Source: Actinophytocola algeriensis
GTDB taxonomy: Bacteria > Actinomycetota > Actinomycetes > Mycobacteriales > Pseudonocardiaceae
DNA length: 64,000 nt
Direction: 5' to 3'
NCBI RefSeq assembly: GCF_014203735.1
Contig: NZ_JACHJQ010000010.1
Coordinates: forward strand, 310,001 to 374,000
Shown here: piece after piece, positions 1 to 64,000 of the stretch
Position numbering within the stretch: the first letter of the stretch is position 1
Layout of the letters: each line of letters opens with the position of its first letter
Made by a program: the position numbers and the translations under genes
The notes under the pieces: model-generated
Databases searched by the model: none
Seen by the model: the letters and a program-made list of their open reading frames with translations, nothing else
Told to the model about the DNA's origin: nothing

Positions 1-531
1 CTCGAGGTCGAACGAGCCCGACCGGATCCCCTCCGACATCGTGTCCGACCGCGCCTGCGCCTGCCACAGCCGCGAGTAGACCAGGAAGAGCACGTTCATC
101 CCGCCCGCGACGCTGATCGCGACGAGCCCGCCCCACCCGAGCGCGGCGAGCGAGAGACCGGCAGGCATGTGGCGGTGGCGTTGCCACGCACGAACACCCC
201 ACAGCGCGAAGACCGTGCTGGGCAGGCACACGAGCACCAGCGGCAGCTCGACGACGAGCCTGCTCACCGCCACGGCGGCGAACGGCGCCACGAGCACGGC
301 CGCGGCCACGAGTTGTCCCTGGCCACCCCTGCGGACGAGCAGGACCGCGCCCGCCACCAGCCAGCTGAACGGCGCGGTGAACATCAGCACCACGCCGGTG
401 GTGCCGAACAGCTGCCCCGGCTCCGGCATCGGCTCCACCTCGGGCCGGGTCTGGTAGAGCACCAGCCACAGCAGGTAGAGCGCGGACAGCCCGGCCGCGA
501 GCAGCAGCACGGTTCCCGGTTTGCGGTTCAC
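1..531 (-). CDS. Partial multispanning membrane protein (3' end outside window)
   Basis: The frame is open from a GTG at 531 to the window edge (177 codons), so the C-terminus is missing. The GTG overlaps the TGA of the upstream gene in a GTGA junction, which fixes the start and implies translational coupling. The translation alternates hydrophobic blocks (for example VLLLAAGLSALYLLWLVLY near the N-terminus) with short polar loops, giving about four membrane segments. No catalytic motif is visible. It probably works with the MmpS-like membrane protein encoded just upstream. Function unknown. Confidence 0.75.
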   Translation of the reverse strand, partial: MNRKPGTVLLLAAGLSALYLLWLVLYQTRPEVEPMPEPGQLFGTTGVVLMFTAPFSWLVAGAVLLVRRGGQGQLVAAAVLVAPFAAVAVSRLVVELPLVLVCLPSTVFALWGVRAWQRHRHMPAGLSLAALGWGGLVAISVAGGMNVLFLVYSRLWQAQARSDTMSEGIRSGSFDLE

Positions 532-1193
532 CGCTCCCCCAGCTCCCGCTCGAGGTCGAACGAGGGGGGCACCGCGGGCTCGGCGGCACACGCCACGAAG
601 AACCCGCCCACCGCGATGAGCAGGGTGACCGCGCCGGCCACGCCCATGAGGCGGACGTGTGGTTCCCGCTCGAGCCCCGGCGCGGCGGTCTCGGGCGCGC
701 GCGACCGCCACCGCACGGCGACGAACCCGAGCAGCACGACGGAAAGCCCACCGGCGGACCACAGGACCACGTCGCCGATCGCCGTCCCGTCACCCGGCGG
801 CTCGGCGCCACCACCGAGCGGCGATGCCCGCCCGGAAGACGACGGCTGGAGGCCGGCCAGGTCGAAGCGGCACTCGACGGTGCCCACCGCGCTGTCCCGC
901 ACCCGCTCGACCCCGTCGACGACGATCACACACGACAGGGCCTGCGCTCGCGGAGCTGTCGGCGCGGCGGCGGCGAAGACCCGGACCTCGTCGGTCCGCG
1001 CGGAGTCCACCTCCACTCGCCTGCTCCAGGCCGACGCGGTGATCTCCTGGGTCACCAGCCGGTCGTCGCCGTCGACGTACCGCACGTGGACCTCGGCGTC
1101 GCCCCGCACCTCGACGGCGTACTCCACGGTGTGCGTGGCACTGCCCGCACCACCGGCGGCCAGCACGAGGGCGACCATCCCCCAGGAGAGCAT
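528..1193 (-). CDS. MmpS-like exported domain protein with two C-terminal membrane segments
   Basis: This 221-aa protein begins with a hydrophobic signal-like segment (residues 1-18). A beta-rich extracytoplasmic domain of about 100 residues follows. Its pattern (VEYAVEVRGDAEVHVRYVDG, then a conserved SCVIVVDG and VECRF) resembles the MmpS/transport-accessory fold of actinobacteria. After a Gly/Pro-rich linker there are two hydrophobic stretches (around 140-160 and 182-203). In mycobacteria MmpS proteins partner MmpL exporters, but no MmpL is visible here, so the partner may be the membrane protein immediately downstream, with which it overlaps by 4 bp. ATG at 1193 is used; an internal ATG at codon 6 is an alternative. 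Confidence 0.6.
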   Translation of the reverse strand: MLSWGMVALVLAAGGAGSATHTVEYAVEVRGDAEVHVRYVDGDDRLVTQEITASAWSRRVEVDSARTDEVRVFAAAAPTAPRAQALSCVIVVDGVERVRDSAVGTVECRFDLAGLQPSSSGRASPLGGGAEPPGDGTAIGDVVLWSAGGLSVVLLGFVAVRWRSRAPETAAPGLEREPHVRLMGVAGAVTLLIAVGGFFVACAAEPAVPPSFDLERELGER

Positions 1194-1240
1194 GCGTCGT
1201 TTATCCCACTGCGGTCACACCCGAACAAGCCCGAATCGCG

Positions 1241-2302
1241 CTACGCGGGCTGGGCGGCGAACGCGGGCATCACGTGGTCGTGGACCAGCCGCAGTTGTTC
1301 GCGCATCGTGGCCACGCCCGGCAGGTCCATGCCGGAGAACGCCTTCACCAGCGCGGCGTCGGTGATGGCGAGGATCAGGTGGTTGACGCCCGTCGACGCG
1401 ATCTCCGACTTGATCTTCTCCGCGCACTCCTCCGGGGTGCCCGCGATCGAGAGCTTGTCGGCCAGCTCCGGCGGGGTCAGCTCGAACGCGCGGTCCACCC
1501 TGCCCTCGCCAACGGCGGCGATGATGTCGGTCAGCGATGCCGGGTCGACGTCGTTGCGCTCCAGCTGTTCGGCAGGCATCGACGACGCGTACAGGCCCAC
1601 CATGGCGCGAGCCGCGTCCTTCGCCGCCCGGGAGTCCTCGCCGGTCGCGAACACCACCCACGCGCCCATGTCCAATGTGGACGCGTCCCGGCCTGCTCGT
1701 TCGGCGCCGATGCGGACGTTCTCCACCATGTACTCGTACGCGCGTTTGGTGTAGCTCAGCGCGTGGTGCACACCGTCCGTCAGCTCCCCCGCCGCCTGGA
1801 ACGACTTCGGGCCGCGCATCGCGCCCAGCTTCACCGGGACGTGCTCCTGCACCGGACGGGCGAACGTGAACAGGCCGCTGTACCGGAAGAACTCCCCGTC
1901 GAAGTTGATCGCGCCGTCGTCCAGGAGGGTGCGCACCACGTGGTGGGCCTCCTTGAGGCGGGACAACGGTTTCGTCTTCGCCCAGTCGATGCCGTACTGG
2001 GCCAGCAGGCCGAAGTTGCCGGAGCCGAGCACGCACTCCGCGCGGCCGCCGGTCAGCTCGTCGAGGGTCGCGGTCGCCTGGGCGATCAGGGACGGCTCGC
2101 GCAGGGTGACGGCGGACAGGCTCGGGCCGAACCGGATGTTCTTCGTCTTGTCCGCCGCCGCGGCGAACAGGAGCCAGAGGTCCTTGTGCCAGGTCTCGTC
2201 CGCCGCGTAGCAGCCGTGGTAGCCCAGTTCGTCGGCGAGCTTGATGGACTCGATCGTGTCGTCGAGCGGGTAGTCGGGCAACATGACGTAACTGAATCGC
2301 AT
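1241..2302 (-). CDS. LLM-class (F420-dependent-type) oxidoreductase
   Basis: This 353-aa protein is a luciferase-like monooxygenase/F420-dependent reductase family member. It opens with a beta strand and LADELGYHGCYAADE, continues with the typical IRFGPSLSAVTLREPSLIAQ block, and has GRAECVLGSGN, the usual cofactor-binding region of the TIM barrel. Length is normal for the family. ATG at 2302 is chosen because GGAAAGG lies at good spacing upstream; an in-frame GTG three codons earlier sits too close to it. It is the last gene of the leftward catabolic operon, 5 bp after the permease. The substrate cannot be read from sequence. Confidence 0.85.
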   Translation of the reverse strand: MRFSYVMLPDYPLDDTIESIKLADELGYHGCYAADETWHKDLWLLFAAAADKTKNIRFGPSLSAVTLREPSLIAQATATLDELTGGRAECVLGSGNFGLLAQYGIDWAKTKPLSRLKEAHHVVRTLLDDGAINFDGEFFRYSGLFTFARPVQEHVPVKLGAMRGPKSFQAAGELTDGVHHALSYTKRAYEYMVENVRIGAERAGRDASTLDMGAWVVFATGEDSRAAKDAARAMVGLYASSMPAEQLERNDVDPASLTDIIAAVGEGRVDRAFELTPPELADKLSIAGTPEECAEKIKSEIASTGVNHLILAITDAALVKAFSGMDLPGVATMREQLRLVHDHVMPAFAAQPA

Positions 2303-2307
2303 GACAC

Positions 2308-3801
2308 TCACCTTTCCGGAGCAGCAGTGGACCTGACGGCGTCGTCCGCGGCGGCGTCGCTGTGCCGGTACGGCCGGGTCACGGCCATCAGCACCACGCC
2401 GACCCCGACCACGACGACACCGGAGAGCAGCACGAGGTAGTCGTCGTACCACGGCGCGTCCGGGGTCCGCGGCCACACCATGTTCACGATGGCGGCGACC
2501 CCGTAGACCAACGCGGCGACGTTGACGGCGAACCCCCAGCGCCCCAACGTGAAGGGGCCCGCCGGCCGCCAGCCCTTCACCCGCGCGCGCAGCGCCGCGA
2601 GCACGACCAGCTGGAACGCCAGGTAGATGCCGAGCACCGCGAACGAGACGATCTTCACGATCGCGTCCTCGGAGAACCGCGAGACACCGACCACCACGGC
2701 GGGTACGACGGCGGCGACCAGCAGCGTGTACGGCGGCACGCCCCGGCTGCGCGAGAACCGGGCCAGCAGGCCGCTGCCCGGCAGCATCCGGTCCCGCGCG
2801 TAGGAGTACATCAGCCGCGACGCCGCGGCCTGCAGGCTCAGCGCGCAGGACAGGAACGACACGAGCACGACCGCCAGCACGATCTTCGCGCCCGTGTCGC
2901 CGAACGCCGTCGACAGCACGCCGCCGACCGGGTCGGCGTTCTCGCCGGAGATGACCGCGCCGAAGTCCGGCACCGCGAGCACCAGCGCGAGGCACACGAA
3001 CGTCGCCGCGGCGCCGCCGACGTAGATGGTCATCCGCATGGCCTTCGGGATGCGCCTGCTGGCGTCCGGCACCTCCTCCGCGACGTCACCGCACGCCTCG
3101 AACCCGTAGTACTGGAAGATCCCGATCAGGCCGGCGGCGAGGAACGCGGCGAAGTACGAACCCTCCCGCGCCGCACCGAAACTGTCGAACAGCACGCCGA
3201 GGTCGTGCTCGCGCTCGGCGAGCAGCAGCCACCCGCCGACCACGAGCGCGCCGAGGATCTCCGTGCCGAACCCGATGAGCGCGGCGATCGCGAGCACCCT
3301 GGTGCCGCCCAGGTTGATCACCGTCACGAGCACGATCAGCACGAGCGCGCAGACGATCGTGGTGTTCGTCGACACCGTGAGACCCAGCAGCGACGACACG
3401 TACGGCCCGGCGCCGTAGACCACCGACGCGATCGTCACCAGCAACGCGATCGCGTACACCCAGCCGGTCAGCCACGCCCACCGCCTGCCCCACAGCCGCC
3501 GCGCCCACGGGTAGAGCCCGCCCGCGATCGGGTACTGCGACACGATTTCCCCGAACACGAGCGCGACGAGCAGCTGGCCGACGCCCACGATGACGAGGCT
3601 CCAGATCATCGGCGGCCCGGCCAGCGCGAGCGAGACGGCGAACAGGGTGTACACGCCGACGACCGGCGACAGGTAGGTGAAGCCGAGCGAGAAGTTCGCC
3701 CACAGGCTCATGTCCCGGTGGAACTCGGAGGTGTAGCCGAGATCAGCGAGCCGACGCGCGTCGGGGTCCTGGACGGCGCCGGATCGCTCGGCGGTCGTCA
3801 C
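2308..3801 (-). CDS. APC-superfamily amino acid/organocation permease
   Basis: This 497-aa integral membrane protein has about twelve hydrophobic helices. It carries the APC N-terminal signature region (SLGFTYLSPVVGVYTLFAV), the PIAGGLYPWARRLWG block typical of amino acid permeases, and YYGFEACGDVAEEVPDASR, the conserved FE..G...EE segment. GTG at 3801 overlaps the stop of the 98-aa gene upstream by 4 bp. Its place in the operon of an FAD-linked oxidase and Fe-S protein suggests it imports their substrate, perhaps an amino or hydroxy acid. Substrate is inference. Confidence 0.87.
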   Translation of the reverse strand: MTTAERSGAVQDPDARRLADLGYTSEFHRDMSLWANFSLGFTYLSPVVGVYTLFAVSLALAGPPMIWSLVIVGVGQLLVALVFGEIVSQYPIAGGLYPWARRLWGRRWAWLTGWVYAIALLVTIASVVYGAGPYVSSLLGLTVSTNTTIVCALVLIVLVTVINLGGTRVLAIAALIGFGTEILGALVVGGWLLLAEREHDLGVLFDSFGAAREGSYFAAFLAAGLIGIFQYYGFEACGDVAEEVPDASRRIPKAMRMTIYVGGAAATFVCLALVLAVPDFGAVISGENADPVGGVLSTAFGDTGAKIVLAVVLVSFLSCALSLQAAASRLMYSYARDRMLPGSGLLARFSRSRGVPPYTLLVAAVVPAVVVGVSRFSEDAIVKIVSFAVLGIYLAFQLVVLAALRARVKGWRPAGPFTLGRWGFAVNVAALVYGVAAIVNMVWPRTPDAPWYDDYLVLLSGVVVVGVGVVLMAVTRPYRHSDAAADDAVRSTAAPER

Positions 3802-4094
3802 GAAGACTCCCGCTCGATCTCGTCGAGCAGCTCCTGTCCGGAGAGGACGGTGCCTGCCCAATGCCGGTGCATCCACTCGAGGTGGTCACCGCGCCCGGCC
3901 GCGATGCGCAGCGTGTCCCAGTTGGGGAACAGCTGCTGTGCCACGTGGACGGTCATGAGCTTCGGGTCGACTTCGAAGATGTGCTCGAACCGCTCGACCG
4001 CGACGTCCGACACCTGCCGGGCCGGTGGCGCGTCGTGCTGCTCGTCGTACCGGTACCCGGGGGTGCCCCGCGGTTCGCCCGCACGCTCGTTCAT
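3798..4094 (-). CDS. Small conserved-looking protein of the oxidase operon
   Basis: This 98-aa soluble protein has no recognised family. The ATG at 4094 overlaps the TGA of the FAD oxidase and its own TGA overlaps the GTG of the permease, so it is tightly coupled on both sides and is surely translated. The N-terminal third is polar and Pro/Gly-rich. The rest reads as amphipathic helices (VERFEHIFEVDPKLMTVHVA and WDTLRIAAGRGDHLEWMHRH). No cysteines or metal motifs are visible. It may be an accessory subunit of the neighbouring oxidase; that is positional inference only. Confidence 0.72.
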   Translation of the reverse strand: MNERAGEPRGTPGYRYDEQHDAPPARQVSDVAVERFEHIFEVDPKLMTVHVAQQLFPNWDTLRIAAGRGDHLEWMHRHWAGTVLSGQELLDEIERESS

Positions 4095-5590
4095 GGCTGG
4101 TCCTCGTAGGCGCGCTGCAGGCCGTACTTCCCTGGGTTCATGATGTTGTTCGGATCCAGGGACCTCTTGACCGCGAGCATCACGTCGTAGCCGCCGCCCA
4201 GCTCCTCCGGCACCAGGTCGACCTCGCCCTCGCGGCACGAGCCGTGGCAGGCGCTGATCGACCCGCCGTGGCGCAGGGCCACGGCGGCGATCTCCCGCTT
4301 CGCGTCGACCCACGCGGCCCACGACGCGTCGTCCAGCTCCTGCTCCCAGATGCCGACGTCGATCTCGGTGAGGTAGTCCACGCCGGTGTCCGCGCTGGTG
4401 TAGAAGAACATGCCCCAGTCGTCGAACACGGGGTGCTTGTTCCGGAGACCCGCCACGATGTCGTGCCACGCCGTGCGGACGGTGGCCAGGTCGGTGTAGG
4501 CGATGGCCGCGTCCTCGCAGTGCCACGACATGGGCGCGACCTGACCGTCGGCCGTCCTGCCGTGCAACGGGGTGGCGTAGCGATCGTGCCGGGCCGCCCA
4601 GTCACCCTGGGAGATCTCGTCGCCGAGGTAGCGGGCACCCGCGTCGCGCGCGATGCGCATCAGCCGTTTGCCGCCTGCCCGCACCTCGTCGGAGTTGCCG
4701 TAGCAGACCGCGCACACGAGCGCGCGCACGTCCTCGGGCTGCGGGATGTACGCCTCGTCGTCGCGGCGCAGGTAGTCCACTTTCCACTCGTCGAACAGGA
4801 CCGCGCCCGCGAAGGTGGCGACGCCGGCCCGCGCGAGCCGCCCGACGCACGCGTACGCGCTGTCGAAGTCAGCGAACGCCCAGAACGGCGAGAACTCCGC
4901 CTCCGGCTTGGGGTACAGCTTCAGCGTCGCCTCGGTGGCGATGCCCAGCGTGCCCTGGTGCCCCATGAACAGGTGCTTGAGCTGGTAGCCGCTGGAGCTC
5001 TTGGAGACCTTGCGCCCGCCGCCGTCACCGACCCGGATCACCCGGCCGGTCGGCAGCACGATCTCGAAGCTCAGCACCAGGTCCCTGGTGTGCCCGTACC
5101 GGGAGCCGACGAGCGACCAGCCGCTGGTGCCGATCCGGCCGCCGACGAGCGAGCACGGGTAGGAGGCCGGGTCGTCGGGGTAGATGAGACCGTGCTTGGC
5201 GAGGACCTCGTTGAGCTTCAGCATGTTGATGCCGGGACCGACCGTGCACGTCCGGTTCTCGAGGTCGATCTCTTTGATGTCGTTCATCCGCTTGACGTCC
5301 ACGACGATGCCGCGCCGCTCGGGCACCGCGCCGTCGGTGAGGCCGGTGCCGCCGTCGCGGGGCACGATGGGGATCCGGTGCTCGTTCGCGATCCGCACGA
5401 CGGTCGCGACCTCGTCGGTCGTGGCGGGCATGACCACGAGGTCCGGCACCCGCTCACGCCACCGGTGCACCGGGAACGGTGCTGGCACCCTGGCCCGGTT
5501 CATCCGCGCGGTCTTCGAGGTCAGCACGTAGTCCTTGCCGAGCGCAGCGATCAGCTCGTCGAGCACCCGGTCGGTCAGTTGCGCGGTCAT
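4091..5590 (-). CDS. FAD-binding (PCMH-type) oxidase, GlcD/D-lactate dehydrogenase-like
   Basis: This 499-aa flavoenzyme has an N-terminal FAD_binding_4 domain (about residues 40-220) with PIVPRDGGTGLTDGAVPE as the dinucleotide-binding loop and TCTVGPGINMLKLNEVLAKH after it. It ends with the FAD-oxidase C domain closing in LDPNNIMNPGKYGL, the family's usual C-terminus. The family oxidises 2-hydroxy acids, or phenolics in the vanillyl-alcohol oxidase branch. The start at 5590 overlaps the Fe-S gene stop (ATGA). Pairing with a two-cluster Fe-S protein recalls GlcD/GlcF glycolate oxidase and membrane D-lactate dehydrogenases. The true substrate is unknown. Confidence 0.87.
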   Translation of the reverse strand: MTAQLTDRVLDELIAALGKDYVLTSKTARMNRARVPAPFPVHRWRERVPDLVVMPATTDEVATVVRIANEHRIPIVPRDGGTGLTDGAVPERRGIVVDVKRMNDIKEIDLENRTCTVGPGINMLKLNEVLAKHGLIYPDDPASYPCSLVGGRIGTSGWSLVGSRYGHTRDLVLSFEIVLPTGRVIRVGDGGGRKVSKSSSGYQLKHLFMGHQGTLGIATEATLKLYPKPEAEFSPFWAFADFDSAYACVGRLARAGVATFAGAVLFDEWKVDYLRRDDEAYIPQPEDVRALVCAVCYGNSDEVRAGGKRLMRIARDAGARYLGDEISQGDWAARHDRYATPLHGRTADGQVAPMSWHCEDAAIAYTDLATVRTAWHDIVAGLRNKHPVFDDWGMFFYTSADTGVDYLTEIDVGIWEQELDDASWAAWVDAKREIAAVALRHGGSISACHGSCREGEVDLVPEELGGGYDVMLAVKRSLDPNNIMNPGKYGLQRAYEDQP

Positions 5591-6819
5591 CGCCGCACCT
5601 CGATGCCGCACGACTCGGCGAGCAGCTCGTGGAGGTCCACGACGTCGATGTCGCGGGCCGCGCCCGCCTCGGACAGCGGCCGCTCCGACCACGGGCAGGC
5701 GGAGACGAGCGTGTCCACCTCGAGCTCGGCGGCCTTGTCGATCCGCGCGGCGCTGATCTTCGCGGTCAGCTCGGGTTTCTCCACCGGCAGGCCACCCCCG
5801 CCGCCGGAGCAGTAGGACCACTGGGTGACCCGGTCGACGTCGTGGAAGGTCAGTCCCGGGATCGCACGCAGGACCTGCCTCGGCTCCTGCCAGATCCCCT
5901 TGCGTTTGTTGAGCCGGCACGGGTCGTGGTAGGTGATGGTCCGTTCGACCGGGACGGTCGGGGTCAGCTTCCCGTCGGCGAGGAGCCGCGCCAGCAGCTC
6001 GACCACGAGCACGATCTCGATGTCGAAGTCGGCGCCGAAGTAGCCGGGGTAGTCCTCGGTGAACGTGATGTAGTCGTGCGGGTCGAGCACGAGCACCCGC
6101 CTGACCCCGCTCGCCCGCCAGTCCGCGAGGTTGTGCTCGGCGAAACGGCGGGACTGGCCGCGGTACCCCATCTCGGCGGCGGGACCGCCGCAGCACCACT
6201 GTTCCCGCATCAGGCCGAACTCGTAGCCGGCCTGCCGCAGCAGCTGCGCGACCGCGCGGGGCACCGAGGTCCGGTGGAACGCCGCCTCGCAGTCGACGAA
6301 CAGGATGGTCTCGCCGCCGACGGGGAGGTCCAGCCCGTCCGCCCAGTCCGCCACGTGTTCCTGGCTGACCGGGAGGTCGCCGAGCACCGGCTCGTGCGTG
6401 CGCTCGTCCGTGAGCTGGTTCCAGCGCTGGTAGCCCGGCTGGTGCACGCCGTTGTCGACCGCGAGCGCACGCATCTGCTTGACGAGGTCGACGGTCCTGG
6501 TGCGGAAGCGGTAGAAGTCGCCGGTGAACAACGTGTTGGGGCAACGCAGTTCGCAGGCGCCGCACTGGGTGCAGTTGACGTAGTCCTCTGCGACGTCCTC
6601 GATGGTCAGCTCGTTCTGTTCCATCGCGACGACGTTCGCGTGGAAGGCGGTCGGCGTCCACGACTCGTTCCGGGTCACCTGCATGACCGGGCACACCTCA
6701 CGGCAGAACTTGTGCCCGGACGAGAAGCAGTTGTAGGCCGCGTTGCGCCAGTTGCCGAGGAACTCGACGGTCACCGGGGTGTGACCGTTCCCGTCGGCGG
6801 TGGGCTGGGTGTCAGTCAT
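5587..6819 (-). CDS. Fe-S oxidoreductase with two CCG domains (GlcF/heterodisulfide reductase-like)
   Basis: This 410-aa protein likely passes electrons from the adjacent FAD oxidase. Near residues 30-50 it has a Cys set in CFSSGHKFCREVCPVMQ, and near 85-100 a clearer 4Fe-4S motif (CTQCGACELRCPN). Two cysteine-rich CCG domains follow: WCCGGPAAEMGY mid-protein and YCSGGGGGLP near the C-terminus. ATG at 6819 is preferred over the upstream ATGs because GGAGG lies 5 bases before it. It is the first gene of the leftward operon and faces the FadR-type regulator across a 60-bp intergenic region that holds a palindrome. Confidence 0.85.
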   Translation of the reverse strand: MTDTQPTADGNGHTPVTVEFLGNWRNAAYNCFSSGHKFCREVCPVMQVTRNESWTPTAFHANVVAMEQNELTIEDVAEDYVNCTQCGACELRCPNTLFTGDFYRFRTRTVDLVKQMRALAVDNGVHQPGYQRWNQLTDERTHEPVLGDLPVSQEHVADWADGLDLPVGGETILFVDCEAAFHRTSVPRAVAQLLRQAGYEFGLMREQWCCGGPAAEMGYRGQSRRFAEHNLADWRASGVRRVLVLDPHDYITFTEDYPGYFGADFDIEIVLVVELLARLLADGKLTPTVPVERTITYHDPCRLNKRKGIWQEPRQVLRAIPGLTFHDVDRVTQWSYCSGGGGGLPVEKPELTAKISAARIDKAAELEVDTLVSACPWSERPLSEAGAARDIDVVDLHELLAESCGIEVRR

Positions 6820-6860
6820 CCGGGCCTCCATCATGTGACGGCGGTCACGCTAGGCTAAAC

Positions 6861-6874
6861 ATATGAGTTCATAT
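6861..6874. promoter_or_regulatory. Palindromic operator candidate for the divergent FadR/GntR regulator
   Basis: ATATGA-GT-TCATAT is a perfect 6-bp inverted repeat with a 2-bp spacer. It is unusually AT-rich for this genome and lies in the short region between the Fe-S operon and the GntR-family gene. FadR/FCD regulators commonly bind such short palindromes at their own divergent promoters. Binding is inferred from position and symmetry. Confidence 0.55.
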
Positions 6875-6879
6875 TTCAA

Positions 6880-7677
6880 ATGGCAAGACTTGGCGCGGAC
6901 ACTCCGGATACGCTCCGAGCCGTGACCGAAGTCGGTGTCTCGGGCGCCGCCCGGCACGTCGTCTTCGCTCCCCTGGGGGACGGCGGCCGGGTCGAGGTCG
7001 TCGCGCGGCGGATCAGCGAGGCCATCGGCCTTGGACTCATCGCCGACGGCGAGCAGCTGCCGAGCGAGCTGGAACTGGCAGGCGCGCTGAACGTGTCGAC
7101 CGTGACCCTGCGCGAGGCGCTTTCGCTGCTGCGGCAGCGCGGACTGGTGGAGACACGCCGTGGCCGCGGCGGCGGGTCGTTCGTGCGCGCGCCCGTGGAC
7201 GCCTCCGTCGAACGGCTGCGGACCGTGTTGCGCGAGACCGGGGTGCACGAGCTGCGCGAGATCGGCGACCACCTGCTCGCGGTCACCGGCACCGCCGCCC
7301 GGCTGGCCGCGTCCCGCGCGTCGGCCGACCAGGTCGAGCGGCTCGCGTCGCTGGTCGACCAGCTCGCGGCCGCGGACACCGTCGGGGAGCGCCGGCGCGC
7401 CGACGGCCGGTTCCACATCGAGATCGCGGCCGCCGCGCAGTCGACGCGGCTGACCCGCCAGGAGATCGACCTGCAGGGCGAGATCGGCGAGCTGCTGTGG
7501 ATCCCGTTCGGCGAGGCCATCGACCGGGACGAGCGGGTCGCGTGGCACCGGGCGGTGCTGGCGGCCATCGCCGACGGCGACGGCGACCGCGCGCGCGGGC
7601 TCACCGAGGAACACGTGGAGCTGGCGATTTCGCGGTTGATCGAGTTCCACCTACAACTCAGCAGGCACGAGTCCTAA
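6880..7677 (+). CDS. FadR/GntR-family transcriptional regulator (FCD type)
   Basis: This protein is 265 aa if the ATG at 6880 is used, or 251 aa from the in-frame GTG at 6922; neither has a clear Shine-Dalgarno. The winged helix is obvious: LPSELELAGALNVSTVTLRE followed by LLRQRGLVETRRGRGGGSFV. The C-terminal all-helical part contains FHIEIAAAAQSTRL and WHRAVLAAIADGD, as in FCD domains that bind small carboxylates through His/Asp-held metal. It is divergent from the FAD/Fe-S operon and so probably its local repressor, responding to the substrate. The cache-domain gene follows at once. Confidence 0.85.
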   Translation: MARLGADTPDTLRAVTEVGVSGAARHVVFAPLGDGGRVEVVARRISEAIGLGLIADGEQLPSELELAGALNVSTVTLREALSLLRQRGLVETRRGRGGGSFVRAPVDASVERLRTVLRETGVHELREIGDHLLAVTGTAARLAASRASADQVERLASLVDQLAAADTVGERRRADGRFHIEIAAAAQSTRLTRQEIDLQGEIGELLWIPFGEAIDRDERVAWHRAVLAAIADGDGDRARGLTEEHVELAISRLIEFHLQLSRHES

Positions 7678-7708
7678 GGTGAACACAGCCGACTATCGTG
7701 GAGCTGCC

Positions 7709-8434
7709 GTGACCCCGTCCGCCGGAGTGGCCGCCACCAGGGTCGACGCCCTGCTCCGCGACACCTTCACCGGCATAGAAACCCTGCGCTCACTGGCGAT
7801 CGACGTGCACCGGGGCGCGCTCGGCGCAGGCCGCGCGCCGACCACCGGGGACCTGTCGGCGATCCGGCCGACGGTGCTCGCGCACCTGTCCGCGCAGGCC
7901 CGCCTCGCGGGCACCGGCGTCATCGCCGCGCCTGGCGTGCTCGCGGACCAGCCGCGCTGGCTCGAGTGGTGGCGCCGCCCGCCCGGCGGCGGCTCGGCTC
8001 CGCTGCCGCTGACCGTGGACCTCGACACCGGCAACATCGGCAGCTACGACTACCCGCTCGCGCCGTGGTTCGACGTGCCGTACCGGACCGGGCGCCGCGT
8101 CGTGGTGGGGCCGTACGTGGACTACGCGGGCACCGACGAGTACATCCTGACCTTCGCCGCCCCGATCAGCTCGGACGCGGGTTTCTTCGGCGTCGCAGCC
8201 GCGGACATCCGCGCGGGCGACGTCGAACGCGCGATGCTGCCGACCCTCGACTCCGAGGGCCCCGCCACCGCGCTGGTGAACGCCACCGGCCGGGTCCTCG
8301 CGTCCAACACCCCCACCATGATCGTCGGCTCGATGACCCACTCCGGGAGCGGCACGCGGCAGGAGCTGCCACCGGGCGCGGAATGGGCGGACTGCGTCGG
8401 CCTGCCGTGGTTCCTCGTACGCGGCCAGTGTTGA
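7709..8434 (+). CDS. Cache (PDC-like) sensory-domain protein
   Basis: This soluble protein of 241 aa from GTG 7709 (GGAG eight bases upstream) reads as an isolated cache domain. An N-terminal helix (VDALLRDTFTGIETLRSLAI) leads into a beta core with WFDVPYRTGRRVVVGPYVDY and EYILTFAAPIS, then GFFGVAAADIRAGDVE, the usual PDC finish. It has no membrane segment and no output domain. It follows the FadR-type regulator by about 30 bp, and the two may form one ligand-sensing unit for the catabolic operon. An earlier in-frame GTG at 7679 is possible. Confidence 0.68.
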   Translation: MTPSAGVAATRVDALLRDTFTGIETLRSLAIDVHRGALGAGRAPTTGDLSAIRPTVLAHLSAQARLAGTGVIAAPGVLADQPRWLEWWRRPPGGGSAPLPLTVDLDTGNIGSYDYPLAPWFDVPYRTGRRVVVGPYVDYAGTDEYILTFAAPISSDAGFFGVAAADIRAGDVERAMLPTLDSEGPATALVNATGRVLASNTPTMIVGSMTHSGSGTRQELPPGAEWADCVGLPWFLVRGQC

Positions 8435-8516
8435 TCCACATCCACCAGCGTTCGCCAGATCCTGCGGTAGTTCAACTGGCACACAGTGAGTGACGCGTCC
8501 AACCGGGCTGGTCTTG

Positions 8517-8539
8517 CCGTGAAAGGCGCGTTCACGGCA
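8517..8539. repeat. GCCGTGAA...TTCACGGC inverted repeat, related to copies at 37889-37973
   Basis: Perfect 8-bp arms flank AGGCGCG. The same core (TTGCCGTGAAAGGCGCG) recurs at about 37888-37904, so this is a dispersed intergenic repeat. It sits in the 160-bp gap between the cache gene and the DivIVA gene, which are convergent, and could also act as a terminator. Nothing else was recognised in this gap. Confidence 0.6.
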
Positions 8540-8594
8540 CCACCAGCCGTGCGGAACACGAACCCGACCCGGCCACGTCAGTGCCGCGGTACCG

Positions 8595-9128
8595 CTAGTG
8601 GTTGGTGCTGTTCACCTGGTCGATGACCTCGAAGAGGTAGGACACCTCACCGGACAGGGCATCGCGGATCTGCGCGATCCGGTCGCCGATTTCGGCGACG
8701 ACCGCCGTCAGCTCGTCGTCGCGGCCGATGGCCATCTGGGTGCCGGTGTTCGCGCTCACGATCTGCCTGCTCGCGTTCGCGACCAGGCGGAACGCCTCCG
8801 CGCGGGCTTCCTCCACCACCCGCTTCGCCGCCACGCGCGCGTTCTCGACGATCTGGTCGGCCTGCCTGCGGGCGTCGGTGATGATCTGGTCGGCCAGGGC
8901 GCGGTGCTCGCGCCCCGTCGCGGGTGACGACCCGTGCGGGTCGGTGGTCCGCAGCGCGGTCTGGTCCACCACCTGCTGCTTCTGGACGATCTGCCCCTGC
9001 AGGGCGATCATGGCCGTCTCGACGCGGTCGAGGAACTCGTCCACCTGTGCCTCGTCGTAGCCGCGGTGGAACATCGGGGCGTGGTCGAAGACGACTTCAC
9101 GCACGTCGTCCGGCGTCAGCTCGGTCAT
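8595..9128 (-). CDS. DivIVA-domain coiled-coil protein
   Basis: This 177-aa protein starts with the DivIVA membrane-binding signature (LTPDDVREVVFDHAPMFHRG then YDEAQVDEFLDRVETAM). A long Ala/Glu/Arg/Gln-rich coiled coil follows (about residues 75-130, ADQIITDARRQADQIVENAR). In actinomycetes such proteins mark curved membranes at poles and septa. It is shorter than Wag31/DivIVA proper, so it is probably one of the accessory paralogues. It stands alone between the cache gene and selB with a 150-bp gap on the selB side. Confidence 0.85.
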   Translation of the reverse strand: MTELTPDDVREVVFDHAPMFHRGYDEAQVDEFLDRVETAMIALQGQIVQKQQVVDQTALRTTDPHGSSPATGREHRALADQIITDARRQADQIVENARVAAKRVVEEARAEAFRLVANASRQIVSANTGTQMAIGRDDELTAVVAEIGDRIAQIRDALSGEVSYLFEVIDQVNSTNH

Positions 9129-9277
9129 GCCTCGCGTTACTCCCGTTCACCGGCCGTGGCGGCCCTCCTGGCGGGTCGAGCACCCCGCGATCCGGCGGCA
9201 ACGATACGGCGGCCGGGTCCGGACGTCCCGGACGCCCAGTCGAACCAACCCGGCGTGTCCTGAGCTGCCCGGTCCCG

Positions 9278-11041
9278 TCACCGGAGGCGCATGCGGCGGG
9301 TGCCGTCGGCGGCGCGCTGCGTGACGCCTTCCGCGTCGAGGTGTTCCAGCAGCGGGACGGCGACGCGGCGGGTCGTGCCCAGTGCGCGGCGCGCGTCGCT
9401 CACGGTGAACGGGGCGGGCAGATCGGTCAACAGCCGCGCCGCGCGGGCCGGTGCGCCCGCGGCGAGGACGACCGAGCCGGTGAGGCGCACCAGCCGTCCG
9501 GCACGTTCCGCCGCGGCCAGCTCGCGTGGCCCGAGTCCCAGGTCGGCCAGCACGGCCGCCTCCGGTGCGGCGAACGGGGCCGCCGCCAGGCGCTGCTCCA
9601 GTTCGGTCACCGCCCGCTCGACGGCGGCGGGCAGTGCGCCAGTGGTGTCCGCGCGCCGGACCAGTCCGTCGTGAAGCGCCAGGCCGGTGTCCGCGAGCGC
9701 GGCACGCAGCACGTCGTCGGGTACGGGCGCCGACTGGCGCAGCGTCGCCACCGGCATGCCCTCGGCGATCGGGTGCGCGGCCGACCACTCGGCGAACCGG
9801 GCCGCGACCTGCCCGGGCAGTGCCCGCAACAGTTCCGGGTCGACCACCCACCCCGCCACTTCCGGTCCTCGCGGGGCCCAGCCGAGCGCGTGCAACGACG
9901 CCGCGCGCACGGTGCCGTGGCGGCGCAGGTACGCGGCGGCGGCCTCCCCCGCGAGCAGTTCCCGGTCCCTGGCCCGCGCCGCGCCCGTGCCGCGCAGCAC
10001 GGGCGGGTCGGCGTCCAGAACCTCGACACCGCGGGCGATCCGGTGGCCGCCGGGGTCGCGCAGCAACCCGCTGTCCCCGGCACGCACGGGCAGCGGGCGG
10101 CGGAGCGTCAGCCGTGCGGTGTCTGTCCCCCACGGACGGACGTAGCACGGCACCGCAGCGGCTCCCAGGTGCAACACCAGTTCGCGGTGCAGCGGGCCTT
10201 CTCCGCGCAGCAGGACGTCGACCAGCTCCGTCGCACGCCAGGCATCCGGGGCCAGCAGCGCGTCACCGCGCTGGGCGCCGTCGCGTGCGACACCGCGCAG
10301 GTTCACCGCGACCCTGGCCACCCCGCGCACCACGTCGACGGGACGGCCCAGCGCCTGCAGTCCCCGCACCACCACCTCGCGCCCGCCGAGCAGCAGCGCG
10401 TCCCCGACGCGGACGGTGCCCGCGCCGAGCGTTCCGGTCACCACCGTGCCCGCGCCGCGGATCGTGAAGACGCGGTCGATCCACAGCCGGACGTCCTCGG
10501 TGTCGTCGGGCGCGGGCAGACGTGCCGCCATGGCACCGAGTTCCGCGCGCAGCTCCGCGAGACCCGCGCCGGTGCGCGCACTCACCGCGACCGCCCGGAC
10601 CGCGCCGAGACTGGTGGCACGGAGCCGGCGCAGCGCGTCCTCGGTCGCGGCGGCCGGGTCGGCGCGGTCGGCTTTGGTCACCGCCAGCAACCCGTGCCGC
10701 ACCCCGAACGCGTCGAGTGCCGCCAGGTGCTCCGCCGACTGCGCCTGCCAGCCGTCGTCCGCGGCGACCACGAACAGCACGGCGGGCACGGGCCCGGTGC
10801 CGGCCAGCATGTTAGGCACGAACCGTTCGTGGCCCGGGACGTCCACGAAGGCCAGAGTCCTTTGTTCGGCAGTCTCTTGGCCGGCTGTCTCGGCGCCGAT
10901 GTCGGTCCACGCGAACCCGAGGTCGATAGTGAGGCCCCGGCGGCGTTCCTCCGCGAGCCGGTCGGGTTCCATCCCGGTCAGTGCCCGCACCAGCGTCGAC
11001 TTGCCGTGGTCGACGTGTCCCGCGGTGGCTACGACGTGCAC
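9278..11041 (-). CDS. selB: Selenocysteine-specific translation elongation factor SelB
   Basis: This 587-aa EF-Tu-like GTPase delivers Sec-tRNA to UGA codons at a SECIS hairpin. G1 is GHVDHGKST at residues 8-16, the DVPGHERF element and AVTKAD give G3 and G4, and the middle part shows translation-factor beta barrels (IRGAGTVVTGTLGAGTVRVG). The C-terminal ~230 residues carry the winged-helix repeats expected to bind mRNA (HGTVRAASLHALGWAP; APFTVSDARRALGTTRRVAV). The GTG at 11041 begins the GTPase core directly and lies 13 bp inside selA. It belongs to the selC-selA-selB unit. Confidence 0.95.
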   Translation of the reverse strand: MHVVATAGHVDHGKSTLVRALTGMEPDRLAEERRRGLTIDLGFAWTDIGAETAGQETAEQRTLAFVDVPGHERFVPNMLAGTGPVPAVLFVVAADDGWQAQSAEHLAALDAFGVRHGLLAVTKADRADPAAATEDALRRLRATSLGAVRAVAVSARTGAGLAELRAELGAMAARLPAPDDTEDVRLWIDRVFTIRGAGTVVTGTLGAGTVRVGDALLLGGREVVVRGLQALGRPVDVVRGVARVAVNLRGVARDGAQRGDALLAPDAWRATELVDVLLRGEGPLHRELVLHLGAAAVPCYVRPWGTDTARLTLRRPLPVRAGDSGLLRDPGGHRIARGVEVLDADPPVLRGTGAARARDRELLAGEAAAAYLRRHGTVRAASLHALGWAPRGPEVAGWVVDPELLRALPGQVAARFAEWSAAHPIAEGMPVATLRQSAPVPDDVLRAALADTGLALHDGLVRRADTTGALPAAVERAVTELEQRLAAAPFAAPEAAVLADLGLGPRELAAAERAGRLVRLTGSVVLAAGAPARAARLLTDLPAPFTVSDARRALGTTRRVAVPLLEHLDAEGVTQRAADGTRRMRLR

Positions 11042-12336
11042 CGGGCCACCGCGTCGAGCAGGACCCGGTCGTCGTCCGTTGCGACGGTGCGCAGGTCCAG
11101 CAGGCACCTGCCGCGCTCGACCCGGCCCACCACCGGCGGTTCCCCGGTCCGCAGCCGGACCGCGTACTCCGGCGGCAGGCTCACCGCGGCACTGGGCAGC
11201 TCCACTCCCGGCGCGCCACCGCCGCCCACCACCGCGACCGAGTCGACGGCCGTCGCGTCGACACCGAGCCCGGCCAGTCCGGCCACGAGGCTGGCCACCC
11301 GTGCGCGCACCGCGGCCGGGTCGGCGTGCAGCGCCACGTGCACCGGCGGCGCCGGGCCGCGCAGCGTGGCCTCGAGCGCGGCCATGGTGAGCTTGCCGAC
11401 CCGCAACGCTCGCGCGGCCGGGTGCCTGCGTGCCGCCTCGACCAGGTCGTGCCTGCCGAGCAGCAGCCCGGCCTGCGGGCCGCCGAGCAGCTTGTCGCCG
11501 CTGGCCGTGACGAGCGCGGCGCCCGCGCGCAGGAGCGTCGTCGCGTCGGGTTCGTCCGGCAGCAGCGGGTCGGGGCGCAGCAGGCCGGAGCCGATGTCGG
11601 CGATCACCGGCACACCCAGCCCGGCCAGCTCCGCGACGCCGGGCGCCGAGGTGAACCCGGTGACCTGGAAGTTCGACGGGTGGACCTTCAGCACGAACCC
11701 GGTCTCCGCACCGACCGCGGCGGCGTAGTCGGCGAGCGATGTTCTGTTGGTGGTACCCACTTCGCGCAGCCGGGCGCCCGTGGCCGCCAGCAGTTCGGGG
11801 ATGCGGAAGCCGTCGCCGATCTCGACCAGCTCGCCCTTGCTGATCACGATCTCGTTGCGCCGCGCCTCTCCCCCCTGGGCGAAGGTCATGGCGCACAGCA
11901 GCAACGCGGCGGCGTTGTTGTTCACGACGTGCACGGCCTCGGCGTCCGGTACCGCGTCGGCGAGCGCGGCGAGCGCGCCCCGCCCCCGGCGGGCCCGCTG
12001 CCCGGTCGTCAGGTCGAACTCGACGTCGGTGGTCCCGCCCGCCGCGACCACGGCGTCGAGCGCGGCGGGCGACAGGGGCGCGCGGCCGAGGTTGGTGTGC
12101 ACGAGTACGCCGGTGGCGTTGACGACGCGACGCAGCGCCGACGCCGTGGCGGGCAGTGCCGCGACCACGTGGTCGGTGATCAGCTCGTGGTCGATCTCCC
12201 CCGCCCGCGCCCGGTCCTGCGCCGCCGTGATCGCGGCCTTGACCAGTGGTGTGCCGAGGCGGCGCACGGCGTCGGCCAGCCGGGGATCGGCCAGCAGCAC
12301 GTCCGTGCGCGGGATGCGCCTGCGCGGGTCAGCCAT
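11029..12336 (-). CDS. selA: L-seryl-tRNA(Sec) selenium transferase SelA
   Basis: This 435-aa PLP enzyme converts Ser-tRNA(Sec) to Sec-tRNA(Sec) with selenophosphate. The PLP lysine is K282 in TASGDKLLGGPQAG, a hallmark of the family. NATGVLVHTNLGRAPLS near residues 73-90 and VIADIGSGLL near 244-253 are also characteristic. ATG at 12336 starts just 11 bp after the 3' end of the tRNA-Sec gene on the same strand, so selC and selA may share a transcript. The 3' end overlaps selB. Confidence 0.95.
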   Translation of the reverse strand: MADPRRRIPRTDVLLADPRLADAVRRLGTPLVKAAITAAQDRARAGEIDHELITDHVVAALPATASALRRVVNATGVLVHTNLGRAPLSPAALDAVVAAGGTTDVEFDLTTGQRARRGRGALAALADAVPDAEAVHVVNNNAAALLLCAMTFAQGGEARRNEIVISKGELVEIGDGFRIPELLAATGARLREVGTTNRTSLADYAAAVGAETGFVLKVHPSNFQVTGFTSAPGVAELAGLGVPVIADIGSGLLRPDPLLPDEPDATTLLRAGAALVTASGDKLLGGPQAGLLLGRHDLVEAARRHPAARALRVGKLTMAALEATLRGPAPPVHVALHADPAAVRARVASLVAGLAGLGVDATAVDSVAVVGGGGAPGVELPSAAVSLPPEYAVRLRTGEPPVVGRVERGRCLLDLRTVATDDDRVLLDAVARCTS

Positions 12337-12347
12337 GTGGGCACCCG

Positions 12348-12442
12348 TGGCGGAGGCGAACGGGAATCGAACCCGCCAACGACAGGACCTGCCGTTCACC
12401 GGTGTTGAAGACCGGGCCGGTCACCAGACCGGATGCGCCTCC
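12348..12442 (-). tRNA. selC: tRNA-Sec (anticodon UCA), CCA encoded
   Basis: Read on the minus strand, the 95-nt gene begins GGAGGCGC and ends CGCCTCC-G-CCA. It has a six-pair D stem (CCGGTC/GACCGG with a 4-nt loop). The anticodon arm is CCGGT-CTTCAAC-ACCGG with anticodon TCA. A long paired variable arm (AACGGCAGG...CCTGTCGTT) and a normal T arm (GGGTTCGATTCCC) complete it. The long D stem, long variable arm and UCA anticodon are diagnostic of selenocysteine tRNA. Acceptor pair 8 looks mismatched (C opposite T). It sits directly upstream of selA. Confidence 0.95.
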
Positions 12443-12493
12443 TCGGGACATGGGCCACATAGTGTCAGGGCACCTTCGGGGAAGATCACCCGC

Positions 12494-13483
12494 ATGAGCA
12501 CCGAGTACCGCCTCACCCAGTACGCGCACGGTGGCGGCTGCGCCTGCAAGATCCCGCCCGGCGAGCTGGAGGAGGTCGTGCGCGGCCTGCGTGGCACACC
12601 GTCGGACGACCTGCTGGTGGGGCTCGACGACGGGGACGATGCCGCGGTGGTGCGCATCGACGGTGGCCGCGCGGTCGTCGCCACGACCGACTTCTTCACC
12701 CCGGTGGTCGACGACGCCTACGACTGGGGCCGGATCGCGGCGGCGAACGCGTTGTCCGACGTCTACGCGATGGGCGGCCGCCCGCTCGTCGCGCTGAACC
12801 TGCTGGGCTGGCCGAGGGAGAAGCTGCCCTTCGAGCTGGCGGCCGAGGTGCTGCGCGGCGGCATGGACGTGTGCACGGCAGCGAGCTGTCACCTCGCGGG
12901 CGGGCACAGCGTCGACGACCCGGAACCGAAGTACGGTCTCGCGGTCACCGGGCTCGCCGACCCGGACCACTTGCTGCGCAACGACTCCGGGCGCGCAGGC
13001 CTGCCGCTGTCGCTGACCAAGCCGCTCGGGCTCGGAGTGCTCAACAACCGGCACAAGGCCACCGGCGAACGGTTCGAGGAGGCGGTGGCCGTGATGACGA
13101 CGCTCAACGCCGACGCGGCCGAGGCGGCGCTGGCCGCTGGCATCACGTGCGCCACCGACGTGACCGGGTTCGGTCTCCTCGGCCACCTCCACAAGCTGGC
13201 GCGGGCGAGCGGGGTGACCGCCGTGGTCGACGCGGCCGCGGTGCCCTTCCTCGACGGCGCGCGTGCCGCGCTGCGCGACGGGTACGTGCCGGGTGGGTCG
13301 CGCCGCAACCTCGACTGGGTGCGCCCGCACGCCGACCTCGGCGCGGTGGCCGACGACACCGCGATCCTGCTCGCCGACGCGCAGACCTCGGGCGGGCTGC
13401 TGCTGGCCGGGGAGATCCAGGGCGCCCCGGTCATCGGCGAACTGGTGCCCCGACGGGCCGGGCAGACGATCGTCGTGCGCTGA
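12494..13483 (+). CDS. selD: Selenide, water dikinase (selenophosphate synthase) SelD
   Basis: This 329-aa enzyme makes selenophosphate from selenide and ATP for SelA. The catalytic loop GGGCACKIPP holds Cys16 and Lys19, matching the Cys/Lys pair of SelD; the enzyme is the Cys form, not Sec. Further family motifs are DDAAVVRI, ANALSDVYAMGGRP, CATDVTGFGLLGH and AQTSGGLLLA. It is divergent from selC-selA-selB with a 51-bp promoter region between. The completeness of SelA, B, C and D shows the host can insert selenocysteine. Confidence 0.95.
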   Translation: MSTEYRLTQYAHGGGCACKIPPGELEEVVRGLRGTPSDDLLVGLDDGDDAAVVRIDGGRAVVATTDFFTPVVDDAYDWGRIAAANALSDVYAMGGRPLVALNLLGWPREKLPFELAAEVLRGGMDVCTAASCHLAGGHSVDDPEPKYGLAVTGLADPDHLLRNDSGRAGLPLSLTKPLGLGVLNNRHKATGERFEEAVAVMTTLNADAAEAALAAGITCATDVTGFGLLGHLHKLARASGVTAVVDAAAVPFLDGARAALRDGYVPGGSRRNLDWVRPHADLGAVADDTAILLADAQTSGGLLLAGEIQGAPVIGELVPRRAGQTIVVR

Positions 13484-13502
13484 CCGCACGAACGCGGTGC
13501 GG
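13484..13502 (+). terminator. Short GC hairpin after selD
   Basis: CCGCAC-GAACGCG-GTGCGG is a 6-bp perfect stem just past the selD stop codon. It is a plausible but weak terminator, with no T tract. Confidence 0.4.
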
Positions 13503-13563
13503 GGAACGGGTTATTTCCACCGGTAACAGGACGCAATACATTTTCATCTCATAAGGGTTGTCA

Positions 13564-13589
13564 GTGAGTACCCGACAATGGGTACTCAC
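13564..13589. promoter_or_regulatory. Perfect 10-bp inverted repeat before the Mau-like operon
   Basis: GTGAGTACCC-GACAAT-GGGTACTCAC is a perfect 10-bp inverted repeat ending about 20 bases before the GTG of the first gene of the 13610-17012 operon. It could be an operator or an mRNA hairpin near the ribosome site. No candidate regulator is encoded in the operon itself. Confidence 0.5.
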
Positions 13590-13609
13590 CCGAGCCCCTC
13601 GGAGGTGCC

Positions 13610-14326
13610 GTGACGAACGCGACCGGTGAGACGTCCACCGTGGTGCACCGGGCGCTCGACGGCAGACGGTACGAACTCAGCGGCAGTCTGGACCTCGGGC
13701 TGCCGAGCACGTCGTCCGCGCGGGTCGCCGTGCGCGGCCGGACCCACGAGCTGGTCGCGGGCGTGAGCGGGCTGGCGGAGGAGGTGGCCACCGCGCTCGG
13801 GGTGTCCGGGTTCGACGAGGAGTTGGCCTTCGCGGACGGGACCCTGCTCCTCGGCCGCACCAGCCGCGTCGAGCCGGGGTCGCGGATCACCGAGAACATC
13901 CTCCTCGCGGTGTGGCGCGGCAGGCGGCACTGCCTGATCAGCCACTTCTACGACAGTTCGGCCACCGCGGCCGTCGAGGCCCTGTCGACGCTCGGCGTCG
14001 CCGAGCACGACGACGGGGTGGCCGTCCGGCCCGGCGCGGGCAGCGCACTGCTGGGCCCCGCGGCCGTGGTCAAGGAGGTCCCGTCGCTGGGGATCCTCGA
14101 GATGACCGTGGCCTCGTCGCCGCAGGCGACCCGCCTGCCGGGCTGGAAGGGCAGGGCCACCCGCTCCGGGGAGCTGTTCTCGGACCGGATGTCCAATGGC
14201 GACCCGTACTTCGTCCTCGCGGGCGCCGACACCTGGACCACCGTGCTCCCGCTCGCCGACACCGACGTCGCGCGCGTGCCCGAACAGGTGGACCGGCTCG
14301 CCATGCGCCTGCTCGGCGACCGGTGA
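13610..14326 (+). CDS. Hypothetical first gene of the MauE/MauD-like operon
   Basis: This 238-aa soluble protein belongs to no family I recognise. The GTG at 13610 has GGAGG four bases upstream. It opens with Gly/Ser/Leu-rich beta-like segments (YELSGSLDLGLPSTSS). Later parts include ENILLAVWRGRRHCLISHFY and VVKEVPSLGILEMTVASSPQ. There is no signal peptide and only one Cys. It is spaced 7 bp from the MauE-like gene and so is co-transcribed. A role in making or presenting the Cys-rich exported protein is positional inference. Confidence 0.7.
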   Translation: MTNATGETSTVVHRALDGRRYELSGSLDLGLPSTSSARVAVRGRTHELVAGVSGLAEEVATALGVSGFDEELAFADGTLLLGRTSRVEPGSRITENILLAVWRGRRHCLISHFYDSSATAAVEALSTLGVAEHDDGVAVRPGAGSALLGPAAVVKEVPSLGILEMTVASSPQATRLPGWKGRATRSGELFSDRMSNGDPYFVLAGADTWTTVLPLADTDVARVPEQVDRLAMRLLGDR

Positions 14327-14333
14327 GGCACCC

Positions 14334-14864
14334 GTGTTCACCGTCAGCGTCGCGGTCTACGTCGTCCTGGTCGTGCTGGTGATCGCGGTGGCCGAACGGG
14401 TCGTCGCACCCCGCGCGCTGCGCGCCGCGCTCGCCGCGCACGGTGTCGTGCCGCGCCGCGCGGCCGGTCCCCTCGCGGTCGTCGTGACCGTCGCCGAGGC
14501 CGCGCTCGCCGCGCTGCTTTTCATCGGGCTGGTGCGGGAGCCGGGACCGTCGCCGTTCGTGCTGTCCGGCGCGGCGGCGCTGTTCGCGGCCTACGCCGGT
14601 TACGCGTGGCGCGTCACGGCGAGCGGCCGAGGCGGGCCGTGCGGCTGCGGTGGTGTGGAGGTGCCGATGGACCACTGGGTGACCGGCCGCGCCGTCGCCC
14701 TCGCCGTGCTGGCGGCGGCCGGTGCGGCGGCACCCGGCGAGGTGCTGGCGCTGGCCGCGTTCGACGAGCGGGTGCTCGTGGTCCTGCTCGCCGCGACCAC
14801 CATCGGCGTCCTGCTGTGGCACCTGCCCGCCGCGATGACCCGTCCCCAGGAGGTGGCCCGGTGA
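14334..14864 (+). CDS. MauE-like membrane protein
   Basis: This 176-aa protein has four hydrophobic helices and matches the size and layout of MauE, the DoxX/DsbB-like protein needed for maturation of the methylamine dehydrogenase small subunit. The central segment contains CGCGG, a plausible redox-active Cys pair near the membrane surface. GTG at 14334 follows the previous stop by 7 bp. Its stop overlaps the MauD-like GTG. Together with MauD it likely drives disulfide formation in an exported protein; family function is known, the client is inferred. Confidence 0.72.
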   Translation: MFTVSVAVYVVLVVLVIAVAERVVAPRALRAALAAHGVVPRRAAGPLAVVVTVAEAALAALLFIGLVREPGPSPFVLSGAAALFAAYAGYAWRVTASGRGGPCGCGGVEVPMDHWVTGRAVALAVLAAAGAAAPGEVLALAAFDERVLVVLLAATTIGVLLWHLPAAMTRPQEVAR

Positions 14865-15337
14865 GTTTCCAGACCAGTGCGCTGATCGTGACGTGGGTTG
14901 CCCTGCTGCTCCTCGCTTTCGTGGTCGCGGGCCTGGTCCGCCAGGTGCACGCGCTGTCGTCCGGCGCGGGCGCGCGGCCGGTCCGCGGCGGCCTGCGGGC
15001 CGGGGACGAGGCGAACCTCGCCGGGCTCGGCGTGACCGGGCCCGCAGTCCTGCTGTTCCTCACCGCGACGTGCCACACCTGTGTCGAGGCGCTGGCGGAA
15101 ACCGTTGCCGTGGCCGGGAACCGGGCCGTGCTCGCGTTGTACGAAGGGCAGGTGCCGGCCACGCCGCCCGGTGTCACGGCGTTCGGCGACAAGGGTCACC
15201 TGTTCGCCGAGTACGGCGCGCTGGCGACCCCGTACGCGGTCGTCGTCGGCGCGGACGGCCGGATCACCGCCACCGCCCCCGTCGGCTCCAGAGCCGCCGT
15301 CCGTGAACTGATCGACCCGGTGATGGAGGTTCAGTGA
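14861..15337 (+). CDS. MauD-like membrane-anchored thioredoxin-fold protein
   Basis: This 158-aa protein has one N-terminal membrane helix (about residues 8-26) and an extracytoplasmic thioredoxin fold with the redox motif C71-H-T-C74 in FLTATCHTC. The end of the fold is FAEYGALATPYAVVVGADG, with the usual cis-Pro segment ATPY. It overlaps the MauE-like gene by 4 bp and the next gene by 4 bp; CCAGGAGG precedes the GTG start. MauD proteins catalyse disulfide formation in the small subunit of methylamine dehydrogenase. Here the probable client is the 12-Cys protein encoded next. Confidence 0.8.
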   Translation: MSFQTSALIVTWVALLLLAFVVAGLVRQVHALSSGAGARPVRGGLRAGDEANLAGLGVTGPAVLLFLTATCHTCVEALAETVAVAGNRAVLALYEGQVPATPPGVTAFGDKGHLFAEYGALATPYAVVVGADGRITATAPVGSRAAVRELIDPVMEVQ

Positions 15338-16296
15338 CCACCCCCCACGAGACGACCGGAGTGACCACCCGCCCGGCAGCCGGAGTGCCGCCGCTGCGCG
15401 GTGCCGACCCCGGCATGCCGGTGGCACCACGCACGCGCGCCAGGAGGCTGCGCTGGCCGGGCTGGGTCCCGACGCGGCGGGCGGTGCTGCGGGCGGGCAG
15501 CGTGGCCGGGCTGACCGTGCTCGGCGGCGTGTTCCCCGCGGTCCGCAGGGCGGTCGCCGACGGCTACGAGGTCTACCCCGAGTGCCCGTCCTACGCGGCG
15601 GACCACAACTGCTCCCCGGGGTGTGGCCCGAGCACGATCTTCGCCGACGCGTGTGTGACGTCGGGTGCGAACACCGGCTTCCACAAGGACGACCAGGTGA
15701 CGTGGAAGCTGCGGCCCAACCAGTGCCTGTCGGGCAGCTACGACGGCTGGATGTGGCGCTACGACCAGGCGTGCGGGGCGTGCTCGTGCCACGTCGAACG
15801 CCGCTGCCACGACGGCTACCGCAGGACGGGCTCTGGCTGGGTCAACTCGATCTGCCGGTGGACCACCGAGTGCGGCTGCCCGTCGTCGGCGAGCTGGCCG
15901 GGTGTGTCCTCGGGTGCCGCGGGCGCCACCGTCACCGCGATCCAGCACCTGCTCACCCACCAGGGGTTCCCGCTCACGGTCGACGGCGCGTACGGCCCCG
16001 CGACGGCGCAGGCGGTACGCGACTTCCAGACCGCCCGCGGCCTCGCGGTCACCGGGACCGTGGACGCCGCGACGTGGCCGACGCTCGTGGTCACCACCCG
16101 GCAGGGCGACAACGGCAGCCACGTCCGCGCCGTCCAGGTGCAGCTCAACCGGTACGGCTACAAGCTCACCGTGGACGGCGTCTTCGGCGCGGGCACCCTC
16201 GCCGCCGCCACGGACTTCCAGCGGCAGAACCGGATCACCGCCGACGGGATCGTCGGACCGACGACCTGGCGCACCCTCACCGGCGGCGCGACGTGA
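15334..16296 (+). CDS. Tat-type exported 12-cysteine protein with two peptidoglycan-binding domains
   Basis: This 320-aa protein has a long leader with twin arginines (R48-R49) before a hydrophobic stretch (VLRAGSVAGLTVLGGVF). The mature domain at about 77-190 contains all of the protein's twelve cysteines (84, 93, 97, 107, 131, 147, 150, 152, 158, 174, 180, 182), and is rich in Trp and Tyr. Two PG_binding_1 repeats follow (about 200-255 and 263-316; LTVDGAYGPATAQAVRDFQ and LTVDGVFGAGTLAAATDFQ). Methylamine dehydrogenase beta subunit also has twelve Cys in six disulfides and needs MauE/MauD, but I cannot align this protein to it. Function unknown; probably cell-wall bound. Confidence 0.78.
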   Translation: MTTPHETTGVTTRPAAGVPPLRGADPGMPVAPRTRARRLRWPGWVPTRRAVLRAGSVAGLTVLGGVFPAVRRAVADGYEVYPECPSYAADHNCSPGCGPSTIFADACVTSGANTGFHKDDQVTWKLRPNQCLSGSYDGWMWRYDQACGACSCHVERRCHDGYRRTGSGWVNSICRWTTECGCPSSASWPGVSSGAAGATVTAIQHLLTHQGFPLTVDGAYGPATAQAVRDFQTARGLAVTGTVDAATWPTLVVTTRQGDNGSHVRAVQVQLNRYGYKLTVDGVFGAGTLAAATDFQRQNRITADGIVGPTTWRTLTGGAT

Positions 16297-16433
16297 AGAA
16301 GGCCATGACCCACCCGCTGACACCGCTGGTGCTGGTGCCCGCGGCCGTCGTGGCGGCGCTGGCCGGGTGGGCGGTCGCGGCGTGGGCGGTGCTGGGCGGG
16401 CTGGCGGGCTACACGCTGTCCGGCTCCGTTTGA
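16293..16433 (+). CDS. Small single-pass membrane peptide
   Basis: The GTG at 16293 overlaps the TGA of the 12-Cys protein gene (GTGA) and encodes 46 residues. After a short basic start (KKAMTH) it is almost entirely hydrophobic (LTPLVLVPAAVVAALAGWAV), long enough for one or two membrane passes with small-residue (Gly/Ala) packing. The overlap on its 5' side and the next membrane gene just downstream support real translation. No known family. Confidence 0.6.
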   Translation: MKKAMTHPLTPLVLVPAAVVAALAGWAVAAWAVLGGLAGYTLSGSV

Positions 16434-16523
16434 ACCAGGAACAGCGCATTCGCGCTGACCTCGCCAGGCTGGCGGGGAAAGACCCGGCAGGGCACCGCGC
16501 TCCTGCTGTTCGACATCGGGCTG

Positions 16524-17012
16524 GTGCTGGGTGCGCTGGTGAGCGCGCTGGTGCTGTTCGTGGTGAGCGGCCTGCTCACCCCGGTACCCGAGGTGGTGCG
16601 GCACGTGCTCGTCGTCGCGCTGGCCGTCGCCGGTGTGCTGCGGGACGCCGGGGTCGTGTCGTTCCCGCTGCCGCAGAACGCGCGTCAGGTCCCTCAGGAC
16701 GTCCTGACCAGGGACGTGGCTAGGGGTTCGCTGCAGTTCGGGTTCGAGATGGGGACCGGGGTGCGCACGTACGTGTCGGCCACGGTGCCTTATGTCCTGG
16801 TGGCCGCGTTGCTGCTGACCGCACCGGGCGTGCTGACCGCGGCCGTGACGGGCATCGGCTTCGGCCTTGGCCGCGCGATCACCCCGACGGCACGGCACGC
16901 GAGCGCCGACGGCGAGCTCTGGGACGACGCGCTCTACGCCCGCCTGCCCGTCATCAAGCTCGCCGCCGGTGTCAGCGCCGTCGTCGTGCCCGCGGTGCTG
17001 CTGTTCCGCTGA
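16524..17012 (+). CDS. Multispanning membrane protein, last gene of the MauE/MauD-like operon
   Basis: This protein is 162 aa from GTG 16524, but the frame stays open back to 16434 and the upstream codons look coding (LTSPGWRGKTRQGTALLLF). The true start may be a rare codon such as CTG at 16455. About four membrane segments are seen. The central loop has PLPQNARQVPQDVL and GSLQFGFEMGTGVRTYVS, a conserved-looking polar block. It is probably an accessory of the Cys-rich protein system. A second frame starting at TTG 16430 overlaps the previous stop and also reads like an N-terminus, so a frameshift near 16490 cannot be excluded. Confidence 0.65.
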   Translation: MLGALVSALVLFVVSGLLTPVPEVVRHVLVVALAVAGVLRDAGVVSFPLPQNARQVPQDVLTRDVARGSLQFGFEMGTGVRTYVSATVPYVLVAALLLTAPGVLTAAVTGIGFGLGRAITPTARHASADGELWDDALYARLPVIKLAAGVSAVVVPAVLLFR

Positions 17013-17018
17013 GCGGAG

Positions 17019-17096
17019 TCAGTTGCCGTTCGGCCGCTTGCCGTGGTTGGCGCCCTTCTTGCGGCGAGTGGCCCTCTTGCTGGTGCGCTTGGACAT
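17019..17096 (-). CDS. Ribosomal protein bL37-like 25-aa peptide
   Basis: ATG at 17096 follows GGAGGAAG by 5 bases and encodes 25 residues, nearly half of them Lys or Arg, with KKGANHGKRPNG at the end. It closely resembles the actinobacterial large-subunit protein bL37 found in mycobacterial ribosomes (a ~24-aa basic peptide ending in ANHGKRPNA). It would sit in the 50S subunit. Such genes are easily missed by gene finders. The neighbouring operon converges on it, ending 6 bp away. Confidence 0.85.
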   Translation of the reverse strand: MSKRTSKRATRRKKGANHGKRPNGN

Positions 17097-17220
17097 CGCT
17101 TCCTCCATCAAGACACGGTGGGGAAGTTCCCAGCCGAGTTCCAGGTCAGCATACGGATGGTCGTGGTGTCGCGCGACGGCCGAGCACCCGCGCCGCCGCG
17201 GCCGGTCGACGCCCACCGGG

Positions 17221-17898
17221 TCAGAGCAGGTCCTTGGCCTCGGCGCGGAGCGCGGACAGGGACTGCCGCACGGCGGCGGTGTCCGGCAGGACGGCCAGCA
17301 GCAGCGGGCTGCCCGTGGCGGGGTCGGCGGCGAGGGTCCGGTGGATCCACTCCATGCCGTCCTTCAGTTCGGCGAACGCGTCCGTCGTGCCGTCGCTGCG
17401 GGCGAAGTCGCCGAGGGCCGAGCGGTGCATGGCGTCGATCAGGGCGGCCAGCGCCATCGGCAGGAACGGGGGGCTGTCGGCAGGCAGGTGGTCACGCAGG
17501 TACGCCCTCGTCATGGCGACGTAGCGTTCGTGCTCCAGGACCTCGCGCCTGCGCAGCTCGGGTACCAGCCGGGTCAGGCGGTAGCGGCGGAGCACCAGTT
17601 CCGGGCGGCTGAGGAAGTCGAGCAGCACCGCCTCGGTGGCGGCGATGACGACGTCCACCGCGGTGCGGCCGCCCGAGGGCGCCACCAGGTTGCGGGACAG
17701 CAGGTCGAGGCGGGCGGAGTGGTCCGGGAACGCCAGCTCGTCCTTGCCGTCGAAGTGGCGGAACACCGTCCGCCTGGACACGCGGGACGCGTCGGCCACG
17801 GCCTCCACGGTGACGCTCTCGTAGCCCTGCTCCAGGAACAAGGCCATCGCCGTCTCCGCGATCCGGTACTTCGTCTCCAACGCGCGGTCGACCGCCAC
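17221..17898 (-). CDS. TetR-family regulator
   Basis: This 225-aa protein has the N-terminal helix-turn-helix AMALFLEQGYESVTVEAVAD followed by ASRVSRRTVFRHFDGKDEL. The C-terminal ligand domain is all-helical and not diagnostic. The GTG at 17898 is chosen because a long purine run (GAGGAGGGGAGG) lies directly before it; the frame is open further upstream. It is the last gene of a leftward group of MFS transporter, esterase and this regulator, with a 64-bp gap after the esterase. Confidence 0.85.
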   Translation of the reverse strand: MAVDRALETKYRIAETAMALFLEQGYESVTVEAVADASRVSRRTVFRHFDGKDELAFPDHSARLDLLSRNLVAPSGGRTAVDVVIAATEAVLLDFLSRPELVLRRYRLTRLVPELRRREVLEHERYVAMTRAYLRDHLPADSPPFLPMALAALIDAMHRSALGDFARSDGTTDAFAELKDGMEWIHRTLAADPATGSPLLLAVLPDTAAVRQSLSALRAEAKDLL

Positions 17899-17962
17899 CG
17901 CCTCCCCTCCTCTCGCCCGTGCCCGTCCGACGAGTCTAGGACGCCGGACGGGCACGGGCCGG

Positions 17963-19555
17963 TCAGCCGGCGAACGCGCCGGGGCGGGCGGTCGCGGCGG
18001 TGTCGGTGGCGTCGAAGACGACGCTCCGCGGCCACTGGCCCCACCGCGTGCCCAGTGCGGCGTGTTGCGGGCTCCCCGTGCGCACGAACGCGCGGATGCT
18101 GTCGATCATCAGGCCCGACAGCCGCAGGCGGCCGGGCTCGTTGCGGCGGCTGAACGAGAACGCGAAGATCCCCTCGTCGAAGGTGCGGAACACGAACGGC
18201 AGGTCGATGGCGTGCACGGCGCCGTACACCGTGTCGAACGGCGCGGGCTGCTGGTTCCAGCCGAACTGGTAGTAGAAGAGCCGGTCGTTCCCGGCCGCCC
18301 GCAGCGAGTTCATCGAGTCCTCGACGATCCCCATGAAGACGCTGTCGGTCAGCTGCCCAGCCGCCTCGTTCCACCCACCGGGGCCGTCGACGGGCAGGTA
18401 CCCGTCGGCGATGAGGTCGCGGACCGTCAACCCGGACGGCCGGTCGGCGTCGAACTCGTACTGCAGGGTGAAGCGGTCGTAGTCGTTCGGGCGGTACGCG
18501 CCGATGACGGCACCGAAGAGCTTCCCCTCCTCGAACGTGTTGCCCGCGAGGACCGGGACGTCGCGGTACCGCCCCGACGCGATCGCCGCGTGGTGGTCGG
18601 CAGGCAGCACGGTGCCGTCCGCGATGACCCGGGGCGGGTCGCCGAGACGCACCTGTGCCCGGATGAGGTCGCCTGCCGGCATCGACCGCAGCCGGTCAAC
18701 GGAGCCCGCCTCCGCCACGAACCGGTCGGCGTACGTGCGCGCCGCCGCCGGGGTCGCGAACTGCAGACCACCGCTGAGCGGGATCGCCTTGTCCATCAGG
18801 CCTTTGCTCAACGGCGAGACCATCAGCGCCCACACGTTGACCGCACCGGCGGACTCCCCCATCACGGTCACGTTCCCCGGGTCTCCCCCGAACGCCCGCG
18901 CGTTGCGGTTGACGAAGCGGAGCGCCTCGAGCTGGTCCAGCGTCCCGAAGTTCCCGGAGTCGCCGAGCGGATCGCCGGTGCCGGGCCCTGGCAGGTCGAG
19001 CCACCCGAAGACGCCGACCCGGTAGTTGACGGTGACCACGACCGCGCCGGCTTTCCGTGCCAGCGCGCGCCCGTCGTACATCGGGTCCGCCGAGTACCCG
19101 ACCATGTTGCTGCCGCCGTGGACGAACACGATGACCGGGAGGTTCCTCTGCCTGCCGGACGGGCGGAACACGTTGAGCGTCAGGCAGTCCTCCGCGCCGA
19201 CGGGCTTCTTCAGGCCGTCGCGGATGTCGAGCCCGTAGTGCGGCCCGCTCGGCGCCGGGCTGAAGAACCGTCCTTCCTGGACACAGCCGTCGCCGAACTC
19301 GCGTGCGTCACGCACCCCGTGCCACGGCCGGTGGGTCACCGGGGCACGCCAGCGCGACTCGCCGACGGGCGGCTCGGCGTACGGGATGCCGCGCCACGAC
19401 AGGGTTCCGCCCTCGTCGACACCTCTGACGGACCCGAGGCTCGTGTGCCTGACCGCAGGCCCCTCGTGCGCGCTCGCGGCCGGGGGCGACGGGGCCATCG
19501 TGGCCGCCACCGCAACGCCGAGCAGAACAGCCAGGAATCGTTTCCGCACAGTCAT
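17963..19555 (-). CDS. Secreted type-B carboxylesterase
   Basis: This 530-aa alpha/beta hydrolase has a Sec signal peptide (MTVRKRFLAV... to ASA near residue 28). The nucleophile elbow is GESAGAVN, the oxyanion-hole motif is VFVHGG, EDCLTLNVFRP is the family's second signature, and AVHAIDLPFVF carries the likely catalytic His. It hydrolyses carboxylic esters outside the cell. The ATG overlaps the MFS stop (ATGA), so hydrolysis and uptake genes are coupled. The substrate is unknown. Confidence 0.9.
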   Translation of the reverse strand: MTVRKRFLAVLLGVAVAATMAPSPPAASAHEGPAVRHTSLGSVRGVDEGGTLSWRGIPYAEPPVGESRWRAPVTHRPWHGVRDAREFGDGCVQEGRFFSPAPSGPHYGLDIRDGLKKPVGAEDCLTLNVFRPSGRQRNLPVIVFVHGGSNMVGYSADPMYDGRALARKAGAVVVTVNYRVGVFGWLDLPGPGTGDPLGDSGNFGTLDQLEALRFVNRNARAFGGDPGNVTVMGESAGAVNVWALMVSPLSKGLMDKAIPLSGGLQFATPAAARTYADRFVAEAGSVDRLRSMPAGDLIRAQVRLGDPPRVIADGTVLPADHHAAIASGRYRDVPVLAGNTFEEGKLFGAVIGAYRPNDYDRFTLQYEFDADRPSGLTVRDLIADGYLPVDGPGGWNEAAGQLTDSVFMGIVEDSMNSLRAAGNDRLFYYQFGWNQQPAPFDTVYGAVHAIDLPFVFRTFDEGIFAFSFSRRNEPGRLRLSGLMIDSIRAFVRTGSPQHAALGTRWGQWPRSVVFDATDTAATARPGAFAG

Positions 19556-20919
19556 TCCCTTCCGTCCACACCGACCAGGGTGCCGGCGGTCCTGCGGTCC
19601 TCGGTGCGCACGGTCCGCCACAGCACCGGCACGAGCAGCACGCCGAGCACGGCCGCGCCGATGAGCACGGCGAACCCGGCCGTCTCACTCCCCCGGCTCT
19701 CGGCGAACCCGTACAGGTAGGGGCCGACGAACCCGCCGAGGAGCCCGACCATGTTGATGAACGCCAGGCCCGCCGCGGCCATGAGGCCGGACATCCTGGC
19801 CATCGCGACCGACCAGTAGAGCGGGAGGACGCCGATGAGCAGCAGCATGGCGACGTCGATCAGCAGGATGCGCATCACCGCGCCGTCGGAGAACGCGTAG
19901 GCGACCGCCACCAGCGCCGTCGCGACCGTCACGAACATCAGGACCCGCATCTCGTTCCGCACCCGGCGCTGGAACCACGGGATGACGAGCACCCCGATGA
20001 ACGCGCCGATGCCGACGCTGCCGCTCACGACACCGATCAGGAACGACCCCTCGACGTTCAGGCTCTCGACGATCGACGGGAAGTTGTACTGGATCGCCAC
20101 GCTGTTGACCTGGTTCGCGAAGTAGACGGCGGACAGCGCGAGGATGAACGGCCTGCCGAACGCGACCTTGACGTTGCCCTTCAGCGAGCTGTGCCCGGGT
20201 GCGGTGCGCACGACCGCACGATCGGACAGCACCTCGGCCTCCCGTGCGGTCAGCCACGGCGCGTCCGACGGCCGGTCCGGCACCATGCGCCACACGAAGA
20301 ACGCCACCACGACGGTGATCGCGCCTTCGAGGAGGAACATCCACTGCCAGCCGAACAGCCCGCCGGCACCGTCGAGCTCCATGAGCGCGCCCCCGAGCGG
20401 ACCGCCGAGGGCGAGTCCCGCGCACACGGCGAGGTAGATGATCCCGACCACCGTCACGCGCTGCTTCTGCGAGAACCAGAGGGTCACGATGTACATGAGC
20501 GCCGGGTACAGGCCCGCTTCCGCCGCGCCGAGCAGGAACCGCACGACGTAGAACGAGAACTCGTCCTGCACGAACATCATGCAGGCGCACAGCGCCCCCC
20601 AGGTCAGGGCGATGCGCGCGATCCACCGCCGTGGCCCGACGCGGTGCATGATCAGGTTGCTCGGCACCTCGAGGAGTGCGTAGCTCAGGAAGAAGATGCC
20701 CGCGCCGACGCCGTACGCGGCGGCGCTGATGCCGACGTCGGCTTCCAGCGAGGTCTTGGCCAGACCGACGTTGGTGCGGTCCACGAAAGCCATGAAGTAA
20801 ACGAGGCACAGGATCGGGAGGAGGTGGAGCGCCGCCTTGCGGCTCGCTATGGCATGCAGGACGCCGTCGTCCGAACTCTCGTCAGGATGGTCGTCCGGCG
20901 CGTTCAACTGCTGGTTCAC
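19552..20919 (-). CDS. MFS transporter, anion:cation symporter (phthalate/tartrate-type)
   Basis: This 455-aa protein has twelve predicted helices. LVYFMAFVDRTNVGLAKTS near the N-terminus is the signature of the ACS family (NRxNxG-like), and SYALLEVPSNLIMHRVGPRR follows as usual. This family imports organic anions such as aromatic acids, tartrate and hexuronates. GTG at 20919 has GGAG seven bases upstream. A secreted esterase is co-translated downstream, so the import of an acid released from an ester is a reasonable inference. Confidence 0.88.
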   Translation of the reverse strand: MNQQLNAPDDHPDESSDDGVLHAIASRKAALHLLPILCLVYFMAFVDRTNVGLAKTSLEADVGISAAAYGVGAGIFFLSYALLEVPSNLIMHRVGPRRWIARIALTWGALCACMMFVQDEFSFYVVRFLLGAAEAGLYPALMYIVTLWFSQKQRVTVVGIIYLAVCAGLALGGPLGGALMELDGAGGLFGWQWMFLLEGAITVVVAFFVWRMVPDRPSDAPWLTAREAEVLSDRAVVRTAPGHSSLKGNVKVAFGRPFILALSAVYFANQVNSVAIQYNFPSIVESLNVEGSFLIGVVSGSVGIGAFIGVLVIPWFQRRVRNEMRVLMFVTVATALVAVAYAFSDGAVMRILLIDVAMLLLIGVLPLYWSVAMARMSGLMAAAGLAFINMVGLLGGFVGPYLYGFAESRGSETAGFAVLIGAAVLGVLLVPVLWRTVRTEDRRTAGTLVGVDGRE

Positions 20920-20941
20920 CAGAAGTCTCCTATGACACTGG

Positions 20942-20969
20942 ATGTCACCTGAATGGCACTCGGTGACAT
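20942..20969. promoter_or_regulatory. Inverted repeat operator before the MFS-esterase operon
   Basis: ATGTCACC-(12 nt)-GGTGACAT is a perfect 8-bp inverted repeat located 23 bp upstream of the MFS start codon, between the MFS gene and the stop of the TetR gene at 21013. It is a likely operator for this transcript. Which of the two flanking TetR regulators binds it cannot be told. Confidence 0.55.
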
Positions 20970-21012
20970 TTGACTGTGCCACAGGCCACACCGGAGCACA
21001 AGGCTCCTGGGG

Positions 21013-21672
21013 TCAGGCGGTGTGCGCGCCGATCATCCGCAGCGCGAGGCCTGCGTAGAAGGCACCGAGTGCCTCGGGCGAGTCGTCGCCGTCGAGCCGG
21101 TACCAGCGGACGAGGTCGATGCCCAGCGACAGCACCGCGCGCACGGCGCGGTCGACGTCGGGTACGTCGAAGGCCCCGGACCGCGCACCTCGCGTCACCG
21201 CCGAGTGCACCAGTTCGCTGAACCGGTGCCGCAGCTCCAGGACCTCGGCGTGGTGGCCGGGTGCGAGAGCGGCCAGCTCGTACTGGCAGACCCGGGCGAC
21301 CGTGTGGTGCCGCGCGTGCCAGGCGACGTGCGCGGCGACGAGCCTGCGCACGTGGTCCACCGGGTCGCCCTCGTCCGACTGGGCCGTCATGGCGGCCAGC
21401 GCGCGCTCGTGCCCGGTCCGCACGATCTCGAACAGCACGTCCTCTTTCGACGGGAAGTGCACGTACAGCGCGCCGGGGCTCAGGCCGACCGCGGCGGTGA
21501 TGTCCCGGGTCGTGGTCGCGTGGAAACCCTTGCCGCTGAAGCACAGCACGGCCGAGACGAGCAGTGCGCGGACGGCCTCCGGCGTGCCGTCGCGCCACAG
21601 GTCGGCGGCCTCGTCCTCCGGCACCGCCACTGTCCTGTTCGGACCGCCACTGCGGTTCCGCCGCTCCACCAC
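21013..21672 (-). CDS. TetR-family regulator, divergent from the SMP-30 gene
   Basis: This 219-aa protein has an HTH region reading AVLCFSGKGFHATTTRDITA then AVGLSPGALYVHFPSKEDVL, a typical TetR domain placed after a ~35-aa polar N-terminal extension. The remainder is helical. GTG at 21672 has GAGGAGG upstream. It lies between the MFS-esterase operon (same strand) and the rightward SMP-30/LLM pair, with a strong palindrome in the divergent gap that is probably its operator. Confidence 0.87.
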   Translation of the reverse strand: MVERRNRSGGPNRTVAVPEDEAADLWRDGTPEAVRALLVSAVLCFSGKGFHATTTRDITAAVGLSPGALYVHFPSKEDVLFEIVRTGHERALAAMTAQSDEGDPVDHVRRLVAAHVAWHARHHTVARVCQYELAALAPGHHAEVLELRHRFSELVHSAVTRGARSGAFDVPDVDRAVRAVLSLGIDLVRWYRLDGDDSPEALGAFYAGLALRMIGAHTA

Positions 21673-21711
21673 GCCTCCTCGGCCGACACCTTGACACGAA
21701 CCCGGCTTGCG

Positions 21712-21731
21712 GTAACTATGCGCTTAGTTAC
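21712..21731. promoter_or_regulatory. TetR-type palindromic operator
   Basis: GTAACTATGCGCTTAGTTAC is a 20-bp near-perfect palindrome (18 of 20 positions symmetric) in the 112-bp divergent region between the TetR gene and the SMP-30 gene. The form (TAACTA...TAGTTA around GCGC) is classic for TetR-family operators and probably controls both directions. Confidence 0.72.
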
Positions 21732-21784
21732 TCCCACGAACAAGCGAGACACGTGAGTGCGTTCGCTGTGACGAGGTGAGATCA

Positions 21785-22669
21785 ATGGAGATGTCGGTCG
21801 TACTCGACGGCTACTCGTTCCTGGAATGCCCGCGCTGGCATGACGGGCGGCTGTGGGTCTCGGACTTCTACACCAACCAGGTCCTCGCGACCGACGGCCG
21901 GGGCGGCACCGAGGTGATCGCCGAGGTGCCCGGCCAGCCGTCCGGACTGGGGTTCCTGCCCGACGGGCGCGCGCTGATCGTCTCCATGCGGGACCGCCGC
22001 ATCCTGGTGCGCGACGACTCAGGACAGCTGACCGAACACGCCGACCTGTCCGGCGCGGTGCCCTCGGCACTCAACGACATGGTCGTGGACGAGCGGGGAC
22101 GCGCCTACGTCGGCAACTTCGGGTTCGACCTGATGGGCGGTGCCGCGCTGCGCGACACCGTGCTGTCCCGCGTCGACCCCGACGGCACCGTGACCACGGT
22201 GGCCGACGGGCTGGCCTTCCCCAACGGCATGGTGATCCTGCCCGGCGGTGTCCTGGTCGTCGCCGAGACCTTCGCGGGCAGGCTGACCGCCTTCGACATC
22301 GACGCGGACGGCGGCCTGTCGGGCAGGCGGGTGTGGGCGCGGTTCGGTGAGCCGCCGGGGACCGACGACGTCGAGACCGCGGTGGCGCGGCTCGAGGTCG
22401 CGCCGGACGGCATCTGCGCCGACGCCGAGGGCGCCATCTGGGTCGCCGACGCGTTGCACGGCCGGCTCCTCCGCGTCCGCGACGGCGGCGAGGTCGTCGA
22501 GGAGGTCACCGCCAGGATGGGCGTCTACGCCTGCATGCTCGGCGGCGCGGACGGCCGCACGCTGTTCGCCTGCGCCGCGCCCTCCTTCGCCGAGCACGAG
22601 CGGCGCGCGGCCCGCGAGGCCGAACTGCTCGCGTTCGAGGTCGCGGTGCCGCACGCCGGTCTGCCATGA
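21785..22669 (+). CDS. SMP-30/gluconolactonase-like beta-propeller hydrolase
   Basis: This 294-aa protein reads as a six-bladed propeller of the SMP-30/gluconolactonase/LRE family. It has FLECPRWHDGRLWVSDFY at the start (metal-binding Glu), PSALNDMVVDERGRAYVGN (Asn-Asp ligand) and FPNGMVILPGGVLVVAE mid-protein, and DGICADAEGAIWVADALHGR near the end. Members hydrolyse lactones with a bound divalent ion. ATG at 21785 follows AGGTGA. It is expressed with the LLM oxidoreductase 27 bp downstream and probably repressed by the divergent TetR protein. Confidence 0.85.
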   Translation: MEMSVVLDGYSFLECPRWHDGRLWVSDFYTNQVLATDGRGGTEVIAEVPGQPSGLGFLPDGRALIVSMRDRRILVRDDSGQLTEHADLSGAVPSALNDMVVDERGRAYVGNFGFDLMGGAALRDTVLSRVDPDGTVTTVADGLAFPNGMVILPGGVLVVAETFAGRLTAFDIDADGGLSGRRVWARFGEPPGTDDVETAVARLEVAPDGICADAEGAIWVADALHGRLLRVRDGGEVVEEVTARMGVYACMLGGADGRTLFACAAPSFAEHERRAAREAELLAFEVAVPHAGLP

Positions 22670-22696
22670 CCCCGTCAGCCGCGATGGAGGAAACCG

Positions 22697-23695
22697 ATGG
22701 ACATTGCGTGTGCCTTCCCGACCGCTCTCGACTCCCCCGACAACATCGCAGTGGCGGAAAGCCTGGGCTACACCCGCGCCTGGGTCTATGACACGCCCCA
22801 GCAGAGCCCCGACGTGTGGATGACGCTGGCCCTTGCCGCGCAACGGACCGAACGGATCGGGCTCGGGCCCGGTGTCCTCGTCCCCAGCCTGCGGCACCCG
22901 ATGGCCAACGCTGCCGCGACCGCCACCCTCGCCGCACTCGCCCCCGGTCGCGTGTCGGTCGCCTTCGGCACCGGGTTCACCGGGCGCCGCGCCATGGGTT
23001 ACGGGGCGGTCGGCTGGAAGTTCATGGACGCCTACCTCACCGCCTACCGCGGCCTGCTCCGCGGCGAGGTCGTCGAGTGGGAGGGCAGGCGGATGCGGAT
23101 GCTCCACCCCGACGGGCACGCTCCAGCGCGGCCGGTCGAGGTGCCCGTCCTGGTCGCCGCGCTCGGCCCGAAGGGCAACGAGGTCGCCAGGAAACACGGC
23201 GACGGGTTGTACGTGACCCTGCGGCTGCCCGAGTTCATGAGCGAGTACTCGTGGGTGCCGTACCTGGCCTGGGGCACCGTGCTCGACGACGAGGAACCAC
23301 CGGACTCCGAGCACGCCAAGCACGCGGGCGGCCCCGGCTGGGCACTGGCCTACCACGGCGCCTACGAGTTCGGCGGCCCGGACGCCGTCCGCGAGCTCCC
23401 CGGCGGCGAACAGTGGCTGGCGGTGGTCGACGGCGCCCCAGCGGACGAGCGGCACCTGTCCGTCCACTCGGGACACTGCGTCGAGCTGAACGAGGCCGAC
23501 CGGGCGGCGTGGGACGCGGGCGGCCACGCGATCCTCAACGACGTCACGATCAGCGGCACCCGCGACCAGGTCCGCCGCAAACTCGCGGACCTCGCCGCAC
23601 GCGGCGTCACGGAGATCGTGTTCCAGCCCTGCGGCCCGGACGTCCGGTCGGAGCTGGCGCGCTTCCACGAAGCGGCCGGCGCGGCACTGGTGTGA
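22697..23695 (+). CDS. LLM-class flavin/F420-dependent oxidoreductase
   Basis: This 332-aa luciferase-like TIM-barrel protein opens with MDIACAFPTALDSPDNIAVA. It has GYTRAWVYDTPQQSPDVWM and IGLGPGVLVPSLRHPMANAA, the standard blocks of the family, then GRVSVAFGTGFTGRRAMG and VPVLVAALGPKGNEVARK at the cofactor site. ATG at 22697 has GGAGG about 10 bases upstream. It is paired with the SMP-30-like hydrolase, suggesting oxidation followed by lactone opening; substrate unknown. Confidence 0.87.
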   Translation: MDIACAFPTALDSPDNIAVAESLGYTRAWVYDTPQQSPDVWMTLALAAQRTERIGLGPGVLVPSLRHPMANAAATATLAALAPGRVSVAFGTGFTGRRAMGYGAVGWKFMDAYLTAYRGLLRGEVVEWEGRRMRMLHPDGHAPARPVEVPVLVAALGPKGNEVARKHGDGLYVTLRLPEFMSEYSWVPYLAWGTVLDDEEPPDSEHAKHAGGPGWALAYHGAYEFGGPDAVRELPGGEQWLAVVDGAPADERHLSVHSGHCVELNEADRAAWDAGGHAILNDVTISGTRDQVRRKLADLAARGVTEIVFQPCGPDVRSELARFHEAAGAALV

Positions 23696-23729
23696 CCGGC
23701 TGGTCCCGCCCCACCGCGGGACCAGCCGG
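23696..23729. terminator. Bidirectional hairpin terminator
   Basis: CCGGCTGGTCCCG-8 nt-CGGGACCAGCCGG forms a perfect 13-bp GC stem between the convergent LLM and GH81 genes. It starts right at the LLM stop codon and should end transcription from both sides. Confidence 0.8.
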
Positions 23730-23734
23730 AGCGT

Positions 23735-26635
23735 TCACCGGGTGCTGACCGTGTACGGGATCTCCACTACCGACCGGGTGCCCTCGGCGACGGTGGCGCT
23801 GGTCCGCAGCGCGGTCGGTGCGGTGCCGATCGCGCTCCACACCTCCAGCCGCACACACCCGTTGTTCAGGTTGACCGGGGCGCCGGTCTGAGCCGCGCGG
23901 CCCCGGTCCTGCGTGTAGGTCTCCCATCCCGCCACCGGATCCGTGGCGAAGTAGTGGTAGGTCTCCGTGCGCGGATAGGTCCCGGAACCGGTGGGGTCAT
24001 AGGAGATCCGCGCCTGGACACCGTTCGCGACCGCGGTCCCGGAGTCCAGCCGCAGCGCGAACTTCGTCTGCCGGGACGGGTCGTGGGTGCCCGTGATGCC
24101 GCACGCCTGGTAGACCGTCGCGTTGGCCGGGGTGCCGTCGTGGTTGGCCCCGCCCGCGGCGGCGATGGAGTCCGAGACGGCGCCCGTACCGCCCGCCGTG
24201 GTGAGCTTGCCGGGGCTCACCAGCGCCAGCACCGGGCTCGTCACCGGCGGATCGGTCGGGTCGCCCGGATCACCAGGATCGCCGGGCACCGTGCCACCGC
24301 CCGACCAGTTGTGCGCGCCGGTGGTGGCGGTCTTGCCCGGCGGCACGGTGAGCGTCGTGCCGTCGGAGAACCGGACCGTCAGGTCCGACGCGCCGAGGTT
24401 GGTGGCCACGTAGGTGCGGGCACCGCCCTTGGTGAACACCGCGTGCAGCGGGTGGTCGGCGGTCACGCCCGTGTCGACCTGGCCGAGCGCACTGAGGTTC
24501 CGCAGCCAGTGGAACGTGTGCGCGCGGCTCTCCCCCTCCTCCACGGTGTAGCCGGAGTTGGCCCGGAACGCGGCCAGCGCCGCATCGGGGTCGGACAGCG
24601 CCTGGAACGACCAGATGATGTCCGCCCACGACCGGGGCACCTGACTGCCCGAGTTGCGGACGATCTCGGCGACGTTGCGGTCGATGTAGTCCTGGTCGTG
24701 GCCGAGGTACAGCGAACCGCCCGTGATCGGCAGCATGTTGATGCCGTGGATCTTCTCCGGGTCGGCGGTGAACCAGGTGGCGTAGGCGCCGCCGTCGCCC
24801 CAGACCATGCCGACCGTCGAGTGCTCGAAGCCCGCCGGGAAGGCCTGGTCGTCCGGGTCGAACCAGTAGTTCTGGATGGCGCTGGCCTGCGTGGTGTAGA
24901 TGTACAGGCCCGCGTCCCGCACCGCGGTGTCGCCTGTGGCCTGGCCCCACTGGATGAGCGCGTTCGCGAAGTTCATGCCCTCCGACGAGGACTCCTGGTT
25001 GTTGCCGGCGAAGAACGCGCCGTGCCCGGCCGCCCAGTCGTGCCCGGCGAAGATGTCGAAGTCGCGCAGGAACGGGAACTTCGTGTCACCGCGGTCGTAG
25101 TTGTTCGCGTCCCGGATCAGCAGGTCGACCATGCCGCCGTACTGGCTGTCGGCCGCCCAGGCCGGGTCGAACTTGGCGAGCGTCGCGGCCGCCGCGATGT
25201 AGTAGCCGTAGTGGAAGTGGTGGTCGTTGAGGTCGGTGTCCGAGCCGTAGGAGGCGGGGTAGCCGATCAGCGTGCCCCAGTTCCGGTCGTAGTAGAACAC
25301 CCGCTCGGACTTGCCTGCCGAGGCGGTGAACCAGTCGGTGAGCCTGCCGCGGATCGCGCCGAGCATCTTGTCGCGGACGTCGGTGCGGCCGACCTGGTCG
25401 GCGATCTCGGCGAGCCGGGCGGCGCGGCCCAGTGCCTTGCCGGTCCAGTAGGTGTCGTTGCCGAACCCGGCCAGCGGGTCACCCGCGGCGGCCTGGTCGA
25501 GGTAGCCGTTGAGGGTGGCGAGGTCGCCACCGGTCATCGCGACCGCGGGCACCTCGGGCAGCACACCGTGGTAGCGGGTGTCCGTGGTGAAGGAGCTCGC
25601 GCCGACGAGGACCTTCATCGGTCCGCGCGGGGACAGGTAGGTCTGCGCGATCGGGTTGCCGCCCGCGAGGTTCTGCGACTGGTGCGGGTACAGCGCGACG
25701 ACCGTGCCGGTGCCGGTGCCCTCGCGGGCCTCGGTCGTGAACCGGTAAGTGGCGCGCACGGTGCTCGCCGACTCGTCGTAGTCCCAGGACACCGCGGTGC
25801 CGGTGAGGTGGTTGTGGGCGTACGGACCGAACGCGTTCGCCAGGCTGACCCGGTCCGCGTCACTGCTGCCCGCGGTCGTGGGCAGCACGGCGACGGAGAA
25901 GTAGTCCTTGCCGCCGAGGTTCGACGAGATCGAGCCGCCGGAGGTCGTCCACTGCGCACCGGACGGCGCCCAGGCGACGTAGGAGTGCCCGTCGACGGTG
26001 AACCCGATCCGGCTGCCGGTGCGGTCCCACACGGCGGGCGCGCTCGCGAAGCTCAGCAACGCGTTGCCGCCGGTCGCACGCGCGTGGACGAACGGCGAGC
26101 CGTGGCCGATCGTGGCGCGCAGGGTGCGGGTGCCGTCGGACCAGTACGGGCTGACCGTCCAGTCGGTCCAACCATCCACTTTGGACTCTGTGGCGTTCAG
26201 GCCCGCGACGCCGATGGTGAAGTCGGCGCCGTACTGGAAGTGGTACTCCCCCACCGTGGTCGGCGTGCCGGTGATGGTGGGCGTCGTGGCGTAGTCGACG
26301 CCGAGCCCGCCCGCGACCGTGTCGAAGGAGAACGGGTGGGCCATCAGGTTGTCGGAGAACGCGCACTCGGTGCGCTTGTAGACCAGTGAGGACCACCAGT
26401 CGTTGGTCGGCACCGGGCCCGCCGGGGCGTTCGCGGTGAGGTGCTTGCGGGGGTTGGTGGCGATGTCGCCGCACGCGGTCGGCAGCGCGGCACCCGGGGG
26501 TAGTGCCGTGGTGTAGCTGCCCGCCCCGACTGGTTCCGCGCCTGCGGGCGCGGTCACGAGCAGGGGTAACGCGGTACCGACGATCGCCGCGGCTGCCACC
26601 GCGGCGATCGTGCGCGGTCCGGAGCGGTTGCGCAT
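23735..26635 (-). CDS. Secreted GH81 endo-beta-1,3-glucanase with C-terminal CBM56-like module
   Basis: This 966-aa secreted enzyme has a Sec signal (about residues 1-33). A GH81 catalytic region runs from roughly 50 to 720: PTNDWWSSLVYKRT near the start, FDIFAGHDWAAGHGAFFAGN and NNQESSSEGMNFANALIQWG hold the acidic active-site residues of the family, and FHWLRNLSALGQVD ends it. A Pro/Gly/Asp linker (PGDPGDPGDPTDPP) leads to a ~140-aa module (VLALVSPGKLTTAGGTGAVS onward) resembling beta-1,3-glucan-binding CBM56. It degrades fungal-type glucan outside the cell. A LacI-type operator lies upstream at 26701. Confidence 0.9.
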   Translation of the reverse strand: MRNRSGPRTIAAVAAAAIVGTALPLLVTAPAGAEPVGAGSYTTALPPGAALPTACGDIATNPRKHLTANAPAGPVPTNDWWSSLVYKRTECAFSDNLMAHPFSFDTVAGGLGVDYATTPTITGTPTTVGEYHFQYGADFTIGVAGLNATESKVDGWTDWTVSPYWSDGTRTLRATIGHGSPFVHARATGGNALLSFASAPAVWDRTGSRIGFTVDGHSYVAWAPSGAQWTTSGGSISSNLGGKDYFSVAVLPTTAGSSDADRVSLANAFGPYAHNHLTGTAVSWDYDESASTVRATYRFTTEAREGTGTGTVVALYPHQSQNLAGGNPIAQTYLSPRGPMKVLVGASSFTTDTRYHGVLPEVPAVAMTGGDLATLNGYLDQAAAGDPLAGFGNDTYWTGKALGRAARLAEIADQVGRTDVRDKMLGAIRGRLTDWFTASAGKSERVFYYDRNWGTLIGYPASYGSDTDLNDHHFHYGYYIAAAATLAKFDPAWAADSQYGGMVDLLIRDANNYDRGDTKFPFLRDFDIFAGHDWAAGHGAFFAGNNQESSSEGMNFANALIQWGQATGDTAVRDAGLYIYTTQASAIQNYWFDPDDQAFPAGFEHSTVGMVWGDGGAYATWFTADPEKIHGINMLPITGGSLYLGHDQDYIDRNVAEIVRNSGSQVPRSWADIIWSFQALSDPDAALAAFRANSGYTVEEGESRAHTFHWLRNLSALGQVDTGVTADHPLHAVFTKGGARTYVATNLGASDLTVRFSDGTTLTVPPGKTATTGAHNWSGGGTVPGDPGDPGDPTDPPVTSPVLALVSPGKLTTAGGTGAVSDSIAAAGGANHDGTPANATVYQACGITGTHDPSRQTKFALRLDSGTAVANGVQARISYDPTGSGTYPRTETYHYFATDPVAGWETYTQDRGRAAQTGAPVNLNNGCVRLEVWSAIGTAPTALRTSATVAEGTRSVVEIPYTVSTR

Positions 26636-26700
26636 GAGGGCTCTCCTTTGAGCAGGGGTGCAGGGCGGACCTCGCGTGCAGGAAGAAGTGGCGAGGACCG

Positions 26701-26714
26701 TGGAAGCGCTCTCA
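26701..26714. promoter_or_regulatory. CebR/LacI-type operator before the GH81 gene
   Basis: TGGAAGCGCTCTCA closely matches the TGGGAGCGCTCCCA palindrome bound by CebR and related LacI-family sugar repressors in actinomycetes. It lies 66 bp upstream of the glucanase start codon. The rest of the 278-bp gap before the protease gene holds AT-richer sequence and promoters that I cannot assign precisely. Confidence 0.65.
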
Positions 26715-26913
26715 CACTGTCTAGCAGGCGGATCGCCCGAGGGTCAACCGTCCGAATTGCCTGTTTACCCGCTGAGGGGCCGATTAATTGCCGTACCCCT
26801 ACTGATGCGTTCCCTGATTGTTCCCCTCCTCCGCCCACCCGACAGTGGCGAGCAGTGAACCGTGCCGATCCCTGCCCTGGGGCGCGTGTTCTGGGACCAG
26901 GAGAGGAACCACC

Positions 26914-28725
26914 GTGAAACGAACAACGCTGGCGGCGCTGGTGGCGGCCGTCGCACTCGTGCCGCTCGCCGGGGTGGCCGGTGCGGCACCGCAGGGCCAC
27001 ACCCGCGACAACGCGCCCGCCGCCACCTTCGAGGGCGACAACACACCGGCCGGGTTCGACGACGTGCGGCCGTCGTTCTACAACGGACAGGCCGCGACGG
27101 TCGACGAGTTCCCCGGGATCGTCGCGGGCATCCGGTCGGGCGGGACGAGACCCGAAGGCCAGACCTGCACGGGCACAGTCGTCGCGCCCCGCAAGATCGT
27201 GATCGCCGCGCACTGCGCGGACGCCGCCGGGGAGAAGAGCTTCGTCTACGGGCTCGACGACCTCGCCGACTTCGACGGCGGCAACGGCGACGGCCTGCAG
27301 GCCCGCGTCGTCGAGTACAAGAAGCACCCGAGCTACGTGAACTTCGACCAGGGCTACGACGTCGCCGTCGTGACCGTCGACCGCGACCTCCGCCTCAAGG
27401 GCGGGGCCGCCTACCCGGCGGTGGCGACGTCGGCGGACGCCGGGCTCGAGGCGCCGGGACGCAACGGCACCGGGTTCGGCTACGGCAAGAAGACCCACGA
27501 CGACGTGCCCGGCGACGTCACGCTGGACAAGGCGACGCTGCCGATCGTCAACGGCACGCAGGTGTGCAACGGCGTCGGGGCCGGGTTCAAGGCCGCGACC
27601 ATGATCTGCGCGGGCTACGCGGACGGCCGCACCACGATCCTGCCCGGCGACAGCGGCGGCCCGCTGGTCGTCGACGGCAAGATCATCGGCCTCGCGTCGT
27701 GGAGCCGGTCGGACTTCCGCTGGTACAGCGTCTACGCGCGGCTCACCAACGACATGGGCGACTGGGTCCGCCAGCAGGTCGGCGACCCGCGGCCACCCGC
27801 CGAGTTCGGCGTGTCGGTCGAACCGGCGAACGGGTCGGTCGCGGCGGGCCGGGCGTTGTCGGTGACCGCCAAGACCACCGTGGGCTCGGATGGCCCGGCG
27901 CCGGTGAAGCTCGGGGCGACCGGCCTGCCCGCCGGGGTGACGGCGGTGTTCCAGCCGGAGTCGGTGACCACCGGTGGCACGAGCAAGCTCACCTTCGACG
28001 CGGCCGCGAACGCCGCCAACGGCACCTACCGGGTGACGGTCTCCGCGTCCGGGACCACCACCGCGACCACCGCCTTCACACTGACGGTGACCGGCGGCGG
28101 CGACCCGGAGCCCGGCGACTTCACCCTCGGCGCGACCCCGTCCTCGGTGACGGTCGCGGCGGGCCGCAACGCCGCCACCACCATCACCAGCGCAGGCGGG
28201 CCGGCCACCGTGGCACTGACCGCGTCCGGGGTGCCTGACGGCGTCCGCGCGGTGTTCCAGCCGTCGTCGATCACCACCGGCTCGAACGCGAAGCTGACGT
28301 TCGACGCGGCCGCGAACGCCGTGGCTGGCACCTATCCGGTCACGGTCACCGGCACCGCGGCCGGCGGCACGGCCGCCACCACCACGGTCACGCTGACGGT
28401 GACCGGCGGCGAACCGCCCGTCGGTGACGTGCGGGTGACCGCGTCGCCGGCGTCCGGTTCGACGTGGCAGGGCGGGTTCGTGCAGACACAGGTCTCGGCG
28501 GCCGGCGGCACGGGCGGCCTCACGCTGTCGGCGACCGGCCTGCCCTCGGGCGCCCGGGTGCAGTTCAACCCGGCCACCATCGGTCAGGGCGGCACGAGCA
28601 ACGCCTACGTGTTCACCGGTTTCTCGACCCCGGTCGGCACCTACCCGGTCACGGTCATCGTCACTGCGGCCGACGGGAAGTCCGGCACCGTGACGTTCAC
28701 GCTCACCGTCACCCGCCTGGGCTGA
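26914..28725 (+). CDS. Secreted trypsin-like (S1) serine protease with three Ig-like repeats
   Basis: This 603-aa protease has a signal peptide (KRTTLAALVAAVALVPLAGV, cleavage near GAA), a short propeptide and an S1 catalytic domain. The triad is visible: His in VIAAHC, Asp in GYDVAVV and Ser in LPGDSGGPLVV. After about residue 290 there are three ~90-residue beta-sandwich repeats, each with TVAAG or similar, ATGLPAGVTAVF-like and TYPVTVTG-like segments. These repeats probably bind substrate or cell wall. GTG at 26914 has GGAGAGG upstream. It is divergent from the GH81 gene. Confidence 0.9.
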   Translation: MKRTTLAALVAAVALVPLAGVAGAAPQGHTRDNAPAATFEGDNTPAGFDDVRPSFYNGQAATVDEFPGIVAGIRSGGTRPEGQTCTGTVVAPRKIVIAAHCADAAGEKSFVYGLDDLADFDGGNGDGLQARVVEYKKHPSYVNFDQGYDVAVVTVDRDLRLKGGAAYPAVATSADAGLEAPGRNGTGFGYGKKTHDDVPGDVTLDKATLPIVNGTQVCNGVGAGFKAATMICAGYADGRTTILPGDSGGPLVVDGKIIGLASWSRSDFRWYSVYARLTNDMGDWVRQQVGDPRPPAEFGVSVEPANGSVAAGRALSVTAKTTVGSDGPAPVKLGATGLPAGVTAVFQPESVTTGGTSKLTFDAAANAANGTYRVTVSASGTTTATTAFTLTVTGGGDPEPGDFTLGATPSSVTVAAGRNAATTITSAGGPATVALTASGVPDGVRAVFQPSSITTGSNAKLTFDAAANAVAGTYPVTVTGTAAGGTAATTTVTLTVTGGEPPVGDVRVTASPASGSTWQGGFVQTQVSAAGGTGGLTLSATGLPSGARVQFNPATIGQGGTSNAYVFTGFSTPVGTYPVTVIVTAADGKSGTVTFTLTVTRLG

Positions 28726-28738
28726 GCTCCCCACGATC

Positions 28739-28773
28739 GGCGGCAGGTCCCGTGCTCTCCGGGACCTGCCGCC
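28739..28773 (+). terminator. Strong hairpin terminator after the S1 protease
   Basis: GGCGGCAGGTCCCG-TGCTCTC-CGGGACCTGCCGCC is a perfect 14-bp stem with a 7-nt loop, 14 bases past the protease stop codon. Confidence 0.85.
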
Positions 28774-28798
28774 TTCCCCGTGCTCGAGGAGGCCGGAC

Positions 28799-29077
28799 AT
28801 GACGGAGATGCCGCGCCAGGCGCAGGTACTGGTGCTGGAGACCTTTCCCGCGGTGCTCGCCCACGCGATCGCGCGCAGCGGGCTGCGGCTGGACCACCTG
28901 TGCGACCGGCTGTCGGAACGCGGCGCGCGGGTGAGCCTCACGACGCTGAACCACTGGCGGCGCGGGCAGGTCCGGCCGGACCTGGCGGTGTCCGCGGCGG
29001 ACATCACGGTGCTCGAGGACGTGCTCGGGCTGGCCACCGGCAGGCTGTCCGGGTTGCTGCTGCCCAGCAGGAGATGA
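28799..29077 (+). CDS. Small Xre-like helix-turn-helix protein
   Basis: This 92-aa protein starts at ATG 28799 behind GAGGAGG. Its helical pattern (AIARSGLRLDHLCDRLSERG then ARVSLTTLNHWRRGQVRPD) looks like a Cro/C1-type HTH in which the recognition helix selects a DNA site. The remainder is one more helix pair. There is no partner domain and no obvious toxin or anti-sigma neighbour. It is isolated between two terminators. Confidence 0.7.
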   Translation: MTEMPRQAQVLVLETFPAVLAHAIARSGLRLDHLCDRLSERGARVSLTTLNHWRRGQVRPDLAVSAADITVLEDVLGLATGRLSGLLLPSRR

Positions 29078-29078
29078 C

Positions 29079-29113
29079 GGAGCGCCCCGAGGCACGCGGC
29101 CTCGGGGCGCTCC
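29079..29113. terminator. Bidirectional terminator between HTH and subtilase genes
   Basis: GGAGCGCCCCGAGGC-ACGCG-GCCTCGGGGCGCTCC is a perfect 15-bp stem with a 5-nt loop, between convergent genes ending at 29077 and 29124. Confidence 0.85.
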
Positions 29114-29123
29114 TGTCACCGGG

Positions 29124-30677
29124 TCAGAACGTCAGCGTCCACGCGTCGACGGTGCCGGTGTCGTAGGTGTAGACATCCGTCACCGCCAGCCGCCACGTGC
29201 CGTTCCTCGTCTCGGCCGACGTGTCCACTGTGTACGTCTCGTGCACACCGAGGGAACTGCCGATGCCACCGGCCCGCCGCAGCACGTACTCGCGACCCGA
29301 CGGGCCGACCAGCGCGACGTCCAGGTCAGCGGTGTAGGTGTGCACGATGTCCACCTTCACCTTCGTCGTCGCCGTGCCGCTGCCGGCACAGTCGCTCAAC
29401 GAGACCGGCGATGTCACCGCGGTGCCGTTGTCCGGGATCGCCACGTCGGCGCCGTTCGCGCCACCCGTGCACGGCTCCGGCTCCGGTCCGCCCGAGAGGA
29501 AACCGCTGTACAGCAACTTGTTCGGCGAGCCGCTGCCCGCGTTCGTCACCTTCCCGTCGGTCGCGCCCGCCACCAGCGCGTCCCGCAGCGCCTGAGGGGA
29601 CGCCGACGGGTTGGCGGACAGGTACAGCGCCGCGACCCCGGCCACGTGCGGGGACGCCATCGACGTACCCGACATGACCGCCGAACCACCCTCCGACAGC
29701 GACGACGACGTGATGCCGTCGCCCGGCGCGAAGATGTCCGTGCACGAACCGAAGTTCGAGAAGGACGCCCGCGCGTCGGTCCGGCTCGTCGCGTTCACCG
29801 TGACGATCTCCGGGACGTTCGCCGGGCCGGTGCCGCACGCGTTCGTGGCGCTGTTGCCACTCGCCGCCACCAGCTGGACCCCGGACGACAGCATCCCGGC
29901 GATCGCCTCGTCACCGATGTCGGCGCTGTCGAACGTCCAGCTCGCGTTCACCACCGCGGGTTTGACCGCGTTCCGCGTGACCCACTCGATCGCCCGCACA
30001 CCCGCCGAGTCCGGTGCGCTGTTGCCGCAGCTCTCGCCGAGCATGCGCACCGAGACGAGCTTCGCGCCCTTCGCGACGCCCCACGTCTTCCCGGCGATCG
30101 TGCCGGACACGTGGGTGCCGTGCCCGGAGCAGTCGATGCCGTTCTGGCCGTCGCCGACGAAGTCCGCGCCGACACTGGCCCTGCCCTCGAACTCCGACAA
30201 CGAGGTCCTGATGCCGGTGTCGGTCACGTACACCGTCACGTTCGACGCGGAGCCGGTGTAGGTGTACTTCGTGTCCAGCGGCAGGTCCCGCTGGTCGGTA
30301 CGATCCAGGCCCCACGTGGCGTTGTTCTGCGTGTCCGCCGCGGTGGCCGTTCCGTCCTGGAACACCTCGCGCACCGCGGGATCGGCGGCGAGCCTGCGCG
30401 CCTGCGCGTCGGACAGGCCGGTCGCGTGGAAGCCCCGCATCGCGGCGGTGAACACGAACTCCACGTCGCCGCCGTACCGCTCGGCGAGGGTCGACGCGGT
30501 CGCCGACGCCGACGCGACGCCCGGCGCGAGCGACACGATGAAGCTGCCGCCGCCAGCGGGCCGGGACGCGTGGACGAAGTCGGCGGCGGCCCCGGACGCC
30601 ACCGCGGGAGTGGCGAAGATGCCGGACGCCACCAGCGCGGCGAAGATGCCGCTGCTCAGAAAAGCCTTGCGCTGCAT
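29124..30677 (-). CDS. Secreted subtilisin-like (S8) protease with P/Homo B domain, copy 1
   Basis: This 517-aa protease has a signal peptide, an I9-type propeptide (FIVSLAPGVASASATASTLA to about residue 108) and an S8 domain with catalytic Asp (VTDTGIR), His (GHGTHVSGT) and Ser (GTSMASPHVAG). The C-terminal ~110 residues (from ADVAIPDNGTAVTSPVSL) form a P/proprotein-convertase-like domain ending WTLTF. It is 10 bp downstream of a close paralogue on the same strand, so the pair is one operon from a tandem duplication. Confidence 0.93.
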   Translation of the reverse strand: MQRKAFLSSGIFAALVASGIFATPAVASGAAADFVHASRPAGGGSFIVSLAPGVASASATASTLAERYGGDVEFVFTAAMRGFHATGLSDAQARRLAADPAVREVFQDGTATAADTQNNATWGLDRTDQRDLPLDTKYTYTGSASNVTVYVTDTGIRTSLSEFEGRASVGADFVGDGQNGIDCSGHGTHVSGTIAGKTWGVAKGAKLVSVRMLGESCGNSAPDSAGVRAIEWVTRNAVKPAVVNASWTFDSADIGDEAIAGMLSSGVQLVAASGNSATNACGTGPANVPEIVTVNATSRTDARASFSNFGSCTDIFAPGDGITSSSLSEGGSAVMSGTSMASPHVAGVAALYLSANPSASPQALRDALVAGATDGKVTNAGSGSPNKLLYSGFLSGGPEPEPCTGGANGADVAIPDNGTAVTSPVSLSDCAGSGTATTKVKVDIVHTYTADLDVALVGPSGREYVLRRAGGIGSSLGVHETYTVDTSAETRNGTWRLAVTDVYTYDTGTVDAWTLTF

Positions 30678-30687
30678 GCGGTTCTCC

Positions 30688-32256
30688 CTAGAAGGTCAGC
30701 GTCCAGGTGTCGATGGAACCGGTGTCGTAGCGCAGCGTGTCGGTCGCCCGCAGCCGCCACGTCCCGGTCCGCGCCTCGCTCGACGCGTTCACCGTGAACG
30801 TCTCGTGCACGCCCGCCGACGAACTGGCACCGCCCGCCTGCTTGAGGGTGTAGGCGCGCCCCGACGGGCCGACCAGCTCCAGCAGCAGATCACCGGTGTA
30901 GGTGTGGTCGATGTCCACCTTCACCTTGGTGGCCGAGGTGGCGTTCCCGGTGCAGTCCGCGAGGGTGACGGCCGACGTCACGGCCGCTCCCGCGTCCGGA
31001 ATGGACACGTCGTCGCCGTTGGTACCGCCGGTGCAGGTCGGGTCGGGGCCGGGGTCGCCGCCACCGATGAAACCGACGTACAGCAACCGGTTCGTGGAGC
31101 CGGACCCCGGGTTCTTCACCACGTTCTGCGTGCCGTTGTTCACGAGCGCGTCCCGCACCTGCGCGGGCGTCGCCGACGGGTTCGCGGTCAGGTACAGCGC
31201 CGCCGCGCCCGCGACGTGCGGGGTGGCCATCGACGTGCCGCTCATCCCGGTCGAGCCGCCGCCGTTGCGGGTGGAGGTGATGTTCGTGCCGGGCGCGAAG
31301 ATGTCGGTGCAGGAGCCGTAGTTCGAGAACGAAGACCGGTTGTCCTGGTTGTCGGTCGCGTTGACCGTGATCGCCTCCGGCACGCGCGCGGGCGAGGTCG
31401 AGCACGCGTTGGTGTTGGCGTTGCCGGACGCCACGGCGAACGTGACGCCCGCCTGGATCGCCCGCTTCACCGCGTTGTCCACCGTGGAGTCCGCGCCGCC
31501 GCCGAGGCTCATGTTCGCCACCGCGGGCCTGACCGCGTTGCGCGCCACCCAGTCGATCCCCGCGATGATCTGCGAGTACTGGCCGGAGCCCTGGCAGTTC
31601 AGCACCCGGACGCTGACCAGCTTCACCCGCTTCGCGACACCCCACGTCCTCGACCCGACCGTGCCCGCCACGTGCGTGCCGTGGCCCTGGCAGTCCGACG
31701 CGTCGCCGTCGTTGTCGATGAAGTCGTAGCCGTCGGCGACCCGGCCCTCGAGGTCGGGGTGCTGTTTGTGCACACCGGTGTCCAGGATGTACGCGGTCGT
31801 GCCGGAGCCCGTGTTCGGGTACGTGTAGCGGCTGTCCAACGGGAGGTTGCGCTGGTCGACGCGGTCCAGGCCCCAGGTCGCGTTCTCCTGGGTGCCGGTG
31901 ATCCGCGCGATGCCGTCCTGCCGCACGTACGCGACGGCCGGGTCGGCCGCGAGCTTGCGCGCCCCGGCCTCGTCGAGCTTCGCGGCGAACCCGCGGACGG
32001 TGGCCGTGTAGGTGTTCGTGACGGTGGCGCCGTACTCGCGGGCCAGCGCGGCGGTCGCGTTCCTCGTGGCCGTCGCGCCCGCGTCGCCGTCCTTCAGCAC
32101 GACGACGTAGCTGCCCGCGACGGGGTCGGCGGCCGCGAAGATCGAGCCGCCGGGCGCCGCGGCCGCGGGGGTGGCCAGCACACCCGCGGCCAGTGCACAC
32201 GCACCGGCCACCACACCGGCCACAGAGGCCGGCCTGGTCTTGCGATCGTGTCGCAT
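30688..32256 (-). CDS. Secreted subtilisin-like (S8) protease with P/Homo B domain, copy 2
   Basis: This 522-aa paralogue of the downstream gene has the same order: signal peptide, I9 propeptide (SYVVVLKDGDAGATATRNAT), S8 catalytic domain with Asp in YILDTGVH, His in GHGTHVAGT, Ser in GTSMATPHVAG, and a C-terminal P domain ending in DTWTLTF. Many blocks match its neighbour, for example NATWGLDR.DQR.LPLD. It is the promoter-proximal gene of the pair. Both are likely nutritional exoproteases. Confidence 0.93.
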   Translation of the reverse strand: MRHDRKTRPASVAGVVAGACALAAGVLATPAAAAPGGSIFAAADPVAGSYVVVLKDGDAGATATRNATAALAREYGATVTNTYTATVRGFAAKLDEAGARKLAADPAVAYVRQDGIARITGTQENATWGLDRVDQRNLPLDSRYTYPNTGSGTTAYILDTGVHKQHPDLEGRVADGYDFIDNDGDASDCQGHGTHVAGTVGSRTWGVAKRVKLVSVRVLNCQGSGQYSQIIAGIDWVARNAVRPAVANMSLGGGADSTVDNAVKRAIQAGVTFAVASGNANTNACSTSPARVPEAITVNATDNQDNRSSFSNYGSCTDIFAPGTNITSTRNGGGSTGMSGTSMATPHVAGAAALYLTANPSATPAQVRDALVNNGTQNVVKNPGSGSTNRLLYVGFIGGGDPGPDPTCTGGTNGDDVSIPDAGAAVTSAVTLADCTGNATSATKVKVDIDHTYTGDLLLELVGPSGRAYTLKQAGGASSSAGVHETFTVNASSEARTGTWRLRATDTLRYDTGSIDTWTLTF

Positions 32257-32403
32257 GGGAGAACTCCCTTTCGCTGTCGTGGCTGCTGAGCAGGGGCTTG
32301 ATGACGTACAGCCACGCGAACACGATCAGCCGGTGACCCCTTCGTGAACAATCCGTGTTTCAGTACGTAGGGATACCCGACTTTCGCGGCGAGAGGAGAG
32401 TCC

Positions 32404-35289
32404 GTGGCCCGCGCTCGACGACCGGCCAGGCCACGCATCCGCACCAGCTCCCCGGTGCTGGTCGGGCGAGGTGACCAACTCGCGTCCCTGCACGCGGTGG
32501 CGGTGCTGCACCCGGCCGTCGTGCTCATCGAGGGCGAAGCCGGGGTCGGCAAGAGCAGGCTGCTCGTGGAGGTGCTCTCCTCCGATCTGGGACCCACCAC
32601 TCCCCTGGTCGGCCACTGCAGGCAACTGGGCGAGCCGTTCCCGTACGGGGCGGTGCTGGAGGCGCTGCGCGGCGCCCGGTCACGGCTCGCGCAGGGACAC
32701 GGGCAGCGGCCCGCGCTCAGCCCGGTCACCGGTGTGCTCGGGCCGCTGCTGCCCGAGATCGCCGAGTACCTCCCGCCGCCACCCGGCCCGATCGGCGACC
32801 CCCGCGCGGAGCGGCACCGGTTGTTCCGCGCCGTGCGGGAGCTGACCGGTGCGCTCGGGCCGCTGCTGCTCGCGATCGAGGACCTGCAGTGGGCCGACGA
32901 CGGCACCCGGCAGCTGCTGCGGTTCCTCATGAGCGACCCGCCCCCGGCCCTGACGACGGTCGTCACCTACCGGCGGGAGGACGTGCCGGGCGGGCTCCCG
33001 CTGGGTGCCGCGTACCGGCCGCCCGCCGGGGTGGTCAGCGTCGTGCTGGAGATCGCGCCGCTGACCGTCGCCGAGGTCCGCGCGCTGACCGAGGCGATCC
33101 TCGGCGAGGAGACGGTGTCCGCCGAGTTCGCGGCCCGGCTGCACGAGCGGACCGCCGGGATCCCGTTCGTCGTCGAGGAAACCCTGCGTGCGCTGCGCAA
33201 CCCCGGTGGCGCCGTGCACGCCGACGGCGCGACCGCGCGGCGGCTGCTGGACGCCGTGGCCGTACCCGTCCTGCTGCGCGACGCCATGGCCGAACGGCTC
33301 GCCGCCCTGCCGACACAGGCGACCCGGCTGGTGCAGGCCGCCGCCGTGCTCGGGGTGCCGGCCGACGCCGAACTGCTCGGCGAGGTCGCGGGGGTGCCGG
33401 AGCCGAGGCTGCGTGCCGCGCTCACCCACGCGCTCGCCGGGCACGTGCTCTACGAGCAGGACGGCGGCCGGTACGGGTTCCGGCACTCGCTCGCCAGGCA
33501 GGCGGTGTACGACACGATCGGCGGGCCCGACCGCGTGCACCTGCACGACCGCGCCATCGACGCGCTCGACCGGGTGACGCCGAAACCGCTGCGGCAGCTC
33601 GCCGAGCACAGCGAACAGGCCGGCCGGATGACGGCGTGGCTCACCTACGGGGAGGCGGCCGCCGACCGGGCCGCCGAGGTGGGTGACGCGGCCACCACGA
33701 CCGCGCTCCTGCAGCGGCTGCTGAACGAGCCCGCACTGCCCGCTGAGCACGTGGACCGGCTCGCGATCAAGCTCGGCAAGATCGCGCACACCGGGCTCGA
33801 CCAGCGCGACCCGACGGAGACGCTCGAGCGGCTGCTTGGCGACCCCCGGCTGTCCACGTCCGTGCGTGGCGAGGTGCGGCTGTACCGGGGCCTGCTGCTC
33901 CTTCGGCAGGCGGGCGGCCTGGTCGCGGCCCGTTCCGAGATCGAGCGGGCCATCAACGACCTCACCGAGCGGCCGGACCTCGCCGCGCGCGGCACGGCGG
34001 TGCTCGCGCTGTCCTACGTCGGCCAGGCGTCGCTCGACGACCTGCGGCCGTGGCTGGCGCGGCTCGCCGAGTACCGGGCGCACGCCGACGGCGAGCTGCG
34101 GCTCACGTTGCTGGCCAACGAGTTCGGGTCCCGCATGCACGTCGGCGACCCGACCGTGCTCACCAGCCTCCACGAGATCCCGGACGAGGTCGAGACCGTC
34201 GGCGAGCGGCACCACCTCGCCCGGCTGCGCTGCAACCTCGGCGACGCGTGCGCGGTGACCGGTCACCTGCGGCTCGCGGGTGACCTGCTGCGCGACGGGC
34301 TGCGCGCGGCGGCCGACTGCGGCGCCACGTTCGTGGTGAGCACCGCCCGGTCCACGCAGGCGCGCCTCGACTGGTTCACCGGCCGGTGGGACGGTCTGGC
34401 CGACCGCGCCCACCGGATGCTCGACGAGTACCGCGACCTGTTCCCGGTGGCGAGCGAGCTGTGCCTCGTGCTCGGCTCGCTCGCGGTGACCCGCGGCGAG
34501 TGGGCGGCCGCCACCAGCCACTTCACCGAGACGGGCGCGTTCGCGCCGGAGGAGGCGATCAGCCAGGTGGCGATCGCCGGGTGCGCGGGGCTGGCGTGGA
34601 ACGCGCTGGCGCAGGACGACCCGGCGGCCGCCTGCGACCACGTGGACCGCGGCCTGGACATCCTGCGGCACAAGGGTGTCTGGGCGTGGATCGGTGAGCT
34701 GGGCCCGGCCGCGGCGGCCTGCTACCTCGCGGCCGGACGAGAGGCGGACGCGGCGCGGCTGGTCGACGAGATGACCGCCGGACTCGCGGGCCTGGACGTG
34801 CCGATCGGCGTTGCGGCGCTGGCGCAGTGCCGGGGCCGCCTGGCGGAGCACCGCGGCGACCTCGACGAGGCCGTCTCGCAGTACCGGACGGCCGCGACCG
34901 CCTACGAAGCGCTGCCCGCCCCGTACTTCGCGGCGACCGTCGCGGAACGCGAGGCGCAGTGCCTGCTGCCGACCGACCCCGACAAGGCGACCGAACAGCT
35001 GTCCGCGCTCGTGGACGTGTTCGACGCCCTCGGCGCCACCCGCGACGCGGCCCGCTGCCGCCACCAGCTGCGCGGCGCGGGCAGCGGCAAACCGTCCCGC
35101 CGCGGCCGCCGCGGCTACGGCGACGAACTGTCCCCGAGGGAGATCGAGGTGGCCCGGCTGCTCGCGGGCGGCCACACGAACCGGGAGATCGCGGAGATCC
35201 TGTTCCTGTCGCCACGCACGGTCGAACAGCACGCGGCGCGTGTGCTCCGCAAGCTCGGTGTCAGTTCACGCAACCAGCTTCAGCTCTAG
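32404..35289 (+). CDS. LuxR-family LAL-type ATP-binding regulator
   Basis: This 961-aa regulator has an N-terminal AAA/STAND ATPase with Walker A GEAGVGKSR at about 43-51 and a Walker-B-like LLLAIEDLQWADDG near 155-168. A long helical/TPR-like middle follows. The last ~60 residues are a LuxR HTH (LSPREIEVARLLAGGHTNRE then IAEILFLSPRTVEQHAARVL). GTG at 32404 has GAGGAGAG upstream. It is divergent from the subtilase pair and precedes the micro-ORF/SDR unit, so either may be a target; no target site can be read. Confidence 0.93.
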   Translation: MARARRPARPRIRTSSPVLVGRGDQLASLHAVAVLHPAVVLIEGEAGVGKSRLLVEVLSSDLGPTTPLVGHCRQLGEPFPYGAVLEALRGARSRLAQGHGQRPALSPVTGVLGPLLPEIAEYLPPPPGPIGDPRAERHRLFRAVRELTGALGPLLLAIEDLQWADDGTRQLLRFLMSDPPPALTTVVTYRREDVPGGLPLGAAYRPPAGVVSVVLEIAPLTVAEVRALTEAILGEETVSAEFAARLHERTAGIPFVVEETLRALRNPGGAVHADGATARRLLDAVAVPVLLRDAMAERLAALPTQATRLVQAAAVLGVPADAELLGEVAGVPEPRLRAALTHALAGHVLYEQDGGRYGFRHSLARQAVYDTIGGPDRVHLHDRAIDALDRVTPKPLRQLAEHSEQAGRMTAWLTYGEAAADRAAEVGDAATTTALLQRLLNEPALPAEHVDRLAIKLGKIAHTGLDQRDPTETLERLLGDPRLSTSVRGEVRLYRGLLLLRQAGGLVAARSEIERAINDLTERPDLAARGTAVLALSYVGQASLDDLRPWLARLAEYRAHADGELRLTLLANEFGSRMHVGDPTVLTSLHEIPDEVETVGERHHLARLRCNLGDACAVTGHLRLAGDLLRDGLRAAADCGATFVVSTARSTQARLDWFTGRWDGLADRAHRMLDEYRDLFPVASELCLVLGSLAVTRGEWAAATSHFTETGAFAPEEAISQVAIAGCAGLAWNALAQDDPAAACDHVDRGLDILRHKGVWAWIGELGPAAAACYLAAGREADAARLVDEMTAGLAGLDVPIGVAALAQCRGRLAEHRGDLDEAVSQYRTAATAYEALPAPYFAATVAEREAQCLLPTDPDKATEQLSALVDVFDALGATRDAARCRHQLRGAGSGKPSRRGRRGYGDELSPREIEVARLLAGGHTNREIAEILFLSPRTVEQHAARVLRKLGVSSRNQLQL

Positions 35290-35403
35290 ATTGCTGTTTC
35301 GCCGGACGTCTTGCACGGGGTGGTGTGTCCTCGCCGGACGGGCCTCCGACTACCGCCGACCCAATACGCCGATCACCGTGGTTCGGTCAGTAACCTGAGG
35401 ATC

Positions 35404-35565
35404 ATGGTTTCGAAGGACGATCTGCTCCGGGTGCTGCCGATGCGCGGCCTCCGTGCCGACTACGGCACCAAATCCTCTCGCACGGGCGGCGCCAAGATGA
35501 ACAACCAGTACGTGGGCAGGAAAGTCACCGAGGAAGCCGTGCGACGGCTGGGGAGCGACGCGTGA
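35404..35565 (+). CDS. 53-aa protein coupled to a short-chain dehydrogenase
   Basis: ATG 35404 has GAGG just upstream (TGAGGATC-ATG), and the ORF ends overlapping the GTG of the dehydrogenase by 4 bp. The peptide is charged and Gly/Arg-rich (LRVLPMRGLRADYGTKSS, then MNNQYVGRKVTEEAVRRLG). It has no signal peptide, no membrane segment and no Cys. It matches no family I know. It could be a small subunit or regulator of the enzyme, or a coupling leader; the frame extends upstream to 35311 but without a better start. Confidence 0.6.
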   Translation: MVSKDDLLRVLPMRGLRADYGTKSSRTGGAKMNNQYVGRKVTEEAVRRLGSDA

Positions 35566-36314
35566 GCCGGGGTGTCCTGGTCACCGGGGCGTCCGGTGAC
35601 CTCGGACGGGCGATCGCGGTGGCGTTCGCCCGTGCGGGGGACCGGGTGGCGGTGCACTACTCGGCACGCAGGGCCGAGGCGGAGCAGACCCTCGCCGAAC
35701 TGCCCGGCGACGGCCACGCGCTGGTGTCGGGTGACCTCGCCGACCCCCGGCAGGTCGCGGACCTCGCCGCGGCCGCGGCGAGCGCACTCGGCGGTGTGGA
35801 CGTACTGGTCAACAACGCCGCGGTCGTCACGAGCGGCTACGCGGTGGCGGACGCCGACTACGAGACCTGGCAGCAGGCGTGGCGCGAGACCCTCGACGTG
35901 AACCTGTTCGGCGCGGCCAACCTCAGCTACTGCGTCGCGCGCGGGCTCATCGACCGGGGCGCCGAGGGTGCCATCGTGAACGTCGGCTCGCGCGGCGCCT
36001 TCCGCGGTGAGCCGGACGCACCGGCGTACGGCGCCAGCAAGGCAGGCCTGCACGCGCTCGGCCAGTCGCTGGCGGTGGCCCTCGCCCCGCACGGGATCTC
36101 GGTGACCTCGGTGGCACCCGGCTTCGTCGAGACCGACCGGGTCGCCGACCGGCTCTCCGGCGACAGCGGGGCCGCGATCCGCGCACAGAGCCCGCACAAC
36201 CGGGTCGCCAGGCCGGAGGAGGTCGCGGCCGCCGTCGTCTACCTGGCCTCCCCGGCCGCCCGCTGGTCGACTGGCGCCGTCCTGGACGTCAACGGCGCGT
36301 CCTACCTGCGCTGA
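35562..36314 (+). CDS. Short-chain dehydrogenase/reductase
   Basis: This 250-aa classical SDR has the NAD(P) site TGASGDLG at residues 8-15, NNAAVV at 84-89, Ser143 in VGSRGAF and the YxxxK pair Tyr156/Lys160 in AYGASKAG. APGFVETDRV after it is the usual substrate-loop start. It reduces or oxidises a carbonyl/alcohol with NAD(P); substrate unknown. Translation is coupled to the 53-aa ORF upstream. Confidence 0.92.
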   Translation: MSRGVLVTGASGDLGRAIAVAFARAGDRVAVHYSARRAEAEQTLAELPGDGHALVSGDLADPRQVADLAAAAASALGGVDVLVNNAAVVTSGYAVADADYETWQQAWRETLDVNLFGAANLSYCVARGLIDRGAEGAIVNVGSRGAFRGEPDAPAYGASKAGLHALGQSLAVALAPHGISVTSVAPGFVETDRVADRLSGDSGAAIRAQSPHNRVARPEEVAAAVVYLASPAARWSTGAVLDVNGASYLR

Positions 36315-36527
36315 CGTGCCCCGCTGTTGCACACCTCGGTGAGTGCCGGCGGGAGAACACGACTCGGACATGTCGAACAGCGGAACGACAGCGCCACAGT
36401 CGTTCACTGGAGTCGGAGGCCGGAACACAACCGCATTGTGCGGGCGATGTGCGCGATTCCACTGTGAACTGTGCCTTGTGGACGCACCGCGTCGGTGACC
36501 GCGATGCCGCGAAGCTAGGGTCGGGGT

Positions 36528-37772
36528 ATGTCGATCATTCCAGACACGGCGGGTTTCCAGCCCGACGGCGACGCGAGCTGGGCCGACCCGGCCACCGGGG
36601 ACCGCATGTCCGTGCAGTTCTTCGACCTGGTGCCGAACCTGCCCGCGGGTCTGGACGACGTGCCGCGCCTGCGTTACGAGCTGGCCGTGCAGACGGCCGA
36701 CTTCGGTGGGCTCGTCGAGGCGTTCGTGGTGTCCCTCGACGGGTCGCCCGCCCTGTTGCAGGTGGTCAAGGTGCCGTTGCCGGACCGGCCGGGGCAGGCC
36801 TTCATCGCCTCGGTCACCGTGCCCAAGGCGACCGCCAGCGCCGTGGTGCAGCTGCTCCTGATCGAAGGGCCCACCACCGGGGTCCGCGAGGCGATGGTGC
36901 TCTCCGACGTCATCAGCGAGACCGGGAACCCCGACGCGTTCTACGCCCCGCACCCCTACGCGCCGCAGACCCAGCCCAAGCTGCCCTGGCACCGCGCCGA
37001 CGACCCCCGGTTCGACGAGCGGCTGCCCGACCACCCGCTGAGCCGCGCCCGGCGCTGGCTGCGGCACGTGCTGGCCACCGCCCAGCTGGCCCCGGAGTTC
37101 GCCGCGCTGCCGCCGTTCGGATCGCCGGTGTCGGTGTCCATCGGGTTGCCGATCGGGCCGTTCCTGCCACTGTGGACGGTCAACGAGACGATGACGTTCT
37201 GGCGGCTGCCGGACCCCGGTGCGGTGCGCGCGCAGCTGGGCCACGGCGCAACGGACCGGCGCCCGGTGACCCAGAGCGAGTCGTGTGAGGCGGCCTGGCT
37301 CGACCCGGCGGAGGGCGTGCTCACGTTGTCGCCGAACCTGCCGCCCGTGCGGGTCACGCCGGTCAGCGACGAGACGGCGTACACGAGCATCACGTCGGAG
37401 GACATCGTCGCGGCGTTCGACTGGATCGGCGAGCTGTCCGTCGCCGCGGGCGAACGGGCCGAGATGCTGCTCGTGCGCACCGCCGCCACCGCCGATGGCG
37501 CGGACAAGTTCGTGTTGATGTGCCTGCAGGTGCACGACGGCGACCGGGCCAACCCGACGTGCGTCGTGGAGACCTCACCGGTGCCGGTCGGCGCGCAGTT
37601 CTGGGACACCTTGCCGCCGCTGCCCACCCCGGACAAGGCCGGCTTCGCCCGCACCCGCGACGCCGACCACGCCCGCGTCGACGGCAGGCTGACCATGTGG
37701 GCGGTGCAGACCTGGGACCTCCACCCGTACCGGCTGATGCTGTCGTACAAGCCGAACCCGGACCTGCGCTGA
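36528..37772 (+). CDS. Hypothetical 414-aa protein
   Basis: No family recognised. It is soluble with no signal peptide, rich in Pro and Trp, and has alternating beta-like segments (FIASVTVPKATASAVVQLLL; EGVLTLSPNLPPVRVTPVS). A central region (PHPYAPQTQPKLPWHRADDP) splits it into an N-terminal ~150-aa part and a C-terminal ~240-aa part. ATG 36528 is preceded closely by TAGGGT, a -10-like hexamer, so the transcript may have almost no leader. It stands alone; gaps on both sides suggest a monocistronic gene. Confidence 0.75.
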   Translation: MSIIPDTAGFQPDGDASWADPATGDRMSVQFFDLVPNLPAGLDDVPRLRYELAVQTADFGGLVEAFVVSLDGSPALLQVVKVPLPDRPGQAFIASVTVPKATASAVVQLLLIEGPTTGVREAMVLSDVISETGNPDAFYAPHPYAPQTQPKLPWHRADDPRFDERLPDHPLSRARRWLRHVLATAQLAPEFAALPPFGSPVSVSIGLPIGPFLPLWTVNETMTFWRLPDPGAVRAQLGHGATDRRPVTQSESCEAAWLDPAEGVLTLSPNLPPVRVTPVSDETAYTSITSEDIVAAFDWIGELSVAAGERAEMLLVRTAATADGADKFVLMCLQVHDGDRANPTCVVETSPVPVGAQFWDTLPPLPTPDKAGFARTRDADHARVDGRLTMWAVQTWDLHPYRLMLSYKPNPDLR

Positions 37773-37888
37773 GCAAGGACCAGACGGTCCCGGAGCGCGG
37801 CTAGTGCTGTGTACACCGACGTTTGCCGGGTCCTGCGGCGGGTTCGGCCAGCCGACGGTGATCGCCGTACCCGGGGTGGGCTGGATTT

Positions 37889-37973
37889 GCCGTGAAAGGC
37901 GCGTTGAGGCCGTTGAGTGCCCTGAAAAGCGCCTTTCACAGCGTGGCCAATGCCGTGAAAGCGCCTTTCACGC
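37889..37973. repeat. Cluster of GTGAAAGGCGC / GCGCCTTTCAC repeats
   Basis: GCCGTGAAAGGCGCG at 37889 is followed by CCTGAAAAGCGCCTTTCACAG around 37921 and by CCGTGAAAGCGCCTTTCACG around 37953. These are two imperfect palindromes and one half, sharing the core of the 8517-8539 repeat. The element is intergenic and non-coding, and looks like a small dispersed palindromic repeat family. Confidence 0.6.
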
Positions 37974-38036
37974 ACAACAGACGTCGTGAGGGTGCGGGAG
38001 ACGCCGGGGGGCGCAAGCCCCACACCACACCCGAGG

Positions 38037-38085
38037 CTGCCTGCCATCCCAGAGACCTGCCCCTCCGGCGAGGAGCCGCCGGAGG
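38037..38085. repeat. CTGCCTGCCATCCC element plus GC hairpin
   Basis: CTGCCTGCCATCCC (38037-38050) is identical to the first 14 bases of the long inverted repeat at 58921. It is followed by a hairpin CCTCCGGCG-AGGAGC-CGCCGGAGG (38062-38085). With the palindromes just before it, this fills the 388-bp gap 37773-38160; no gene was seen there. Confidence 0.5.
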
Positions 38086-38160
38086 CAAACCCACCCGGCG
38101 AGAACAAACCACGAACCAATCCCGGCCAACGTCAGCGGGCACAGCACTAGCATCGACACC

Positions 38161-40101
38161 ATGATCGACCAGTTGAACTGGGGCGTCCTCGGTCCCGGCG
38201 GCATCGCCCGCACGTTCGCCCGGCAGCTACCGCTCTCCCGCACCGGGCGCCTGGTCGCCGTCGGCAGCCGGGACGCGGCGAGGGCGGCGGCGTTCGCGGA
38301 CGAGTTCGGCGCCGCGCGGTCCTACGGCTCGTACGAGGAGTTGCTCGCCGACCCCGAGGTCGACGCCGTCTACCTCGCGACCCCGCACCCCGCGCACCCC
38401 GAGTGGGTCATCCGCGCCGCCGAGGCGGGCAAGCACGTCCTGTGCGAGAAGCCGCTCGCGGTCACCTGGGCGCACGCCATGGCCGCCGTCGAGGCGGCCC
38501 ACAGGCACGACGTCTTCCTGATGGAGGCGTACATGTACCGGCACCACCCCCAGATGCGGCTGCTCACCGACCTGGTCCGCGACGGCGTGCTCGGCACGGT
38601 CGCGCACGTCCAGGCGTCCTTCTCCTTCGCGGCGACGCCGGACCCGGCAGGGCGGCTGTTCGCGCCGTCGCTGGCAGGCGGCGGGATCCTCGACGTCGGC
38701 GGCTACCCGGTGTCCGCGGCCCGCCTCGTCGCGGGTGCGGCGCGCGGGCTGCCGTTCGCGGACCCGGTCGCGGTGACCGGGGCAGGCCGGATCGGCGCGA
38801 CCGGCGTCGACGAGTGGGCGGTGGCGACGCTCGACTTCGGTGCCGGGCTGGTCGCACAGGTCGCCACGGGCGTCCGGGTCGCCGCCGACGACGCGCTGCG
38901 GGTCTACGGCAGTGAGGGGTACGCCGAGGTGCCCGACCCGTGGCTGCCGCCCGACGGCGCGCCCGGCCGGGTGGTGCTGCACCTGGCGGACGAGGAGGCC
39001 CGGGAGGTCACGACGCCACCGGCGGCGCAGTACGCGCTGGAGGCCGACTCGGTCGCCGAACACCTCGCCGCGCGCGAGTCGCCGGTGATGTCGTTGGCCG
39101 ACAGCCTCGGGAACGCGACGGTCCTCGACAGCTGGCGGCACGCCATCGGCCTGACCTACCCGATGGAGCGGGAGGTGCCGCCCCTGCCGGGCACCCCGCG
39201 GCGGCAGATGGCGACCGGCACGCTGCCGGGCATCGCCAAGCCGGTGTCGCGCCTGGTGATGGGCGTGGACAACCAGCGCGACCTGACCCACGCGGCCGTC
39301 ATGTTCGACGACTTCGCCGAGCAGGGCGGCAACACGTTCGACACGGCGTGGATCTACGGCGAGGGCATGCTGGAACCCTTGCTGGGCAAGTGGATCCGCA
39401 GCCGCGGCGTCCGTGACGACGTGGTGGTCGTCGGCAAGGGCGCGCACACCCCGCACTGTGACCCGGAGTCGCTGCGCCGCCAGCTCGCCGAATCACTGGA
39501 CCGCCTCGGCACCGACCACGTCGACCTGTACCTGATGCACCGCGACAACCTCGACGTGCCGGTCGGCGAGTTCGTCGACGTGCTGGCGGAGGAACGCGAG
39601 GCGGGCCGGGTCACCGCCTACGGCGTGTCGAACTGGACCCTGGACCGCGTCGACGAGGCGCTGGCGTACGCGCGGCAGCACGGCAGGGCGGGTTTCGCCG
39701 CGCTCAGCAACCACTTCAGCCTCGCCGAGGCGTACGCGGTGCCGTGGCCGGGCTGCGTCCACGCGACCGACGCGGCATCACAGTCCTGGCTCCGCGACCA
39801 CGACCTCGCGCTGCTGCCGTGGTCCAGCCAGGCGCGGGGCTTCTTCGCGGGCAACGACGACGAGGAAGTGGCGCGCTGCTACCACAGTGCGGCGAACTTC
39901 GGCCGCCGGGAGCGGGCGCGGGCGCTGGCGGCGGACCTCGGTGTCCCGGCGACGGCGGTCGCGCTGGCGTTCGTGCTGCACCAGCCGTTCGCGACGTTCC
40001 CGTTGATCGGCCCGCGCACCCTCGCGGAGACCCACGGCTCGCTGCGGGCACTCGAGGTGGCACTGACGCCGGAACAGGTGGCGTGGCTGGCCGACGGGTG
40101 A
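38161..40101 (+). CDS. Fused Gfo/Idh/MocA oxidoreductase - aldo/keto reductase
   Basis: This 646-aa two-enzyme fusion carries at residues 1-330 a Gfo/Idh/MocA dehydrogenase: Rossmann start NWGVLGPGGIARTFARQL, LATPHPAHPEWVIRAAEAGK and the EKPLAV motif (lysine of the active site). Residues ~345-646 form an aldo/keto reductase with a recognisable tetrad: Asp and Tyr in NTFDTAWIYGEG, Lys in VVVGKGAH and His in DLYLMHRDN. Each half has family-normal length and an intact active site. It probably performs two steps on one sugar or cyclitol. No frameshift or linker scar is visible. Confidence 0.92.
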   Translation: MIDQLNWGVLGPGGIARTFARQLPLSRTGRLVAVGSRDAARAAAFADEFGAARSYGSYEELLADPEVDAVYLATPHPAHPEWVIRAAEAGKHVLCEKPLAVTWAHAMAAVEAAHRHDVFLMEAYMYRHHPQMRLLTDLVRDGVLGTVAHVQASFSFAATPDPAGRLFAPSLAGGGILDVGGYPVSAARLVAGAARGLPFADPVAVTGAGRIGATGVDEWAVATLDFGAGLVAQVATGVRVAADDALRVYGSEGYAEVPDPWLPPDGAPGRVVLHLADEEAREVTTPPAAQYALEADSVAEHLAARESPVMSLADSLGNATVLDSWRHAIGLTYPMEREVPPLPGTPRRQMATGTLPGIAKPVSRLVMGVDNQRDLTHAAVMFDDFAEQGGNTFDTAWIYGEGMLEPLLGKWIRSRGVRDDVVVVGKGAHTPHCDPESLRRQLAESLDRLGTDHVDLYLMHRDNLDVPVGEFVDVLAEEREAGRVTAYGVSNWTLDRVDEALAYARQHGRAGFAALSNHFSLAEAYAVPWPGCVHATDAASQSWLRDHDLALLPWSSQARGFFAGNDDEEVARCYHSAANFGRRERARALAADLGVPATAVALAFVLHQPFATFPLIGPRTLAETHGSLRALEVALTPEQVAWLADG

Positions 40102-40111
40102 CCGGCTCGTT

Positions 40112-40951
40112 TCAGGACTCCTGCCGGGGTGCCGGGGTGTCGCGCCTGCGTTCGTAGGGCAGGAGCTCACCCGCGGTGACCGCGAACGGCAGGTGGTTGC
40201 CCGGGGGCGGGAGCGGGCAGGTGGCGAAGTCGGTGAACGCGCAGGGCAGGTTGCGCGCCCGGTTGAAGTCGAGCCGCACCTCTCCGTCGTCCTGGCTTTC
40301 CACGTCCAGCGCCCGGTTCGCGGCGTAGGTGGTCACGCCACTGGTGGCGTCGGTGAACAGGATGCTCAACCCGTCACCGCCCAGCCCGTTGAAGGCGGTG
40401 AGCGTGTGGGTCACGCCGTCGTGCTCGAACCGCACGACACCGGGACTGGCATAGACGTGGCTGAGCCCCTCGACCACCGCGCCGACCGTCACCGGGCGGG
40501 GCCGCTCGAACGGCTCGAACCGCCCTCGCACCACCCATCCCGGGTCCGGGTCGTAGGTCGGGACACCGGCGAACAACGCCAGCGCGGGCGCGCTCGGGTC
40601 GTGCACCCGGACGAGGTAGCCGGACCGGCGGGCGACCTCGATCTCCACGTCACCGAAGGCCACCCGGGCTCCGGCGCCACTGTTCACCAGCTCGAACCGG
40701 TGCACACCTGTCAGCGGTGCGCCCTCGGCCGCCAACTCCGCACCGTCCGGGTCCACGTAGGCGGCATCGTTGTCCTGCCACCACTTCCCCGGCACACCCG
40801 GGTACTCCTGGGGGGTGTAGGACAGCCAGTCCAGGGACACCAGCGCCAGCCATCCGTACGGGTGGGCCAGCTCCCGCTCCCTGGCTACCTTCCACTGCTG
40901 CCACCGGTGCACGAAACGGGCGGAACTGGCGTATGTGGTGTCCGGGCTCAT
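40112..40951 (-). CDS. DUF1684-domain protein
   Basis: This 279-aa protein begins at ATG 40951 with GGAGG four bases upstream. The frame is open further 5' but without a good site. It shows the DUF1684 pattern: a helical start (FVHRWQQWKVARERELAHPY then GWLALVSLDWL), a beta-rich core (RSGYLVRVHDPSAPALALFA; FEPFERPRPVTV) and a conserved C-terminal block VRLDFNRARNLPCAFTDFAT with PLPPPGNHLPFAVTAGE. Function of the family is unknown. It converges on the fusion oxidoreductase gene, ending 10 bp from it. Confidence 0.85.
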   Translation of the reverse strand: MSPDTTYASSARFVHRWQQWKVARERELAHPYGWLALVSLDWLSYTPQEYPGVPGKWWQDNDAAYVDPDGAELAAEGAPLTGVHRFELVNSGAGARVAFGDVEIEVARRSGYLVRVHDPSAPALALFAGVPTYDPDPGWVVRGRFEPFERPRPVTVGAVVEGLSHVYASPGVVRFEHDGVTHTLTAFNGLGGDGLSILFTDATSGVTTYAANRALDVESQDDGEVRLDFNRARNLPCAFTDFATCPLPPPGNHLPFAVTAGELLPYERRRDTPAPRQES

Positions 40952-41173
40952 CGGGCCTCCGCTCGGTGTCCCCTCCGAGCATGCTGCCACGGACGCCTCG
41001 ACGGCAACGTCGATCGCATCATGGGACGGCTCGATCACGCATGGGCGGAACGGTGCGTGCCGTTCCTCGCCCCCGGAACCGGCCACGCCCGGCATCGTGG
41101 TGCCGACCGCGACCCGCCGTCGGCTCCGCCCGCCGCTGACCGTCCGCTCGTGACTGTCCACTCGTCCGGATCG

Positions 41174-42325
41174 TCAGCCGACGACCGTGTTCCGGCCCTG
41201 CTGCTTGGCTTGGTAGACGTGGCTGTCCGCGACGCGCAGGCACTCGTCGGCCGTGGCGCCGTCGTACGGGTGGACCGCCACGCCCACGGACGCCGTCACG
41301 TCGCTGATCACGACGCGGCGGCCGTGCTTGTCGACGGTCGTGACGTGCAGCGCGGAGATCGTGGTGCGGATGCGTTCCGCCGCGCTCATCGTGTCGGCCA
41401 CGTCCGCGCCGGGGAGGAGCACCGTGAACTCCTCGCCGCCGAAGCGGCCGCCCAGGTCGATGCCGCGCAGCTGGGTGCGCAGGCAGCCACCCACCGCGGC
41501 GAGGACGTCGTCGCCCGCGCGGTGGCCGTGGGTGTCGTTGAGCCGCTTGAAGTGGTCCAGGTCGACCATCAGCACCCCGATCGGGCCACGGCCCTCGGTG
41601 AACGCGTGGTCGGCACCCGCCTGCCAGTGCGCCGCCGTGGCCAGCCCGGTCTTCTGGTCCACCGACGCCTCGTCCGCCAGCTGCCGGGTGAACGCGGCGC
41701 CGTGCAACATGACGACGACCGGGACCGCGGCGAACACGACCAGGAACCCGCTCGGCGCGAGTGCGCCGACGATGGCCCCGGTGGCCAGCAGCGCCGCGTC
41801 CAGGCCGAGGTCCGCCGCGCCGCCCGAGGGGCGCCGGCGCAGGAGACCCACCGCGTGGTCGACCACCAGCCACGCGGCCACCGCCGCCGCGATCGCGATC
41901 ACCCCACGGGTGTCGGCCTGTGGGCTCGGCGTCGCCCACGCCCCGAGCGACGCCGCGAAGTGGGCCGCGATCACCGCGCTGGCGTTGCCGGTGAAGGCGT
42001 CGAACAGGTCGCCGCCGCCATGCCGCTCGCGGAGGAGGCGGTAGAGGTGCAGGACCAGTACGAGTGCGATGGCCAGCGTCAGGTGCACCGCGATCGCGGC
42101 CGCCATCGTCCATGCCGCGGTGACACCGCCGCCGGTCTCGTCGTCGCGGCCCGCGTGCAGGCGGCGGGTGAGCTCGAACTGTGCGATCGCCGCCACGAGG
42201 ATCGTGCACGCCAGTGCCCAGTCGGTCGACTCGGCGGGCAAGATCCGCGCCGCACCGGCGACAACCACGACACCGGCCACCGCGAGCAGGCGTCCCGCGT
42301 ACACCCATACCGGCGTGTGGTCCAT
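41174..42325 (-). CDS. Membrane-bound GGDEF diguanylate cyclase, copy 1
   Basis: This 383-aa protein has about six membrane helices in residues 1-215 and a C-terminal GGDEF domain. It has MVDLDHFKRLNDTHGHRAGD, then the active loop GGEEF in GGRFGGEEFTVLLPG. RGID lies five residues before GGEEF, matching the RxxD inhibitory site for cyclic-di-GMP. It should make c-di-GMP and be feedback-inhibited. No EAL domain is present. It is 18 bp downstream of a paralogue, forming a tandem pair. Confidence 0.92.
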   Translation of the reverse strand: MDHTPVWVYAGRLLAVAGVVVVAGAARILPAESTDWALACTILVAAIAQFELTRRLHAGRDDETGGGVTAAWTMAAAIAVHLTLAIALVLVLHLYRLLRERHGGGDLFDAFTGNASAVIAAHFAASLGAWATPSPQADTRGVIAIAAAVAAWLVVDHAVGLLRRRPSGGAADLGLDAALLATGAIVGALAPSGFLVVFAAVPVVVMLHGAAFTRQLADEASVDQKTGLATAAHWQAGADHAFTEGRGPIGVLMVDLDHFKRLNDTHGHRAGDDVLAAVGGCLRTQLRGIDLGGRFGGEEFTVLLPGADVADTMSAAERIRTTISALHVTTVDKHGRRVVISDVTASVGVAVHPYDGATADECLRVADSHVYQAKQQGRNTVVG

Positions 42326-42343
42326 CCGGATCCCCTCCCGGTG

Positions 42344-43483
42344 TCAGGCCGCGGTGAGCGCGGGCCCGCAGACGCGGTTGCGGCCCTGTTCCTTCGCCTC
42401 GTACAGCCAGCGGTCGGCGTTCACCAGCAGCGCGTCGACGCTCCTGTGCGCGTGCCCGGTCGTCGCGACGCCGATGGACGCGGTCACGCCGCGGATCGTG
42501 GTCGGGCTGCCGTCGAGGCCGGTGGTGGGCACGGTCAGCGCGGCGATCTGGTCGCGGATGCGTTCGGCCGCCTGGCGTGCCTGCTCCTCGGTGACGCCGG
42601 GGAGCAGGATGCTGAACTCCTCCCCGCCGAACCGCGCGACGATGTCGGTGCGGCGGGTGCTGGTCCGCAGCACCCGCGCGACGCCCACGAGGACGTCGTC
42701 GCCCGCGTGGTGGCCGTAGGTGTCGTTGAGCCGCTTGAAGTGGTCCAGGTCGACCATCAGCACGGCCGAGCGCGCACGGGTCCTCGGGCTCGCGAGCGCG
42801 GCGCTGCTGAGCGTCTGCCACGCCGCGTGGTTCCACAGCCGCGTCTTCGGGTCGTGCGCCGCCGCGTAGCGCAGCGCGCGACCACGCGCGGACTGGTGCA
42901 GGTACGCCACCGGAAGGAGAACGAGGGCCACGGCCAACGGCGAGAACTGCGCGAACAGCCCCAGCAGCACGCCGAGCGCCGCGCAGGAGACCGCGTTCTG
43001 CCCCTCGCGCGACACCGCGAACAGTTCCGTCACCGCGAGGTAGACCAGTCCGGCGAGCACCGCCGCGAGCACACCGCTCGTCGCCGACGAGGCGAACCAG
43101 GCGAGTGTCGCACCGGCCAGAGCCGCCGGCACGCGACCGGCCCTCGGTCCGCGGCGCGGCCCCCGCAGGACGTCGTGTGCGAGCAGCACCGACGACACGA
43201 CCAGCATCGCGGCCAGCGGCAACGTCACCACGGCGCCGACGACCCACACCGAGACGGCCGACACCCCCGAGCCGCCGGTGGCCCGGGTGCGGCGACGGAC
43301 CCACTCCGCCAGCGCCACCCCGCAAAGTACGAGCGGCAGTGCCGTCTGTCCTGGCCCCCACCAGACAGACGGCACCGCCGGCCACGCCAGTACGACTCCG
43401 CAGACCGTGCTGCCGAACAAGACGGCGAGCGCCGCGGTCATGTCCTGGACGTGGGTCTTGCCCCCCGCTCCCCCTGTGCCCAT
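42344..43483 (-). CDS. Membrane-bound GGDEF diguanylate cyclase, copy 2
   Basis: This 379-aa protein has an N-terminal membrane region (about six helices up to residue ~190) and a GGDEF domain with VLMVDLDHFKRLNDTYGHHA and GGEEF in VARFGGEEFSILLPG. RRTD five residues before the loop gives the RxxD I-site. It shares long identical nucleotide stretches with the downstream paralogue around the FKRLND motif, pointing to duplication. ATG 43483 is used, although ATG codon 15 (MTAALAVLFG) is an alternative. Confidence 0.92.
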   Translation of the reverse strand: MGTGGAGGKTHVQDMTAALAVLFGSTVCGVVLAWPAVPSVWWGPGQTALPLVLCGVALAEWVRRRTRATGGSGVSAVSVWVVGAVVTLPLAAMLVVSSVLLAHDVLRGPRRGPRAGRVPAALAGATLAWFASSATSGVLAAVLAGLVYLAVTELFAVSREGQNAVSCAALGVLLGLFAQFSPLAVALVLLPVAYLHQSARGRALRYAAAHDPKTRLWNHAAWQTLSSAALASPRTRARSAVLMVDLDHFKRLNDTYGHHAGDDVLVGVARVLRTSTRRTDIVARFGGEEFSILLPGVTEEQARQAAERIRDQIAALTVPTTGLDGSPTTIRGVTASIGVATTGHAHRSVDALLVNADRWLYEAKEQGRNRVCGPALTAA

Positions 43484-43575
43484 GTGACCAGGTTCTTTAC
43501 CAGGACGGACAGTTCACGGACACATGACGGACAGCGACATGGCGATTGCCATAGGTGATGACGGTGCCGGAGGCC

Positions 43576-44841
43576 TCAGTGCACGGTGCCGCCGCGCGGC
43601 GGGACGGTGCCCATCGCGGGCACGGAGGGCCTGCTCGCCCGGACCCACGCCACGGACAGGACGGCCACGATCGCCGTGCCGACGAGCCCGGAGGCCGCGA
43701 TCACCGTGGACGACAGGGCGTTCGTCGCGACGAGCCCGAAGATCAGGATCGCGACGCCCTGGGTGACCCGCATCATCGTCGTCATCAGGCCCACCGCCTG
43801 CCCGCGCATGTCGTCCGGGACGGCTTGGGTGAACTCGGCCGCGAGCGGGATCCAGAAGTACAGGGCGATACCGGAGACCACGACCAGCAGGCTCGCGAGA
43901 AACACCCCTGGCACGACGAAGAACAGCACCAGCGGCGCGCAGCACAGGACCGACAGGACCACGACGTGCCGGACGCGCTGGTCCGGGATGAGCATGGGCA
44001 GCAACCAGAGCCCGATGACGATGCCTGCCGGACCAGAACCCATCAGCACCCCGGCGACCGCGGGCCCCTGGCCGATCTGCGCCGCGTAGGGCGCCGCGAG
44101 CGTCTCGCTCGCGAGCGTGGCGGCGATGGGCAGCGTGAACAGCATGGTCAGCCACAGCCGCGGGTGGGCGGCGATGTGGCGGAGCGCGGCCCGCGTGGAA
44201 CCGAACCAGGATGACGGGGAGTCCGCGGCGGCGGTGGCTGGCCGGGCCGACACGCCCACCAGGATCGCGAGCGCGGACAGGGCGAAGGTGGCCGCGTTGA
44301 ACACCAGGACGACGGACAACCCGGTCAGCCCGACGATCACACCACCGGCGGCATAGCCCACCGTGTAGGCGATGTGGTTGACCAGCTGCGTGACCGCGGT
44401 GCCCCTGACGAGCCGTTTCCCCGGCAGCACAACGGACATCGTCGAGATGTAGGCGCTGTTGAACGGCGCGTCCACCAGCCGCACCAGGAAGAGGAGCGCC
44501 CACAGCGCGGGCAGCGGCATCCCGGGGATCGCCATCACGAGAAGGAGCACCGCGCGCCCGAAGTCCGTCACCACCATGACGATGCGGCGCGGGTACCGGT
44601 CCGCGAGGCCCGCCAGCACCGGTCCGCCGATGAGGTCCGGCAGCGTGGTCAGCGCGAAGGTGATGCCCATCAGCGCGGTGGACCCGGTCTCGGCGAACAC
44701 CGCGATGACCAGTGCGGCACGCGCGATGTAGTCACCGATGGTCGACAGCGCGCGACTGGTGAACAGGGCCCGGAACTCGGGTACGGCGAAGATGTCCGCG
44801 TAGGTGACGCGGTCGTGGTGTGGCTGGCCATCCCCCGGCAA
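43576..44841 (-). CDS. MFS exporter of the SagB/peptide operon
   Basis: This 421-aa protein has twelve hydrophobic helices; VLAGLADRYPRRIVMVVTD is the MFS loop motif (GxLaDRxxRR). The type resembles enterobactin/macrolide-like exporters (AELTQ-like AAEFTQAVPDDMRGQAVGL). The start appears to be TTG 44841, 36 bp after the SagB stop, with a G-run upstream; no ATG or GTG fits the frame before an upstream stop. It is the third gene of the peptide-SagB-MFS unit and may export the modified product or give self-protection. Confidence 0.85.
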   Translation of the reverse strand: MPGDGQPHHDRVTYADIFAVPEFRALFTSRALSTIGDYIARAALVIAVFAETGSTALMGITFALTTLPDLIGGPVLAGLADRYPRRIVMVVTDFGRAVLLLVMAIPGMPLPALWALLFLVRLVDAPFNSAYISTMSVVLPGKRLVRGTAVTQLVNHIAYTVGYAAGGVIVGLTGLSVVLVFNAATFALSALAILVGVSARPATAAADSPSSWFGSTRAALRHIAAHPRLWLTMLFTLPIAATLASETLAAPYAAQIGQGPAVAGVLMGSGPAGIVIGLWLLPMLIPDQRVRHVVVLSVLCCAPLVLFFVVPGVFLASLLVVVSGIALYFWIPLAAEFTQAVPDDMRGQAVGLMTTMMRVTQGVAILIFGLVATNALSSTVIAASGLVGTAIVAVLSVAWVRASRPSVPAMGTVPPRGGTVH

Positions 44842-44877
44842 CCCAGCGCCCCCCAGTGACTACTCTCCGTGACCAAC

Positions 44878-45963
44878 TTATGTCGCGCGAGTTGGCGTCC
44901 CAATAACTGAACAGCCCATCACCAATTCATCCGCTGCGTCAATCCCCAACAAGTCTTCCACGGTCTCGTCCCTCATCGCCGCGGTGAAGGTGGCGCCGAG
45001 CCCCAGTGCCGCCGCCAGCAGGTACACGGTCTGGCTGAGGTGGCCCGCGTCGAGGTGCAGCATGCGGTACGTGCGCGGCGTCGAGTACTTCCACGTGCTG
45101 CGCGCGAGCACGCTGGTGTAGAAGACGAGGCATCCGCTGTCCGCCACCCAGGCCTGGTCGCCCAGCAGTCGCACGAGGGCGTCCGGCGGCTGCGGCGGCC
45201 CGATCAGCTCGAGCTCGTCCCGCCTCGTGTTCAGGTGGTAGAGCCCGCCGCGGAGCCCGGTCACCCGGTGCGCGTGGAGGTAGATCTCGGTGGGGTGCCT
45301 GCCGCCCCCGGACGGGGAGGTCTTGAACGCGGTCTGGGTCGGCTCGTCGAGCCCGGTGATCCCGCCCGCCCGGCGCAGCAGCGCACTGATCGCCTCGAAC
45401 GGCACGGGTTCACCGCTGAAGCGGCGCGTGCTGCGGCGGTGGGACAGGACGTCCAGGAAGTCGGTGCGTGCCCACGACACCGCGTCCGGGTCCGTGCCGG
45501 CGAGGGGAACCCGGTGCGCGGTCACCAGTTCACGGCTGACCGGGGGCGGCGGTTCGTGGTCGAGACGGTCCCGCAGCCGCTCCTGGTCCGCGTCGGTCGA
45601 GATGAACGGCTGGTCGCGCAGGTTGCGGGTTTCGTTGTGGAACAGGGCGACGAGCCTGCCCCAGCGGCTCCACGCGTCCTGGTTGGCGTCCTCGACGCGG
45701 TGCCGTTCGGACTTCCACGTGACGAGCACGTGGGCCGTGCGCAGCCGTTCAGCGATGGCGACGAGGAACTCGGCGTGGTCGTCGTCGCGGGCGTGCCCGC
45801 GCAGCCTGCTCAGCGGGGTCCAGGTGGTGAAGCAGCGCAGCACGACATCGGCCTCTCCGCCGATGGCGAAGCGCCGGTGGGTCAGGGTGTCGTACCAGAC
45901 AAGCTGATCAGCGTGCCACAGCAGCGCGCCACAGGAAGAGATGCGCAGGCGTGGGTCGTGCAC
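44878..45963 (-). CDS. SagB-type peptide dehydrogenase (nitroreductase family)
   Basis: This 361-aa protein has in its C-terminal ~200 residues an FMN nitroreductase of the SagB/ThcOx branch: LSHRRSTRRFSGEPVPFEAI starts it, SPSGGGRHPTEIYLHAHRV is the FMN-binding signature, and LHLDAGHLSQTVYLLAAALG and FTAAMRDETVEDLLGID complete it. The N-terminal ~150 residues (SSCGALLWHADQLVWYDTLT) look like the small winged-helix/RRE-like part of such enzymes. These oxidise residues in ribosomally made peptides, classically azoline to azole. GTG 45963 lies 30 bp after a 34-aa peptide gene. No YcaO cyclodehydratase is in the window. Confidence 0.87.
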   Translation of the reverse strand: MHDPRLRISSCGALLWHADQLVWYDTLTHRRFAIGGEADVVLRCFTTWTPLSRLRGHARDDDHAEFLVAIAERLRTAHVLVTWKSERHRVEDANQDAWSRWGRLVALFHNETRNLRDQPFISTDADQERLRDRLDHEPPPPVSRELVTAHRVPLAGTDPDAVSWARTDFLDVLSHRRSTRRFSGEPVPFEAISALLRRAGGITGLDEPTQTAFKTSPSGGGRHPTEIYLHAHRVTGLRGGLYHLNTRRDELELIGPPQPPDALVRLLGDQAWVADSGCLVFYTSVLARSTWKYSTPRTYRMLHLDAGHLSQTVYLLAAALGLGATFTAAMRDETVEDLLGIDAADELVMGCSVIGTPTRAT

Positions 45964-45993
45964 GTCCTGGTCGGCTGGGTCATCGATGGCCGG

Positions 45994-46098
45994 TCAGTCA
46001 TCATCCGCGGGCCGCTCGGCCCACGCGTTCAGGACCTCGGCGGCCTGGTATTCCTCGGATAACTCGGTGACGACGGTGTCGATGGCGGACGTGTTCAT
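45994..46098 (-). CDS. 34-aa candidate RiPP precursor peptide
   Basis: ATG 46098 is preceded by GAGGAG at ideal spacing and encodes 34 residues, ending in TGA 30 bp before the SagB start. The first ~20 residues (MNTSAIDTVVTELSEEYQAA) form an acidic, helix-prone leader-like part. The rest (EVLNAWAERPADDD) has a single Trp, no Cys, Ser or Thr, and an acidic tail. Size, position and strong ribosome site fit a RiPP precursor for the SagB enzyme. Lack of heterocyclisable residues means ordinary azole formation is unlikely. It could instead be a tiny cofactor-like scaffold or a regulatory leader. Confidence 0.65.
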   Translation of the reverse strand: MNTSAIDTVVTELSEEYQAAEVLNAWAERPADDD

Positions 46099-46321
46099 CG
46101 CGTGCTCCTCATCCCGAACCTGGCTGGCGACCAGGGTACCGCACGAAGATTACCGATCCGTCGCGCGCGAAACGGCAGCATGGTCACGAGTTTGCCGGAC
46201 TCTTAACGGGATCCGTCGGGTTCGGATTATCCTGCGGTGAACGGGCGGCAGCCACGCGTGTGCGCTGGGTAGCCGCGGTCACCGACAGACACGGGGAGAG
46301 GGCAACGGCGAGGTGCCTGCG

Positions 46322-49300
46322 ATGGAATTCCGTGTCCTGGGACCGATCGTCGTTCTACGTGCCGGCGAACCCGTGGCCGTGCCCGCGGGCAGCCAGCAGG
46401 TGGTCCTGGCCGCCCTGTTGCTGCGCACGAACCACATCGTGCCCATCGGCGAGCTCGTCGACTGGCTGTGGGACGGTGAACCTCCCAGCGACGCATGGGA
46501 AAGCGCGAAGGCGTACGTCCGCAGGCTGCGCCGCACGCTGGTGGCGACCGACCTGATCGAGGCCATGCCGAACGGGTTCCGCCTCACCGCACCCGACGAC
46601 GCGGTGGACCTGCTGCGGTTCCGGCGCCTGCTGCGGGACGCCGAGACCCTGCGCGGCGCCGAACAGCTCGACCGGCTCGACCAGGCGGTGGCGCTGTGGG
46701 GCGACGAACCCCTCGCCAGTCTCGCGCCGAGCGCGGCGAAGTCGCGTGCCGTGCACGCGCTCGTCGAGGAGTACGGCCAGGCGGTGGAGAAACGCGCCGA
46801 CGGCTACCTGGACGTCGGCCGTCACACGGAGCTGGTCACCGATCTGCGTGCGATGACCGTGCGCCACCCCGATCGCGAACGTGTCTGGTCGCAGCTGATG
46901 GTGGCGCTCTACCGGTCGGGCAAGCGGGTGGAGGCGCTCGCGGCCTACCGCCAGGCACGCGCGTACCTGGCGGACGAGTTCGGCATCACGCCAGGTGCGG
47001 AGCTCGAACGCACCCAGCACGGGGTGCTCACGGACACCCTCGACGACACGAACGGCAGCGCGCCGGGCGTCGCGTCCGCGCAGACGTTGGTGCGCCTCAC
47101 CCCCGCGCAGCTGCCCGCCAACATCGGCGACTTCGTCGGGCGCGCCGGGGACCTGGCCGCGGCGCGTGCCGCGTTGACCGCGCCTGCCGGTGCGAGCGCA
47201 CCCGTGCTGGTGATCAGCGGCATGCCGGGGGTCGGCAAGAGCGCCTTCGCCATCCGGCTCGCGCACGAGGTGCGCACCCGGTTCCCCGACGGCCAGCTGT
47301 TCATCGACCTGCACGGGTACTCCGAGCACATGCCGTTGAACCCGGCGCGGGTGCTGAGCCGCATCCTGCCCGCGCTGGGCCTGCCGTCGAGCCAGGTCCC
47401 GACCGACCTCGAGGACCTCACCAACACCTACCGCAGCCTGGTCGCCGACCGGCGAATCCTGCTGGTCCTGGACAACGCGGCCAACGCCAAACAGGTGACC
47501 GACCTGATCCCGGCCGCACCGGGATCGGCGGTCCTGATCACCAGCCGGTCGCAGATGCCGAGCCTGTCCGCCCTGAGCGGGGCGCGGCTGCTGTCACTGA
47601 CGCCGCTGTCCGCCCGGGACGCCGAACAGCTCGTCCGCTCGATTCTCTCCGTCCGGTCCCACTCCCCGCAGCCGCACGACACCGAGATCCGGAAGCTTGT
47701 CGAGCTGTGCGGGTACCTGCCGCTCGCCATGCGCGTCGCGGCGACCACCTACCTGCACAACGCGCGCCCGCTGCCCGACTTCATCACCGAGCTGGAACAG
47801 CACGACCGCCTCGCGGCGCTGACGATCGCCGACGACCCGCGCGCCACGGTGCGTGCCGTGTTCGACCTGTCCTACCGCACGCTCAGCGCCGACGCGGCAC
47901 GCCTGTTCCGGCGGCTCGCCCTCGTGCCGGGGCCCGACTTCTGCCGCAGCTGCGCGCAACACGTGGCCGACGTGTCCCCGGCCCAGGCCGAGCAGTCGCT
48001 CGGCGAGCTGACCGCGGCCAGCCTCATCCAGCCCGGCAGACCCCGGCACTACCGGTTCCACGACCTCGTGCGCCTCTACGCCCACGACCGGTGCGTCACC
48101 GAGGACGACCCGGCCGACCTGCACGCCGCCCTCGCACGGCTGCACAGTTACTACGTCACCACCGCCGACGTGGCCGCGGACGCCCTGTACCCGACCTGGA
48201 TCCGGCTGGCGCGCACCCATCCCAGCATCGCGGCGGCCGAACCGGCGCCCACGGTGGCGAACGCCGCGCGATGGATGAGCGACGAGGCACCCAGTCTGAT
48301 CGCGACGATCCGCTACACCGCCCGGTACGGACCGGTCGAGATCGCCTGGTACCTGTCCGAGTCGCTGCGCGCGTACGTCGTGACCCACGGCGAGTACCGG
48401 ATCGAGGCCCTCGGCGCCTTCGAGATCGCGCTGGAAGCGGCGGCGAGTGCAGGCAACCGCCGTGCGATGGCCGCGATGCACTACGCCTTCTCCTCGGTGT
48501 ACCTGCGCATCCGGGACATGCAGCGGGCGCTCCCCCACATCAGGGCCGAGCTGGGCCACCACCTCGAGCTGGGGCTGACGGAGGGGGAAGCCCGGGCGCG
48601 CATCGCCCTCGGGGAGGCGCTGGCGACACAGGGGTACCTGCGGGAGGCGGCCGACGAGATCGGCGAGGCCCTGCGCATGGCCGAACAGCACGGCTTCATC
48701 GACCTGCAGTTGCTGGCGCTGCTGAACTTCGGCGTCCTCGAGGAGTGGCGCGACCAGCTCGACGCGGCCAAGAAGTACGTGCTGTCCGCGTTCGACCTGA
48801 TCGAGGGCAGGTCCAGCAGCTCGACCAAGGGCGCCGCGCACGCCACCCTCGGCATGATCATGATCCGCCGGGGCGAGTTCGAGGCCGCCATCGCACAGCA
48901 CCTCACCGCGCTCGAATGCCACCGCCAGGGCGGCGACCAGCACTCGGAGTCGGAGGCCCTGCGCGGGCTGGCACACGCCTACTCGAAGACGGGGAACACC
49001 AGCGCCTCGATCGCGAACGGGACCAAAGCCCTTGCCCTCGCGGAAGAACTCGGCGACGAGTACGACATCACCGACTCCCTGATCTCCCTCGCCGGCATCT
49101 ACCACGAGCTGGACCTGACAGCGCAGGCCCGCTCCCACGCCGAGTCCGCGCTCCGGATGTCCGAGAAGCTCGACTACACGAAGGCGCACGTGGAGGCCAC
49201 GCTCCAGCTGGCGTCGATCGCGAAGGCCGAAGGCCAGCTGGCCGACGCCAGGGAGCACGCGCACCGCGCCGTGGACCTCGCCCGCGACGGGGAACTCCTG

Positions 49301-49582
49301 CGATTACGTGGCGACGCGGAGATCCTCCTCGCCTGGGTCACCCACGAGACGGGCGACCACGACCAGGCACTGAGCCACGCGGTCAACGCGATCACCATCC
49401 ACCAGGAGGTCAACTCGCCCTACGGGCAGGCGCGGGCGCTCCACGTCAAGGGCCTCGCCCTCCTCGCACAGGGACAGCCCGAGCAGGCCAAACGCGAGTG
49501 GCAGACATCGCTCGAGGTCTTCCAGGGCCCCGCGACCCCGGAGATCGACGCGATCAGACGAGCCGTCGCCACAATCCCGTGA
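46322..49582 (+). CDS. AfsR/SARP-type regulator (BTAD, NB-ARC, TPR)
   Basis: This 1086-aa regulator begins at ATG 46322 with the standard MEFRVLGPIVVL. The OmpR-type winged helix covers about 1-95, the BTAD domain about 100-245 (RADGYLDVGRHTELVTDLRA; FGITPGAELERTQHGVL) and an NB-ARC ATPase follows with P-loop GMPGVGKSAF near residue 305 and LLVLDNAANAKQV. About 450 C-terminal residues form TPR helices. Such proteins activate secondary-metabolite genes. It is divergent from the peptide-SagB-MFS operon, with a 223-bp promoter region between, and is its likely activator. Confidence 0.92.
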   Translation: MEFRVLGPIVVLRAGEPVAVPAGSQQVVLAALLLRTNHIVPIGELVDWLWDGEPPSDAWESAKAYVRRLRRTLVATDLIEAMPNGFRLTAPDDAVDLLRFRRLLRDAETLRGAEQLDRLDQAVALWGDEPLASLAPSAAKSRAVHALVEEYGQAVEKRADGYLDVGRHTELVTDLRAMTVRHPDRERVWSQLMVALYRSGKRVEALAAYRQARAYLADEFGITPGAELERTQHGVLTDTLDDTNGSAPGVASAQTLVRLTPAQLPANIGDFVGRAGDLAAARAALTAPAGASAPVLVISGMPGVGKSAFAIRLAHEVRTRFPDGQLFIDLHGYSEHMPLNPARVLSRILPALGLPSSQVPTDLEDLTNTYRSLVADRRILLVLDNAANAKQVTDLIPAAPGSAVLITSRSQMPSLSALSGARLLSLTPLSARDAEQLVRSILSVRSHSPQPHDTEIRKLVELCGYLPLAMRVAATTYLHNARPLPDFITELEQHDRLAALTIADDPRATVRAVFDLSYRTLSADAARLFRRLALVPGPDFCRSCAQHVADVSPAQAEQSLGELTAASLIQPGRPRHYRFHDLVRLYAHDRCVTEDDPADLHAALARLHSYYVTTADVAADALYPTWIRLARTHPSIAAAEPAPTVANAARWMSDEAPSLIATIRYTARYGPVEIAWYLSESLRAYVVTHGEYRIEALGAFEIALEAAASAGNRRAMAAMHYAFSSVYLRIRDMQRALPHIRAELGHHLELGLTEGEARARIALGEALATQGYLREAADEIGEALRMAEQHGFIDLQLLALLNFGVLEEWRDQLDAAKKYVLSAFDLIEGRSSSSTKGAAHATLGMIMIRRGEFEAAIAQHLTALECHRQGGDQHSESEALRGLAHAYSKTGNTSASIANGTKALALAEELGDEYDITDSLISLAGIYHELDLTAQARSHAESALRMSEKLDYTKAHVEATLQLASIAKAEGQLADAREHAHRAVDLARDGELLRLRGDAEILLAWVTHETGDHDQALSHAVNAITIHQEVNSPYGQARALHVKGLALLAQGQPEQAKREWQTSLEVFQGPATPEIDAIRRAVATIP

Positions 49583-49620
49583 CCGGTCCCGAGAACCGAT
49601 CGCGCGCCGGCCACGTGTCC

Positions 49621-50160
49621 ATGGTCATGACGTCCCCAACCCGCCGGCGCTCCTCATGGTCGTGGGCGGTCGCAGGCGCCGCGGCGGCGGTCACGCTGAC
49701 CGCGTGTTCCGGCGGCGGCACCGACCAGAACCCGGCCGCCCCGCCCCCGCCCACCTCGACGTCGGCCTCGGCCTCGGCCGAGACGGCCGCCGCGCCCAAC
49801 TCCGGCTACGACCTCAGCTCCCCGCAGGCGGCGGCGGAGTCGTTCGCGGCGGCGGCCGAGACCGGCTCTGGCGACGAACTGCTGGAGCTGACCTGCATCG
49901 GCCACGCGGCCTGTGCGAGCGAGCACGCTGCCGGCATGAGCGACGCTGAGCTGACCGAGGTTCAGGCCACGATCCGCGACGGCGTGTACGAACTCGCCGA
50001 CCACCTCGAGGGCGCCGAGTTCACGTCCCCGGTCGACGGCGCCACCCCGGGCACGAAGGACGTCCCGTACCGCACCCCCGCACTGACCGGCGACGCCTAC
50101 CTGACCCTCACCTTCGTCGAGTCCGACGGCGACTGGCTGTACCTCCAGCCCTCGGCGTGA
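49621..50160 (+). CDS. Small exported lipoprotein
   Basis: This protein is about 179 aa. The N-terminus is Arg-rich, then a hydrophobic stretch ends in the lipobox TLTAC, so it is a lipid-anchored protein. A low-complexity linker (PAAPPPPTSTSASASAETAA) leads to a ~110-aa domain with two Cys (LTCIGHAACAS) that may form a disulfide, ending FVESDGDWLYLQPS, similar in style to DUF4878-like small lipoprotein domains. The start could be GTG 49615, ATG 49621 or ATG 49627; no ribosome site decides it. It follows the AfsR-like gene by 38 bp. Confidence 0.75.
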   Translation: MVMTSPTRRRSSWSWAVAGAAAAVTLTACSGGGTDQNPAAPPPPTSTSASASAETAAAPNSGYDLSSPQAAAESFAAAAETGSGDELLELTCIGHAACASEHAAGMSDAELTEVQATIRDGVYELADHLEGAEFTSPVDGATPGTKDVPYRTPALTGDAYLTLTFVESDGDWLYLQPSA

Positions 50161-50239
50161 CGGAGGTCTCGCCGCCAGCACCCGGTCCGGTGCGCTGATC
50201 GCGGTGCGCGGCAAGCGCTCCCCCTGGCACAGTGACCAC

Positions 50240-51121
50240 ATGACACAGGTGTCGATCGACGAGTTCCCCGTGCCGGGAGGTGGGCCGTACGCGATCACCG
50301 CGGGCCCGGACGACGCGCTCTGGTACACGCTCGTCCACAGTGGACAAATTGGTCGGCTGGTCCCCGGTGGTACGCCGTCGAACCACCGGCTCGACCCGGC
50401 GTCCGGGCCGACGATCATCACGCCCGGGCCGGACGGCGCGCTGTGGTTCACCGAGTACCGCGCACACCGCATCGGCCGCATCACCACCGACGGCGCGGTC
50501 ACCGGGTTCCGGCTGCCGGAGTGCGGACCGTTCGGCATCGCCGCGGGCCCCGACGGCGCACTGTGGTTCACCGCGACCGCCACCGGCCACATCGGACGGA
50601 TCACGACGGACGGCCGGATCACCGAGTTCCCGTTCCCCCAGGCCGGCGCGTTCCCCTCGGCGATCACCGCAGGACCCGACGACGCGATGTGGTTCACCAT
50701 GAACCAGGCGAACGCGATCGGGCGGATCGACATGGACGGTCAGGTCGCGGTGCACCCACTGCCCACACCGGACTCCGCGCCGGTCGGCATCGCCACCGGC
50801 CAGGACGGTGCGCTGTGGTACGTCGCGATCGCCGCGGGTCTCGTCGGACGCGTCACCCCAGACGGCGCGATCACCGAGTTCCCCCTGCCCGACCGTGCCG
50901 CGCGGCCGCACGCCATCACCCCGGGCACCGACGGCGCGCTGTGGTTCACCGAGTGGGCGGGCAACCGCGTCGGCTCGGTCACCGCCGACGGCACGATCGA
51001 GGTGCACGACCTGCCCACGGCAGGCTCGGAACCGCACGGCATCGCGCTCGGCCCGGACGGTGCGGTGTGGACGGCACTGGAAACCGGGGCGCTGGCCCGG
51101 GTGAGCCTCGGCGCGCACTGA
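50240..51121 (+). CDS. Virginiamycin B lyase-like (Vgb family) beta-propeller
   Basis: This 293-aa protein consists of seven similar ~42-residue blades with the repeated core ITAGPDDALWYT / ITPGPDGALWFTEYRAHRIG. This is the Vgb streptogramin lyase architecture, in which a catalytic His and Glu lie in PHAITPGTDGALWFTEWAGN; both are present here. Vgb opens type B streptogramin rings without hydrolysis. Producers and soil actinomycetes often carry homologues whose real substrate is untested. ATG 50240 begins the first blade directly. The TetR gene follows in the opposite direction. Confidence 0.85.
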   Translation: MTQVSIDEFPVPGGGPYAITAGPDDALWYTLVHSGQIGRLVPGGTPSNHRLDPASGPTIITPGPDGALWFTEYRAHRIGRITTDGAVTGFRLPECGPFGIAAGPDGALWFTATATGHIGRITTDGRITEFPFPQAGAFPSAITAGPDDAMWFTMNQANAIGRIDMDGQVAVHPLPTPDSAPVGIATGQDGALWYVAIAAGLVGRVTPDGAITEFPLPDRAARPHAITPGTDGALWFTEWAGNRVGSVTADGTIEVHDLPTAGSEPHGIALGPDGAVWTALETGALARVSLGAH

Positions 51122-51147
51122 ACTCCGGACGCGGCGAGTCTCTTGGC

Positions 51148-51792
51148 TCACCCCCTGCGGGCTTCGAGTGCGTCCAGGATCAGGTCCAGGCCGTAGCCGA
51201 ACTCGGTCGCGTGGTCGTAGTCCGGCCGCAGGGCGTGGTCGACGATCACTTCCTTGAGGTAGGGCAACTCCTCCGGCAGGTGTTCGAGGATGCCGCCCGC
51301 CACCTGCTCGACCTCGCCCTTCGCCACCACCGGCAGGTTTGCCTCCTGGAGGACGAACCCGCCGATGTAGCTGTCGATGAGCGACACGGCGTGCACGGCC
51401 ATCGGGACCGTGAATCCCGCCTCCCGGAGGACGCCGAGGACGGCGTTGTGGTGGCGGAGCGTGGCCGGGCCCGGATTGCGGCGGGAGTCCATGAGGCCGA
51501 GGGCCCAGCTGTGCCGCGACAGGACGGCGCGCGCGGAGTGCGCGCGCACGCGGATCGCGTCGCGCCAGTCGCCGCCGTCGGGTTCGGGTAGCTCGATCGC
51601 CGCGAACACCACGTCGACCACGGCGTCGAGGATCGCGTCCTTGTTCGGTACGTGGTGGTAGAGGGACATCGCCTCCACGCCCAGTTCCTGCGCCACCCGC
51701 CGCATCGTGATGGCCTCGACGCCGCCGCGGTCCGCGACCAGGACAGCGGCTTCCAGAACGCGGGCTTTGCTGAGCGGCTTTCGTGGTGACAC
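51148..51792 (-). CDS. TetR-family regulator
   Basis: This 214-aa protein has an HTH made of AAVLVADRGGVEAITMRRVA and QELGVEAMSLYHHVPNKDAI, the tetracycline-repressor type (LYHHVPNKD). The C-terminal domain has the TetR_C-like helix LRHHNAVLGVLREAGFTVPM. GTG 51792 is the start. It converges with the Vgb-like gene, ending 26 bp away, and is divergent from the 118-aa gene at 51900. It may control either. Confidence 0.88.
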   Translation of the reverse strand: MSPRKPLSKARVLEAAVLVADRGGVEAITMRRVAQELGVEAMSLYHHVPNKDAILDAVVDVVFAAIELPEPDGGDWRDAIRVRAHSARAVLSRHSWALGLMDSRRNPGPATLRHHNAVLGVLREAGFTVPMAVHAVSLIDSYIGGFVLQEANLPVVAKGEVEQVAGGILEHLPEELPYLKEVIVDHALRPDYDHATEFGYGLDLILDALEARRG

Positions 51793-51808
51793 GTGGACAA
51801 CCTCACAC

Positions 51809-51827
51809 TTGTAAGGAAGCCTTTACG
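51809..51827. promoter_or_regulatory. Imperfect palindrome in the TetR divergent region
   Basis: TTGTAAGGAAGCCTTTACG is an imperfect inverted repeat (GTAAGG / CCTTTAC, one extra T) placed 17 bp upstream of the TetR start. It is AT-richer than its surroundings and is a candidate autoregulatory operator. Confidence 0.4.
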
Positions 51828-51899
51828 GATCGCCTGGCGGCTGGCTCGATCTCCATGCTTGCTGACTGCGACCGAACTGCCACCTGCGATGATTCGACT

Positions 51900-52256
51900 G
51901 TGAGCTATGACCTTGCTGTGTGGGACGGTGAACGTCCACGCGACAACCACCAAGCGGGTACGGTCTACGACGAGTTCTATGAGCGCTATCTGGAGTCGGA
52001 TGATGTCGTTGTGCCTCCAGCGCCGCGCATTGTGGGTTACGTCGAGGCGCTCATCGACCGATACCCTGACGACGGCAGTGGTGTAGGCAGTGGCGCTTGG
52101 GCGTCGCCGCCAGTCATCAACGAGGCGTCAGGGCCGATCGTGTACCTGCTCATGTCCTACAGCAAGGCTGAGGAAGTGTCTGAGTACGCCGCTTCGCTGG
52201 CTCGCGAGCACGGGCTCGTCTGCTATGACCCGCAGGCAGAATCTTTGCGATCGTAG
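51900..52256 (+). CDS. Small acidic protein, immunity-protein-like
   Basis: This 118-aa soluble acidic protein starts SYDLAVWDGERPRDNHQAGT and has WASPPVINEASGPIVYLLMS and AASLAREHGLVCYDPQAESL. The layout (short alpha/beta protein closing with a YDPQ-like strand) is seen in many actinomycete hypothetical/immunity-like proteins. GTG 51900 is the first start inside the conserved-looking region; no clear ribosome site. Its base composition is slightly AT-richer than its neighbours, which hints at more recent acquisition. Function unknown. Confidence 0.65.
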   Translation: MSYDLAVWDGERPRDNHQAGTVYDEFYERYLESDDVVVPPAPRIVGYVEALIDRYPDDGSGVGSGAWASPPVINEASGPIVYLLMSYSKAEEVSEYAASLAREHGLVCYDPQAESLRS

Positions 52257-52802
52257 GCTGGTTGCCCTTTCACCGGACGGGCCAGAGGAAATGTGTGTCG
52301 GCGCCCTCTGCCCACCGTCGCCCCCTCCAGTAGCCGCGGCTGCGCACCGGTGACCCGGCCAACACCTCATCCAGGGGAAGCCGATCCAGCGACGTATCGA
52401 CGAACCCGCCACTGCGCACCAGAACAGCCGCCAGGTGGCCACTTTGCTGGAGGAGGTCCCGCGGCTGCCGCCGGGCGTGGTCACCGATGAGTTCGCACGT
52501 GAACTCATGGAGCTTGGGCGGAGGGTCCTCGACGGGCAGCACCTGTACCTATGGTTCCTCGGCGACTGAGACAGCGGGCCTTCGCAACTCCGGACCAACA
52601 GCCGGACAGCTGAACGACCGCAGTGCTCCGGGTCGACAGCCGGGACGTGGCGCTCACCGCTCCCCGCCTGGTCGGACGGGACGAGGCGTGCCAAGCCCTC
52701 CCGGAGGAGGTGGCCCGCCCACCGAAGATCCTCCGCATCACCGAGTTCCTCCGCATGGACCACGACGTGCGCGACAGCGCCGGGCCCGCGGAACTCGAAT
52801 GA
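52257..52802 (+). other. Gene-poor 550-bp stretch with coding-like fragments
   Basis: No complete convincing gene is present. On the plus strand, 52435-52569 reads VATLLEEVPRLPPGVVTDEF and ends in a stop, and 52623-52802 reads VLRVDSRDVALTAPRLVGRD with strong GC third-position bias. On the minus strand 52270-52542 is also open (90 codons). The fragments look like remains of one or more decayed genes or very small genes. I cannot choose between them. Confidence 0.35.
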
Positions 52803-52812
52803 CCACGATCCC

Positions 52813-53151
52813 TCACGTCCCGGCGCGCCTGGCGCAGCACCAGTCGCCGTCGCAGGGTCGACCCACCTCGCTGCCGTACGGGCCGAACCCACGCAACGAC
52901 GACAGGGCCTCGGCACGTTGCTCACCGGTCAGCGCGGGGCGGCCTGCGACGTCCAGGTCCCACGCAGGCGCCCTGGTCCCGAGGTCCTCCACGTCGCCGA
53001 CGACGGCGCCGTCCACGAACAGCGTGTACAGCGGGTGGTCGGGGAAACTGTTGCGCCGCAACACCCACCACGCGCCGTCCACTCGCGCGGCGTAGACGAA
53101 CACCGCCTCGTCGGCCGGTCGCCACTCGACGGGATGTGCCAGGTGGTCCAC
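52813..53151 (-). CDS. Small hypothetical protein divergent from the metal-regulated methyltransferase
   Basis: This 112-aa protein starts at GTG 53151. The translation reads naturally: EWRPADEAVFVYAARVDGAW then WVLRRNSFPDHPLYTLFVDG, with an Arg/Gly/Cys end (GDWCCARRAGT). It is probably a small alpha/beta protein. Two adjacent Cys near the C-terminus are notable. The frame continues upstream without a better start. It shares a 75-bp divergent promoter region with the methyltransferase, including the Zur-like box, so it may be metal-regulated. No family recognised. Confidence 0.65.
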   Translation of the reverse strand: MDHLAHPVEWRPADEAVFVYAARVDGAWWVLRRNSFPDHPLYTLFVDGAVVGDVEDLGTRAPAWDLDVAGRPALTGEQRAEALSSLRGFGPYGSEVGRPCDGDWCCARRAGT

Positions 53152-53202
53152 CAGGTCAGCCTCACCGATCCGCGGGCTCCGGGCAAGGACTTGGAACCTG
53201 AA

Positions 53203-53221
53203 TTGAGAACGATTATCGTCA
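53203..53221 (+). promoter_or_regulatory. Zur/Fur-like box over the methyltransferase promoter
   Basis: TTGAGAACGATTATCGTCA contains the perfect palindrome ACGAT-T-ATCGT and fits the actinobacterial Zur-box shape (TGAAAATCATTTTCA-like). It ends 5 bases before the ATG, and its TATCGT resembles a -10 box six to seven bases before the start codon. Repressor binding would block a leaderless promoter. A near copy lies at 56853. Confidence 0.65.
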
Positions 53222-53226
53222 CGCTT

Positions 53227-54006
53227 ATGACGACTTCCGCGTTCGACGCCGCCGCGGCCGACTTCACGGCACTCGGCGAGTACCTGTGGGGCCCCATCGG
53301 CGTCGCGACCGTGGCCGCCGCCGGGCTCCGCCCCGGCGAGCGGGTCCTCGACGCCTGCTGCGGCACCGGTGCGTCGGCGATCCCGGCGGCCGAGGCGGTC
53401 GGCGCCGACGGCCTGGTGGACGCGGTCGACCTGTCGGGCCCGATGGTCGACGAGCTGCGCGGGCTGTCGGCCGGGCTGCCACAGCTGCGGGCGCACCAGG
53501 CCGACGTGACCACGTGGGACACCGGCGGCTACGACGTGGTGCAGTCCGCGCTCGGCATCTTCTTCTTCCCCGACATGACGGCAGGCACCGAGCACCTCAT
53601 CAGCCGCGCGGGCCGGGTCGTGTTCACCATCTGGCGCGGCGACGCGATGGCGGCCGCCGGGCGGCACCTCGGGCTGGCGGTGGCCGCGGCGACCGGCACC
53701 GCACCGCCCAAGGAACGCGAGCGGTCCCTGTTCGACCGGATCAACCAGCCCGGCACGTACGCCGCCTGGCTCACCGAGCGCGGCCTGACCGAGGTGGCGG
53801 TCACGACGCACGACATGCGCCTCACCATGACCCCGGAGGTGGCGTGGCTGGTGGTCACCGGCTCCGGTTACCGCGGCGCGCTCGCCAAGCTCGACCCCGG
53901 CACCGTCGACACCGTGCGGGAGCACTACCTCGCTTCCCTCCGCGCCGACGGCGTCACCGAACTCGACGCCACGACCCTGATCGGCACCGGCACCACCGCG
54001 ACCTGA
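53227..54006 (+). CDS. Class I SAM-dependent methyltransferase
   Basis: This 259-aa protein has the SAM-binding motif I RVLDACCGTGASAIP at residues 39-53, an acidic motif II end (VDAVDLSGPMVDEL) and YDVVQSALGIFFFPDMTAGT as motif IV/post-motif region, like UbiE/COQ5-type methyltransferases. ATG 53227 sits directly after a Zur-like box, with no ribosome site, so translation is probably leaderless. It converges with the PLP-enzyme gene with no gap (stops at 54006/54007). It likely modifies the small molecule made by the adjacent operon; this is context inference. Confidence 0.85.
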   Translation: MTTSAFDAAAADFTALGEYLWGPIGVATVAAAGLRPGERVLDACCGTGASAIPAAEAVGADGLVDAVDLSGPMVDELRGLSAGLPQLRAHQADVTTWDTGGYDVVQSALGIFFFPDMTAGTEHLISRAGRVVFTIWRGDAMAAAGRHLGLAVAAATGTAPPKERERSLFDRINQPGTYAAWLTERGLTEVAVTTHDMRLTMTPEVAWLVVTGSGYRGALAKLDPGTVDTVREHYLASLRADGVTELDATTLIGTGTTAT

Positions 54007-55005
54007 CTACGGGGCGTCTCCTCGTCCCCAGTCCATGCGCGACCACGGCAGCGCCAGTTCCTCCACAGCGGACACCCGGGTCGGCGTGAGTGCCGCGATC
54101 GGCGGGGCTTCCTCGTGGCGGGCGAAGACCGTGCCCGCGTAGCGGTGGCCCGTGTCGGCGGCGATGAACAGTGTCGTGCGGTGCGGGGCGCGTTCCCAGC
54201 GGGCGGCCAGGTACGCGGCACCGGTGGACAGGCCCGCGAACACCGCGTGCTCCCGCAGCAGGTCGACGCTCCCGGCGAGGGCGGCGGTGAAACCCACCCA
54301 GTGGATGGTGTCGTACAGCGTGTGGGCGACGTTGTCGAACGGGATCGAGCTGCCGATGCCCGCGATGATGATGTCCGGGTCGGACACGTGCTGGCTGCCG
54401 AACGTGACGCTGCCGAAGGGCTGCACCCCGGCCAGCGCCACGTCCGGCACCCGACCGCGCAGGTACGTGGCGAGTGCGCCGGTGGACGCGCCGGACCCGA
54501 CCCCGCCGACGACGGTCAGCGGACCGTCGCCGAGTTCGTCGGCGATCCGGTCCGCCACGGCCCGGTAGCCGAGGTAGTGGATGTCGTCGTGGTACTGGCG
54601 CATCCAGTGGTAGCGGGGGTGGTCGCGGAGGATCTCCTCGATGCGTTCGACCCGGCGGCTCTGGTCGAGTTTCAGGCTCGTGGACGGCGCCATCTGCTCC
54701 AGGTGCGCGCCGAGCACCGCGAGCTGTGCCCGCAGCGTGTCGTCCACCGTGGTGGAGCCGACGATGTGGCAGCGCATGCCGTACCGGTGGCAGGCGAGCG
54801 CGAGCGCGTAGGCGTAGATGCCGCTGGAGGAGTCCAGCAGGGTGTCGCCGGGACGGACCGCGCCGGTGTCGAGCAGGTGCCGGACGGCGGCCATCGCGGA
54901 GACCACCTTCATGGATTCAAAACGCAGGCAGACGAGCCCACCGTCCTGATCGTCGAGGTGTACGAGGTCCGGTCTGCTGATCGCGTCGGCGATGTGGCTG
55001 TCCAT
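54007..55005 (-). CDS. Cysteine-synthase-like (fold type II) PLP enzyme
   Basis: This 332-aa protein carries the PLP lysine as K33 in RFESMKVVSAMAA. LLDSSSGIYAYALALACHRY is the Asn/Ser loop, and GVGSGASTGALATYL at 168-182 is the phosphate-binding glycine loop. Family enzymes replace a beta leaving group of Ser/Thr derivatives; SbnA, for example, uses O-phosphoserine to build 2,3-diaminopropionate for a siderophore. With a GHMP kinase next to it, a phospho-amino acid substrate is plausible. ATG 55005 lies 89 bp inside the kinase gene. Last gene of the leftward operon. Confidence 0.85.
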   Translation of the reverse strand: MDSHIADAISRPDLVHLDDQDGGLVCLRFESMKVVSAMAAVRHLLDTGAVRPGDTLLDSSSGIYAYALALACHRYGMRCHIVGSTTVDDTLRAQLAVLGAHLEQMAPSTSLKLDQSRRVERIEEILRDHPRYHWMRQYHDDIHYLGYRAVADRIADELGDGPLTVVGGVGSGASTGALATYLRGRVPDVALAGVQPFGSVTFGSQHVSDPDIIIAGIGSSIPFDNVAHTLYDTIHWVGFTAALAGSVDLLREHAVFAGLSTGAAYLAARWERAPHRTTLFIAADTGHRYAGTVFARHEEAPPIAALTPTRVSAVEELALPWSRMDWGRGDAP

Positions 55006-55918
55006 GTCCGCCTTCCGGTCGGCCGGTGCTGAAGATCCGGGCTACGGGGATGTTCCTGCTGCCCAGTGCGCGCACGCAGTGCCACAGGCGCCGGTCGAGG
55101 TCGTCCGCGGCCGGGTCGAACAGCAGGCCTGCGACGTTCCCGCTGTGCGCGACCTGCACCCCGGCCGACCCGGTCCCTCGGGCGACGGCCTCCAGTCCGG
55201 TGAGCTCCTCCTTGGGCAGCACGCGCTGGTTGTGCCGGGCGCTCTCGGTGCTGACCTGGCCGAGCAGGGCGAGATCGGTGTCGGCGATCGCCTGCCGCAG
55301 GACGACGCGGAGCCGTTCGTAGGACCGCACCTCGTCGTCGTGGCAGGCGGGCAACCCCAACGTGTTCACCGGCCGTCCGCCACCGGTCAGGCAGCTGACG
55401 ACGACCAGGGGCGGCAGCGCCTCCCCGAGGTCCTCCAGGACGCGGCCTTCCCGGTGCGCGAACAACAGTGGCCGGTCCGCGAGCATGATCGGGTCGCTGG
55501 CGTCCTCGGCCGCCACGGCGAGGCGGGCCAGCGCTCCGGGTGGCAGGTCGACCCCGTAGCTCGCCGCGACCGCGCGGACAGTGGCGATGACGTCCCCTGT
55601 GGACGATCCCATGCCCAGTCCCAGCGGGATGTCGCTGTCGAGCCGCAGCTGTCCGCCGCACCTGGGCAGGCCGGTCCGGCCTGCGCACTCCGCGATCGTG
55701 AGCGACGCGGCGCGGGCGGCCTTCACCCGGTCCGCCGGATGCACGACGACCTGGTCACCGGGCCGGGGCGTGAACTCGGCGCGCACCCCCGGCCCTGGCA
55801 TCGGCAGGGTGACCAGCCCGCGGCACGGCCGTCCTGACGCGTCCAGGAAGACGCCCTGCAGGATCTCACCGTGGTGACCGGAAGCCTGGCCGTTGCCAGC
55901 ATTCATGCCGCCGTTCAC
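54917..55918 (-). CDS. GHMP-family kinase (threonine/serine kinase-like)
   Basis: This 333-aa protein has the GHMP ATP loop at residues 98-109 in PLGLGMGSSTGDV. GHHGEILQGVF near 14-24 and AGVQVAHSGNVAGLLF near the C-terminus match the PduX-like L-threonine kinase branch. It probably phosphorylates a small hydroxy compound such as Ser or Thr. GTG 55918 overlaps the previous stop (GTGA). The frame runs 89 bp into the PLP-enzyme gene, giving a basic tail (PHRRRDQQTGPRTPRRSGRW), an unusually long overlap. It may prime the substrate for the PLP enzyme. Confidence 0.8.
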   Translation of the reverse strand: MNGGMNAGNGQASGHHGEILQGVFLDASGRPCRGLVTLPMPGPGVRAEFTPRPGDQVVVHPADRVKAARAASLTIAECAGRTGLPRCGGQLRLDSDIPLGLGMGSSTGDVIATVRAVAASYGVDLPPGALARLAVAAEDASDPIMLADRPLLFAHREGRVLEDLGEALPPLVVVSCLTGGGRPVNTLGLPACHDDEVRSYERLRVVLRQAIADTDLALLGQVSTESARHNQRVLPKEELTGLEAVARGTGSAGVQVAHSGNVAGLLFDPAADDLDRRLWHCVRALGSRNIPVARIFSTGRPEGGHGQPHRRRDQQTGPRTPRRSGRWARLPAF

Positions 55919-56706
55919 GCCGCCGCCGCGCGGTAGCGGTGGAGCAGCGTGGGTTCGGCGCTGAACTGGGAGAACGGGAAGGGTTCGGCGGACAGCGCGG
56001 TCACCCCGGCGCCGAGGAACGCACGCGCGACCGCGCTCCCGCTCTGCGCGTACACGACCAGCGGCACATCCCGTTCCCGGCACCGGTGGACGATCTGGTC
56101 GAACGTGCCGTTGCCCAGCGTCATGCCGGTGGCCACCACGGCGTCGGCGGTACCGAGCACCTCGGTCATGGTCTGTGCCACGGCGTCGCCCCACTGCGTC
56201 GCGCGGAGGTTGAAGTCGCAGGGCAGGCAGACGCCGCCGCGCTCACGGATGGCGGCCACCAGCGGGTTCACGACACCGATGAGCGCGACCTTCGCGCCCG
56301 GCGCGATGTCGAGCAGGTCGGCGATGGCGGCGTCCCGTGCGCGGGCCCGCTCCTCGGGGGTGCCCGCGGGCAGCTCCACCGCTTCCCCGTGGTGGGGCCG
56401 GGTCGCGGCGAGGTAGGCGTCCAGCGCGGCGATCCGCAGCGGCAGCGGACCGGTACGCAACAGGTCGTCGAGGGTACCGCCGGACGCGTCGCGGCAGATG
56501 TCCGGGTCGATCTCGCCTGCCTCGAACGCACAGGCGCCGAACGACCGTCCACATCGGACCAGGACGTACTGGTTGCGGTACGTGGTGTTCCCGCCCGCGA
56601 GCCTGGTGCCGTGGTGCAGCCAGAACACGCTGGTCGCGACCAGTTCCGCGGGCGAGGTGCCGTGTTCGCCCGCGCGGACACTGGCGATGAGGTCGTCGAC
56701 GGTCAC
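55915..56706 (-). CDS. DUF364/DUF4213-like protein (Rossmann-like, metal/chelatase-type)
   Basis: This 263-aa protein's second half carries the DUF364 signature: VALIGVVNPLVAAIRERGGV, VVATGMTLGNGTFDQIVHRC and VVYAQSGSAVARAFLGAGVT. The N-terminal half resembles the enolase-N-like DUF4213 part (RLAGGNTTYRNQYVLVRCGR). Families of this type occur near metal-uptake and metallophore genes; their reaction is unknown. The GTG start overlaps the stop of a 33-aa ORF and the stop overlaps the kinase start, so all are translationally coupled. Confidence 0.78.
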   Translation of the reverse strand: MTVDDLIASVRAGEHGTSPAELVATSVFWLHHGTRLAGGNTTYRNQYVLVRCGRSFGACAFEAGEIDPDICRDASGGTLDDLLRTGPLPLRIAALDAYLAATRPHHGEAVELPAGTPEERARARDAAIADLLDIAPGAKVALIGVVNPLVAAIRERGGVCLPCDFNLRATQWGDAVAQTMTEVLGTADAVVATGMTLGNGTFDQIVHRCRERDVPLVVYAQSGSAVARAFLGAGVTALSAEPFPFSQFSAEPTLLHRYRAAAA

Positions 56707-56804
56707 CCGGCACCGCCGCCACGCGGGTCGGCCTTCGGCGTGCCGAGCGCGATGATCCGCTCGGCACGCGACGACGGGGGCGGCTGGTCGGTCAGCAGGT
56801 CCAC
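56703..56804 (-). CDS. 33-aa first ORF of the metallophore-type operon
   Basis: GTG 56804 has GGAAGG eight bases upstream and encodes 33 residues (MDLLTDQPPPSSRAERIIAL, then a Gly-rich end). Its TGA overlaps the GTG of the DUF364-like gene. It is soluble, without Cys or His, so it is unlikely to sense zinc by itself. It may be a translational-coupling leader or a small partner protein. Confidence 0.5.
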   Translation of the reverse strand: MDLLTDQPPPSSRAERIIALGTPKADPRGGGAG

Positions 56805-56852
56805 AGAGGACACCTTCCGGAGGCAGGGGTCAGACGCACACCATGCTACAAA

Positions 56853-56869
56853 TGAAAACCATTATCGTC
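56853..56869. promoter_or_regulatory. Zur/Fur-like box in the divergent metallophore promoter
   Basis: TGAAAACCATTATCGTC matches actinobacterial Zur boxes (TGAAAATCATTTTCA) at most positions, and shares ATTATCGTC with the box at 53203. It lies between the leftward operon and the MFS gene. On the plus strand TAGAGT follows, six bases before the MFS ATG (leaderless promoter). On the minus strand TAGCAT (about 56844-56849) is a -10 candidate. One repressor could close both directions. Confidence 0.7.
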
Positions 56870-56881
56870 TAGAGTGCGTTC

Positions 56882-58132
56882 ATGACCAACGCCGAGACAA
56901 CAACCCACCACACCCGTCGCACCCCGCGACGATCGGTCCTGCTCGAACCGGGGTTCGCCCGCCTGTGGCTGGGCACGACGGCGTCGGGGCTGGCGACGTG
57001 GTCGCTGCCCTTCGTGCTGGGACTCGCGGTGCTCACCCGCGAACTGAGCGCGGCGGGCCTCGGTGTGGTGCTGGCGGCTCGGACCGCCGGTTTCCTGCTG
57101 GCGGTGCCGGTCAGCGGGGTGCTCGCCGACCGCCACTCGCGCCGCGCCGTGGTGCTGTGGGCCGGGCTGGCGGCGGCGGCAGGCGCGCCGGTGATCGCGT
57201 TCGGGCTCGACCGGTCGGTACCGCTGATGGCGGTCGCCGCGCTGATGGTCGGCGCCGGCCAGGGCGCCTGCAGGCCAGCGTTCCAGGCGCTCGTCGCCGA
57301 GGTGGTCGAGCCGGCGCGCAGGCAGACCGCCAACGCCGCCATGGCGTTGTCGGTGCGGGTCATCACGCTCACCGCGCCCGCGCTGACGGCGTTGCTCGCC
57401 ACGGTCCTCAGCACGTCCGCGCTCCTGGTGGGCACCGGCGTGGTCTGGCTGTTCGCCGCGCTGGTACCACCGAGGGGCAGGCACACGGCACCCACCGACG
57501 CACGGTCCTTCTCCTTCGTCCGCGAGTTCGCCGACGGGGTGCGGGAGGCGCGACGGCACCCGTGGTTCCTCGCCGGGCTGTGCGCACTCACGGCCGTGAT
57601 CGCGACCGGCTACTCCGCCACCGCCGTGGTGCTCCCGCTCGTGAGCCGCGACCGCTACGACACCGAGGCGGTACTCGCCGCCGCGCTGACCGCGTACACG
57701 GCAGGCGCACTGCTCGGCGCGCTCGTGGTCGCCCGGTGGCGGCCGAGGGCGCAGGGGTGGGCCGCGCTCGCCGCACTCGCCTGCTACGGGTTCGCGCCGC
57801 TCGCGTTGCTGTTCCCCGTGCACTGGGTGGTGGTCGTCGCCGCGTACGTCGTCGCCGGACTGGGCATCGAACTGTTCAACGTGCCCTGGTTCACCGCCAC
57901 CCAGCGCGAGGTCGCCCCGGACAAGCTCGCACGGGTGTCGTCATTGGACTTCCTGCTGTCGTACGGCCTCGCCCCGCTCGGGCTCGCACTCATCGCGCCA
58001 GCCATCGACGCTTTCGGGGTCACCGCTGTGCTGGGCGTGTGTGCGGCGGCGTGCTTCGTGGTTCCCGTCGCCGCGATGTTCGCTCCTACGACTCGTGAGT
58101 TCGGTAGGCGTGAGGACCGTGTTTCCGGCTGA
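56882..58132 (+). CDS. MFS exporter next to the metallophore-type operon
   Basis: This 416-aa protein has twelve hydrophobic helices; VSGVLADRHSRRAVVLWAGL is the MFS motif A and VGAGQGACRPAFQALVAEVV follows. The type resembles small-molecule/siderophore exporters (the EntS-like DHA3 group). ATG 56882 comes six bases after a -10-like TAGAGT and 13 after a Zur-like box, with no ribosome site, so a leaderless transcript repressed by metal is likely. It may export the product of the divergent operon. Confidence 0.87.
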   Translation: MTNAETTTHHTRRTPRRSVLLEPGFARLWLGTTASGLATWSLPFVLGLAVLTRELSAAGLGVVLAARTAGFLLAVPVSGVLADRHSRRAVVLWAGLAAAAGAPVIAFGLDRSVPLMAVAALMVGAGQGACRPAFQALVAEVVEPARRQTANAAMALSVRVITLTAPALTALLATVLSTSALLVGTGVVWLFAALVPPRGRHTAPTDARSFSFVREFADGVREARRHPWFLAGLCALTAVIATGYSATAVVLPLVSRDRYDTEAVLAAALTAYTAGALLGALVVARWRPRAQGWAALAALACYGFAPLALLFPVHWVVVVAAYVVAGLGIELFNVPWFTATQREVAPDKLARVSSLDFLLSYGLAPLGLALIAPAIDAFGVTAVLGVCAAACFVVPVAAMFAPTTREFGRREDRVSG

Positions 58133-58180
58133 GTGATGTCTCGTAATCGACCTTGTCGTTGTCAGTGCGAGTTCTGGAGG

Positions 58181-58774
58181 TCAATGCCAGTCCAGCATCT
58201 GGTCCTCCACCACCACGGCTCTCACCCCGTCGATCTCGACACCGTGTTCGAGGGCGTCGGCTATGTCGCTGAGCATCACAGAGATGCTGGGCCACAGAGG
58301 TTCGAACTCGGCCGCTTCGACTTTGTCCCACCGCATGACGCATCCGCTCAACGGACCAGAGCGCACATCGACGAACAAGTCGCCCCCGCCGCCATCGCCC
58401 GCAACGGGTAGCCAGACGGGCAGCCACCCGGAGACCGGCGTACCCGCAGGTTCGTCAACCAACGCGGCGATGTCGTGTTCGGACACGCCCTCCACCCACG
58501 TCTCCAGCAAGGACTCGCGCGTGTCGATGACGCGATCGATGTCATACGGCACGTAGTTGGGCGGTATCAGGATGCCGCCGACATGGTTCGTCACCCCACA
58601 CGACATCCGCCACCACGCGACCAGATCCGACGGCAACGGCCGGTTCAACAACGCGGAGACCAACTCCAGATCCGTGCGCTTCACGGGTGGTCGTAGACAT
58701 GCGGCCGTGCCAGGGGCATGAACACTCAGCCAGGAAACAACCTGACGCCATGCGGATTCGGCATCATTCAGCAC
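58181..58774 (-). CDS. SMI1/KNR4-like (SUKH superfamily) protein
   Basis: This 197-aa protein has the N-terminal pattern RTDLELVSALLNRPLPSDLV then WWRMSCGVTNHVGGILIPPN, typical of SUKH-fold proteins (a small helix-loop before a Gly-rich turn). WLPVAGDGGGGDLFVDVRSG is the second signature. SUKH proteins often act as immunity proteins to polymorphic toxins. No toxin is next to it here, so it may be an orphan. GTG 58774 is the start. It converges on the MFS gene with a 48-bp gap. Confidence 0.82.
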   Translation of the reverse strand: MLNDAESAWRQVVSWLSVHAPGTAACLRPPVKRTDLELVSALLNRPLPSDLVAWWRMSCGVTNHVGGILIPPNYVPYDIDRVIDTRESLLETWVEGVSEHDIAALVDEPAGTPVSGWLPVWLPVAGDGGGGDLFVDVRSGPLSGCVMRWDKVEAAEFEPLWPSISVMLSDIADALEHGVEIDGVRAVVVEDQMLDWH

Positions 58775-58920
58775 TCAAGCATCATGCCATGCCCGGCCCG
58801 GCCTGGACCGGACGACGGTCCACGATCTCCTCACCACCACCGTACGGAAATGATCGGCAGATCCGGCCCGACACCGGGTTACGAGGCATCCCTTTTGGCA
58901 GGGACTCTTTTCGGTGGGCT

Positions 58921-58973
58921 GCCTGCCATCCCGTCGACCTCACTTCGCCAGGTCGACGGGATGGCAGGCAGTC
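58921..58973. repeat. Perfect 22-bp inverted repeat
   Basis: CTGCCTGCCATCCCGTCGAC + CT, a 9-nt loop, then the exact reverse complement. It is a long stable stem between the SUKH gene start and the 3' end of the ABC binding-protein gene. It may terminate the leftward ABC operon (about 60 bp past its stop). The first 14 bases recur at 38037, so it belongs to a dispersed element. Nothing else was found in the 256-bp gap. Confidence 0.75.
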
Positions 58974-59030
58974 TTGGGGGTGGTGTGTGTGGCGGCTTTC
59001 CTCGGTCCGGCCTGGGTGGAACAGCGCTGA

Positions 59031-59994
59031 CTAGCTCGGCAGGGTCCGTAGGTACTCGGCGAAGCCTTCCAGGCCGTCCACGTTGCGGGGGCCGCTGATG
59101 CCCTCGTTGTAGTCGAGGGTGTAGAAGCGGTTGTTCACCACCGCGGGGAGGGACGCGGTGGTGGGTGAGGTCTTCAGGAAGTCGATCTTCTCCTGGGCGG
59201 GCTGGTCGCCGTAGTCGAGGATGATGATCACCTCCGGCTTGGCCTGTACGACCGGTTCCCAGCCGACCTGGGTCCAGCGCTGGTCGAGGTCGGCGAAGAT
59301 GTTGCGGCCGCCCGCGAACTCGATGATCTCGTTCGGTGGCACCTGGTTGCCCGCGGTGAACGGCTGGTCGGTGCCCGAGTCGTACAGGAACACCGGCACC
59401 GGGTCGCCCTGGGGCGCTTCGCTTCGCACCTTCTCGACGCGGTCCTTCAGGTCCGCCACGACGTCCTTCGCACGGGACTCGACGTCGAAGATCCGGCCCA
59501 TCCGCTCCAGGTCCGTGTAGAGGGCCTCGAACGGGGTGACCTTCTCCGGGTGGTTCGGGTAGTTGTAGCAGGACTCCGTGTGCATGAAGCTCTGGATGCC
59601 GAGCCCGTCCAGGATCTCCGGGGTGATGCCGCGCTCGTCGGAGAACCCGGAACGCCAGCCCGCGACCACGAAGTCGGCCTTCGCCTCGACGACGAGTTCC
59701 TTGTTGAGCAGGTCGTCGCCAAGGAACTCGACCTTCGCGTACTCGGCCGCCCACGGCGACTCCTCGACGGGCGGGTTCGCGGGTGGCATCACGTAACCGT
59801 GCACGTGGTCGGTCAGGCCGAGTGCGAACATCTTGTCCGCGCTGCCGCCTTCGTACACCACCGCCCGCTGGGGCGTGGTGTACTCGACCTCCTCGCCGCA
59901 CCGGGACACGGTGACGGTCCGCGTGCCGGGGTTCTCGGCGACCTGCGCACCGCAGGCCGCGAGCGGGATCGTGGCCACGACGAGCGCGGCGAGT

Positions 59995-60011
<17 letters not shown>
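59031..60011 (-). CDS. ABC importer substrate-binding lipoprotein (siderophore/metallophore/B12 class)
   Basis: This 326-aa protein has a lipobox ending in Cys20 (TIPLAAC), so it is anchored outside the membrane. The fold is that of class III periplasmic binding proteins: RAVVYEGGSADKMFALGLTD early, then KADFVVAGWRSGFSDERGIT, and NIFADLDQRWTQVGWEPVVQ with KPEVIIILDYGD in the second lobe. It binds a metal chelate or corrinoid. ATG 60011 has GGAAAG upstream and lies 17 bp inside the ATPase gene. Third gene of the uptake operon. Confidence 0.9.
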
Positions 60012-60795
<784 letters not shown>

Positions 60796-60796
60796 G

Positions 60797-61870
60797 TCAG
60801 CGCCCTCCGAACAGGTAGCCGCGGCGCCGCATCAGGACGACGAACACCGGTACACCCACCAGTGCCGTGATCGCGCCAAGGGGCAGCTCGCGCGGCGCGA
60901 CCACGGTCCGCGACACCAGGTCCACCCACACCATGAGCACCGCACCCACGAGCGGCGCGACGACCAGCACCCGCGCGTGCCCCGCGCCGACCAGGATCCG
61001 CACCACGTGCGGCACCACCAGCCCGACGAAGCCGATCGCGCCGCTCACCGCGACCATCGCGCCGGTCGCCACCGCCGTCAGCACGAACAGTCCCCTTCGG
61101 ACCACCGCGGCGTCGACACCGAGGCTGCCCGCCGTCTCGTCACCGAGCGACAGCACGTCCAGCGCCCGGCTGTACCGGCGCACCACCGCGAGCGCGACCA
61201 GCACCACCACGGCGACGACCGGCAGCGCGCCCCACGTCGCGGCACCGAACCCGCCCATCGTCCAGAACAGCACGGCGCTCGTCGCCTCGCTGTCCGGCGC
61301 GAAGTAGATGATCACGCTCAGCACGGCCTGGAACCCGAACGCCATCGCGACCCCGGTCAGCACCAGCCGCAACGGCATGATCCCCGCCGCGGAGCGGGAC
61401 GCCACGTACACCAGCGCGGAGGCGCCCAGCGCACCGGCGAACGCGCCCGCCGACACCGCGTAGATCCCCAGTCCCGCCAGCCCGCCGGAGACGCCGACCG
61501 CGACCGCGCCCACCGAGGCACCCGACGACACGCCGAGGATGAACGGGTCCGCCAGGGCGTTCCGCACCAGCGCCTGCACCACGACGCCGACCGCCGCGAG
61601 CCCGGCGCCGACGACCGCGGCCAGCAGCACCCTGGGCGTCCGGATCTGCCAGACGATCTGGTAGCGGGTCACCTCGTCCGGCCCGATCTCCCCGCCCGAC
61701 ACCGCGGCCCACAGGTACCGCACGGTCTCCACCGGCGCGATCACCGCGGGCCCCAGCCCGATCGCCACCAGCACGGAGGCGAGCAGAACGACGGACAGGG
61801 CGATCGCGAGCGCCCGCACCGAGCCGCCGACCCGGCGTCGACCGGCAAGCCATCTGGAATTGATTGTCAT
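60797..61870 (-). CDS. ABC importer permease (FecCD/BtuC class)
   Basis: This 357-aa protein has about nine to ten helices with family motifs: WQIRTPRVLLAAVVGAGLAA, ALVRNALADPFILGVSSGAS and GFVGLVVPHVVRILVG (the coupling region). It is a homodimer-type permease since no second permease gene is present. ATG 61870 (not the longer frame to 61984) is chosen because TACAGT lies eight bases upstream as a -10 box and the family start (about 15 residues before the first helix) fits. The transcript seems leaderless, with a Zur-like box over the start. Confidence 0.92.
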   Translation of the reverse strand: MTINSRWLAGRRRVGGSVRALAIALSVVLLASVLVAIGLGPAVIAPVETVRYLWAAVSGGEIGPDEVTRYQIVWQIRTPRVLLAAVVGAGLAAVGVVVQALVRNALADPFILGVSSGASVGAVAVGVSGGLAGLGIYAVSAGAFAGALGASALVYVASRSAAGIMPLRLVLTGVAMAFGFQAVLSVIIYFAPDSEATSAVLFWTMGGFGAATWGALPVVAVVVLVALAVVRRYSRALDVLSLGDETAGSLGVDAAVVRRGLFVLTAVATGAMVAVSGAIGFVGLVVPHVVRILVGAGHARVLVVAPLVGAVLMVWVDLVSRTVVAPRELPLGAITALVGVPVFVVLMRRRGYLFGGR

Positions 61871-61875
61871 TGTCA
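61855..61875 (-). promoter_or_regulatory. Weaker Zur/Fur-like box over the ABC operon start
   Basis: On the minus strand the sequence is TTGACAATGACAATCAATTC, with TGACAATGACAATCA matching the TGA-AAT-A-TCA frame of Zur boxes, but its half-sites are only partly symmetric. It overlaps the ATG at 61870 and follows the -10-like TACAGT. Binding here would block a leaderless promoter. Confidence 0.5.
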
Positions 61876-62025
61876 AGTACTGTACCCGGCACGTCCGGGT
61901 GATCAACCCGCGGTGCGCCTGCGGACGCGCGCACGGGGCCGGACGGGTGAACGACGCTGCACCGATCGGCTCTCTGCACCCCATGAGGCCAATGGGACGT
62001 TCTCGTCATGCGTCTCGCACCCTCG

Positions 62026-62527
62026 CGATGGCCGCCGCGGTCGGCCTTGCCCGCGGCACCGGCGACTACGAGGTGCCGCGGAAGGTCTTCCTCGACTTCG
62101 GCGGCGCCACGGTCGACCTGGCGGAGTTCGCGATCGAACCGAACCCCGGTGTCCGCACGCTGAGCCCGTTCCCGACGTTCCTCGGTGAGTGGTGCCTGAC
62201 GGCCGGGGACGAGCCCGCCGTGGTCCGCCGGATCGTGCGGACCGCGCGCGAGAACCTCGCCGAGAACGTCGCGGAGCACAGGAACAACCCCGGCCACCCG
62301 GCTGGCCGTCCTCAACTCCGCTGATCCACCAGGACGTCTTCGGCGGGCAGAACGTCGGCCGGGTCGTCATCGGTGGCACGACGAAGGAGGCGGGGTTCGC
62401 GACGGTCGACATCTCCGGGTCCATCGACCCGGAGATGTCGACCACGAGGAGTACGCGCTGGTGCTGCGGGACTTCCTGGCGCAGCCCGCGGGCCCTTCGG
62501 TGTCGCTCAACACCCAGGAGTCAGTAG
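62026..62527 (+). pseudogene. Frameshifted remnant of an exported protein gene
   Basis: Three frames carry successive, clearly related protein pieces. First GDYEVPRKVFLDFGGATVDL up to about 62310 (…AVLNSAD in the adjacent frame), then HQDVFGGQNVGRVVIGGTTK and EAGFATVDISGSIDPEMST to about 62440, then EEYALVLRDFLAQPAG to about 62527. At least two indels are needed to join them. The N-terminal region lacks a normal signal peptide. The pieces read like a secreted actinomycete hypothetical protein. It is probably dead unless sequencing errors explain the shifts. Confidence 0.6.
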
Positions 62528-62589
62528 GCGGGGACGGCCAGGAGCATCACCAGCCAACGACACCCCGGTGAACCATCCCGGTCACAGCA

Positions 62590-63102
62590 CTAGGAAACCT
62601 GTGTGGTGTCCGCGATCGGCACGCTTTGGTTGCCGACCGGACAAAAGACGAGGCTCGAGTGCGGAGAAAAACAGGACGGTGTGTAGGTCACGGTGCCCGC
62701 ATTGCCGTACGTATACTCGGCACTACCGGAAAAGGTCGCCCACTCACCCGGCACCAGCCTCGGATGCGTCATCTCACGGATGGACAACGTTCCGCTCTCG
62801 GCACCTTGCAGCCGGAGGTGCATCCAGGCGTCGAACTCGTTGGCCGGTATCTCGTCGAACGAGGGCGGCCACAACATTCTGAAACTTGCCTCGATCGACT
62901 CGGTCGCGCCGACATTCGTCGTGGTCGGGGCTGTAACGGTCAACTGCGGATCGATATACCACATGCCCCCAGTCCCCAAGTAGGCATAGTACCTGGCAGT
63001 GACCGTGTCGGCTGCCGCGGGCGCCGCCGCGACTGTCATCAACCCCACAGATGCCACCACCGAAACCAGCGCGGATGCGACTCGCCTGCCCCACCGAGAC
63101 AT
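62590..63102 (-). CDS. Secreted hypothetical protein
   Basis: This 170-aa protein has a clear signal peptide (RRVASALVSVVASVGLMTVA, cleavage near AAA-D at about 32). The mature part is a ~138-aa beta-rich protein (YYAYLGTGGMWYIDPQLTVT; GTLSIREMTHPRLVPGEWAT) with two Cys (SCFSPHSSLVFC), likely one disulfide. Codon third positions are less GC-biased than most genes here, suggesting recent transfer. No family recognised. Confidence 0.78.
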   Translation of the reverse strand: MSRWGRRVASALVSVVASVGLMTVAAAPAAADTVTARYYAYLGTGGMWYIDPQLTVTAPTTTNVGATESIEASFRMLWPPSFDEIPANEFDAWMHLRLQGAESGTLSIREMTHPRLVPGEWATFSGSAEYTYGNAGTVTYTPSCFSPHSSLVFCPVGNQSVPIADTTQVS

Positions 63103-63228
63103 GGCACTCCTTCGACCGTAGACATCAGTTGTCGACGCCCAGCATGCGTTGGTCTGAGCCCGCGTGTCATCTCATAACGTGTGACGTCCCGCCGGACCTG
63201 TACCCCAAGAGTCAACAGCGACAATCCA

Positions 63229-64000
63229 CTAGAGGCGGTCGTCGAAGAGCTGAACCCAGCGACCGTCGAAACCGCCGTTCGCCGGGGTGTACCACTCGCC
63301 AGGCAGCCAGGTGCCGGTCTCGCGGTGGTCCGCGCTGTCGACGGCGCCCGTGTGGACGAAGAAGTCGTGCTGGCGCCAGTAGGTGTTGTGGGACGCGGGA
63401 TCGCCGCTCGCCGCGCCGCGGCTGCGGCCCGCGCTGTCGACGCCGAGGCCCGCGTACCCGCCGAAGTCGTCCGAGCCCGAGATCTCGTCGGCGTTCTCCT
63501 CACCGGAGTACGCGCCGTAGAACCACGCCTTCTGCAGTACGCCTTCGCGGCCGTCCGTCAGGTCCGACGCGGCGCTGTCCCGGGACGCGGTGTAGAAGCG
63601 CTGCAGGCCCGCGCTCACCTCCGCCGCGCCGTTCTCGGCGGTCACCGGGCTTTCCAGCAGCACGTCGCTCGACTTGTCGGCCAGCCAGTGGGTTTGCCAG
63701 TTCGCGTGCTGCCAGTGCGTCGGGACGACATCGGCGAGGTCCTGCAGTTCGTAGGTGACGCGTTTGGTCGCCTGCCAGGGGACGGCGGTGCCGTTGTCCA
63801 CCTTGCTCGCCAAGGCGTTCGCCGTCGCCGGGGTGATCGGCTGGGCCCGCCACGTCGCCACCGCGGCCGCCGAGTTCTCCGGGACGAACGCGTAGTGCAC
63901 GTTCTTCTCGTTGTCGTTGTTGATGTCCGTCTCGGCCGTGCTCGTGCTTTCCATGCGCGCGGCGATGGTCGTCCACGGTGTGGTGGCGAACCGCAGTTCG
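63229..64000 (-). CDS. Partial hypothetical protein (5' end outside window)
   Basis: The frame is open from the TAG at 63229 to the window end (257 codons), so the N-terminus is missing; an internal ATG at 63954 is not the start because coding sequence continues upstream (LRFATTPWTTIAARM). It has many Trp and Asp/Asn residues (VVPTHWQHANWQTHWLADKS; DFGGYAGLGVDSAGRSRGAA) and no membrane segment in the visible part. It looks like the C-terminal part of a larger secreted or surface protein. No family recognised. Confidence 0.7.
   Translation of the reverse strand, partial: ELRFATTPWTTIAARMESTSTAETDINNDNEKNVHYAFVPENSAAAVATWRAQPITPATANALASKVDNGTAVPWQATKRVTYELQDLADVVPTHWQHANWQTHWLADKSSDVLLESPVTAENGAAEVSAGLQRFYTASRDSAASDLTDGREGVLQKAWFYGAYSGEENADEISGSDDFGGYAGLGVDSAGRSRGAASGDPASHNTYWRQHDFFVHTGAVDSADHRETGTWLPGEWYTPANGGFDGRWVQLFDDRL

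What the first reader, a model, noticed from the sequence alone, without database searches (positions are those of the whole stretch)
53203..61875. Candidate metal-repressed metallophore (zincophore-like) synthesis, export and uptake locus
The sequence shows two close Zur/Fur-like boxes and one weaker box in front of every outward transcript. The genes encode a methyltransferase; a 33-aa ORF, DUF364-like protein, GHMP kinase and cysteine-synthase-like PLP enzyme in one operon; a divergent MFS exporter; and a complete FecCD/BtuC-class ABC importer. Known families: SbnA-type PLP enzymes make diaminopropionate from phosphoserine for staphyloferrin B, and Amycolatopsis makes the zinc chelator EDDS under Zur control. 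A kinase that makes a phospho-amino acid followed by a PLP beta-replacement enzyme would be a coherent route. There is no NRPS, no NIS synthetase and no SbnB-like partner, so the product, if any, would be a small new or little-studied chelator.
Basis: partly seen in the sequence, partly recalled or inferred. Interest (0 to 1): 0.82.

Follow-up and report, generated by a model that had tools for sequence, protein, structure and literature searches.

The report
Zinc-starvation chelator gene cluster (probable)
These genes look like a soil-bacterium kit, probably switched on when zinc is scarce, for making, exporting and re-importing a small metal-grabbing molecule by a chemistry that has not been worked out.

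Summary
The window has a DUF364–GHMP kinase–SbnA-like PLP operon, a divergent MFS exporter and a complete FecCD-type importer, with three Zur-type boxes (30.7, 23.1, 20.2 bits; no null site ≥18 in 1.92 Mb). The same box stands at canonical zinc genes of this genome. In 80 named relatives: kinase 79, DUF364 77, MFS 71, binding protein 71. A published Zur consensus gives 56 sites in 107 kb of their cluster promoters, 9 in 1.40 Mb elsewhere.

Corrections: the '33-aa ORF' is a remnant of a methyltransferase gene found in 36 of 80 relatives. The methyltransferase at 53227 is only an occasional neighbour. Of three SbnA residues reported to select phosphoserine, two are present.

Unexpected: 51 of 199 Streptomyces genomes hold a second DUF364 type. 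Of these I read 23 loci: all pair DUF364 with a PLP enzyme, ATP-grasp ligase and MFS, 22 with a box. A rare variant without DUF364 has a cobalamin riboswitch in 2 of 5 loci.

Best reading: a Zur-repressed zincophore pathway with DUF364 and an SbnA-like enzyme as core. Product, reactions and zinc response are untested.

The parts
53201..53221 (.). Zur-type box AATTGAGAACGATTATCGTCA, ends 5 bp before the methyltransferase start
   Evidence: 23.1 bits; 1 mismatch to TGANAANNNTTNTCA
53227..54006 (+). class I SAM methyltransferase (Methyltransf_25), 259 aa; occasional neighbour, itself preceded by a Zur-type box in several relatives
54007..55005 (-). SbnA-like fold-type II PLP enzyme, 332 aa; K33, R118, Q137, Y138 correspond to SbnA K47, R132, Q151, Y152; SbnA S185 is G170
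   Evidence: literature residues PMC12414870
54917..55906 (-). GHMP kinase, HHGE(I/L)xQG and PLGLGMGSST motifs; predicted amino-acid kinase (inference); its 3' end overlaps the PLP gene
55915..56706 (-). DUF364 protein, 263 aa, enolase-N-like plus Rossmann-like domains
56707..56813 (-). remnant of the N-terminus of the C6 methyltransferase gene found in 36 of 80 relatives
56850..56870 (.). main Zur-type box AAATGAAAACCATTATCGTCT, between exporter and biosynthetic operon
   Evidence: 30.7 bits; conserved in two sister genomes
56882..58132 (+). MFS exporter, 416 aa (export inferred)
   Evidence: 60-77% identical copy in 71 of 80 relatives
59031..60011 (-). periplasmic-binding-protein-2 family binding protein
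59995..60795 (-). FecE/BtuD-type ABC ATPase
60797..61870 (-). FecCD/BtuC permease (start uncertain)
61852..61872 (.). weaker Zur-type box in front of the importer (20.2 bits; a second register at 61858, 15.8 bits)

Best explanation
A zinc-starvation metallophore (zincophore-like) locus under the repressor Zur. With zinc present, Zn-Zur sits on the boxes and blocks the exporter, the biosynthetic operon and the importer (control inferred from sequence). In zinc shortage the GHMP kinase phosphorylates an amino acid, most likely L-serine (inferred); the SbnA-like enzyme eliminates the phosphate and adds an amine nucleophile such as an amino acid, giving an aminopolycarboxylate (inferred from fold, residues and pairing); DUF364 condenses or finishes the molecule (inferred); in other species a methyltransferase (C6) may also act, but its gene is lost here. 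The MFS protein exports the chelator and the FecCD-type importer takes up the metal complex (inferred from family and shared boxes). Shown: gene set, conservation, boxes, and the same box at canonical zinc genes of the genome. Not shown: any reaction, the product, the metal bound, a zinc response.
For: Own-genome regulon: the box stands between a CobW-like gene followed by L31 and an L28/L33/S14/S18 operon (30.5 bits), and beside an ABC-3 metal importer (30.7 bits). Non-circular test: published consensus (PMC5472717, passages) with <=1 mismatch, 56 sites in 106,762 bp of cluster promoters (reversed control 0) against 9 in 1.40 Mb elsewhere (control 1); 40 of 79 loci. Matrix score >=22 in a cluster promoter in 71 of 79 loci; 6 of the 8 misses are cut or short contigs. 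Gene set: kinase 79, DUF364 77, MFS 71, SBP 71, permease 71 of 80. In N. flavescens S14, L28, S18 and CobW genes lie inside the cluster; in a Kitasatospora an ABC-3 permease with its own box is next door; in one Nocardiopsis a FUR-family gene is near. Kinase-PLP pairing in 19 of 21 regions. Arg132 and Tyr152 of SbnA are matched; the four cysteine synthases printed have Phe at the Tyr position (the one cystathionine beta-synthase printed has Tyr).
Against: No expression or metabolite data. SbnA Ser185 is Gly here, and the PLP substrate loop SSSGIYA departs from SSSGNLG. By the strict published pattern 39 of 79 loci have no promoter site. The importer proteins score below the cut-offs of all NCBIfam models listed; the best name is 'putative F420-0'. 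Genome G013 has enzymes and importer but no exporter in the region and no box >=18 (L250); type-2 locus L210 has no box. In sister G066 DUF364 and PLP match only as fragments. Two distantly related importer types serve the same enzymes (32 and 37 of 79 loci, 10 with none in reach), so the ligand could differ. DUF364 of either type is in only 6 of 396 phylum-wide genomes, 3 of them of the window's type, its own genome included.
Confidence: 0.72

Rival explanations
1. It is a member of the EDDS (aes) or another already described aminopolycarboxylate pathway under a different annotation, so the chemistry is known.
For: EDDS is a Zur-controlled metallophore of Amycolatopsis (PMC6103462, passages) and this cluster occurs in four Amycolatopsis species among the 80 loci. 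An SbnA-like step would fit both (inference).
Against: Not settled: I could not obtain aes sequences. In 19 genomes of one Amycolatopsis group, 3 of the 30 SbnA-family loci returned had a site >=17 bits, none within 1.4 kb of the PLP gene; that group may lack EDDS producers. The ten literature searches listed no paper on a DUF364/GHMP kinase metallophore cluster.
Confidence: 0.13
2. A cobalamin- or cobalt-related pathway: a PduX/BluE-type threonine kinase with a PLP partner and a BtuCDF-like importer that in some lineages came under Zur.
For: Importer scores near BtuC/BtuF and F420-0 models. A variant with 62-66% identical PLP, about 30% identical kinase and, in three loci, a related importer has a cobalamin riboswitch (42.5 and 35.3 bits, gathering 31.5) in L151 and L152.
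Against: Only 2 of 5 variant loci have it, both in one genus; no DUF364 was found in the five, and ATP-grasp genes follow the PLP gene in four. The eight neighbour families found in 13 or more of the 80 loci hold no cobalamin gene (by eye). The boxes tie the main cluster to zinc. A riboswitch would also suit a cobalt metallophore.
Confidence: 0.08
3. Zur-regulated metabolism that is not a secreted chelator: a zinc-sparing intracellular metabolite or cofactor with its own transporters.
For: Zur regulons include functions other than uptake, such as alternative ribosomal proteins and COG0523 proteins (PMC6103462, passages). No product is known.
Against: An exporter and an importer in most loci, with boxes in cluster promoters, fit secretion and recapture better.
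Confidence: 0.07

Closest known systems
Staphyloferrin B precursor route SbnI/SbnA/SbnB
   Same: Serine kinase plus PLP beta-replacement enzyme supplying a chelator precursor; SbnI makes O-phosphoserine within the pathway (PMC12414870, passages); K47, R132, Q151, Y152 equivalents present.
   Different: Kinase is GHMP, while SbnI is of another family (recalled); SbnA model 122.6 bits against cut-off 349.95; no SbnB-like or NIS gene among the window proteins scanned; DUF364 added; Zur-type boxes, where staphyloferrin B is under Fur.
[S,S]-EDDS (aes) zincophore of Amycolatopsis japonicum
   Same: Zur-controlled small metallophore (PMC6103462, passages); lack of NRPS is recalled.
Opine-type zincophores (CntM/nicotianamine-synthase-like)
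   Same: Small zincophores; of 24 actinobacterial CntM clusters 14 have FecCD importers and 10 have both types (PMC7438024, passages).
   Different: No CntM-like gene among the ten window proteins scanned.
DUF364 structures 3l5o (Dhaf4260) and 3npg (PH1506)
   Same: Same two-domain fold over residues 1-260; the 2010 paper proposed a condensation or hydrolysis role in chelator synthesis near metal transporters (PMC2954201, two sections read).
   Different: 14-16% identity in the structural alignment; those proteins have no assigned function.
Coelibactin cluster of S. coelicolor
   Same: Zur-controlled candidate zincophore in Streptomyces (PMC6103462, PMC5472717, passages).
   Different: NRPS-based (recalled); none here.

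Membership tests
Zur regulon (Actinobacteria) | 7-1-7 palindrome tGaNNatSatNNtCa / taaTGaNAANNNTTNtCANta | tested here: met
   consensus from PMC5472717. Two window boxes have 1 mismatch; the third is weaker.
Zur regulon (Actinobacteria) | Same box at canonical zinc genes of the same genome | tested here: met
   CobW/L31 and L28-L33-S14-S18 operons and beside an ABC-3 importer
Zur regulon (Actinobacteria) | Zinc-dependent repression | not testable with these tools
   needs RNA and a zur mutant
SbnA (TIGR03945 equivalog) | Score over curated cut-off | tested here: not met
   122.6 bits, cut-off 349.95
SbnA-like phosphoserine chemistry | Lys47, Arg132, Tyr152, Ser185 equivalents | tested here: inconclusive
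   Three present and invariant in 26 sequences, Ser185 is Gly170
Staphyloferrin B pathway | SbnB-like and NIS synthetase partners | tested here: not met
   None among the ten window proteins scanned; none recognised by eye in the eight neighbour families found in 13 or more of 80 loci
DUF364 (PF04016) | Pfam gathering score and fold | tested here: met
Opine metallophore clusters | CntM/nicotianamine-synthase-like gene | tested here: not met
   none among the ten window proteins scanned
F420-0 ABC transporter (TIGR03868/03869/03873) | Scores over curated cut-offs | tested here: not met
   175/392, 257/437, 279/372 bits
EDDS (aes) cluster | Homology to aesA-H | not testable with these tools
   no aes sequence obtained; searches found no substitute
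Cobalamin L-threonine kinase PduX/BluE | Sequence or activity match | not tested
   no PduX-named NCBIfam model was listed; similarity of the HHGELLQG motif is recalled

The most novel reading that the evidence does not exclude
DUF364 plus an SbnA-like PLP enzyme is the core of an undescribed class of actinobacterial metallophore biosynthesis, free of NRPS, NIS and opine enzymes. It exists in at least two Zur-controlled forms, one with a GHMP kinase (as here) and one with an ATP-grasp ligase and an epimerase-like enzyme. A rare relative that has kinase and PLP but no DUF364 is in one genus under a cobalamin riboswitch, perhaps to fetch cobalt: one biosynthetic chassis re-aimed at different metals.
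Probability: 0.4. Interest if true: 0.88.

Novelty: new variant of a known kind. Interest (0 to 1): 0.72.

Why it matters
Zinc chelators of actinomycetes are known from few cases (recalled). A scan of a one-genome-per-species collection found 402 stretches coding for a relative of the PLP enzyme, of which only the best 80 were returned, and DUF364 of either type is in 83 of 199 Streptomyces genomes. If real, the product would be a common soil zincophore that mining by NRPS, NIS or CntM genes would miss. It would also give DUF364, whose 2010 structure paper could only guess a role, a testable reaction; a genome with both cluster types (G569) allows a direct comparison.

Tried and rejected
Rejected: the 33-aa ORF as a peptide precursor. 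The 53-kb methyltransferase as a core gene (0 of 80 named loci); kept as optional, since it flanks the cluster in G021 and G059 (one genus) with a 19.8-bit box, and since a box of 19 bits or more lies within about 300 bp upstream of its start in 10 of the 24 loci scanned, the window included (L217, L218, L223, L230, L232, L233, L235, L236, L239, L240; counted from positions; in L235 the match begins at residue 70 and the start is extrapolated). The kinase alone as a marker: 44-52% identical copies in L133, L136, L137, L138 and L249 showed no DUF364 match; some sit in clusters that look NRPS-like by eye, and in L136 an ASL-type lyase and an ATP-grasp ligase were confirmed.

Led nowhere: EDDS comparison; DtxR and Nur boxes in L150-L152 (best DtxR site 7 mismatches of 19; one 1-mismatch Nur-like site in L152); naming the window organism (not attempted). 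The fold list compared only chains that Foldseek already ranked; residues 1-95 are covered by few rows besides the two DUF364 entries. Ten literature searches used; their listings showed no paper on this cluster, but the library holds open-licence papers only and Spohn 2016 (EDDS) was not read. Papers opened: passages of PMC6103462, PMC5472717, PMC10320115, PMC10486106, PMC10920908, PMC12161575, PMC12414870, PMC7438024; abstract and two sections of PMC2954201.

Rows dropped: L089, the other end of the contig that gave L088, was left out (79 loci; 75 of at least 11 kb) but counted (80). The 402 PLP relatives were cut to 80 by the tool. Matches under 60 bits were ignored. Weaker kinase regions: 20 fetched plus L130, from a longer list (small contigs, near-duplicates and the weakest rows skipped). 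Type-2 loci read: 23 of 51 genomes. Own-genome box places examined: 5 of 26.
Full report
What is there. The window is positions 310001-374000 of contig 10 of a 9.73-Mb genome. Between 53.2 and 61.9 kb lie a methyltransferase gene, a minus-strand operon of DUF364, GHMP kinase and an SbnA-like PLP enzyme, a divergent MFS exporter, a SUKH gene, and a complete importer (Peripla_BP_2, ABC_tran, FecCD). Kinase and PLP genes overlap, and DUF364 ends about 9 bases before the kinase, so one transcript is likely (inference from sequence).

Are the boxes real. A palindromic weight matrix from 75 relatives converged on a TAATGAAAATGATTTTCATTA-like motif. It scores the window sites 30.7, 23.1 and 20.2; 30 Markov copies of the window reached 16.9 at most. 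The matrix was trained on these loci, so I repeated the test with the published actinobacterial Zur consensus (PMC5472717, passages read): in 79 loci, 56 sites with at most one mismatch in 106,762 bp of cluster promoters and none for the reversed control, against 9 in 1.40 Mb elsewhere, control 1. By that strict pattern 40 of 79 loci qualify; by the matrix at 22 bits 71 of 79, with 96 sites inside and 7 outside cluster promoters. Three of the 7 outside sites stand at verified zinc genes: two registers before a CobW gene with S18, L28 and S14 in L091, and one before an ABC-3 permease in L073. In the window's own genome the same box lies between a CobW-like gene followed by L31 and an operon of L28, L33, S14 and S18 paralogs, and beside an ABC-3 importer; in that second case it sits upstream of a secreted-protein-like gene without Pfam match that follows the permease and ATPase. 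Such genes are classical Zur targets (PMC6103462, passages). A further perfect match (C5:490804) had no gene I could link to zinc.

Is the gene set conserved. A collection scan with the PLP alignment found 402 related stretches, of which the best 80 were returned, from Streptomyces, Nocardiopsis, Amycolatopsis, Prauserella, Actinopolyspora and others. Within 10 kb: kinase 79, DUF364 77, MFS 71, binding protein 71, permease 71; the window's methyltransferase and SUKH gene 0. Clustering of called neighbour genes gave one further widespread family, C6, a methyltransferase upstream of DUF364 with weak MTS/HemK-type matches below cut-offs; it is found in 36 of 80 loci. No match to it was found in the window's genome. 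The short ORF upstream of DUF364 aligns with its first 30 or so residues at a score no shuffle reached (0 of 300), so the gene was most likely lost here and left a stub; in the two sister genomes the box is kept and the stub is not seen. Two distantly related importers serve the same enzymes: type I, as here, in 32 of 79 loci, type II in 37, none in reach in 10.

A second Zur family. DUF364 of this kind is found in 6 of 396 genomes sampled across the phylum and in 83 of 199 Streptomyces genomes: 33 of the window's type, 51 of a second type, one genome with both (counted from its table). Of the second type I read 23 loci: all 23 have matches to an ATP-grasp ligase, DUF364, a PLP enzyme and an MFS exporter in a row, 22 to a methyltransferase, and 22 have a box of at least 18 bits about 53-106 bp before the ligase match. 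The ligase carries an L-amino-acid-ligase C-terminal domain in the three scanned. An epimerase-like enolase-superfamily ORF sits between PLP and MFS in the two loci looked at, one of them scanned. So DUF364 and a PLP enzyme are the shared core of two clusters with Zur-type boxes.

A variant under another switch. Five of 297 genomes of the family (0 of 396 across the phylum) have a kinase close to L151's at E<=1e-30. In their five regions (L151, L152, L256, L257, L258) the PLP enzyme is 62-66% identical to the window's, no DUF364 match and no promoter box were found, and importer genes are present in three. Two of the five, both in one genus, carry a cobalamin riboswitch before the permease. 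This may mean a cobalt chelator, or it may support the cobalamin rival.

Judgement. That this is a zinc-starvation locus is very likely (about 0.9, from sequence only). That it makes, exports and recovers a chelator is the best reading (0.72). The chemistry is inference. I file it as a new variant of a known kind, Zur-controlled small metallophore clusters, because the product is unknown and the EDDS genes could not be compared. The searches of open papers listed no description of it, which does not exclude one elsewhere.

Noticed in passing
L151:5359-5480 and L152:13330-13449: Cobalamin riboswitches in front of a related importer-kinase-PLP-ATP-grasp cluster without a DUF364 match; absent from the other three variant loci.
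   Followed up: partly
L189-L191, L197-L216: Streptomyces cluster of ATP-grasp ligase, DUF364, PLP enzyme, MFS and methyltransferase, with a Zur-type box in 22 of 23 loci.
   Followed up: partly
L128 (G066): In a sister genome DUF364 and the PLP gene match only as fragments, so the cluster may be decaying there or the assembly is faulty.
   Followed up: no
window 12352-12442, minus: Selenocysteine tRNA, 79 bits.
   Followed up: no
window 62405-62442: Near-perfect inverted repeat (GTCGACATCTCCGGGTCCATCGACCCGGAGATGTCGAC) seen while reading upstream of the importer.
   Followed up: no
window 58181-58774, minus: SUKH/SMI1-KNR4 gene between exporter and importer; not found in the 80 relatives' loci.
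   Followed up: no
L088/L089: Both ends of one Amycolatopsis palatopharyngis contig carry the cluster at equal identity in opposite orientation, perhaps a terminal repeat or assembly copy.
   Followed up: no
window 59031-61870 and L151:5419-8635: These importers score best against models named 'putative F420-0 ABC transporter', a hypothetical name; the link to zinc-box clusters may bear on that annotation.
   Followed up: no
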